A stretch of DNA of 35,507 nt from Desulfocapsaceae bacterium (GTDB lineage Bacteria; Desulfobacterota; Desulfobulbia; Desulfobulbales; Desulfocapsaceae). The notes beneath the pieces were generated by a model that worked only from the letters and a program-made list of their open reading frames with translations, made no database searches and had not been told where the DNA came from. The DNA is taken from contig JAUSAB010000018.1 in assembly GCA_030653035.1 (NCBI GenBank), positions 1 through 35,507 on the forward strand, in the 5' to 3' direction. The translations under genes and the position numbers were made by a program. This document shows positions 1-35,507 of this stretch, piece by piece; position 1 is the first letter of the stretch, and each line of letters begins with the position of its first letter.

Positions 1-2523
1 TGAAAGGGCCAGACTGGCCACAGTGGGAGCGTGTCAGAGACGGGCGCAATGATCGATATTATTGGTACCGATCGAGGTGCGCATGAACTTCTGCATGAGG
101 AAGTTTTCCTCATTGGTGGCCCGGGCGCAACTGAATCCGGCGATGGAATCCGGGCCATACATGGCCTTGAGATCAAAGAGTTTCTTGGCCGTATAATCAA
201 AGGCCTCATCCCAACTGGTCTCCACCAGCATCCCATTCTTGCGGATCAGCGGTTTGGTCAGCCTCTCTTTATGCTGGATAAACTCATAGCCGAATCGACC
301 CTTGACGCATAAGGCCCCATAATTTGGCGCCTGCTCCGGATCGGCCGTGACCTCAATCACCGTGTCGCCCTTGACCCGAAGGATGATCTGACATCCCGCC
401 CCGCAATAGGGGCAGGTACTGCGGACCTCTTTCACCGGTTCGCTGTGGAGAGGAATGATCTGCGCCTTCTTGTTCAAGGCCCCGGTGGAACAGTTATCCA
501 CACACTTGCCACAGGAGACGCAATTATCCTTAAAGCCCAGAAACAACCCAACTGGCCGGCCCTTGTCATCAAAAGACTCGGCACCAAGTTCCAGGGCATC
601 ATACTCACAGGCCCGCTCGCAACACCCACAGAAGATACATTTATTTTTATCAACAATAATGAGGGGATGCGAATAATCCATGGCATAAACGGGTTTCGTG
701 CCCATGCCGGTCTTGTTGATGTTCAGATTGTATTCGATGGACAGATTCTTGAGATTGCAGCGATCATAGGCAGTACACCCGCAAGAAAGACACCGTTCAG
801 CCTCATGCTGGGCCATCTTCTCGGAGAATCCCAGCTTCACCTCGTCAAAATCTTGACTACAGATCTCAGGGGGCCGGGTGGGCATCTTTTCCCGGAGTTT
901 GATATCAATTCCGTCAAAATTCTTCAGATCAACATCATCAAAACCCTTGCCGCGGGTGAAGTTAAATCGACTATCACCCTCATCTTTCGCTGTTCCCATG
1001 ACATAGGCATGGATGTTATCAGCGGCACGACGGGCAGCAACCACGGCCTGAATGACCGATCTTGGGCCAGTGACTGCGTCACCACCGGCAAAAACCCCTT
1101 CAATATTGATCTGCGAGGAACGCACATTCGCATCGATGGTCTTGTTGGGAGAAAGAACAATGGATTTTTCCAGGTCGCCGCCGCTGAACTGGTCGTCAAC
1201 AGCAAGCTGCCCCAGGGATGAGACAATGGAATCAACCAACAGGGTGTTGGTCGAGCCGGCAATAGACTCAGGGTGCCTGATCCCTTTGGCATCGGGCTCA
1301 CCCAACTTCATCCGGATCAATTCCAACTTCAACCGGGAACCTTGATCACCCGCGTCACAGATCTCAACAGGGGAGGCCATAAGCAGAAACTGAACCCCTT
1401 CTTTACCTGCCTCGCGGATATTACGCTGATGGGCCGGCATCTCTACCCGCGAACGAGGATAAATAACCGTCACCTCCGCCACCCCCTGACGGAGAAGGGT
1501 GCGTGCAACCTCCATGGCAATATTATTGCCGCCGACCACCGCCGCCCGCCGTCCCATATCAGGCCTTTTCCCTTTCGCTACCTGGCGCAGATATTTCATA
1601 GCCGAATAGGTGTGCGGATTGACTGCCCCAGGGATCTCCAGAGGGACATCAACACCTGCCCCGGTAGCAAGATAGATAGCGGCATAGCCCTGATCTTTCA
1701 GGGACTGCAGGGTAAAATCCTTTCCCCATCTCTGACTGAGCTTGACCGAAACGCCCAGACGCAGGATGGTATTAATCTCATAATTCAAAACATCACGAGG
1801 GATTCGATACTCCAGAAATCCATAACGCAAAGCCCCGCCCAGCATGGGTGAGGATTCGAAGATGGTCACATCGTGCCCTTTGCGCGTTAGAAAATGGGCG
1901 GCAGTCAGACCGGACGGCCCACCACCAATCACAGCGATCCGTTTTCCCGTGGGAGAATCCTTAGGGATCTCCAGATCAATCTCATGACTCATGCACCAGT
2001 CGGCCACAAAGCGCTTCAGGTGATTAATGGAAACAGGTTCATCAACGAGAATACGACGACAGCGGGTCTCACAGAAACGGGGACAGACCCGGCCCACGGA
2101 AAAGGGCAGCGGGTTGCGTTCCATGACCAGACGCAAGGCCTCTTCATACTGCCCCTTGGCCACATGGGCAATATAGCCCTGGACATTGATCTGGCCAGGA
2201 CAGGTGAGGTTGCATGGGGCCTTACAATCACCAAAATGGGTCTCGGCCAGGATGGCCAGACGCTCCAGGCGATGGGCAACAACCTTTGGAGACTCCGTGG
2301 CAACAACCATACCGTCCTGGGCCAGAGCAACACAGGCACGAATCATCCCTTCCTGCCCTTCAATCTCCACCATGCACATCTGGCAGGGGGTATCTGCCGG
2401 TTTTCCCGGCACATGGCATAAGGTCGGAATATGAATGTCCGAACGTCTGGCAACCTCAAGAACGGTAAGGCCAGCCTCAGCCACAATCTCGGCACCATTA
2501 ATGGTAAGTGTTACAGTCGTCAT
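1..2523 (-). CDS. fdhA: GltD-like / formate dehydrogenase alpha fusion, selenocysteine-containing (partial)
   Basis: Oxidises formate or reduces CO2 at a Mo/W-pterin site, linked to a flavin NAD(P)-type module; probably cytoplasmic. Domains: N-terminal 2Fe-2S ferredoxin (C36, C47, C50, C64); GltD-like FeS domain (about 95-180, Cys 100/104/108/147/151/155); FAD Rossmann fold IGGGPSGLTAAH (199-210); NAD(P) fold VVGGNNIAMEVA (329-340); a Cys cluster at 578-589; two 4Fe-4S ferredoxin motifs (C629-C639 and C668-C678); then the molybdopterin domain opening with CPYCGAGC (704-711) and C739. Residues 825-829 read HCARL, then UGA (34-36), then HAPTVASLALS to the edge. This is the FdhA catalytic Sec motif (E. 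coli FdhH has CARV-U-HGPSVAG, from memory), so I extend the CDS through the UGA to the window edge. Last gene of the leftward Wood-Ljungdahl cluster, 207 bp after acsC. Most of the pterin domain lies outside the window. A conventional gene caller would end it wrongly at position 34. Confidence 0.92.
7..19 (-). promoter_or_regulatory. Putative bacterial SECIS hairpin of fdhA
   Basis: On the minus strand the 13 bases read GGCCA-GUC-UGGCC: a 5-bp perfect stem with a 3-nt apical loop starting with G. The loop lies 19 nt after the UGA at 36-34. This fits the known bacterial SECIS pattern (short stem, G early in the apical loop, roughly 16-37 nt after UGA). Function is inferred from position and shape only. 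Confidence 0.7.
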
Positions 2524-2564
2524 ACGCGTATTCAGCGGTGAGAATTAATACTCAAGTTGTTTAG

Positions 2565-2666
2565 AAGCCGTTACGAAATACCTTATCTTTGTCTGACTAT
2601 TTCGTGACGGCTCCTTGTGCCGTTTTCGCCATTCAGATGGACATCTGAACGTATCTACAACAGCTT
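2565..2666 (+). repeat. Intergenic palindromic element, copy A
   Basis: Lies between acsC and fdhA. Outer ends AAGCCGTT (2565-2572) and AACAGCTT (2659-2666) are inverted with one mismatch. A 14-bp arm GCCGTTACGAAATA (2567-2580) pairs with TATTTCGTGACGGC (2598-2611) across a 17-nt loop with one G-T-type mismatch. A second hairpin TTCAGATG/CATCTGAA (2632-2639 / 2642-2649) follows. Shares arms and layout with copies near 20323, 22826 and 27131. No coding potential seen. Confidence 0.8.
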
Positions 2667-2730
2667 GGTCTATAAAGAGAGAGTCTGCCGGGGATTAGCT
2701 AACAGTCTAAAAGACTACAGACCCTTCACC

Positions 2731-4086
2731 TTATTTCGATGGTTTCCATTCCTTCAGGAAGACGGGTAGATGCCCAGCCTCTCTTGGCCCAATGATAATA
2801 TTCCAAGTCGGAAGCTCCTCTTCCAACTCTCCCTTGAGGGAGGCTAGATAACCGGGAATGATCAGATCGCGATGTTTCACTTTGTCCTCAATCCCGCTCT
2901 TCTTCACAAACTGGGCGATCATATCGGCACCGAATTTGCCGGCGGCCCAAGCGGTAAGGACAGAAAGGCCCTCTGTATCTTTAATAAGCAGCCAGGTCGG
3001 CACCTTGGAGCCCTCGATCTCGCCGGATACAATAAAATAAGTGAGCGAGAAGTTACAGGTAATGACCACTGGCGAATCTTCGCCGGGCCCGGTCAGCGGA
3101 TAGACATCCTCGGTCACCACCATTGGCCGCTGCGGATCGGTAAAGATGTTCATCCGCTCCAGCAGCAATGGGAAGAGGATATCGCCCTGCAGATCAGAGA
3201 GGACAATGATGCCCGCATACTTGGCGATCAGAATAGAGGCAATCATTGCCTCCATCATCGGATCATCACTCATCTCGCAGGGGAAGGTCAGGGTCGGAAA
3301 GCCCAGGGGCTTGAACTTGGCCTTGACCGCCGAGCGTCTGGCCACGACATTATCTTCAAAGGCGGCGCGCAGGGTACGGGCGCCGGTATCAATGGCCAGA
3401 TCCTTGAGACCAGCTGCCAGCAAGGTATTGATCACATCGACACAGTTATCCAGGTTTGTCCCCTTGACTGCCAAAGGCGCCGAACTATCCTTGGCCACCT
3501 GAGCCATGGCAGCGGCATTATCAGCAGTAGCGCCATAGAGCAGCGGAATACGGGCCCCGCAAAGCTTGGCAGCCGCAGCCAGATGGGCCGGGGTATCACT
3601 GATCAGGATGAGTGCGGCACGGGCAGAACCATCCAGCACTTTCTGTACCAGGGCGGTAAAGGAGGCCTCATCGTTTTTGCTGTCCTTGACCGCAATCAAC
3701 TCAGCCTTCATGATCACGCCGACCCGCTCATACACAAGGCTATTAAAACGGTCGATCCGGCCGCTGACAGCGGCCTCGTCCATATCGGCGGTCACCAGCA
3801 CGGCAATACCGGTGGGGTTGACGAATCGTTTTTCATGCCGGAACATGCAGGTCTCACCACCCGCGGTAAAGGCATTGTCACCGTTCCCCAGCTTCAAGGT
3901 CCGGATAGGCGGAGCAGAGGCCTCACCAATGGTGGCCTTCGCCTCGTCACTGACATAGGGACAGGTATCGATTTCCACCTGACCAGCCGCAACCTTCATG
4001 GCAAATGCCAGACAGGTAGGGATGCTGCACTCGCCGCAATTCTTTTTAGGCAGCATCTTGAGAATTTGAATGCCGGTTAAAGCCAT
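2731..4086 (-). CDS. acsC: Corrinoid iron-sulfur protein large (gamma) subunit
   Basis: Large subunit of the corrinoid/iron-sulfur protein that carries the methyl group from methyl-THF (via AcsE) to the A cluster of acetyl-CoA synthase. The 451-aa length fits the family. The N-terminal 4Fe-4S motif is visible as C17, C20, C25 and C42 in the typical KKNCGECSIPTCLAFA context; the rest fits a TIM barrel followed by a C-terminal B12-binding domain. The start is well supported by a GGAGG Shine-Dalgarno 8-9 nt upstream. Lies between acsB and fdhA on the same strand. Its partner, the small subunit, is not a separate gene here but the C-terminal half of the 6556-9234 fusion. Confidence 0.95.
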   Translation of the reverse strand: MALTGIQILKMLPKKNCGECSIPTCLAFAMKVAAGQVEIDTCPYVSDEAKATIGEASAPPIRTLKLGNGDNAFTAGGETCMFRHEKRFVNPTGIAVLVTADMDEAAVSGRIDRFNSLVYERVGVIMKAELIAVKDSKNDEASFTALVQKVLDGSARAALILISDTPAHLAAAAKLCGARIPLLYGATADNAAAMAQVAKDSSAPLAVKGTNLDNCVDVINTLLAAGLKDLAIDTGARTLRAAFEDNVVARRSAVKAKFKPLGFPTLTFPCEMSDDPMMEAMIASILIAKYAGIIVLSDLQGDILFPLLLERMNIFTDPQRPMVVTEDVYPLTGPGEDSPVVITCNFSLTYFIVSGEIEGSKVPTWLLIKDTEGLSVLTAWAAGKFGADMIAQFVKKSGIEDKVKHRDLIIPGYLASLKGELEEELPTWNIIIGPREAGHLPVFLKEWKPSK

Positions 4087-4212
4087 GATGATATCCTCCA
4101 GTTGGATCTACAAAAAATGAGTCATAGTAAGCTGTTCAACGTAGTTCGTGCGTAACTCACTAATAAAAATTCAATAATTGGGCTTTGTATGTTCTGGGGC
4201 CAGACGCCACTC

Positions 4213-4246
4213 AAAGAAACAGCCGGAAAAGATTGGCTGTTTCTTT
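4213..4246 (-). terminator. Hairpin in acsB-acsC intergenic region (distal)
   Basis: A perfect 12-bp stem AAAGAAACAGCC (4213-4224) / GGCTGTTTCTTT (4235-4246) with a 10-nt loop, second of two tandem hairpins downstream of acsB. No clear U tract follows on the minus strand, so it may be an attenuator, mRNA-stabilising or processing structure rather than a full terminator. Confidence 0.5.
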
Positions 4247-4257
4247 GGAGCGGCATA

Positions 4258-4314
4258 AGGTGCCGTAAACTCAGGCAGCAAGAAGAAGACCTTGCTGCCT
4301 GAATAACGGCACCT
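4258..4314 (-). terminator. Large hairpin starting at the acsB stop codon
   Basis: Outer arms AGGTGCCGT (4258-4266) and ACGGCACCT (4306-4314) enclose inner arms TCAGGCAGCAAG (4271-4282) and CTTGCTGCCTGA (4291-4302). The total is about 21 paired bases with short internal loops. It begins within the acsB stop codon region. It lacks a U tract, so partial termination or 3'-end protection of the upstream mRNA is the likeliest role; this is inference. Confidence 0.55.
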
Positions 4315-6517
4315 AAACAGCCGTCTCCATCTCCAGGGCCGGATGTCCTTTTTCCTTGAGGAATTTATAGATCTCCTCTTCGGTGGTTCCCTGCTCTTCC
4401 GTGGCAATCATGTCATACAGCTCAGGCATGCCGATATTCTTGCAGACCTCTTTGAGTTTCTCGCTGATCTCTTCCTTGAGCATCTTGGGCATCCATACCA
4501 CCCGTTTGAGTCCGCCTTCAGCCTTGAACAGCTTGTTACTGGTCATATAATGCTTACTGACGCCCATAAAGCCAGGAGTCTGCATACCGCCACCGGCCAT
4601 ACCGGCCAGACTGGTAAACTTCATTCCCGATGGGGTCATGCCTAAGAAGTCGCGGTTGACAACCATGATCCCGTTACAGGTCGGCAGCATGGCGGCAATG
4701 GCCTCAAAGCAGCCACAGGCAGTCATCGGATTATTCATCAGCGAATAACAGCTGACCTCAGGAACCGCTCCCCGTGAGGCCTGGTTCACGAACTCATTGA
4801 TACCGACATAATAGCCGTTATCAGGGTCAGTACACTCACCCTTCTCGATAGGCTGGTTAGGACCGGTGGGGTTAATCTGATAGGAGGCCTTGCCATCCAG
4901 CCAGTTATAGGCGCCGCACATGCCGATGCGCTCGGGGGTGATCACACAGACATGGCTGGGAGCGAACGATTGACACAAGGTACAGGAGTAGAACACATCC
5001 TCGGTCTCATCGGTCATGGCGCCCAGACGGAGGTCGCGCTCGGTATAGACCGAAGTGGCCAGGGCCATAACCTCTTTTACTTTATCTTCAACGGTAAAGA
5101 GCTTCACCTGGATCTTGTCAACGATAGCACCGAATTCCTGATGGAGCTTACCGTGCAGCACCTTGCCGATGTGTTTGAAGGAGAAGCCCTTTTCCACGGC
5201 CGCCTTACCAATCCGCACCCACATGATATTCCGCTGACCCATGTGCATGATGCCCTGGATATAGTTGGTCAGATGATGGAACTGGCGCTCAAGGATCGGC
5301 TCGAAGTCCGACTGCATCTGTCGCCCGGCCACTTCAACCAAAATACCCAGGGGCAGATTCTGACCCTGCTGGATGTCACAGATATCCGGGCCCTCAAGGG
5401 TAACCAGACCATCCTCCACTTCATCCATTCCTTTGGAGATCAGCACCTCAACACCTGGGGTCCGGCCACCGCCGCACTCCATGAACAGCTCATCTTTACG
5501 CACCCGCTCACCTTCAAATGCCGGGCCAAAGGCGAGAGGAATGTCGATTTTGGTGATATTCACCTTCAGGCCGCGCACCTCAATGGCCTTCTGGACGATC
5601 TCATTGTGGGGGATATTGGAGACGACATGCTCGTAGGTACAGATACCGGTAGGCAGCACCTCGGGGATATCATAATCAGAGATGGTCGGAAAGCCCCAGT
5701 TGATAGCGCCGGCGGCATTGGCATACCACTCGTCGCTGACCGGCCCGAAGGCCATGACAAAGGCAAAAGTCCGATCCTTATTGTAGAGCAGATTGCCCTT
5801 GTAATCACCAGGCTTGATCCCGCCAAAGGCCATGGCCACGCGGCAGGCAAAACCGATAGCGAAGACCGCGGTGGTATAACTCTGGCCAAAGGGCACCAGA
5901 CGGGTATTCCATCCCACCTGGACATTATTTTTGACCAGCAGGTCAGGCATGGTCAACCCACCCGTCTGATCGTGCATGAAGATATAGAGATTCTTTTCCT
6001 GAAGTTCGAGGGCAATCCTGGAGGCCACTTCCTTATCGGCCGGAGTTCCCATGATTGCGGCAAACCCGGGGGCGGTGCCGTCAACAAACTCCACTCCGCG
6101 TTTCCGGAAGATAACATCGTCGGCCGCACCGAGCCAGATATTATCGGCAGTGGGGTCCTCGGTCTTGGTGTAGAAATTAGGCGTATTCAGATAGCGAATG
6201 GCCTCATACATCTCCTCGGCAAAGAAGGTGGCCATACCGGCATCGAGGGCCGGCGCCAGATAAGGCAGCCAGATATCCTCGGTGACAACGGGGGGCATCA
6301 GCGTGCGGCATTCCTGGAAGATATCCTTCATATCCCCCAGTTTTTCCACCTTCGCACCCAGCATACTGTAGATAACCGGCAGATAATAAGCAGTATTGGG
6401 AAAGGAGACCTCATGATCAGCACCATACTTCTTCAGCGCCTCCTCATAACTCTCCTCAGCCATATCTATAATTTTCCGGGCGCCACGGATGGCAGCGGAA
6501 CAGATGATCTTTGACAT
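4313..6517 (-). CDS. acsB: CO-methylating acetyl-CoA synthase (A-cluster subunit)
   Basis: Condenses CO, a methyl group and CoA into acetyl-CoA, or runs in reverse, on the Ni-Ni-4Fe4S A cluster. 734 aa, as expected for bacterial AcsB. A-cluster ligands are complete: C512, C515, C524, C534 and the C601-G602-C603 motif. Their spacing (3, 9, 10, 67 residues) equals that of Moorella AcsB as I remember it. The start is supported by GGGAG upstream. It sits between the metF-acsD fusion and acsC, matching its interaction with CODH and the corrinoid protein. Two strong hairpins follow the stop. Nothing is missing from the active site. Confidence 0.97.
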   Translation of the reverse strand: MSKIICSAAIRGARKIIDMAEESYEEALKKYGADHEVSFPNTAYYLPVIYSMLGAKVEKLGDMKDIFQECRTLMPPVVTEDIWLPYLAPALDAGMATFFAEEMYEAIRYLNTPNFYTKTEDPTADNIWLGAADDVIFRKRGVEFVDGTAPGFAAIMGTPADKEVASRIALELQEKNLYIFMHDQTGGLTMPDLLVKNNVQVGWNTRLVPFGQSYTTAVFAIGFACRVAMAFGGIKPGDYKGNLLYNKDRTFAFVMAFGPVSDEWYANAAGAINWGFPTISDYDIPEVLPTGICTYEHVVSNIPHNEIVQKAIEVRGLKVNITKIDIPLAFGPAFEGERVRKDELFMECGGGRTPGVEVLISKGMDEVEDGLVTLEGPDICDIQQGQNLPLGILVEVAGRQMQSDFEPILERQFHHLTNYIQGIMHMGQRNIMWVRIGKAAVEKGFSFKHIGKVLHGKLHQEFGAIVDKIQVKLFTVEDKVKEVMALATSVYTERDLRLGAMTDETEDVFYSCTLCQSFAPSHVCVITPERIGMCGAYNWLDGKASYQINPTGPNQPIEKGECTDPDNGYYVGINEFVNQASRGAVPEVSCYSLMNNPMTACGCFEAIAAMLPTCNGIMVVNRDFLGMTPSGMKFTSLAGMAGGGMQTPGFMGVSKHYMTSNKLFKAEGGLKRVVWMPKMLKEEISEKLKEVCKNIGMPELYDMIATEEQGTTEEEIYKFLKEKGHPALEMETAV

Positions 6518-6555
6518 AATCTAAACTCCCTTAATTATAAGGCTATTTCCTGAAA

Positions 6556-9234
6556 TCAGCCCATCAGGCCATTGATCAACGCCTTGGTCATGGCCACCGC
6601 TTTGGGATGACGCATGATCAAAACCTCACCACCAGCCAGCAGCATACAACTTGCCGTCAGCGCCTCCATCATGATCCCCCGCTTCTCCTGATCGCCAATC
6701 ATGGCATCAGTCGGCAGTTTGGTCTCCTTGGCCTTCCACACCTCACGACCAAGATTACAGATAATGGGCACCTGCAGTTTTTCGTCCTGTTGAATGAGAG
6801 CCGCCATGCGGATACGCTCCATGACTGAATAGGTGTACTCAATTCCGTATCCCAAGGCACCCACGGAAGGATCCATCAGCACCGTTTCAAGGGAAACACC
6901 CAGGTTCTGAAGCAGGATATTCAACTGCTTGGCCAAGTTGACGTCAATGGGCGAGGCCGCGACGATAGCATGCTGAAAGGCCATGGCGGTGGCGCCGATG
7001 GCACGATAGTTGGCATCTTCCAGAGGGGCCAGACAGACCTTCTTGTTGCCGATAACCGAGGTCAGGTCCCGCAGGGTCTCGGTATCCTTCTCATTATTAC
7101 CGCAACCCCAGATGATGATCGGCACCTCAACCGCCTCGATGACCTGAGCGGCTATCTTGGCCGCATCAGCAGCAGAACGATTCATGCCGTTGGGATCTGT
7201 GGAGACAAGAGAAATATTGATGGCCTCGGCGCCGTACACCTTGATACACTTCTGGGCCCAGGCCACCGGATTGTCCATAACATCGGTGAAATGCCGGGCC
7301 AGGGTTTCCGGCCAGTCTTCAGGACGGGCATCAAGGACATCCATGGCAATCAGGGATTTATGGGGTTGCTTGCCTTCAAAGAGATGGAACGGCATAGAAG
7401 CAGCGCCACCAACGGTAACGGTATGATCGCCATTACCAAGGACAGTCTCCCGGATAACGCCGGTATATTTTTCCTTGTAGGATTTCTCATCGACCTTGGT
7501 GGCACGCTCGGCAAGAGTCGTTTTTTCAAGGGCCAACGCCGCCACGGCAAAATCAGCACCGGCAGATGTTGCTGCCGGCTGGGCCGCATCCTTGGCGTCT
7601 ACCTCTGCCTTAACCTTGGCGGCATCGGCAGCAGCTTTCGCCTTGGCCTCTTCTTCAGCCTTGGCTTTGGCGGCATCAGACGCGGCCTTTTCTCTGGCAG
7701 CCTCTTGCGCCTTAGCCTGAGCAGCAGCCTCATGTGCTTTGGACTGGGCGGCAGCCTCTTCCAATGCCTTGGCCTGAGCCTCAGCCTTCATCTTTGCCTC
7801 GGCCGTAGCCTTGGCGGCATTAACAGCCGCTGTATCCACTTTCGGTGCCGCAGGGGCAGCCGCTGGAGCAGCAGGCGCAGGAGTTGCTGTCGCCTTTTCC
7901 GGTTCACGATTGAGAATGGCATGGACACCGGCAAAGCTGGTGATGGCCGCAAACTGCTCATCGGACAGACCATAGGCCTTTTTCAGGGCTGACAGCCCTT
8001 GATTCATGGCCTCCAAGGCCATGACACGCTCTTTTTCATTCATCTCATGCTCTCCTGCGTCATCTATTGCACCCGTCGGCACAGTTGTTCCCATCGTATT
8101 CGTATCAGCCGCAGCCACCTGAGCGCCACCTGCGCTCGGCGCCGCCGTCTGAGCCTTCATCATCAACGCTTCCGCTTCTCGGCGGGCAGCAGCAACAATC
8201 GCCTCTGCCTCCGCTCTGGCCTTGGCAAGTACTTCTTCCATATCAACAGTCTGGACCTGGATGGACTCCCGGCTCTCTTTCTTGTCCGCCACAGCCTGGG
8301 CAGCCGATACCTCCATGATCGATGGGCGCGGCAGCAGACCGGCCCGTTTCAGGATCTCCGGCACCGCGCTTTCCCATTCAATGGCCATAACATGAACACC
8401 GGCAACACCCTTGATCTCCTTGACCTGCCGGATAATATCAACACAGATGTTGATCCCTTCCTCCTGCTTGTCCTTGGCATCCTGCATCCGCTGGATCACT
8501 TCATCGGGCACATCCATGCCGGGTACGGAACTCTTCATGTACCGGGCCATGCCAACGGATTTTGGAGGGGTAACGCCGGCCAGGATATAGACCTTTTCAT
8601 CCAGTCCGAGGTCACGTACCATCTCCATGAACCGGGTGAATTTCTCGACATTATAGATGATCTGGGTCTGGATAAAATCAGCGCCCGCAGCCACCTTTTT
8701 CCCTAAACGGACTGCCCGGTATTCAAAGGGATGGGCAAAAGGATTGGCGGCAGCACCCAGGAAGAGCCGAGGTTCATTGCTCTTGATCTCCTCCCCGCAC
8801 TGAAACCGTTTGTCATCACGCATGGCCTTGACCATGCCCAGCATCTGGATGGAGTCCATATCAAAGACCCCTTTTGACCCAGGATGATTGCCGAATTTCT
8901 GGTGATCACCGGTCAGACAGAGCAGGTTTTTAAGACCTAAAGCCTGCGCACCAAGGATATCCGATTGCATGCCAATCCGATTCCGGTCACGACAGGTCAT
9001 CTGGATCACCGGTTCAACCCCTTCATTCTGGGTAATCAGTCCCGCAGCAATGGATGACATCCGGACGATTGCCGTCTGGCAGTCGGTAATGTTCACCGCA
9101 TCGACATGACCTTTCAACAGGCGCGCCTTTTCCCGCACCACCTCAGGATTGCCATTTTTAGGAGGCCCCAGTTCACCTGTTACCACAAACTCTCCCGCCT
9201 TCAACACCCTTTCAAGATTACTCCCCGATTTCAT
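6556..9234 (-). CDS. Fusion: methylene-THF reductase (MetF) - helical linker - corrinoid protein small subunit (AcsD)
   Basis: Single uninterrupted 892-aa frame. Residues 1-304 are a complete MetF-type flavin TIM barrel (ends with the usual AGLLPRP). Residues 305-555 are a linker: a charged Ala/Glu/Arg helix (about 330-365, similar in style to ATPase stalk helices), a small helical segment (395-445), a Pro/Ala stretch (447-465) and a long Ala/Lys/Glu coiled-coil-like run (470-552). Residues about 560-892 match the CFeSP small subunit AcsD/CdhD (TIM barrel, DPSVGALGYGIEY at 788-800), of normal length. MetF makes methyl-THF; AcsD with AcsC accepts the methyl via AcsE. Lies between cooS and acsB. 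In the families I know these are two genes, so the fusion may tether consecutive parts of the methyl branch. No separate MetV or AcsE is seen. Confidence 0.92.
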   Translation of the reverse strand: MKSGSNLERVLKAGEFVVTGELGPPKNGNPEVVREKARLLKGHVDAVNITDCQTAIVRMSSIAAGLITQNEGVEPVIQMTCRDRNRIGMQSDILGAQALGLKNLLCLTGDHQKFGNHPGSKGVFDMDSIQMLGMVKAMRDDKRFQCGEEIKSNEPRLFLGAAANPFAHPFEYRAVRLGKKVAAGADFIQTQIIYNVEKFTRFMEMVRDLGLDEKVYILAGVTPPKSVGMARYMKSSVPGMDVPDEVIQRMQDAKDKQEEGINICVDIIRQVKEIKGVAGVHVMAIEWESAVPEILKRAGLLPRPSIMEVSAAQAVADKKESRESIQVQTVDMEEVLAKARAEAEAIVAAARREAEALMMKAQTAAPSAGGAQVAAADTNTMGTTVPTGAIDDAGEHEMNEKERVMALEAMNQGLSALKKAYGLSDEQFAAITSFAGVHAILNREPEKATATPAPAAPAAAPAAPKVDTAAVNAAKATAEAKMKAEAQAKALEEAAAQSKAHEAAAQAKAQEAAREKAASDAAKAKAEEEAKAKAAADAAKVKAEVDAKDAAQPAATSAGADFAVAALALEKTTLAERATKVDEKSYKEKYTGVIRETVLGNGDHTVTVGGAASMPFHLFEGKQPHKSLIAMDVLDARPEDWPETLARHFTDVMDNPVAWAQKCIKVYGAEAINISLVSTDPNGMNRSAADAAKIAAQVIEAVEVPIIIWGCGNNEKDTETLRDLTSVIGNKKVCLAPLEDANYRAIGATAMAFQHAIVAASPIDVNLAKQLNILLQNLGVSLETVLMDPSVGALGYGIEYTYSVMERIRMAALIQQDEKLQVPIICNLGREVWKAKETKLPTDAMIGDQEKRGIMMEALTASCMLLAGGEVLIMRHPKAVAMTKALINGLMG

Positions 9235-9323
9235 CGGACGTGCTCCTCTTCAGAAAAACTCGCTTCATTTATAGCAATTCAGTTTTAAAAAAATCGCAAC
9301 AAAACCATCAAGGAGATGGCTAA

Positions 9324-9432
9324 GCAAAAAGGCCCAAAGACAAGGCGCGTAAATCCTGAGGAATGAGGCGTACTTTTGGGTACGCCGCAGTGACGAAGGA
9401 TGTACGGCAACGAAGTATTTGGGACTTTTTGC
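9324..9432. repeat. Imperfect long palindromic intergenic repeat
   Basis: Lies in the 205-bp gap between cooS and the metF-acsD fusion. The outer segment GCAAAAAGGCCCAAA (from 9324) matches the reverse complement of the right end (GCAAAAAGTCCCAAA, ending 9432). The centre is a perfect GGCGTAC / GTACGCC pair (9367-9373 / 9380-9386) with a TTTTGG loop. The whole unit can fold into one long imperfect hairpin. From memory, similar sequences recur in intergenic regions of deltaproteobacterial genomes. Confidence 0.65.
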
Positions 9433-9439
9433 GACGTCA

Positions 9440-11422
9440 TCATTTCTGCCCACATCCCATTCCTGGAATCCCAGAGGTCAGATCCCGGCGCATCCCCATA
9501 TCAAAAAGGACACGATCCTGTTTCTTGTTGATGCCCAAAGCCTCACGTTTCTCATCAATAGCCTTGATCATCTTGTGAGCCAATTTAATTGGGTCTTCTT
9601 CGTAATCCCAGCAGGCCCCGTACTCTTCCTTCATGCCATCAAGAAGATACTTGTTAAAGGCCTTGGCGCCGGTAACCGGCAGATTCTGGAACACGATATG
9701 GGCGCCGCTGGCCACAAAATACTGGCCAATAGCCACTGCCTTTTCACTCATCCACAAGGGGGCTGTGCCGCAGGCCGGCAGGTCGGCAATGGACTCACCC
9801 AGACCACCCTCTTTCACCATCTCGGTCAGAGCGATCAACAGTCGGCTGTTATCAACGCAGGAGCCGACATGCAGGACCGGCGGCATACCAACGGTCTCGC
9901 ACACCTCAGCCAGTCCCGCCCCGCAGTATTCAGCCGCCGCCTCAGGCCGCATCAGACCTTTACGGCCCAGAGCCTGGGCCGCACAGCCAGTAGCCAGAAT
10001 GAGGATATTATTCTTTAACAGCTCGACGGCAATCTTGTAGTGGACATCATCAGCGTATTTATAATGCTCGCAACCAACCAACGCCGCCACGCCCTTGATC
10101 CGGCCGTTGATAATATTATCATTAAGAGGCCGGTAGCTCTGACGGAAACGTCCGCCCAGCATATAGTTGATGGTTTCATGACTGAATCCCACCACCACAT
10201 CCAACTTCTTGTCGGTAGGGATATAATAGTCGCCCCGTTTTTTAAAGTTATTGATGGCCTTGATCAGAATTTTCTTGGCCGAACCCATGGCATCTTCTTC
10301 TTCAAACTGAATATGAATGGCATCAGGCATCTTGGCCCGATAATTGGTAGTGATAATGTCAGTATGTTTGCCTTTGACGATCTGGGCCACGGATGGCATG
10401 ACACACTGAACATCAACCACCATGGCCTCAACCGCGCCGGTGGCCAGCACCATCTCCTGCTGGATAAAACTGCCGGCCACGGGAATCCCGCGACGCATGA
10501 GGATCTCATTGCCGGTACAACAGACCCCGGCCAGATTGAGCCCCTTGGCCCCCACCTTTTTGACCAGGGCCAGGATCTCCGGATCTTCGGCGGCCAGACA
10601 GAGCGACTCGGCCAGCAACGGCTCATGACCATGGACGGTAACATTGACATGATCACCCTTCAACACGCCAAGATCGACAATAGCACGCCGCGGCACCGGG
10701 GTGCCGAACATGATATCCGTCAGCTCCGTGGAAAGCATGGACGCGCCCCAGCCATCAGCGAGGGCACACCGGGAACCCTGGAGCATGATGTTGCGGAATT
10801 CCTGATCAACGCCCATATGGGTCCGATGCATGGTCTCCACCACCTCACGGTCAATGCCGCGCGGCTCAACACCCAGTTTTTTCCAGATCGCCTGTTGTTT
10901 TTTCGGTGCCCGCTTGATCATGGTGAGCAGACCATCCTGCTGACCAAACTCAGCCAGGGCCTTGTTGCCGAGTTCAAGGGCGATCTCATTCTTGTCTCGT
11001 CCCTCGGTGGCGATACCGAAAATCTCGGCCAGGACATGCAGCTTCTGCACATCCTTGATCTCGTGCGGTGTTTCCCCCTTGGCGGTGGCGATAAAGCCGC
11101 GCACCATCTCCCGGGCATGATCGGTATGGGCAGCAGTTCCTGCCGCGATAATGCGGGCAAAATTCCTGGCGGCCACGGTATCAGCCGTAGCCCCGCAGAC
11201 ACCCACCATCGAGTCAACACCATCAATAATCTGACACGGCCCCATATTGCAGACCTTACAGCAGGTGCCGCTGGAACCGAAAAGGCAGGATGACATGCCT
11301 CGGCTTTCAATGCGGTCATAGGCCGTGCGTACCTGCTTGGCCAGGTCCTGATTCAACAGATCCTTGGTCGATGCGCCGGTGATCATGTCACAGGAGCTGC
11401 ATCCGCTTCTCTCATCACTCAT
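9440..11422 (-). CDS. cooS: Ni-dependent carbon monoxide dehydrogenase catalytic subunit
   Basis: Interconverts CO and CO2 and supplies CO to acetyl-CoA synthase. 660 aa, normal for CooS/AcsA. N-terminal FeS ligands are present: C46 and C54 (D cluster) and C55, C58, C63, C76 (B cluster). C-cluster candidates, by family position, are H266, C301/C302, C340, C451, C480 and C522. GGAGG lies just upstream of the ATG. Its place between folD and metF-acsD/acsB points to the anabolic or acetate-oxidising CODH/ACS complex rather than a stand-alone CO-oxidising enzyme; no cooF or hydrogenase is nearby. Could also be named acsA. Confidence 0.95.
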   Translation of the reverse strand: MSDERSGCSSCDMITGASTKDLLNQDLAKQVRTAYDRIESRGMSSCLFGSSGTCCKVCNMGPCQIIDGVDSMVGVCGATADTVAARNFARIIAAGTAAHTDHAREMVRGFIATAKGETPHEIKDVQKLHVLAEIFGIATEGRDKNEIALELGNKALAEFGQQDGLLTMIKRAPKKQQAIWKKLGVEPRGIDREVVETMHRTHMGVDQEFRNIMLQGSRCALADGWGASMLSTELTDIMFGTPVPRRAIVDLGVLKGDHVNVTVHGHEPLLAESLCLAAEDPEILALVKKVGAKGLNLAGVCCTGNEILMRRGIPVAGSFIQQEMVLATGAVEAMVVDVQCVMPSVAQIVKGKHTDIITTNYRAKMPDAIHIQFEEEDAMGSAKKILIKAINNFKKRGDYYIPTDKKLDVVVGFSHETINYMLGGRFRQSYRPLNDNIINGRIKGVAALVGCEHYKYADDVHYKIAVELLKNNILILATGCAAQALGRKGLMRPEAAAEYCGAGLAEVCETVGMPPVLHVGSCVDNSRLLIALTEMVKEGGLGESIADLPACGTAPLWMSEKAVAIGQYFVASGAHIVFQNLPVTGAKAFNKYLLDGMKEEYGACWDYEEDPIKLAHKMIKAIDEKREALGINKKQDRVLFDMGMRRDLTSGIPGMGCGQK

Positions 11423-11488
11423 CGTGTTTCCTCCAGAATAAATCGTATCGGAACGATAACTCGCTAACTCGTATTGTAATTTTCTGTA

Positions 11489-12376
11489 TCAGATCAGCTT
11501 TGCAGCAATCTTGGCCGCCTGCACCGTGTTCTTCATCAGCATTGTGATCGTCATGGGGCCGACACCACCCGGCACCGGAGTGATACAGGATGCCTTCTCT
11601 TTTACCGACTCAAAATCAACGTCCCCGGCAAGGATTGCCTTACCGGCCTCAGTCATACCGATACGATTGACACCGACATCGATGATAGCAACCCCCTCTT
11701 TCACCATATCAGCCGTCACCATCTTGGGCACGCCGACTGCGGCAATCAGAATATCGGCACGGCGGCAATGGGCCGCCATATCCTTGGTGCGGGTATGACA
11801 AAGAGTGACCGTGGCATTGCCGCCGGCACGTTTCTGCAGCATCAGGTTGGCAATGGGTTTGCCCACGATGTTACTCCGACCGATCACCACCACCTCAGCA
11901 CCACTGGTCTGCACCCCGCTGCGCACAAGCAGCTCAAGAATTCCATGGGGAGTACAGGGCAGAAAACACTGCTCGCCCAGCACCATTTTGCCGACATTCA
12001 CCGGATGAAAACCATCCACATCTTTGTCAGGATTGATGGCATAGAGGACATTGGCCTCGTTGATATGCTTGGGCAGAGGAAGCTGCACCAGAATCCCGTG
12101 GATCTTGGCATCCTTATTATATTTATCCACCAGTGTCAGCAGATCCGCCTCAGTGGTGTCCGCAGCCAGTGTGACCTGCTCGGAATGGATGCCGAGGGCA
12201 TGGGCAGTCTTGTTTTTGGCCGCCACATAGGACTGAGAGGCAGGATCTTCGCCCACCAGAATCGTGACAAGGCCGGGGGTAATCCCATGTTTTTCCACCA
12301 GCTCGGTAACCTCAACCTTCAACTCTTCACGAATTGCCTTCGCCACTTCGGTACCGCTTATGATCTTTGCACTCAT
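11489..12376 (-). CDS. folD: Methylene-THF dehydrogenase / methenyl-THF cyclohydrolase
   Basis: Bifunctional enzyme interconverting formyl-, methenyl- and methylene-THF in the methyl branch; cytoplasmic homodimer. 295 aa, standard length. Recognisable blocks: SYVAAKNKTAHALGI (catalytic Lys region), the LVQLPLPKHI and PDKDVDGFHPVN segments, VVIGRSNIVGKP (NADP-binding loop) and the C-terminal TPVPGGVGPMTITML. First gene of the leftward cluster, 66 bp before cooS. Start ATG at 12376 is preceded by AGGAATTGAG. No fhs (formyl-THF synthetase) accompanies it in the window. Confidence 0.96.
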   Translation of the reverse strand: MSAKIISGTEVAKAIREELKVEVTELVEKHGITPGLVTILVGEDPASQSYVAAKNKTAHALGIHSEQVTLAADTTEADLLTLVDKYNKDAKIHGILVQLPLPKHINEANVLYAINPDKDVDGFHPVNVGKMVLGEQCFLPCTPHGILELLVRSGVQTSGAEVVVIGRSNIVGKPIANLMLQKRAGGNATVTLCHTRTKDMAAHCRRADILIAAVGVPKMVTADMVKEGVAIIDVGVNRIGMTEAGKAILAGDVDFESVKEKASCITPVPGGVGPMTITMLMKNTVQAAKIAAKLI

Positions 12377-12779
12377 CTCAATTCCTCATTCCTGAAAAAA
12401 CACACTATTATTAAATATCGTTAGGGTATTTACGTAACTTTCTGCTGCCCGCTCGCAAGGAAAGACCTGCGAGCTTTCAGTCAATTTTCAATTGTTCTTT
12501 TCTGACGCGCGCCCGCGGTAGATATCCTGAGAAGCAACATCACACTGAACCTGTGCTGATTAGAAAAGCATTAAAACCTAACTGGTTTTTTCTTTTTTTT
12601 CAAGCAACTATTCATTTCTTTTTTATTATTTATCAATTTTTTTGAATCTAATATATAATCACCCTCATTTTCTCCTTGAAGGTCGGCAACAAAACAACGA
12701 TAATCCAATCTATACATCATCTTCAGCCACCTTTTATTTTTCGTGCCACAAAAATTCTCTACCATTCCAACCACAAGCC
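12377..12779. other. Divergent intergenic region between folD and the AI-2E family gene
   Basis: About 400 bp without a convincing gene; it must hold the promoters of both divergent units. It contains a bulged hairpin GCTCGCAAGG/CCTGCGAGC (12451-12460 / 12466-12474), T/A-rich tracts around 12580-12640, and a TATAAT at 12654-12659 that could be a -10 box for the rightward gene, though no good -35 is seen. The open frame from 12642 upstream of 12780 starts with TTG and looks like 5' UTR rather than protein. Confidence 0.5.
12451..12474 (-). promoter_or_regulatory. Stem-loop in putative folD leader
   Basis: GCTCGCAAGG pairs with CCTGCGAGC around an AAAGA loop with one bulged A. It is about 75-100 bp upstream of the folD start and could be part of a 5' UTR regulatory structure for the Wood-Ljungdahl cluster, or a terminator remnant. 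I do not recognise a known riboswitch. Confidence 0.3.
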
Positions 12780-13925
12780 ATGATCCATGCAAAAATAGCC
12801 AATAAAACCGTCCTGCTCCTCTTTGTTCTGGGTATCTCCGCCATTTTCCTGTCCATGATACATCAGTTCCTCATGACTATTTTTATGGCTGCCCTTTTTT
12901 CAGCGCTGCTCAGCCCCCTCTATCACCGAATTCTTCTCTTTCTGAAAGGCCGGGAAAACGCGGCCTCCCTGCTGACCATCCTTATTATTGTTTGCCTTAT
13001 CCTTCTGCCTCTTGCCGCCCTTATTGGTATTGTGGTGACTCAGGCCATCCACGTCAGCGAATCAATTACCCCCTGGATCCAGAAATTTATCGAACAACCC
13101 ACCATTGCCTCTGATTTCCTGCTCAAGATACCCCACTACGACAAGATCCTTCCCCATCGAGACATGATCCTCCAGAAATTAGGCGGCCTGGTGGGCAGCA
13201 CCTCAACCCTGCTCATCAATTCGCTCTCGTCAATTACCAAGGTGACGTTAAACGCGGCCATCATGTCCATCATCATGCTCTACACCATGTTTTATTTTCT
13301 CGTTGACGGCAAAAAACTGCTGTACAAGATCCTCTATTACATCCCCCTTGAAAACAAAGACGAGCAGCAACTGCTGGAACGCTTCACCTCGGTGACGCGG
13401 GCCACCATCAAGGGCACACTCATCATCGGCATTATCCAGGGCACCCTGTGCGGCACAGGATTCGCGATTGCCGGTATTCCCAGCCCGGTGTTCTGGGGCT
13501 GTCTCATGGCGGTTGCGTCCATCATTCCCAGTGTCGGGACGGCCATTGTCTGGGGTCCGGCCCTCCTGATCCTGCTCCTCAACAAAGACATTGGAAGTGC
13601 CATCACAGTCGGCATCTTCTGCGGACTGATCGCCGGCAACGCCGACAACCTTCTCCGTCCGCGCCTGGTGGGAAAAGATACCGAGATGCATGATCTGTTC
13701 ATCCTCTTTTCCACCTTTGGCGGCATCACCATGTTCGGCATCATCGGCATTATCGTGGGACCGATCATCGCCGCCCTCTTTGTCTCTATCTGGGAGATCT
13801 ACGGTGAATCTTTCAAGGAATTTCTGCCCGCGGTCTCCTTCGGAATAACAATAGATGAGCCGCCAGCACACCCTGAAGAAAAATCCGGCAATCCATCTGA
13901 TGCGACCTCAGACCAGGAGGAATAA
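12780..13925 (+). CDS. AI-2E / PerM family membrane protein
   Basis: Polytopic inner-membrane protein of the AI-2E exporter-like (PerM/YdiK) family; substrate unknown here. Paired hydrophobic segments at the N terminus (LLLFVLGISAIFL, FLMTIFMAALFSALL), a soluble middle region, and a C-terminal hydrophobic half with family-like motifs (SIIPSVGTAIVWGPA, GNADNLLRPRLVGK, GIIGIIVGPIIAALF). I prefer the ATG at 12780 (381 aa, starting MIHAKIANK) to the longer TTG-started frame from 12642, because the added residues are polar and unlike the family. No clear Shine-Dalgarno. Likely monocistronic. Confidence 0.85.
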   Translation: MIHAKIANKTVLLLFVLGISAIFLSMIHQFLMTIFMAALFSALLSPLYHRILLFLKGRENAASLLTILIIVCLILLPLAALIGIVVTQAIHVSESITPWIQKFIEQPTIASDFLLKIPHYDKILPHRDMILQKLGGLVGSTSTLLINSLSSITKVTLNAAIMSIIMLYTMFYFLVDGKKLLYKILYYIPLENKDEQQLLERFTSVTRATIKGTLIIGIIQGTLCGTGFAIAGIPSPVFWGCLMAVASIIPSVGTAIVWGPALLILLLNKDIGSAITVGIFCGLIAGNADNLLRPRLVGKDTEMHDLFILFSTFGGITMFGIIGIIVGPIIAALFVSIWEIYGESFKEFLPAVSFGITIDEPPAHPEEKSGNPSDATSDQEE

Positions 13926-14149
13926 TTACAAATTGCTTTCCCCCTGACAAATGCTTAGTTTAAAAGATAATATCTTGACACTGAACACTGATTGTCCTTA
14001 TTTACTTGACAAAGAAACACAAAAACAGATAGCTCAATTACAATGAGCTAAAGAGAGGCACTGACGTTCCGCCCCGCCCGAAGGAAATGAGGCCCCTTGC
14101 CCTCCTCGGGACAGAGATTCACGAACCCAATTCGCACTGGATAATATTT
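13926..14149 (+). promoter_or_regulatory. Possible promoter region of the pseudopilin pair
   Basis: Contains two TTGACA hexamers (13975-13980 and 14006-14011) without strong -10 boxes at standard spacing, and an inverted repeat TAGCTCA-N7-TGAGCTA (14030-14050) that could be an operator or hairpin. All functional statements are tentative. Confidence 0.3.
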
Positions 14150-16297
14150 ATGAAGTCGTTTCATTGGAATCATAAAGGTTTTACCCTGGCCGAGATGGCT
14201 ATTGTCGTGCTCCTTGGAGGCATTATGCTGACCATGGGGATCAAGGTGCTCACCGTCACCATGCAGAACACCGCCATTACTGAAACCAAGGCCAGACAGG
14301 AACGGATCAGAACGGCGCTGATCGGATTTCTGCGGACGAATGAAAGGTTACCGTGTCCGGATATTGCCGCCACACCGACAGGAACCGCGCCAGGGGCTTG
14401 CAATGCCAATCCCGCCCAAGGCTATGGCGTAGTGCCCTGGACGACACTTGGCATATCACAGAACGACGCACTGGATGGATGGGGAAACTTCTTCACTTAT
14501 AGAGTTGCCAACAGACGACCTGCCGCTGTCGTCAAAGACTGGACAACAACACCCGCCTCCACCACCACCTCTTACACCATCGGTGAGCTGTCTCATCCGT
14601 CAACCGCCCTGACCATCAATGAGCTCAACGCTGCTGGTGCGGCGCTGACTTCGACCACAACCCAGGCCGTTGTAATCATCTTCTCCCATGGCAAAAATGG
14701 TTTTGGCGCCAAAACCACCAAGGGCACCAATATAGCCCCTCCCCCTGCTGCCAATGCGGGAGAGACAACAAATAATACGGCAACTACTGCCACTTTTGTC
14801 AAACGGCCCTACACCGATTCGTCCACCGCCTTCAACGGCCCATTTGACGATATAGTAGATTTCATGACCCCGCAGGATCTTTTGCAACCGCTGATTAATG
14901 ATGGAACGCAGCCAGACACAGCAGAGAGCGAGACAAGGATCAAACAGGAACGGATCAAGACCGTGTTGCTCGGGTTTCTGCGAACAAACGGCAGACTGCC
15001 GTGCCCGGATATTACTGCCATCCCAACAGGAACCGCACCAGTGACGTGCACCGCCACTGCCGCTGCGGGCTACGGAGTAATACCCTGGGTAACGCTTGGC
15101 ATATCACGAAACGACGTCCTGGATGGATGGGGGAACTACTTCACCTATAAAGTAGCCAACAGACGACCTGCTGCGGTCATTAAAGACTGGACAACAACAC
15201 CCGCCTCCACCACCACCTCTTACACCATCGGTGAGCTTTCCCATCCGTCAACCGCGTTCACCATCAATGAGCTCAACACGGCTGGAACAGCATTCAAAGT
15301 ACCACCCCTTACGACCCAGGCAGTTGTAATTATCCTCTCCCAAGGTAAAAATGGTTTTGGTTCAATCAACGCATCAGGAACTACCAACGCCGCTCCGCCT
15401 GCTACCAATGCGGGGGAGGTAACAAATAATACGGCAGCGACGACTACTTTTGTCAGACGTCCCTACACCGAGTTAGCCACCGCCTTCTACGGCCCATTTG
15501 ACGACATAGTTGAATTCATGATCCCGCAGGATCTATTGCAACCGCTGATTAACGATGGGACTCAACCAGGAACAGCTGAGAGCGAAACAAGGACCAGACA
15601 GGAACGGATCAAGACTGCGCTGGTCGGGTTTCTGCGAACAAATGGAAGGCTGCCGTGCCCGGATCGAGCCGCCGTTCCGACAGGAACCGCACCGGCGGCT
15701 TGCAATGCCAATGCCGCCCAAGGCTACGGCGTAGTTCCCTGGACGACACTTGGCATATCTCGAAACGACGTTCTCGATGGCTGGGGAAACTTCTTCACCT
15801 ATAAAGTGGCAAACAGACAACCCGGTGCGATCATGAAAGATTGGACCACAAGAACCACACCACGCTCTTTTACCATTAACGAGCTGACCACCTCCACAGC
15901 TGCACTCACCATCAATGAACTCAATGCTGCCGGCACAGCGCTCGTTCCGACCACAACCCAGGCCGTCGCAATTATCCTCTCCCAAGGCAAAAATGGTTTT
16001 GGTTCAATCAACGCATCAGGAACTACCAACGCCAATCCGCCTGCTGCCAATGCGGGGGAGGTGACAAATAACACGGCAGCGACAACTACTTTTGTCAGAC
16101 GTCCCTACACCGAGTTAGCCACCGCCTTCAACGGCCCCTTCGACGACATAGTAGAGTTCATGACTCCGAAAGATGTGTTACAGCCGCTTATCAACGAAGG
16201 GTCACTCTATGACTGTAAGCACTATTGCGCTACCCCTGCCGCTGGATGCAGCGCAACAAACATACCTGTCGGCACCGCAACCGCCACTTGTCCATGA
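14150..16297 (+). CDS. Pseudopilin with triplicated C-terminal domain
   Basis: Prepilin-type protein: leader MKSFHWNHKG cut before FTLAEM, with Glu at mature position 5 and a hydrophobic helix (AIVVLLGGIMLTMGIKVL). Hence inner-membrane insertion and prepilin-peptidase processing are expected. After the single N-terminal helix the globular region is repeated three times, each unit opening with QERI(R/K)T..GFLRTN.RLPCPD and containing GYGV(V/I)PW.TLGIS and LDGWGN.FTY, and closing with GPFDDIV(D/E)FM. Units start near 14297, 14945 and 15599, the first two 648 and 654 bp long. The C terminus carries four extra Cys. Most pseudopilins are 150-250 aa; this is 715 aa. The start at 14150 is chosen because it gives a standard leader. 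Followed by a coupled second pseudopilin. Role (type II secretion-like or pilus) unknown. Confidence 0.85.
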   Translation: MKSFHWNHKGFTLAEMAIVVLLGGIMLTMGIKVLTVTMQNTAITETKARQERIRTALIGFLRTNERLPCPDIAATPTGTAPGACNANPAQGYGVVPWTTLGISQNDALDGWGNFFTYRVANRRPAAVVKDWTTTPASTTTSYTIGELSHPSTALTINELNAAGAALTSTTTQAVVIIFSHGKNGFGAKTTKGTNIAPPPAANAGETTNNTATTATFVKRPYTDSSTAFNGPFDDIVDFMTPQDLLQPLINDGTQPDTAESETRIKQERIKTVLLGFLRTNGRLPCPDITAIPTGTAPVTCTATAAAGYGVIPWVTLGISRNDVLDGWGNYFTYKVANRRPAAVIKDWTTTPASTTTSYTIGELSHPSTAFTINELNTAGTAFKVPPLTTQAVVIILSQGKNGFGSINASGTTNAAPPATNAGEVTNNTAATTTFVRRPYTELATAFYGPFDDIVEFMIPQDLLQPLINDGTQPGTAESETRTRQERIKTALVGFLRTNGRLPCPDRAAVPTGTAPAACNANAAQGYGVVPWTTLGISRNDVLDGWGNFFTYKVANRQPGAIMKDWTTRTTPRSFTINELTTSTAALTINELNAAGTALVPTTTQAVAIILSQGKNGFGSINASGTTNANPPAANAGEVTNNTAATTTFVRRPYTELATAFNGPFDDIVEFMTPKDVLQPLINEGSLYDCKHYCATPAAGCSATNIPVGTATATCP
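14297..16200 (+). repeat. Three tandem ~650-bp coding repeats
   Basis: Units begin at 14297, 14945 and 15599 with the same CAGGAACGGATCA. Long blocks are identical at DNA level between neighbours: the ACACCCGCCTCCACCACC region of units 1 and 2, and the GGTTTTGGTTCAATCAACGC region of units 2 and 3. Different unit pairs share different blocks, which suggests recent duplication plus recombination or gene conversion. Confidence 0.9.
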
Positions 16298-16902
16298 GAA
16301 CAACAATGAGAAACAATAACGGATTCACTCTGGTTGAAATCTCCATGGTACTGGTTATTATCGGTATCATCCTGACAGGTATTCTGAAAGGAAGCAGCAT
16401 CATCAGAACCGTCCAGGTGAATGACGCCATCACCATTGTCGAGGATATCAGATCCGCCACAGCGATCTTCAAAGACCGCTATCATTACCTCCCCGGCGAC
16501 TGGCCATACACAGCAGGCGAAATCTCCAATGTTTCAGCAGGCGGGAATGGAAACGGTGCTATAAACGCTGCAGAATCTGCAAATGTATTCGGGGCAGGCG
16601 GACAAAACCATCTATTCAATGCCGGACTTATCAAATCACCCACTGTGAGCACCTGGTTCGGCGGCGTTACTGTATCAGTCAGATCCGCTGCAACATCTGG
16701 CGTGACTGCCGCCTTTGCAACCCTTCCCAACGTCATCAACATCATTCAGTTTGCCGGTCTTCCTTGCGATGTAGCCATGGAGATGGACACCAAGCTGGAT
16801 GATGGGAATCTGGCCACTGGGAACGGCAGGGCAAGCGTGGCAACCTGTATTTCCGGTGGGGCAAACGATCCAGTGCCATTTTATGCCGTACCTTTGCAAT
16901 AA
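16294..16902 (+). CDS. Type IV pilin-like / pseudopilin protein
   Basis: Prepilin N terminus NNNG|FTLVEISMVLVIIGIILTG, with Glu5 and a hydrophobic helix; about 200 aa. ATG at 16294 overlaps the previous gene's stop (ATGA), implying translational coupling; a second ATG at 16306 gives the shorter leader MRNNNG and is equally plausible. The globular domain contains YHYLPGDWP, a segment common in type II pseudopilins of this style, and two Cys near the C terminus (CDVAM, ATCISGG) that may pair. It shares the operon with the triplicated pseudopilin and may form one fibre or complex with it. No secretion ATPase or platform gene is in the window. Confidence 0.85.
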   Translation: MRTTMRNNNGFTLVEISMVLVIIGIILTGILKGSSIIRTVQVNDAITIVEDIRSATAIFKDRYHYLPGDWPYTAGEISNVSAGGNGNGAINAAESANVFGAGGQNHLFNAGLIKSPTVSTWFGGVTVSVRSAATSGVTAAFATLPNVINIIQFAGLPCDVAMEMDTKLDDGNLATGNGRASVATCISGGANDPVPFYAVPLQ

Positions 16903-17009
16903 AGACTGCAGAAACAATTTCTAATGATTACTTTTTTTCTCATAGCGGGCTCTGCTCCAGCTTCCAGGTATATTCCAAACATCAAATTGGCGAAAGCACC
17001 AAAACATTC

Positions 17010-17801
17010 ATGGCTGACCTTACCGTAACCCATACCGCCGCCTACGGCGTTCAGGCTTACGCCTTGGCTTTGACCAACCGCCAGGGACAAGGGCAAGCTG
17101 TACCCTCAGACCCAACCTCTCCTGTCCCAGCCGTCGAGCAATCAGAAGATCAAGTCTCTTTGTCTAGAAAAGGGAAAGAACTCAGCGCCAACCAGGGAGC
17201 ATCCGGAACCCCTGGACAAGAAAACAAAAAGTCAGCAGACACTCAGCCGGCAACAAAAGGAAGCACCTTGCAACCCCTGAGTGAGGCCGAGCTCCGCCAG
17301 ATCCAGGAACTCAAAAGCAGGGACACGGAGGTGCGCGCCCATGAGCAGGCACACCTGTCTGCCGCCGGACAATATGCTACCGGCAGCCCCTCCTATTCCT
17401 ATCAGACAGGGGCCGATGGCAGACAATACGCAGTCGGCGGCAGTGTTCCGATTGACACCGGAAAAGAGTCGACGCCCGAGGCCACAATCATCAAGATGCG
17501 TACGGTAAAACGGGCAGCCCTGGCCCCGGCCAACCCATCACCTGCAGATAGGCAGATTGCAAGCAATGCCAGCATGCAAGAGTTGCAGGCCATCCAGGAA
17601 GAAATGCAGGCAACGCAACAGACAGGAAACAAGAATACCCCTCCGGTACCTGCAGACGGGAAAAAGAACGAGTCCCCTGAAAACCCCGGTAAAAACACTA
17701 TACAAAACATCCCCGATTCGTTATCAAGCATCAAGAAGCCATCAGACGCCACACGCACTATGATGAGCGTGGCTTACAAGGCCATGGCCTCTTTGGCCTG
17801 A
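17010..17801 (+). CDS. Putative metalloprotease, SprA-related family
   Basis: 263 aa. The core (about 95-185) reads RDTEVRAHEQAHLSAAGQYA, then a YQTGADGRQYAVGGSVPID segment, then TIIKMRTVKRAALAPANPS, which I recognise as the SprA-related (PF12118) family. H111-E112-x-x-H115 is a zincin-type HExxH motif, hence the putative protease label; activity is unproven. The flanks (1-90 and 190-263) are low-complexity, Gln/Ser/Lys/Pro-rich and probably disordered. No signal peptide is evident. Lies between the pseudopilin pair and an aminopeptidase; no overlap, so co-transcription is uncertain. Start at 17010 has no obvious Shine-Dalgarno. Confidence 0.8.
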   Translation: MADLTVTHTAAYGVQAYALALTNRQGQGQAVPSDPTSPVPAVEQSEDQVSLSRKGKELSANQGASGTPGQENKKSADTQPATKGSTLQPLSEAELRQIQELKSRDTEVRAHEQAHLSAAGQYATGSPSYSYQTGADGRQYAVGGSVPIDTGKESTPEATIIKMRTVKRAALAPANPSPADRQIASNASMQELQAIQEEMQATQQTGNKNTPPVPADGKKNESPENPGKNTIQNIPDSLSSIKKPSDATRTMMSVAYKAMASLA

Positions 17802-17844
17802 TACTTACAGGATGAAGACTCACAAACTCTAACGTAACAAAACC

Positions 17845-19167
17845 ATGCAAGAAGATCGTTTCAACCAGGACTTTTTCCAGTTCCTGCAAGAGTCGCCCAC
17901 CCCTTTTCACGCAGTTTCATTCATGGCCGGGAAATTACGGGACACTGGCTTTCAGCAGCTTTCCGAGACCGAACCCTGGACGCTTGCACCCGGCGACTCT
18001 TACTTCATCACCAGAGACAATGGAGCAATCGCCGCCTTCACCCTGGCCGCAAACGATTACCAGCATCAAAGCTTCAAACTCATCGGGGCCCATACGGACA
18101 GCCCGGCTCTGCAGATAAAGCCCTTGGCCGGCAAGGCATCGCACTCCTTGTTTCAACTTGGGGTCGAAGTCTACGGAGGGCCGCTTCTGGCCACCTGGTT
18201 TGACCGCGATCTCTCCATTGCCGGACGGTTGGTCTGCGCAACCACAGAGGGCATCCTCACTACCCTGCTTATTGACTTCAAACGGCCGATAGCGAGCATC
18301 CCCAGTCTCGCCATCCACCTTAACCGCGAGGCCAATAATGGCCACGCGATTAACAAACAAAATGAACTGGTACCCATTGTCTCCCAGATAACAGGGGGGG
18401 ATTCACTAAACTTTTCCTCAATTCTTGCCGAACAGATCAACAAAGAATACCCGGATACAAAGGTTGCAACCATCATGGGTTTTGACCTTTTTTGCTATGA
18501 CTGCCAGCCCCCCTCTTTTCTTGGGCTGGGCACTGAATTTATCACCGGCAGCCGCCTTGACAACCTGCTGAGTTGTTTTGTTGGTTACACTGCCATGATC
18601 GAGGCTATGAACGAGGAAAAAACAAATAGCAACCGCCTGCTGATCTGCAATAATCATGAGGAAATCGGCTCTGTTACGACTGCGGGCGCGCAAGGATCAT
18701 TTCTCCATTCAATACTGGAACGCATCATGCCGGATTCAATCAACCGACATCGCACCCTGCGTGAATCCTTTTTTATCTCCATGGACAATGCCCATGGCGT
18801 CCACCCCAATTTTAGCGACAAGTCAGACCCGGAGCATATGCCTCTGCTCAATCATGGCCCTGTTATTAAGACCAATGCCAATCAACGCTACGCCACCACC
18901 GGCGTGAGCTCGGCCATCTACAAGACAATCGCTGCCGAGGCCGGGGTTTCCACCCAGGATTTTGTCATGCGCAGCGATATGGCCTGCGGCAGCACTATTG
19001 GCCCCCATACCGCAGCCATCTTGGGAATCCCGACGGTGGACGTTGGCGCCCCGACACTTGCCATGCACTCCATCCGGGAGATGACCGGCAGCCACGATCC
19101 TTTCCTGTTGTACAAGACGATCAACCGGTTTCTTACCCGCGACCGCCTGCCGAGAATCGAAGGATAA
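17845..19167 (+). CDS. apeB: M18 family aminopeptidase (aspartyl aminopeptidase type)
   Basis: Removes N-terminal residues (acidic preferred in the family) from peptides; cytoplasmic, two-metal enzyme, often dodecameric. 440 aa, family length. Metal and catalytic residues visible: H83 and D85 in GAHTDSP, H271-E272-E273 in NNHEEIGS, the MDNAHGVHPN segment with its metal Asp, and MHSIREM near the C terminus with the last metal His. No signal peptide. Stop codon lies 6 bp before the next gene's ATG, so it is probably co-transcribed with the lytic transglycosylase. The symbol follows the usual name for bacterial M18 peptidases. Confidence 0.92.
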   Translation: MQEDRFNQDFFQFLQESPTPFHAVSFMAGKLRDTGFQQLSETEPWTLAPGDSYFITRDNGAIAAFTLAANDYQHQSFKLIGAHTDSPALQIKPLAGKASHSLFQLGVEVYGGPLLATWFDRDLSIAGRLVCATTEGILTTLLIDFKRPIASIPSLAIHLNREANNGHAINKQNELVPIVSQITGGDSLNFSSILAEQINKEYPDTKVATIMGFDLFCYDCQPPSFLGLGTEFITGSRLDNLLSCFVGYTAMIEAMNEEKTNSNRLLICNNHEEIGSVTTAGAQGSFLHSILERIMPDSINRHRTLRESFFISMDNAHGVHPNFSDKSDPEHMPLLNHGPVIKTNANQRYATTGVSSAIYKTIAAEAGVSTQDFVMRSDMACGSTIGPHTAAILGIPTVDVGAPTLAMHSIREMTGSHDPFLLYKTINRFLTRDRLPRIEG

Positions 19168-19173
19168 ACAACC

Positions 19174-19821
19174 ATGAAACAAACCTTAAAAAAAGGCCTC
19201 ATCCTGCTCTGTGCCTGCATCTTTCTGCTTCTGCCAGCTACCGGGCGCTGTCAGCTCGAAAACGCGCTCAGTAAATACAAGGACGTCAACCTCTCCACCG
19301 AACGCCTCAATAAAATCGGGCGCTACCACGGACTGATCGAATACTTTGCCGGATTCACCTTTTTTCAGCCACGACACAAGGTCAGCCCTGATTTCATTCG
19401 CGCCCTGATTCTGGCGGAATCTGACGCCAACCCCATGGCCATCTCCCGCAAGAATGCCATCGGCTTGGGCCAGATCATCGCCAGTACCGGCATCGAGGCC
19501 GGGGTCGAGCTCTCCAAGGGCACCGTCGATTTTCACAATGTCAGCCGCGCCAGACTGAGCAAGCTGAGCGAACAGGACCTGTTTGATCCGGAAGTCAATA
19601 TTCTGCTCACCTGCTACCTGATCGCCAAGTACAATTATAAATTCAACGGCCAGCTCGCCTTGGTGCTCTCAGCCTGGAATGCCGGAGAAAATATCAAAGA
19701 GTTGAAACAAGGCCAATACGCCCCCTACCAGGAAACCCATGAGCTCATCGGCAAGGTCAACGGCTACTACCTCTGCCTGCTCCAAAAGAAAAAGACACGG
19801 CTCGCCTATAGAAGAGGCTAA
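19174..19821 (+). CDS. Exported lytic transglycosylase (SLT domain)
   Basis: Cleaves peptidoglycan glycan strands in the periplasm. N-terminal signal peptide (MKQTLKKG then a Leu/Ala/Cys-rich hydrophobic run to about residue 22). The SLT fold is marked by LILAESDANPMAISRKNAIGLGQI with catalytic Glu82, and by the late LSAWNAGE motif. 215 aa, single domain with no LysM or other cell-wall binding module. AGGATAA upstream of the ATG is a reasonable ribosome site overlapping the aminopeptidase stop region. It might serve the nearby pseudopilins by opening the wall, but it could equally be general wall turnover. Confidence 0.88.
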   Translation: MKQTLKKGLILLCACIFLLLPATGRCQLENALSKYKDVNLSTERLNKIGRYHGLIEYFAGFTFFQPRHKVSPDFIRALILAESDANPMAISRKNAIGLGQIIASTGIEAGVELSKGTVDFHNVSRARLSKLSEQDLFDPEVNILLTCYLIAKYNYKFNGQLALVLSAWNAGENIKELKQGQYAPYQETHELIGKVNGYYLCLLQKKKTRLAYRRG

Positions 19822-19882
19822 GGGCCAACCCTCGAATCAGACATATATCATCTCCACCTCCCCAACAAAACAACACCTTCCT

Positions 19883-20278
19883 ATGCCAACCGACGAACAC
19901 CATTTTTCCCTTCTTCTGCATACGATACGTTCCCTGCTTGGACCGGACGGCTGCCCTTGGGATCAGAAACAAACCATCCTCAGCCTGAAAAAATATTTTA
20001 TCGAAGAATTTGCTGAGATTATCGCCGCCATCGACAACAATGATCCCGACAATCTCTGTGAGGAACTTGGCGACATGCTGTTTCTGGTGATTCTCATGGC
20101 TGAGATCAATAAAAAAAATGACAACTTTACCCTCCAGGACATTCTCAAAAACATCAATGAAAAGATGATCCGGCGCCACCCCCACGTTTTTGCAGACGGA
20201 GAAAAAGGGACCGTCGAAGAGCTTGAAAAACAATGGCGGGCCATCAAATCTCAGGAAAAAGAGAAAAAAACAAATTGA
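19883..20278 (+). CDS. mazG: MazG-like nucleotide pyrophosphohydrolase (single domain)
   Basis: Hydrolyses NTPs or dNTPs to monophosphates for nucleotide-pool cleaning. 131 aa with one MazG domain: LLGPDGCPWDQKQTILSL, then EEFAEIIAAI and EELGDMLF, which carry the Mg-binding EExxE...ExxD acidic residues, and the RRHPHVF motif. E. coli MazG has two such domains; single-domain forms are common. I chose the ATG at 19883 because upstream residues in the longer frame are shadow sequence over the previous gene's 3' end. The 3' end carries a Lys-rich tail. Confidence 0.9.
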   Translation: MPTDEHHFSLLLHTIRSLLGPDGCPWDQKQTILSLKKYFIEEFAEIIAAIDNNDPDNLCEELGDMLFLVILMAEINKKNDNFTLQDILKNINEKMIRRHPHVFADGEKGTVEELEKQWRAIKSQEKEKKTN

Positions 20279-20580
20279 CACGGCTTGAGAGCCGATGTAT
20301 TTATACTTATTTTTCTACTTAAAAGCCGTTACGAAATAACTATATTTTTTTATACCATTTCGTTAGGGCTTCTTATGCCGTTCTTACCGTTTAAATTTTA
20401 CGGTTATTTTATTGCAACGGCTTGGTATTGAATCAATGTAAGATTTTTTTCATGATTCAACATCACCCTGTCCGGCAATGGTGTCTGACAGGCACCTCTT
20501 CGCTCTCTATCCTTATTGATGAGAGCCGAAAATCAGGGATACACATATCCCGACAATCATGGGTCCACGAGGAGGAACAC
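20279..20580 (+). promoter_or_regulatory. rpsF leader / promoter region with multiple hairpins
   Basis: 302 bp holding, in order: TTGACA (20275-20280) with only a weak TATTTA at 17-bp spacing, a short hairpin CGGCT/AGCCG (20281-20294), palindromic element copy B, an inverted repeat TTGAATCA/TGATTCAA (20428-20435 / 20453-20460), CCTGTC/GACAGG (20467-20472 / 20487-20492), and GGGATA-CACA-TATCCC (20536-20551). The strong Shine-Dalgarno GAGGAGGA (20568-20576) follows. Ribosomal protein S6:S18 leaders are known autoregulatory RNAs in many bacteria; I see stems but cannot confirm that motif. Confidence 0.4.
20323..20423 (+). repeat. Intergenic palindromic element, copy B
   Basis: Perfect outer inverted ends AAGCCGTT (20323-20330) and AACGGCTT (20416-20423). 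Inner arm GCCGTTACGAAAT (20325-20337) pairs with ATTTCGTTAGGGC (20357-20369) with two mismatches. A second hairpin ACCGT/ACGGT lies near 20386-20405. Same orientation, length (101 vs 102 bp) and layout as copy A, but the second stem differs in sequence while keeping pairing. Confidence 0.8.
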
Positions 20581-20994
20581 ATGCGCAGGTACGAAACGAT
20601 CTATATTCTTCGACCAAACCTTAGCGAAGAAGAGATCAACACAATTATTGACAATACGAATGCCATCATTCTCAGCGAAGGCGGCACTATCATTCATCTT
20701 GACCGCTGGGGCCTGCGCAAGCTCGCCTACCCAATCAAAAAAGAGAGCCAAGGCACTTATGTTTTGTGTGATTACGCAACTGAACCAGCCGCAGTATTGG
20801 AATTAGAGCGGAAATTCAGGATTGACGACTCTGTCCTCAAATATATGACCGTCAAACTTGCTGACAATATCACTGCCGAAAAGATCGAACAGGCCAAGGT
20901 GGACATAGCGACACGGAAGGCCGCGAAAGAATCTGGTGAATCTGAAGAGACTGAAGACTTCGACATTGAAGACATAACCCATTCTGACGAATAA
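20581..20994 (+). CDS. rpsF: 30S ribosomal protein bS6
   Basis: 137 aa. Starts MRRYETIYILRPNLSEEE, with the typical S6 segments GGTIIHLDRWGLRKLAYPI and RIDDSVLKYMTVKL, and a long acidic C-terminal tail. The ATG at 20581 has an excellent GAGGAGGA site, so the longer upstream frame is rejected. First gene of the rpsF-rpsR-DUF2232-rplI unit, with bS18 44 bp downstream; S6 and S18 bind 16S rRNA together. Confidence 0.97.
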   Translation: MRRYETIYILRPNLSEEEINTIIDNTNAIILSEGGTIIHLDRWGLRKLAYPIKKESQGTYVLCDYATEPAAVLELERKFRIDDSVLKYMTVKLADNITAEKIEQAKVDIATRKAAKESGESEETEDFDIEDITHSDE

Positions 20995-21037
20995 AACCTC
21001 TCACATCTATAATTAACTACCTATACAGGATACTCAA

Positions 21038-21280
21038 ATGCCTCCCGTAAAACGCGTTTTTGCACGAAAAAAGGTCTGCAGGTTTTGCACAACCGATCAG
21101 GAAACGATCATCAACTATAAAGACTTGAAAACAATTCGTTATTTTATTTCAGAGCGGGGAAAAATCATGCCTCGCCGCATCTCTGGAACCTGTGCCACCC
21201 ACCAGCGCCAGTTATGTGAAGCCATAAAGAAAGCACGCCAGATCGCGCTGATACCATATTCTGGTATCATAGCAAAATAA
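21038..21280 (+). CDS. rpsR: 30S ribosomal protein bS18
   Basis: 80 aa. Contains the family hallmark blocks [18 protein letters not shown] and the [15 protein letters not shown] segment. C14, C17, C52 and the nearby H55 make this the zinc-binding (C+) form of bS18, unlike the Cys-poor E. coli protein. Follows rpsF and precedes a DUF2232 membrane protein, the conserved order in many bacteria. Confidence 0.97.
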
Positions 21281-21310
21281 GAAGGCTGACGGCGCATCAA
21301 AAGACACCTT

Positions 21311-22291
21311 GTGACAGTGAACCCGGAAGTCAAAGCCCCTGACACAATGGAGATATTCAGACATATCTTCATTGTGGCAGGAGCTTTCTTGTTACCCGGT
21401 CTGCATATCACTGTTTTTGGTCTGTTTTATGGGCTTGTGCCATTGCTGGTTTTTTATTATCTCTGCAGATATGGCAGAAACACGGGCGGCAAGTATATTT
21501 TATACGGAGCGTTTGTCGCCCTGTTCGCAGGAGCGTTCCTGCAGATAACAAGCCAGATCCTGCTGGCTATGACCTTGGTTCCGACTGGGTATATTTTGGC
21601 TAGTTCGGTTATTCATGAGGAATCGCCGCCGCTGGCCGGAATTAAAGGATTTGCTGTTTTAAGCATTTCATGGTTGCTCGTGTCCGTAATGGTTGCCGTC
21701 ACCGAAGGAAGCCATCCTTATTCCATGCTCCTGCTGTCAACCAACCAGGGAATGGATGAAGCGCTGAAACTGTATCAGGAAAATGAGAAACCTTCGCCTG
21801 AGTCTTTATATTTGCTGACTCAGACGTTCTCACAAATAAAAGAGAGACTCTCTCAGCTCATGCCGGCAATTTTAACCAGTATTGCCTTAGTTACTGTATG
21901 GTTGACGATGGTTCTCGGCAACAGGCTGCTCTCTAAAAATACCGGACAGAGCCCGTGGCCCGAATATCAATACTGGCAATTACCGGATAAACTTATCTGG
22001 TCAGGTATCGCCGCAGCAGTTCTGGCCCTGCTGCCTTTGCCAATACTCAGAGCCATTGGTTTTAATCTGTTATTGATTGCCAGTGTTATTTATTGTTTTC
22101 AGGGCCTTTCCATTGTCCTCTTTTTTTTAAATAAATGGAAAGCCCCTTTATTTATCCGTTCCCTTCTCTATGTGATTATCGTTTTTCAATCATTGGGAAC
22201 TCTTTTTTTATCAGTGATCGGACTCGCTGATGTCTGGTTTGACTTTAGACATAGAAGCAGTCAGGATTCGAATCAGAAAAAAACTTTATAA
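21311..22291 (+). CDS. DUF2232 (YybS-like) polytopic membrane protein
   Basis: 326 aa, largely hydrophobic with about eight predicted membrane segments and a polar loop at about 145-185. Position between rpsR and rplI is the classic place for DUF2232 proteins in Desulfobacterota and Firmicutes; function unknown. The start used is GTG (21311), with no clear ribosome site; ATG at 21347 (MEIFRHIFIV) is a credible alternative that removes 12 polar residues. Ends 59 bp before rplI. Confidence 0.8.
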   Translation: MTVNPEVKAPDTMEIFRHIFIVAGAFLLPGLHITVFGLFYGLVPLLVFYYLCRYGRNTGGKYILYGAFVALFAGAFLQITSQILLAMTLVPTGYILASSVIHEESPPLAGIKGFAVLSISWLLVSVMVAVTEGSHPYSMLLLSTNQGMDEALKLYQENEKPSPESLYLLTQTFSQIKERLSQLMPAILTSIALVTVWLTMVLGNRLLSKNTGQSPWPEYQYWQLPDKLIWSGIAAAVLALLPLPILRAIGFNLLLIASVIYCFQGLSIVLFFLNKWKAPLFIRSLLYVIIVFQSLGTLFLSVIGLADVWFDFRHRSSQDSNQKKTL

Positions 22292-22350
22292 AGATATTTC
22301 TGCGAATCAGAACAAGCCTCTCTACGCAAACAACTTTAAGGAGCAACACC

Positions 22351-22806
22351 ATGGAACTTATATTGAAAGAGACCATAAGCACCCTTGGCCAGGAAGGCGC
22401 CGTCGTCAAGGTAAAACCAGGATATGGCCGTAACTTTCTACTGCCACAGGGCAAAGCAGTTCTGGCCAACGCCCAGAACAAGGCCATCCTCGACCGTAGC
22501 CTTGCCACCATCAAGGCTAAATTGGAGCAGGAACGTCAACAGGCAGAAGGGCTCTCTAAAAAACTGGCAGGAATCACCATTACCATCGTGCAGCTTTCAG
22601 GAGATGACTCCAGGCTGTTTGGTTCTGTCACCAGTACCGATATTCATCAGAAACTGTCAGAGATGGGTATAGCTATCGACAAAAAACAGATCGTTCTTGC
22701 CGATCCTATCAAGACCTTGGGTGAGTTCACCGTTAAGATCAAGGTTGGTTTTCAATTGACCACTGATATCACTGTCAAGATCGTGCCAAGCATAGAGAAA
22801 GCCTGA
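22351..22806 (+). CDS. rplI: 50S ribosomal protein bL9
   Basis: 151 aa, full length: N-terminal domain MELILKETISTLGQEGAVV with GYGRNFLLPQGKA, a connecting helix rich in Lys/Glu/Gln, and the C-terminal domain with LFGSVTSTDI and a closing TVKIVPS. AAGGAG 9 nt before the ATG is a strong ribosome site. Last gene of the ribosomal unit; palindromic element copy C and a strong hairpin separate it from dnaB. Confidence 0.97.
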   Translation: MELILKETISTLGQEGAVVKVKPGYGRNFLLPQGKAVLANAQNKAILDRSLATIKAKLEQERQQAEGLSKKLAGITITIVQLSGDDSRLFGSVTSTDIHQKLSEMGIAIDKKQIVLADPIKTLGEFTVKIKVGFQLTTDITVKIVPSIEKA

Positions 22807-22825
22807 TTGCAAGATAGATCAAGAT

Positions 22826-22896
22826 CTGTAACGAAATAACCATACATTCCCCGACTATTTCGTTACAGCTCCTTCTGTGGTCATGACATCTTCATG
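22826..22896 (+). repeat. Intergenic palindromic element, copy C
   Basis: Perfect 13-bp arms CTGTAACGAAATA (22826-22838) and TATTTCGTTACAG (22856-22868) around a 17-nt loop, the same loop length as copy A. They are followed by AGCTCCTTCTGTGG, matching the CTCCTTGTGCCG of copy A, then a second small hairpin CATGA/TCATG (22882-22886 / 22892-22896). The outer AAGCCGTT-type ends are not evident. Confidence 0.75.
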
Positions 22897-22951
22897 TTAC
22901 AATTATTTTTTAATGACGGAGTAGCCCTATCGAACGTCCTGCTCTGCCAGT

Positions 22952-22991
22952 CAACACACCGTCAAGAGGATTTCTTCTCTTCGGTGTGTTG
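22952..22991 (+). terminator. Strong hairpin between rplI and dnaB
   Basis: CAACACACCG (22952-22961) pairs perfectly with CGGTGTGTTG (22982-22991), and inner AAGAG/CTCTT (22964-22968 / 22977-22981) extends the stem. It is followed by TCATTTTAT, a weak U-rich tail. Probably the terminator of the ribosomal unit or an attenuator ahead of dnaB. Confidence 0.55.
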
Positions 22992-23014
22992 TCATTTTAT
23001 ATCCTCTTTCATTC

Positions 23015-24424
23015 ATGGTCAAAATCAAGATGAGTGACCTTTATTCATCGACCACTCCCGCGTCCGTGCCCACCCCACTTAGTGGCCGCATTCCGCCCCA
23101 GAATCTGGAAGCTGAACAATCAGTTCTCGGCACTATTCTTCTCAAGGATCAGTCACTCGGCACGGTCCTTGAAATCCTTGTACCCGATAATTTTTATCGT
23201 CAGACCCATAAACTGATCTTTGAGGCCATGATCCAGCTCTTTGAAAGAAATGAGCCGCAAGATCTGATCACCGTTACCAATCAGCTCAAAAACAACAACA
23301 AGCTCGATGAGATAGGCGGCGCGGCCTATCTTGCCATGCTGACCTCCATGGTCCCGGTCACTGCCAATCTTGCCCATTACGCCAGGATCATCCGTCAAAA
23401 AGCCATCCTCAGAAACCTGATCCAGGTCAACACCGAGATCGCCTCGCGCTGCTATGACGAACAGGGCGATATCGACACCCTGGTCGACGAGGCGGAACAG
23501 GCAATTTTTGAGATTGCCAGCTCCAAGAGCAGCCAGGGATTTACCTCCATGAGCCAGGCCATTCCTGCGGCCTTTAAAACCATAGAAAAGCTCTATGAGA
23601 GAAAAGAGCTGATCACCGGTGTTGCAACCGGCTATGCCGAGATGGACAAGATGACCGCAGGGCTCCAGCCTTCCGATCTCATTATCCTCGCGGCCAGGCC
23701 TTCCATGGGAAAGACCGCTTTGGCCATGAATATTGCCCAGCATGCGGCGCTGGTTGACAAGGTTGGCGTTGGCATCTTCAGTCTGGAGATGTCCCACGAG
23801 CAACTGATCATGCGCCTGCTCTGTTCTGTCGGCCGCATTGATTCACAGAAGATTCGTACCGGCAAGCTGCATCCGGAAGACTGGCCTAAACTCTCAAGGG
23901 CGGTCGGCATGCTTGAACACGCACCCATCTATATCGATGACACCCCGAACATTTCCGTCCTCGAAATGCGGGCCAAGGTCCGCAGACTTGCGGCCCAGCA
24001 TAATATCGGCATGATCCTTGTTGACTATCTGCAACTCATGCGCGGCCGTAACACCTCCAGTGAAAACAGGACCCAGGAGATCAGTGAGATCTCAAGGGCG
24101 CTCAAGGCGATGGCCAAGGAACTCAAAATCCCGGTCCTGGCCCTGTCCCAGCTTAATCGTGGACTTGAAAGCCGCACCGATAAACGGCCGATGATGTCCG
24201 ACCTCCGTGAGTCAGGGGCTATTGAACAGGACGCTGATGTGATCTGTTTCATCTACCGTGACGAGGTGTACAACAAGGGTGAGGATAATCCGGAAAAAGG
24301 CAGTGCCGAGATCATTATCGGCAAACAGCGGAATGGTCCAACCGGCACCTTTAAACTGACCTTCCTCAAAGAATTTACCCTCTTTGAGAATATGAGTCAC
24401 TACGATGACCACGGCAGCTATTGA
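23015..24424 (+). CDS. dnaB: Replicative DNA helicase DnaB
   Basis: Hexameric 5'-3' helicase of the replication fork. 469 aa. The N-terminal domain begins PPQNLEAEQSVLGTILL; the RecA-like core has Walker A ARPSMGKTALAMNIA, then GVGIFSLEMSHEQL, Walker B-type IGMILVDYLQLM, and LSQLNRGLESR...LRESGAIEQDADVI near the end. No intein or insertion. Start ATG 23015 or the in-frame ATG at 23030; neither has a good ribosome site. 78 bp before leuS on the same strand. Confidence 0.97.
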   Translation: MVKIKMSDLYSSTTPASVPTPLSGRIPPQNLEAEQSVLGTILLKDQSLGTVLEILVPDNFYRQTHKLIFEAMIQLFERNEPQDLITVTNQLKNNNKLDEIGGAAYLAMLTSMVPVTANLAHYARIIRQKAILRNLIQVNTEIASRCYDEQGDIDTLVDEAEQAIFEIASSKSSQGFTSMSQAIPAAFKTIEKLYERKELITGVATGYAEMDKMTAGLQPSDLIILAARPSMGKTALAMNIAQHAALVDKVGVGIFSLEMSHEQLIMRLLCSVGRIDSQKIRTGKLHPEDWPKLSRAVGMLEHAPIYIDDTPNISVLEMRAKVRRLAAQHNIGMILVDYLQLMRGRNTSSENRTQEISEISRALKAMAKELKIPVLALSQLNRGLESRTDKRPMMSDLRESGAIEQDADVICFIYRDEVYNKGEDNPEKGSAEIIIGKQRNGPTGTFKLTFLKEFTLFENMSHYDDHGSY

Positions 24425-24502
24425 CACCGGCAGCAAACAAAAACGTAAATCCAAGCCGGTTTTCCCCATATCCATTCCAGTTTTTTACACCGAGGCACGA
24501 GC

Positions 24503-27100
24503 ATGTCTACCACTACAGAATCAGACAAGAAATATGATTTCAAAACCATAGAGGCCTACTGGCAGGAGTTCTGGCAGAGGGAAGCAAGTTATAAAGTCTC
24601 TGAAGATGACCCGCGGGAAAAGTATTATGCCCTGGAGATGTTTCCCTATCCTTCCGGGCGCATTCACATGGGGCATGTCCGTAATTATTCCATCGGGGAC
24701 GTCATTGCCCGCTACAAGCGGTTGCGAGGGTTCAATGTCCTCCATCCCATGGGTTGGGACGCCTTTGGTTTACCGGCGGAAAACGCCGCCCTCAAAAACA
24801 ATACGCACCCGGCCCGCTGGACCTACGACAACATCGACTACATGCGTAACCAGTTGCGCCAACTCGGTCTGTCTTATGACTGGGACCGCGAGATTGCCAC
24901 CTGTAACCCCGCCTATTATCGTTGGGAGCAGCTTCTTTTCCTCCAGATGTATGAAAAAGGGCTCGCCTATCAAAAAAATACCACCGTCAACTGGTGCAAT
25001 TCCTGCCAGACCGTACTTGCCAATGAACAGGTTATTGACGGGACCTGCTGGCGTTGTGATGAACCTGTTACCCCCCGGCAGATGAATGGCTGGTTTTTCA
25101 AGATCACCGATTACGCCGAGGAACTGCTTTGCGATCTTGACAAACTGAGCGGCTGGCCGGATAAGGTGGTGACCATGCAGCGCAACTGGATCGGCAAATC
25201 GGAGGGCCTGACCTGCGATTTCAAGATAGAAGGCAGCGAGGAAATTCTCTCCATTTTTACTACCCGTCCCGATACCATCTTTGGCGTCACCTTCATGTCC
25301 ATTGCCCCTGAACATCCTTTGATAGAGACGCTCATCAAAGGGTCGGAACAGGAACAGGAGGTTCGGGATTTTATTGGTGCCACTCTCCTGGAAAAACAGC
25401 AGCAAAAACCCGATGATGAACAGGAGAAGAAAGGGATCTTTACCGGACGCTACTGCCTCAATCCCTTTAACGGGGACAAGGTCCCGGTCTATGTGGCCAA
25501 TTTTGTTCTCATGGGCTATGGCACCGGGGCGGTCATGGCCGTGCCCGCCCATGACCAGCGCGACTTTGAATTTGCCCAAAAATACAATCTGGCCATCAAA
25601 CCGGTGGTCATCCCGGAAGGCACGACCATCGAGGCAAGTAAGATGATGGCAGCCTCTATTGACCCAGGCCTGCTTGCCGGCTCAGGGACATTCACCGGCA
25701 TGTCCTCATTACAGGCCAAACAGGCGATTATCGATCATGCCACCATCCAGGGTTTTGGTGCGGCCCATATCACCTATCGGCTGCGCGACTGGGGGATTTC
25801 CCGGCAGCGTTACTGGGGGGCCCCGATCCCCATGATTTACTGCGATAAATGCGGAGTCCAACCCGTGCCGCGAGAACAGCTGCCGCTGATCCTGCCGGAA
25901 GACACCGACTCAGGACAGCATACTTGCGCCCCCCTGCACCAACGCGACTCCTTCATCAAGACCACCTGTCCCGCTTGTGGTGGCGAGGCCCGGCGGGAGA
26001 CCGATACCATGGACACCTTTGTCGAGTCCTCCTGGTATTTTGCCCGTTACACCAGCCCCCGCAATACCCAGGCCCCCATAGATAGGGACAAGGCAGCCCA
26101 CTGGCTGCCGGTGGACCAATATATCGGCGGTGTGGAACATGCCATCCTCCATCTCCTCTACTCCCGTTTTTTCACCAAGGTCCTCCGTGATCTGGGCTAC
26201 CTCGACATCGACGAGCCGTTCACCAACCTCCTGACTCAAGGGATGGTGATCAAGGATGGCGCCAAGATGTCAAAATCGAAAGGTAACGTGGTTGACCCCA
26301 ATGACCTGATTCACGAATATGGGGCAGACACGGTCCGCCTGTTCAGCCTTTTTGCCGCCCCTCCGGAAAAGGATCTCGAATGGAATGCCAAGGGCGTGGA
26401 AGGGGCCTTTCGCTTTCTCAACCGGATCTATCGCTATGTTATGGGCAACAAGGAACAGCTCAGATCAGAAGGGAAGATTACTTACATAAAAATCCGGACC
26501 AAAACAGAAGGGAAAACCGCTAATACTAAAATTCAGCTCCGATCAGACGGAATGTTCCAATCAAAGGGAAAGATCGAGCTCCGCAGCGAGGCAGATCAAG
26601 CCCTACATCGCAAGACCCACCAGACCATCCAGAGGGTGACCTTGAACATCGAGAACAACTTCCATTTCAACACTGCCATCAGCGGGATCATGGAGTTGTT
26701 CAATACTCTGACCACTCTGGCACCCATGGAAGGTGACAGGCCCCAGAATAAACTGACCCCTGCCGTAGTTCATGAAGCAGTTAGGGCGATCCTCCTCCTG
26801 CTTTCCCCAATGGTTCCGCATTTCTGCGCCGAACTCTGGAAGCAGCTCGGCAATACCCACCCCCTTGACCAGGGACAATGGCCGGCTTTTGACATCGAAG
26901 CCGCCAAAGAAGAGGAACTGACGGTCGTTGTTCAGGTCAACGGGAAAGTGCGTTCCCGCCTTCAGGTTCCTGCAGACATGGCTGATGAGGCAATCAAGGA
27001 CATGGCGCTGAACGACCGGAATGTGCAGAAAATTATTCTTGCCCAGCCTGTCAAAAAAATTATTATCGTGCAGAAGAAGCTTGTTAATATTGTTCTTTAA
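24503..27100 (+). CDS. leuS: Leucyl-tRNA synthetase with an atypical insertion
   Basis: Charges tRNA-Leu. 865 aa, complete: class I HIGH motif HMGH (55-58) after PYPSGRI, zinc-type Cys pairs CNSC/CWRC and CDKC/CPAC, an editing domain with TTRPDTIFG and GYGTGAVMAVPAHD, WGISRQRYWGAPIP, KMSKS at 588-592, and the C-terminal VVQVNGKVRSRLQVPADM. Between the catalytic core and the anticodon-binding helices (about residues 652-697, nt 26456-26592) there is a polar, Lys/Arg/Thr-rich segment with repeated QLRSEG/QLRSDG/ELRSEA motifs. It interrupts the usual continuity before ALHRKTHQTIQRVT. The enzyme is otherwise normal and surely essential. Confidence 0.96.
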   Translation: MSTTTESDKKYDFKTIEAYWQEFWQREASYKVSEDDPREKYYALEMFPYPSGRIHMGHVRNYSIGDVIARYKRLRGFNVLHPMGWDAFGLPAENAALKNNTHPARWTYDNIDYMRNQLRQLGLSYDWDREIATCNPAYYRWEQLLFLQMYEKGLAYQKNTTVNWCNSCQTVLANEQVIDGTCWRCDEPVTPRQMNGWFFKITDYAEELLCDLDKLSGWPDKVVTMQRNWIGKSEGLTCDFKIEGSEEILSIFTTRPDTIFGVTFMSIAPEHPLIETLIKGSEQEQEVRDFIGATLLEKQQQKPDDEQEKKGIFTGRYCLNPFNGDKVPVYVANFVLMGYGTGAVMAVPAHDQRDFEFAQKYNLAIKPVVIPEGTTIEASKMMAASIDPGLLAGSGTFTGMSSLQAKQAIIDHATIQGFGAAHITYRLRDWGISRQRYWGAPIPMIYCDKCGVQPVPREQLPLILPEDTDSGQHTCAPLHQRDSFIKTTCPACGGEARRETDTMDTFVESSWYFARYTSPRNTQAPIDRDKAAHWLPVDQYIGGVEHAILHLLYSRFFTKVLRDLGYLDIDEPFTNLLTQGMVIKDGAKMSKSKGNVVDPNDLIHEYGADTVRLFSLFAAPPEKDLEWNAKGVEGAFRFLNRIYRYVMGNKEQLRSEGKITYIKIRTKTEGKTANTKIQLRSDGMFQSKGKIELRSEADQALHRKTHQTIQRVTLNIENNFHFNTAISGIMELFNTLTTLAPMEGDRPQNKLTPAVVHEAVRAILLLLSPMVPHFCAELWKQLGNTHPLDQGQWPAFDIEAAKEEELTVVVQVNGKVRSRLQVPADMADEAIKDMALNDRNVQKIILAQPVKKIIIVQKKLVNIVL
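26456..26592 (+). repeat. In-frame repetitive insertion within leuS
   Basis: Near-repeats CAGCTCAGATCAGAAGGGAA (26457-26476) and CAGCTCCGATCAGACGGAAT (from about 26534), plus CAAAGGGAAAGATCGAGCTC, encode the QLRSEG/QLRSDG/ELRSEA segment. Base composition is more A-rich than flanking leuS. It looks like an inserted or expanded element tolerated at a surface loop. Confidence 0.5.
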
Positions 27101-27130
27101 GGATATTTTAATTAAATTAATTATTGATCG

Positions 27131-27180
27131 TTGTAACGAAATGGTCAGAAATGTAATGGTTATTTCGTAACGGTTCCCTG
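27131..27180 (+). repeat. Intergenic palindromic element, copy D (short)
   Basis: GTAACGAAAT (27133-27142) and ATTTCGTAAC (27162-27171) form an imperfect inverted pair, followed by GGTTCCCTGTATG resembling the tail after the arms in other copies. No second hairpin or outer ends. It abuts the start region of lptE. Confidence 0.6.
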
Positions 27181-27217
27181 TATGTTATATGCTAAGCTTA
27201 AATATTGGAGTAATCTG

Positions 27218-27748
27218 TTGAAAACATCACTGCGCCTCAGCTCACTCTTTCTCCTGACTGCCTTGCTTCTTACTGCCTGCGGATACCATAATCCATATAT
27301 CTATACCGGGCCGGAAAAATCTATCTATGTAACTCACTGGAAAAACAAGACCAATGCCCTGCAACTGGATACCAAGATCTATCAATCACTCACCCACTGG
27401 TTTCAAAAATCCAACTCAATCAAGGTAACAAATGGAAAGGCCGGAGCCGATCTGATCCTGGCAGGGGAAGTGCTTTCTATTCAATTGCCAAGCCTCTCGT
27501 ACGGTATTGGCAATACTGCCAGCTCAGTTAAAGTCATTCTCACTGTCCGCTACATCCTCAAAGACATCAAAACGGGTGAAGTGCTTTTAGAGGTTCCAGG
27601 TGAAATCTGGTCTGAAGATTCACGAACAACACAAAGTGCAACAGCCACCACTGACAATGAAGATCGGGCCCTGGCAACCATTATTGACAATCTTTCCGAG
27701 AAGATTTACATCAAGGCACTTGATCGACTCTCAGCACTTAAAGGTTGA
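27218..27748 (+). CDS. lptE: LPS-assembly lipoprotein LptE-like
   Basis: Outer-membrane lipoprotein partner of LptD in LPS export. Lipobox LLTAC at the end of a signal peptide, followed by GYHNPY; then the LptE-type body (SIYVTHWKNKT, DLILAGEVLSI, EDRALATIIDNLSEKIY). I favour the TTG start at 27218 because GGAG (27207-27210) lies 7 nt upstream and it yields a clean MKTSLRLSSLFLLTALLLTAC signal of 21 residues. The ATG at 27182 adds 12 residues and lies directly after repeat copy D. Located after leuS, a neighbour it has in many proteobacteria. A strong terminator follows. Confidence 0.85.
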   Translation: MKTSLRLSSLFLLTALLLTACGYHNPYIYTGPEKSIYVTHWKNKTNALQLDTKIYQSLTHWFQKSNSIKVTNGKAGADLILAGEVLSIQLPSLSYGIGNTASSVKVILTVRYILKDIKTGEVLLEVPGEIWSEDSRTTQSATATTDNEDRALATIIDNLSEKIYIKALDRLSALKG

Positions 27749-27780
27749 TTTTTTCTGTCTCTTTTCTCTCTCTTTGAAAA

Positions 27781-27820
27781 CAGAAAAGGCCGTCCCTGAA
27801 ACCAGGGACGGCCTTTTCTG
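27781..27820. terminator. Bidirectional rho-independent terminator (lptE / transketolase)
   Basis: Perfect 18-bp inverted repeat (27781-27798 / 27803-27820) with an AAAC loop. The core is GGCCGTCCCTG / CAGGGACGGCC flanked by A-run and T-run, so it can terminate both lptE (plus) and the convergent transketolase (minus). Confidence 0.92.
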
Positions 27821-27845
27821 TTTTCTTCGTTTCAGCGTCGTCAGC

Positions 27846-29777
27846 TTACAGCAATCCTTTGACCGTCGCAGCTATTGAACCAGCATCCAGGCCTTGTCTC
27901 GCATACAACTCCGCAGGCTGACCTGAGCCGCCGTAAAACTGTACCCCGCATCTCTTGAAAGGAACAGTCTTGCCCGACTCGGCAAGCACCAGGGCCACCA
28001 TGGCCCCCAGTCCAGTATCCACATGGTGATCTTCCACAGTTACCACCGGTCCTTTAGCCGCGGCCTCAAGAACGGCATCCTTGTCCATGGGAACCAGCGA
28101 GGCCATGTTCAGCACGCCCACAGATTTTCCTTCCTTGGCCAACAAAGCCCATGCATCCATCACCGTTGGGGTGAGCGCCCCATAGGTGATAAGGGTGGCC
28201 TCACTGCCACGACGCAACCAGTCAGCCTTACCAGCCTGGAAGGTGTAGTCGGCATCATAGAAGGGGGTTCCATCTTCCTTCAGGATCACCGGGGTGATTG
28301 ATCGCCCCATGCCGACAAAGACATTGCCGGGAAGGGTGGCGGCATAACGGATAATGCGATCGGTCTGATTGGGATCAGCCGGCATAAATACGAAAAAGCG
28401 GAAAAAGTTGCGCGTCAGCCCCAGATAGTCAATACACTGATGGGTTGGGCCATCCTCGCCCACATCCAGCCCTACATGGGTGGCAACCACCTTGACATTG
28501 GTATGATTAAAGTCGTTGATACGGGTCTGATTATAGACCTCGGAGAGGGCAAAGACCCCGAAGGTGCTGAAGAAAGGCACCATGCCCACAGAGCTCATGC
28601 CGCCGGCCATGCTGGCGGCATGATGCTCCTGGATACCCGCCTCAATATAGGCGCCGGGCGAATGTTTACGAAACCCGCCCATCTTCACCGATCCCTCCAG
28701 GTCACAGGAGATGCCGCTGATCTTGATCACGCCGCCCACATTATTGGCCTCGGCCAGCCCCTGCAAGGCATTGCCATAGGCGGAACGATTATCGGTATTG
28801 CTGTCGGCCCCATACAAAACAGGCGTCCCCATGGCAAGCTCAGGCGCGTTGGACACAAATTTACGGATGGTATGGGTAGCCACCGGCAAGGCCCGCAAGG
28901 CCTCCCACTTCTCCACATCATTGTCAACGCCAAGCTCTTTAAGCGCATCAGCGAGCATGGTACGGTTCAGGGGCGAGCCATGATACTTGGCGAGGTTTTC
29001 CATAAAGGAGATCCCCTTGCCCATGATGGTTCGGGAGACAATCACCGTCGGTTTGCCGCAGGGCTTGGTATAGGCGTCGGCCAGGGCGCGGAAATAGCTG
29101 TTGCAGTCATGACCGTCTTCCAGATATTTGACATCCCAGTTATTGGTGGCATACATGGCCCGGACCGACTGGGGCATGATATCGTCGGTAGCGCCGCAGA
29201 TCTGCAGGTGATTACGGTCAATAACAACAATCAGATTATCAAGTTTGTATTTATTGGCAAACCGGATCGCCTCACAGATCTGACCTTTCTGCTGTTCACC
29301 GTCGCCCATGAAGACAATCACCTTGTTCGGACGGCCCTGGATCTTAAAGGCATGAGCAATGCCGACGGCCGTTGACAGCCCCTGACCGAGATTGCCGGTA
29401 TCCCACTCAACGCCGGGGACGATACGCTCGACATGGCCGGGAAATCCGGAACCGGTGCGGCGGAAACCTCCCAGGAAATCTTCCTGGGTAAAGTAGCCAT
29501 ATTCTGCCAGGGTGGAATAAACACCGGGCGAGATATGACCCATGCTGACCACCACCCGGTCCCTTTCCTCCATCCCCGGATCTTTGGGATTATGCTTGAT
29601 GCAGCCATAGGTGACAAGCAGCATATCAAGAGAAGAGAGAGAGCCGCCGGGATGACCGGAAGCGGCAAGGCTGGTTGAAAGCAGGATATTCTTGGCGCAA
29701 CGAACGCGCATCTCGCGCAATCCCTGCAACTGCTGGTTGGACAATTCACTTGATTGCATATTTAATTGCAGTGGCAT
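27846..29777 (-). CDS. tkt: Transketolase
   Basis: Thiamine-diphosphate enzyme of the pentose phosphate pathway. 643 aa from the preferred start; full-length with both halves in one chain. N-terminal SLAASGHPGGSLSSLDML, the TPP/Mg motif GDGEQQKGQ...NLIVVIDRN, and in the C-terminal half the AGIQEHHAASMAGGM segment plus DVGEDGPTHQ. GGAG within the longer frame lies 6 nt before ATG 29777 (MPLQLNMQ), so that start is chosen over 29789. Convergent with lptE and divergent from dusB. Sequence details differ from E. coli TktA, so it may be a sugar-specific paralogue. Confidence 0.92.
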   Translation of the reverse strand: MPLQLNMQSSELSNQQLQGLREMRVRCAKNILLSTSLAASGHPGGSLSSLDMLLVTYGCIKHNPKDPGMEERDRVVVSMGHISPGVYSTLAEYGYFTQEDFLGGFRRTGSGFPGHVERIVPGVEWDTGNLGQGLSTAVGIAHAFKIQGRPNKVIVFMGDGEQQKGQICEAIRFANKYKLDNLIVVIDRNHLQICGATDDIMPQSVRAMYATNNWDVKYLEDGHDCNSYFRALADAYTKPCGKPTVIVSRTIMGKGISFMENLAKYHGSPLNRTMLADALKELGVDNDVEKWEALRALPVATHTIRKFVSNAPELAMGTPVLYGADSNTDNRSAYGNALQGLAEANNVGGVIKISGISCDLEGSVKMGGFRKHSPGAYIEAGIQEHHAASMAGGMSSVGMVPFFSTFGVFALSEVYNQTRINDFNHTNVKVVATHVGLDVGEDGPTHQCIDYLGLTRNFFRFFVFMPADPNQTDRIIRYAATLPGNVFVGMGRSITPVILKEDGTPFYDADYTFQAGKADWLRRGSEATLITYGALTPTVMDAWALLAKEGKSVGVLNMASLVPMDKDAVLEAAAKGPVVTVEDHHVDTGLGAMVALVLAESGKTVPFKRCGVQFYGGSGQPAELYARQGLDAGSIAATVKGLL

Positions 29778-29987
29778 ATGGTTCTCCAATTATGGTAAGA
29801 AAGAAACGAATAGATATTGAGTCTGCAAGCTAAGCTGTTGTCCAAAAACAACCTTGACCTTAACAAGACAGGCACGGCATGAGGGATCCATTCAAGAATG
29901 ATCGGAAAAATATTTTTTTGAACGCCCCTAAAAAGACCAAAATAAAACAAATTACTCTGTTTGTAAAAAAATATCAGCAATAAAAAA

Positions 29988-30950
29988 ATGCTGCAAATCG
30001 CCGACCTGACATTCGTTTCCCCCTTTATCCTTGCCCCTCTGGCTGGATATACCGATCTTCCCTTTCGCCAGCTTTGCCGCGAGTTCGGGGCCGGACTGGT
30101 GGTCTCTGAGATGATCAGTTGTCATGGTCTGGCCTACAGACAGGCTAATACCCTGGCCATGCTGGCCTCAAACCCTGCGGAGCGCCCTGTCTCCTTTCAG
30201 CTTTTTGGAGCCGATCCAGCCATCATGGGTCAGGCCGCGGCCATACTCAGCACCTTTCACCCTGATTGTATTGATATCAATATGGGCTGTCCGGTCAAAA
30301 AAGTGACTAAGCGGGGGGCTGGCGCTGCCCTGATGCAGGATCCGCCACTGGCAAGGGCTATCATTACCAGCGTTATCAAAAACAGCAGGATTCCAGTCAC
30401 GGTTAAGACCAGGATCGGGGTGGACAGCCAGCATATCTCAGCTGTTGATTTTGCGAAAATGGCAGAAGACGCCGGGGCTGCCGCCATCACGATCCATGGC
30501 CGTACCTGGGCCCAAGGGTTCACCGGAACCGCTGACTGGAATATTATCGCCCAAGTGAAACAGGCTGTTTCTTGTCCAATCATCGGCAATGGTGACATCC
30601 ACTCCCATGCCCAAGGTCTGGAAATGATGCGCCAAACCGGCTGCGACGGAATCATGATTGGCCGGGCGGCCCTTGGCAACCCCTGGGTCTTTTCTCCTGA
30701 CGGTAAACCAACTGAGCTGTCCCCTCTACTGAATGGTGTCTTCCGCCATCTGGAGCTGATCGAACTCACGTTGCCGCCGGGGCACATGCCGGGCTGCATC
30801 AAAAATCATCTGGGCCGCTACTTCAAAGGGCTGCACGATAGCGCCCGATACCGGAAGATGATCTATGACTGCAAAGACCTTGCGGCCCTGCATCACGCCC
30901 TGTCCCTTATCAGAGAGAGCAGCCAAAACGATCAGCAGGAACAAGGATGA
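29988..30950 (+). CDS. dusB: tRNA-dihydrouridine synthase (DusB-like)
   Basis: FMN enzyme reducing specific tRNA uridines. 320 aa. TIM-barrel start FILAPLAGYTDLPFRQLC, then VSFQLFGADP, DINMGCPVKKVTKRGAGAALM with catalytic Cys101, VKTRIGVD, ITIHGRTWAQGFTGTADW and GIMIGRAALGNPW. No clear ribosome site before ATG 29988. Its stop overlaps the rarA start (ATGA), so the two are translationally coupled; the third gene overlaps rarA too. Confidence 0.93.
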   Translation: MLQIADLTFVSPFILAPLAGYTDLPFRQLCREFGAGLVVSEMISCHGLAYRQANTLAMLASNPAERPVSFQLFGADPAIMGQAAAILSTFHPDCIDINMGCPVKKVTKRGAGAALMQDPPLARAIITSVIKNSRIPVTVKTRIGVDSQHISAVDFAKMAEDAGAAAITIHGRTWAQGFTGTADWNIIAQVKQAVSCPIIGNGDIHSHAQGLEMMRQTGCDGIMIGRAALGNPWVFSPDGKPTELSPLLNGVFRHLELIELTLPPGHMPGCIKNHLGRYFKGLHDSARYRKMIYDCKDLAALHHALSLIRESSQNDQQEQG

Positions 30951-32326
30951 TGGCACCGAAAATGACCAGAGACAAATCTCCACTTCATAGTTCATCCCCT
31001 TTAGCTGAACGGATGCGGCCCCGAACCCTTGATGAGTTCGCCGGCCAGGAGACCCTTATCGGACCAGGAAAGATGCTGAGTACCGTGATGAGCATAGGTG
31101 TCCTCCCATCCCTGATCCTGTGGGGTCCTCCCGGCACCGGCAAGACCACACTTGCCAAGATATTGGCAGAATCCACATCTGCCTCTTTTGTCTTTTTTTC
31201 AGCCGTCCTCTCAGGGGTGAAAGAGGTCCGGCTGATTGTAGAACAGGCCCAAAAACTTCGCGACACGGAAAACAGGGCAACCGTTTTTTTCATTGACGAG
31301 ATCCACCGTTTCAATAAAAGCCAGCAGGATGCCTTTCTTCCCCATGTGGAATCCGGCCTTTTTACCCTCATCGGCGCCACCACCGAGAACCCCTCATTCC
31401 ACGTCACAGCCCCCCTGCTTTCCCGTTGCCGGGTCCTCGTCCTTCAGGCGCTGGCAAGGGAACACCTGCAGGCCATCTTCCTTCGCGCCCTGGCTGATCC
31501 TGAAAATGGTCTGGGACACTTTCAACTCCATTTTACAGATGAAGCACTGGCCCAGTTAATCAGTCTGGCCGACGGTGACGCCAGGACGGGTCTCAATATC
31601 CTGGAGATTGCGGCAACCCTTTCTCTCGACCGTTTTCAGACTGCACCGGACACTGAGACTGCACCGACCATCACTACCAACGACATTGAAGAAGCGGGAC
31701 AGCATAAATCCCTGCGTTACGACAAGGATGGCGAAGAACATTACAATCTGATCTCGGCCCTGCACAAGAGCCTGCGCGACTCAGACCCGGATGGCGCTCT
31801 CTACTGGCTTTACCGGATGCTGGAGGCCGGTGAAGAACCGCTCTACATTCTTCGCCGCCTGATCCGTTTTGCCTCAGAGGATATTGGCGTCGCTGATCCA
31901 CAGGCCCTCAGCCAGACCATCAGCTGTCAACAAGCCTTCCAGACCCTTGGCCTCCCGGAAGGGACGCTGGCCTTGGCCCAGGCCGTAGTCTATCTCGCCA
32001 CCGCCCCCAAAAGCAATGCCCTGTATGCAGCAGAATCAGATGTTCGCCACCATATAAGCCGGACCGGCTCCCTGCCGGTCCCAATGCACCTGCGCAATGC
32101 CGCAACCAGTCTCATGAAGAAGCTGGGATACGGCAAGGGATATCAGTATGCCCACGATCAGGTGCAAGGCCTGGTGGAGCAGAACCATCTGCCGCCGGAG
32201 CTTAACGGCACCCATTTTTATTCACCCTCCACCCGAGGCTATGAGGCGGTGATCAAAGACCGGCTCAGCAAGTGGCGTCAGATCCTTCAACAGCGAAAAC
32301 AGGACCACAATGAAAGCAAAAAATAA
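30947..32326 (+). CDS. rarA: Replication-associated recombination protein A (MgsA/RarA AAA+ ATPase)
   Basis: Clamp-loader-like AAA+ ATPase acting at stalled replication forks. 459 aa: LAERMRPRTLDEFAGQETLI, Walker A GPPGTGKTTLAK, Walker B VFFIDEIHRFNKSQQD, sensor-1 IGATTENPSF, then the C-terminal helical tetramerisation region (DPDGALYWLYRMLEAGE, APKSNALYAAE, MHLRNAATSLMKKLGYGKGY). All expected motifs are intact. Starts at an ATGA overlap with dusB and its 3' end overlaps the next gene by 17 bp, indicating one transcript. Confidence 0.96.
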   Translation: MMAPKMTRDKSPLHSSSPLAERMRPRTLDEFAGQETLIGPGKMLSTVMSIGVLPSLILWGPPGTGKTTLAKILAESTSASFVFFSAVLSGVKEVRLIVEQAQKLRDTENRATVFFIDEIHRFNKSQQDAFLPHVESGLFTLIGATTENPSFHVTAPLLSRCRVLVLQALAREHLQAIFLRALADPENGLGHFQLHFTDEALAQLISLADGDARTGLNILEIAATLSLDRFQTAPDTETAPTITTNDIEEAGQHKSLRYDKDGEEHYNLISALHKSLRDSDPDGALYWLYRMLEAGEEPLYILRRLIRFASEDIGVADPQALSQTISCQQAFQTLGLPEGTLALAQAVVYLATAPKSNALYAAESDVRHHISRTGSLPVPMHLRNAATSLMKKLGYGKGYQYAHDQVQGLVEQNHLPPELNGTHFYSPSTRGYEAVIKDRLSKWRQILQQRKQDHNESKK

Positions 32327-33518
32327 TTCCCACCCCCCTACTCGCAGGCTCGTCAGCAAGGGCATTTTTCCCATCATTCTGTTCATAATCTTATTGACAT
32401 GCATGATCGCCACAAGGATCCATGCCGCTCCCCTGGAAACATTTCTCCTCTTTTACTCCAACAATATCCAGGGAGAGACAGAGGCCTGCGGCTGACACTC
32501 CAATCAATTGGGCGGGCTGTCCAAAAAAGCATTCCAGATCGAAAAGATCTCCACCGAACAACACAAGCCACATCTCTTTGTGGACTCCGGAAATCTACTT
32601 TTCAAGCAAGCGCAGATACCACCAGGGCCATCGCAGGAACAACTGAATGCAGAGGGAATCATCAAGGCCTATACCGCCATGCAGGTGGATGCGGTAGCGG
32701 TCGGCCCCCTTGATCTGGCTGCCGGCCTTGCCTTGCTGCAAACCAGTCAGAAGCAGGGATTCCCGTGGCTGTCCGCCAATCTTCTTGACCAGAAAGGCCA
32801 CCCATTGTTTCAACCGATGCTGATCAAAAAAATCGGGAAGATGAAGGCTGGGATCATTGGTTTGACCGGCGCTGTTTCCTCCCTGCCTACAGGGATCACG
32901 CGCGCCGACTGGCAGACAGTGCTGCCTGCCCTGATTAAAAAAACCACACGCCAATGTGACATCCTGATCCTGCTCTCCAGCCTGTCTCCTGCCGAAAATC
33001 AGGAAATAGCCCAGCAATTCCCGGCCCTGCACCTTATTCTGGCGGCGGACCTTGGCAGCGGCAATATGAACCCGCAGCAAGTCAACAATACCCTGATCAC
33101 TCAGACCGATCGTCAGGGGAAATATCAAGGCATTCTCACTATTGACTGGCAAAAAAGCGGCAGATGGGGAAAGGCAAAGGAAGAAGAACTGGCGGAGCTG
33201 CGCAACAGACTGAGCGCCCTTGACTGGCAGATCCAGCGGATGCGGCAGCAAACAGATCTTCAACAACCGGAGTATATCGACAAGATTGCTGTGGTGGAAA
33301 AGGACAAGCAGGCAGTGGAACAGCAGATCAAAACCCTGGCCTCTGATTCAGCAAACGGAAAGCCAGCACCCTGCAGCTTCAGCCATACCTTCCTGGTCCT
33401 CCAGCAATCCCTGCCCGAAGCCCCTGAGATCAAAGGTATCGTTACGGAGATCAAGCAACAGATCAACAACTTGCAACAAAACAAGACCAGCCGGAATCCC
33501 CCTATTCCTTCATTATAG
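32310..33518 (+). CDS. Exported UshA/5'-nucleotidase-like protein, probable selenoprotein (UGA at 32493-32495)
   Basis: 402 aa if UGA is read through. Basic N terminus then a hydrophobic signal/anchor (IFPIILFIILLTCMIA, ending near HAAPLE) sends it to the periplasm. The first conserved motif is FYSNNIQGETEACG-U62-HSNQLGGLSKKAF. Homologues, as I recall them, have SND..GE.EPCGC..NQLGGL, with Cys at the UGA site. The frame continues without shift as HLFVDSGNLLF, AVAVGPLDLAAGL, WLSANLLDQKG and GIIGLTGAV, all of the UshA-related type, then a coiled-coil-like region (about 290-350) and a Pro-rich end. Classical metallophosphatase ligands are poorly kept, so enzymatic function is uncertain. ATG 32310 has AGGA 5 nt upstream and overlaps rarA. 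Alternative reading: a truncated 61-aa peptide plus a pseudogene, less likely given the intact frame and SECIS-like hairpin. Confidence 0.8.
32508..32524 (+). promoter_or_regulatory. Putative bacterial SECIS hairpin in the UshA-like gene
   Basis: TTGGGC (32508-32513) pairs with GTCCAA (32519-32524), one G-U pair included, closing a GGGCT apical loop. The loop begins 18 nt after the UGA. Stem length, loop size, early G in the loop and spacing all fit the bacterial SECIS consensus. Confidence 0.65.
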
Positions 33519-33544
33519 GAAGAAACAGCCATTACCATCACGCA

Positions 33545-33592
33545 AAATATAAAAAAGCCTGCTCCAGAACGGGAACAGGCTTTTTTATATTT
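33545..33592. terminator. Rho-independent terminator, probably bidirectional
   Basis: AAATATAAAAAAGCCTG (33545-33561) and its exact complement (33576-33592) flank a 14-nt partially pairing centre (CTCC..GGGAA). The right arm supplies a T-run directly after the GC stem. It ends the dusB-rarA-UshA-like unit and may also end leftward transcripts. Confidence 0.9.
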
Positions 33593-33603
33593 CCAAAACT
33601 TTC

Positions 33604-33864
33604 TCAGTAAGCGAGAACGAGAACGATCACAGGCACTACGAGCCCGAGAAAGAATGCATTGAGACGACTACGCAGTGACAAAAATAAAACCCCTGTCTTC
33701 AATAGACCGGTGATGACAAACGCGATTGGAAAAAGAACCAGCGCAAGCACCATACCTCGACCACCGATCGAAGGGCCTTCCCCGGCGGAAGTGCTCTGTC
33801 CCTCTTGAACGTAATGTTGAACAATGGATTGAAACGACCCCGCCAAGGGTGTTCTTCGGCGCAA
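33604..33864 (-). CDS. Small hydrophobic hypothetical protein
   Basis: A possible 86-aa product with two C-terminal hydrophobic segments (GMVLALVLFPIAFVITGLL, FFLGLVVPVIVLVLAY) and a polar N-terminal half. The only start is TTG at 33864 (frame open up to a stop at 33901-33903), with no good ribosome site. The hydrophobic pattern is convincing as a membrane protein, the N-terminal half is not. It could be the 3' remnant of a longer gene. I do not recognise a family. Confidence 0.35.
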   Translation of the reverse strand: MRRRTPLAGSFQSIVQHYVQEGQSTSAGEGPSIGGRGMVLALVLFPIAFVITGLLKTGVLFLSLRSRLNAFFLGLVVPVIVLVLAY

Positions 33865-34039
33865 GGTCTGGGTGGATGGGGTCGACTCAATCCTTAATGG
33901 TTAGACCGCATAATTTATTTCACGCCTCACGCACGGATGGCGTTCCCATTACTGAGCAAACCGAACAGAAAGAAAACGGGCACCATAAAACATAAAAGAG
34001 GCAATTGTCCGCCTCACGGCAAGAAACAATGCCCAAGTG
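33865..34039. other. Non-coding gap
   Basis: No convincing gene, RNA or repeat seen between the small hydrophobic ORF and the FmdE-like gene; short frames here have no start context or recognisable sequence. Confidence 0.4.
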
Positions 34040-34948
34040 TCAAGGTTTATCCCCTTCTGCAGGTGACTCTATCGGTTTGCTTCGATATGGATAGTTTTTC
34101 AGGCGCGTATCCGTGCGTTCATGGGGCTTGGAGATCGTCTTTGCAGGGTCGATCCAGTCTTCCCATTTAAAGTTCTCTATAACTTTCGCTTGGTAACTCT
34201 CCTCCAGCGGGCGTTCCAAAATATCATTGACATGCAGCCATTGCTGGTAACGCATGAGATCGACCTGATATGGCGTTGGCTTGCCACCGGATTTTTTTAC
34301 GACCGCTTTGAGCGCCTCCACTTCTTTCATAGTGACCTTGGGCGTCCAGGTAATCTTGCCGGGCAACATGACCGGCTCGCCTGGAATATTGTTGATGCCC
34401 TCTTTCCATGTCGCCAGCACGGCGACCTTTGTATCTTCCCGATAGAGTATAATGGCGTGACTGTACTGCTTGTCCTTGAAGAAACCAAGATTGCCGTATT
34501 GCAGGCGTGCACCAGTCAGAAAAGCTACGGCATCCGACCAGCATGGCGATTCTCCGCTTATTCCCGATAACACACTACGATCAATAATGCCATCTGGAAA
34601 AAGTATCTTGAAAGCCACCCACGCAGAATTCGCTGCAGTCGTTGTGCCTTCGCAATCATGGCCGTGGAATCGTACGAGGTCTTTCAGCGTCACGGGATAG
34701 GTGTATGGATAATAGCGCCCCTGTGTTCCCTGTGTTGCTAACATCTCAAATACTGGTGCATACGGCTTGGCAACCATAGATGCATACCAGGTCGGATTGC
34801 GATCCGGCGCTTCCACTCCTGTTTCAACGAAAAAGGACTCGCCCTGTTTGTAGGTTGGTTCCCCGGCCACAGCGCCGGCAACGACCGAAAAGATAATGAC
34901 ACAAACCCATACAGACGACTGACAAACTCTGCACGCAAAATTGTTCAT
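34040..34948 (-). CDS. Exported FmdE-like domain protein
   Basis: 302 aa. N-terminal hydrophobic signal (VWVCVIIFSVVAGAVAGE, about 13-30) indicates export. The core LVRFHGHDCEGTTTAANSAW (91-110) and SGESPCWSDAVAFLTGARLQYG (131-152) match the FmdE family (named for the formylmethanofuran dehydrogenase operon), with candidate metal ligands H95, H97, C99 and C136. The usual CPG is CEG here and no C-terminal zinc ribbon is visible; instead there is a charged tail ending in Lys/Pro. No methanofuran genes are nearby, so a role in that pathway is not implied; the family is common as stand-alone proteins in sulfate reducers. GAGGAG upstream of the ATG supports the start. Confidence 0.78.
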   Translation of the reverse strand: MNNFACRVCQSSVWVCVIIFSVVAGAVAGEPTYKQGESFFVETGVEAPDRNPTWYASMVAKPYAPVFEMLATQGTQGRYYPYTYPVTLKDLVRFHGHDCEGTTTAANSAWVAFKILFPDGIIDRSVLSGISGESPCWSDAVAFLTGARLQYGNLGFFKDKQYSHAIILYREDTKVAVLATWKEGINNIPGEPVMLPGKITWTPKVTMKEVEALKAVVKKSGGKPTPYQVDLMRYQQWLHVNDILERPLEESYQAKVIENFKWEDWIDPAKTISKPHERTDTRLKNYPYRSKPIESPAEGDKP

Positions 34949-35028
34949 AATATTCTCCTCTTTCTTACAATAAACCTAACGTAAAATTATGGGGCGACGC
35001 GTTATCTGCTTCCCTATTGAAGGCCCGG

Positions 35029-35202
35029 TTAGCTCCGTTCTGCACGAGGCTTCCAAGCCATTTTCATGTACAGATTACCACCCTGCCATTCGTCCAGCAT
35101 CTGAGTAATGCGCTTTAATTTGGTCGCCTCTAATTTTGCGCGAGAAATCCAGCCTAAGTAATCGTTCTGCTGATAGGGAGGACGTGCAAGATAAGCCGCC
35201 AT
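35029..35202 (-). pseudogene. Truncated YdeI/OmpD-associated-like fragment
   Basis: A 57-codon frame reading MAAYLARPPYQQNDYLGWIS then RAKLEATKLKRITQMLDE and a LYMKMAWKP ending. This resembles the C-terminal part of YdeI/OmpD-associated family proteins (about 190 aa), with the NDYLGWI.RAK..AT..KR motif. An in-frame stop (35212-35214) lies just upstream and no N-terminal domain is found, so it is most likely a remnant, though a short independent protein cannot be excluded. The adjacent palindromic repeat may mark the breakpoint. Confidence 0.6.
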
Positions 35203-35261
35203 TAATCCATGCTATTTAATCCTAAAAACGGCGATTGCCTCATAATACACATATAGCTCCC

Positions 35262-35338
35262 CCCTCATCCCAACCCTTCTCTCTCAGGGAGAAGGGCCAA
35301 AAACTCCCTCTCCTTTTGAAAGAGGGTCGGGGTGAGGG
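35262..35338. repeat. Multi-hairpin palindromic repeat (REP/MITE-like)
   Basis: Outer arms CCCTCATCCCAACCC (35262-35276) and GGGTCGGGGTGAGGG (35324-35338) are inverted with two mismatches. Inside are hairpins CCCTTCTC/GAGAAGGG (35274-35297) and CCCTCT/AGAGGG (about 35306-35326). CCCTCA.CCCAACCC-type repeats of this form occur in many bacterial genomes, from memory. No coding capacity. Confidence 0.8.
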
Positions 35339-35409
35339 AAAAGCTTAGCAATACAATAAGTTATTGCAAAACAACCGTGCCTAACTGCCGTTTTCAGGAT
35401 CAATACCCA

Positions 35410-35507
35410 TCAACCATTGGCATGTTCAGTGAGATATTTGGCCACACCGGCAGCCGTCGGGGTCATGGCGTCATCGCCCTTTTTCCAGTTGGCCGGACAA
35501 ACATCGC
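35410..35507 (-). CDS. 2-Cys peroxiredoxin (AhpC/Prx), C-terminal fragment
   Basis: Only the last 31 codons are in the window: DVCPANWKKGDDAM, TPTAAGVAKYLTEH, ANG, stop. The VCPANW motif holds the resolving Cys of typical 2-Cys peroxiredoxins, which reduce peroxides in the cytoplasm using thioredoxin- or AhpF-type donors. The rest, including the peroxidatic Cys, lies beyond 35507. No evidence of disruption in what is visible. Confidence 0.92.
   Translation of the reverse strand, partial: DVCPANWKKGDDAMTPTAAGVAKYLTEHANG

Follow-up and report, generated by a model that had tools for sequence, protein, structure and literature searches.

Genomic locus and reading frame

The analysed window, a stretch of 35,507 nucleotides from a Desulfocapsaceae bacterium (contig JAUSAB010000018.1), contains a frame that a first-pass annotation, made from the letters alone, had proposed to encode a new type of selenoprotein. 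The frame is real and in phase: among its 402 codons the TGA at codon 62 is the only stop before the gene end, and it is embedded in the motif EACG-U-HSNQLGGL. Frames of this kind (at least 50 codons before and at least 250 after the TGA) occur five times in the window when both strands are counted and the selenoprotein frame is included, so that the split by itself is unremarkable and the case rests on comparison, namely on a family match, a conserved UGA and selection on either side of it. The features of the locus are collected in Table 1.

Table 1. Features of the UGA-containing gene and its surroundings (window coordinates).
Feature	Position	Strand	Size or basis
RarA/MgsA AAA+ ATPase gene, 17-nt overlap with the selenoprotein start	30947..32326	+	neighbour
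Predicted selenoprotein gene, UshA-like (NF041198), haem-less form, Sec at codon 62	32310..33518	+	402 aa
Probable Sec signal peptide, about 39 residues, IHA before A-P	32310..32426	+	by eye; homologues
Metallophosphatase-like fold (5'-nucleotidase/UshA N-domain), metal ligands replaced	32427..33197	+	profile
In-frame UGA, predicted to be read as Sec, motif E-A-C-G-U	32493..32495	+	sequence and relatives
Bacterial SECIS-type hairpin, 6 pairs, loop GGGCU 18 nt after the UGA	32508..32524	+	
Linker, helical in a poor model, probably coiled coil; precedes the tetrahaem domain in relatives	33198..33490	+	
Inferred site of lost tetrahaem-coding DNA	33491..33550	+	homology breakpoints
Terminator-like inverted repeat with T run	33551..33590	+	by eye

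The upstream RarA/MgsA gene is probably without functional link to the selenoprotein. Among the related loci (36 located of 41 given) it recurs upstream in 19, and a convergent gene of about 309 codons, which looks to us like a manganese-dependent inorganic pyrophosphatase, recurs just downstream in 19 (L121-L154), the window not being one of them. This order looks like shared descent rather than function, and no conserved neighbour hinting at a function was found among the located loci. Elsewhere in the window, the reverse strand (2731-12376) carries an acetyl-CoA synthase/CO dehydrogenase cluster with methylene-THF genes, that is, the Wood-Ljungdahl pathway. Stretches of about 60-100 nt at 20324-20423 and 4180-4268 match non-homologous places in loci of the genus in both orientations, and may represent a small interspersed repeat.

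Family assignment

The read-through protein scores 425.2 bits (cut-off 275) against the NCBIfam model NF041198, 'UshA-like (seleno)protein' (UshA_like_PCGU), and carries the C-G-U (or C-G-C) motif of that family as CG-UGA at codons 60-62. The match stops at profile position ~387-389 of 519, and the C-terminal tetrahaem region of the model (profile ~390-519) is absent from the window gene. We judge this region to be usual in the family but no condition of membership: the window gene passes the cut-off without it, and it is missing from 26 of the 81 loci that we fetched.

The family has also been in print for some time. A 2008 ocean-metagenome survey lists, in its passages on 'COG0737, UshA-like', a CxU family of 76 selenoproteins and 92 Cys homologues (PMC2398784); the family is tabulated as CxU in reviews of 2022 (PMC9312934) and 2026 (PMC13188914), and the relevant passage of a 2020 review has it as a predicted selenoprotein (PMC7435645). 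With a name in NCBIfam and a literature dating from 2008, the designation 'new type' cannot be upheld. What the locus holds is very probably an exported selenocysteine protein of a described and named family; what it adds, modestly, is a haem-less form that arose more than once. No haem domain is mentioned in the UshA-like passages of PMC2398784, PMC9312934, PMC13188914 and PMC7435645: the word 'cytochrome' is absent from the first of these, and in the parts of PMC9312934 and PMC13188914 covered here the passages with 'cytochrome' concern other families and no word starts with 'heme'. Neither the tetrahaem fusion nor its loss was found in the literature searched, which lay mostly outside subscription journals, while the makers of NF041198 will have seen the fusion, as their model covers the tail with its 519 positions.

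Conservation of the UGA codon

Matches to NF041198 were found at E 0.001 in 56 of 58 genomes of relatives (over the cut-off in 43) and at E ≤1e-40 in 99 of 297 genomes sampled across the phylum (over the cut-off in 58), so that the family is widespread in the phylum; most of the loci fetched carry the Sec form. These 81 loci are the better-scoring matches, some of them below the curated cut-off, drawn from the hits in relatives and the top hits of the phylum sample, with a few genomes (G044, G051, G054) yielding two each; 73 were located by a script using the pattern CG[UC]...GG and the other eight by profile and eye.

CG-UGA stands at the Sec position in 72 of the 81 loci. Another four carry Sec in a different setting, three as CG[GS]-UGA (G017, G020, G036) and one as RGG-UGA, where Sec is kept and the Cys is gone (G019, locus L075). 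Cys replaces Sec (CG-TGC) in two, with the frame unbroken (G047 and one of the two G054 copies). Three have neither Sec nor Cys there: two divergent paralogues, and a haem-bearing copy whose CGU is replaced by SGR (G166, locus L103). Among the fetched loci are homologues with EPCG-C or EPCG-U before NQLGGL, which supports the family motif (EPCGC..NQLGGL) given in the first-pass annotation. The Pro preceding the motif Cys is present in 66 of the 73 aligned relatives; the window gene has Ala at this point. The alignment of the 73 script-located loci, which omits the eight odd ones, shows nine invariant columns (G55, C60, G61, U/C62, G68, G69, G94, D135 and L222 in window numbering), the invariance of the motif columns being partly built in because the rows were picked by the CG[UC]...GG pattern.

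SECIS-type hairpin and selenocysteine machinery

The hairpin claimed downstream of the UGA is present, with TTGGGC (32508-32513) pairing with GTCCAA, one of the six pairs being G-T, around a loop GGGCT that begins at 32514. Taken alone it is within chance, as 21% of 200 synonymous shuffles are equally stable, and no Rfam match was found in the window at the gathering threshold, so that the SECIS assignment rests on the synonymous-shuffle test applied to the family. Over 66 distinct UGA sequences (identical ones merged; 200 rounds) the best hairpin of the form expected averages -6.87 kcal/mol versus -3.32 (sd 0.38) in shuffled sequences, a z of -9.3 that overstates the case because related sequences are not independent. 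A hairpin of -3.0 kcal/mol or below is found in 64 of the 66, versus 49% of shuffles. The stems vary while the pairs are kept (TTGGGC/GTCCAA, CTGGGC/GCCCAG, TTCGGG/CCCGAA, CTTGGC/GCCAAG). Weak support comes from counting pairs in the fixed register of the window: across 71 sequences (69 with UGA; two of the 73 were dropped as too near a contig end) 328 of 426 cells are paired, compared with 309 at a shift of -4 and 279 at +1. Family-wide, a hairpin such as a bacterial selenoprotein should have is thus found.

The source genome has the complete set of selA, selB, selC and selD. The three protein genes were each found over the cut-off, selD itself with an in-frame TGA, and the tRNA-Sec gene is over its cut-off in agreement with ARAGORN, with anticodon UCA. 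In the window, an ORF on the reverse strand (34-2523), similar to GltD and the formate dehydrogenase alpha subunit, stops at a TGA (34-36, reverse strand) in the context NNIDHCARL-U-HAPTV, which we take to fit the Sec site of FdhA; the ORF matches TIGR01591 positions 2-128, and the contig ends 33 bases past the TGA. A second tRNA-Sec-like gene (L047:1501-1599; G000:C55:34315-34413) scores 62.3 bits, over the Rfam cut-off, without an ARAGORN call, and lies about 60 nt upstream of an ORF beginning MSDYQPKILGFLCNWC that is presumably MvhD-like. This tRNA-like gene has a UCA anticodon and, by eye, no discriminator G. The base G73 is held essential for tRNA-Sec in the passage of PMC5330540 on this point.

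Selection around the UGA

The 282 aligned codons of 15 genus copies (eight haem-less, seven haem-bearing) contain no indel; frame-destroying mutations after the UGA in close strains had been named in the first-pass annotation as evidence against its proposal. Mean dN/dS values (Nei-Gojobori) for the two halves of the region after the UGA are 0.145 and 0.134 in the haem-less copies; the haem-bearing ones give 0.178 and 0.165. For the 22 codons before the UGA the means are 0.104 and 0.114, respectively, the latter from 18 of 21 pairs, as three with no or saturated synonymous change were dropped. Purifying selection before and after the UGA implies that both sides are translated, and the motif conserved across the UGA, together with the two Cys forms with unbroken frame, argues that they form one protein. 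Overall, the selenoprotein claim is borne out by the NF041198 match, the sel genes, the conserved UGA, the family-wide hairpin and the two-sided selection.

Fold and replaced metal site

A profile built from 27 members matches, in the PDB, the 5'-nucleotidase 3ivd (2e-24) and UshA (~2e-21), as well as SoxB (1.7e-16). In the window protein the phosphatase motifs GD, GNHEFD and GHxH, which we take to supply the ligands of the two-metal centre, read GN, GPLDLA and ADLG; the suggestion that these ligands are degraded therefore stands for the window copy. Single histidines persist in some divergent members (e.g. GGH in G095, AH in G060), indicating that the ligand loss is graded. The profile alignment places CGU in the loop that follows the first ligand strand. 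At Pfam cut-offs no domain was found in the window protein, a C-terminal nucleotidase domain included, and at E 0.01 two of the 27 members match Metallophos and one YmdB. The AlphaFold models, both for the window protein with nine close homologues (mean pLDDT 48.3) and for a haem-bearing protein of the genus (G015; 41.7), are poor, and the predicted helices in the linker are the only feature used from them.

The tetrahaem tail and its absence from the window gene

What the first-pass annotation overlooked, while right about the selenoprotein and the replaced ligands and wrong about the new type, is the tetrahaem tail of most relatives. Four C-terminal CXXCH motifs are present in 54 of the 81 loci, G029 and G166 being added to 52 found among the 73 script-located ones, and no tail is present in 26; the remaining one (G034) is cut short by the end of its contig and belongs to neither count. 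In the 24 tail-less loci that were checked, a stop closes the frame and the sequence continues past it. All Cys and His of the CXXCH motifs, and two more His, are invariant in 52 aligned tails, and the tail of the G015 protein is identified by Pfam as Cytochrome_C554.

In a tree of the 73 sequences (midpoint root, bootstrap incompletely settled) the presence of the tail requires at least seven changes, three of them forced by well-supported branches, a count that is the same with or without G034 and does not separate losses from gains. Within the genus, on the other hand, the direction can be told. Among 17 genomes searched, 16 have the gene over the cut-off (the other, G010, 55% complete, has a weak match only): the tail is intact in seven (G001, G003, G005, G009, G013, G014, G015), decaying in place in three (G002, G008, G016) and not found in six (G000, the source genome, with G004, G006, G007, G011 and G012). 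The decaying tails indicate that the direction here is loss. In one of the three (locus L093, G016:C40:44000-55000) an insertion of about 2.3 kb (~5523-7870) splits the decaying tail, and more tail-like pieces, including a second partial copy, follow it.

No haem-tail match or remnant was found in the window, in or after the gene. Homology of the window to the haem-bearing G015 DNA ends at 33490; further on, the stretch 33551-33607, terminator included, recurs in G002 beyond the decayed tail. From these alignments we read the locus as having probably undergone a deletion of the haem-coding DNA, misassembly of one genome being unlikely when several genomes are without the tail. Loss of all c-type cytochromes was considered as the cause and rejected: the source genome keeps five Cytochrom_CIII matches, which makes a partner in trans possible, and has no match to Cytochrome_C554. 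The tail has been lost or gained more than once, so members cannot all depend on it for electron transfer.

Proposed function and alternatives

Our main reading, to which we give a probability of roughly 0.6, is that the gene encodes a shortened UshA-like (PCGU) selenoprotein with a metal-less nucleotidase fold, exported and using Sec as a redox nucleophile. SelB acting on the hairpin would insert Sec at codon 62, and the protein, with a signal peptide recognised by eye, would be exported to the periplasm. Its domain would derive from the fold of metal-dependent 5'-nucleotidases, with the ligands lost and Cys-Gly-Sec placed at the entrance of the former active site, where Sec would act as the redox nucleophile. 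The fused tetrahaem cytochrome c would, in most relatives, take up or deliver the electrons, and in the tail-less organism a separate periplasmic cytochrome or thiol protein would have to stand in for it. The substrate might, at a guess, be a sulfur species or protein disulfides. Of the two roles suggested in the first-pass annotation, redox and metal binding, the first is favoured by the haem fusion and by the near-constant CG-U, and a periplasmic Sec-based redox protein is what the comparative evidence most likely points to. Against it, the 2008 survey, in its passage on the point, names UshA-like, SelD and FdhA as the three major families that lack a conserved redox motif based on Cys, setting UshA-like apart from those that have one (PMC2398784). 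The copy with Sec and no Cys implies either that a selenenylsulfide is not obligatory or that this copy (G019) has changed function. A more far-reaching history can be put forward tentatively, in which a dead metallophosphatase would have become a Sec-dependent periplasmic oxidoreductase with a tetrahaem module of its own, several lineages, this one included, would have shed the module and would supply the Sec domain with electrons in trans, and G019 would work with Sec alone.

The same features allow other readings of the chemistry. A Cys-Gly-Sec motif binding a soft metal (e.g. copper, mercury or cadmium) would give the protein a chaperone or scavenging role in place of redox catalysis; C-x-U is a possible pair of soft-metal ligands, the scaffold was formerly a metal site, no partner enzyme lies nearby, and the survey passage just cited does not count the motif as redox (PMC2398784). 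The tetrahaem fusion in 54 of 81 loci points instead to electron transfer, and G019 retains Sec without Cys, so that we hold this reading to be unlikely. It is quite improbable that the protein has remained a hydrolase, be it a nucleotidase or a SoxB-like enzyme cleaving a sulfur conjugate with Sec in place of the metal-bound nucleophile: the profile similarity to UshA and SoxB that suggests it is offset by scores of only 28 and 32 bits with the UshA and SoxB equivalog models (cut-offs 600 and 550) and by the replacement of the DxH, GD, GNH and GHxH ligands in the window, even if some divergent members keep single histidines. A nucleotidase or SoxB function was rejected on these grounds.

Other doubts concern the gene itself. 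The loss of the tail could be one step in the decay of the remaining domain towards a pseudogene in this lineage, as the decaying tails of G002, G008 and G016 might suggest; dN/dS of the domain is, however, no higher in the eight haem-less copies (0.10-0.15) than in the seven haem-bearing ones (0.11-0.18), and all eight retain the UGA and the hairpin, which leaves little room for such decay. Most improbable of all is that the UGA is a true stop, in a pseudogene or between two genes of which the second has its own downstream start. UGA is a stop in translation table 11, an ORF with a TTG start exists (32508-33518), the window hairpin alone is within chance, and selection after the UGA, taken alone, would also fit a second start. 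This reading is countered by the conserved CG-UGA and the Cys forms with unbroken frame, by purifying selection on both sides without indels, by the family-wide hairpin and by the Sec machinery of the genome. The passages on the UshA-like family in the literature report no function that has been put to the test. The chemistry of the family is best hinted at by the haem fusion, and the natural haem-less forms, being smaller and requiring no haem maturation, would allow the Sec chemistry to be tested directly.

Comparison with known systems

With the SoxB thiosulfohydrolase the window protein shares profile similarity, and it differs in having a Sec motif where SoxB has its metal site; it scores 31.8 bits with the SoxB model TIGR04486 (cut-off 550). 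With the UshA and CD73 5'-nucleotidases it has in common, by profile, the N-terminal metallophosphatase domain, whereas it is without the ligands of their two-metal site and without a C-terminal nucleotidase domain recognised by Pfam. UshA-like selenoprotein family 2 (NF049981) is a distant relative to which the protein does not belong, with a score of 43.5 bits, below the cut-off of 140, and a CxU motif as opposed to the CxxU given for family 2 in the corresponding passage of PMC13188914. The closest likeness is to the NF041198 family itself, with which the window protein shares a score over the curated cut-off, the position of C-G-U and the UshA-derived domain, and from which it departs in the missing C-terminal tetrahaem part and in having EACGU where the family mostly has EPCGU.
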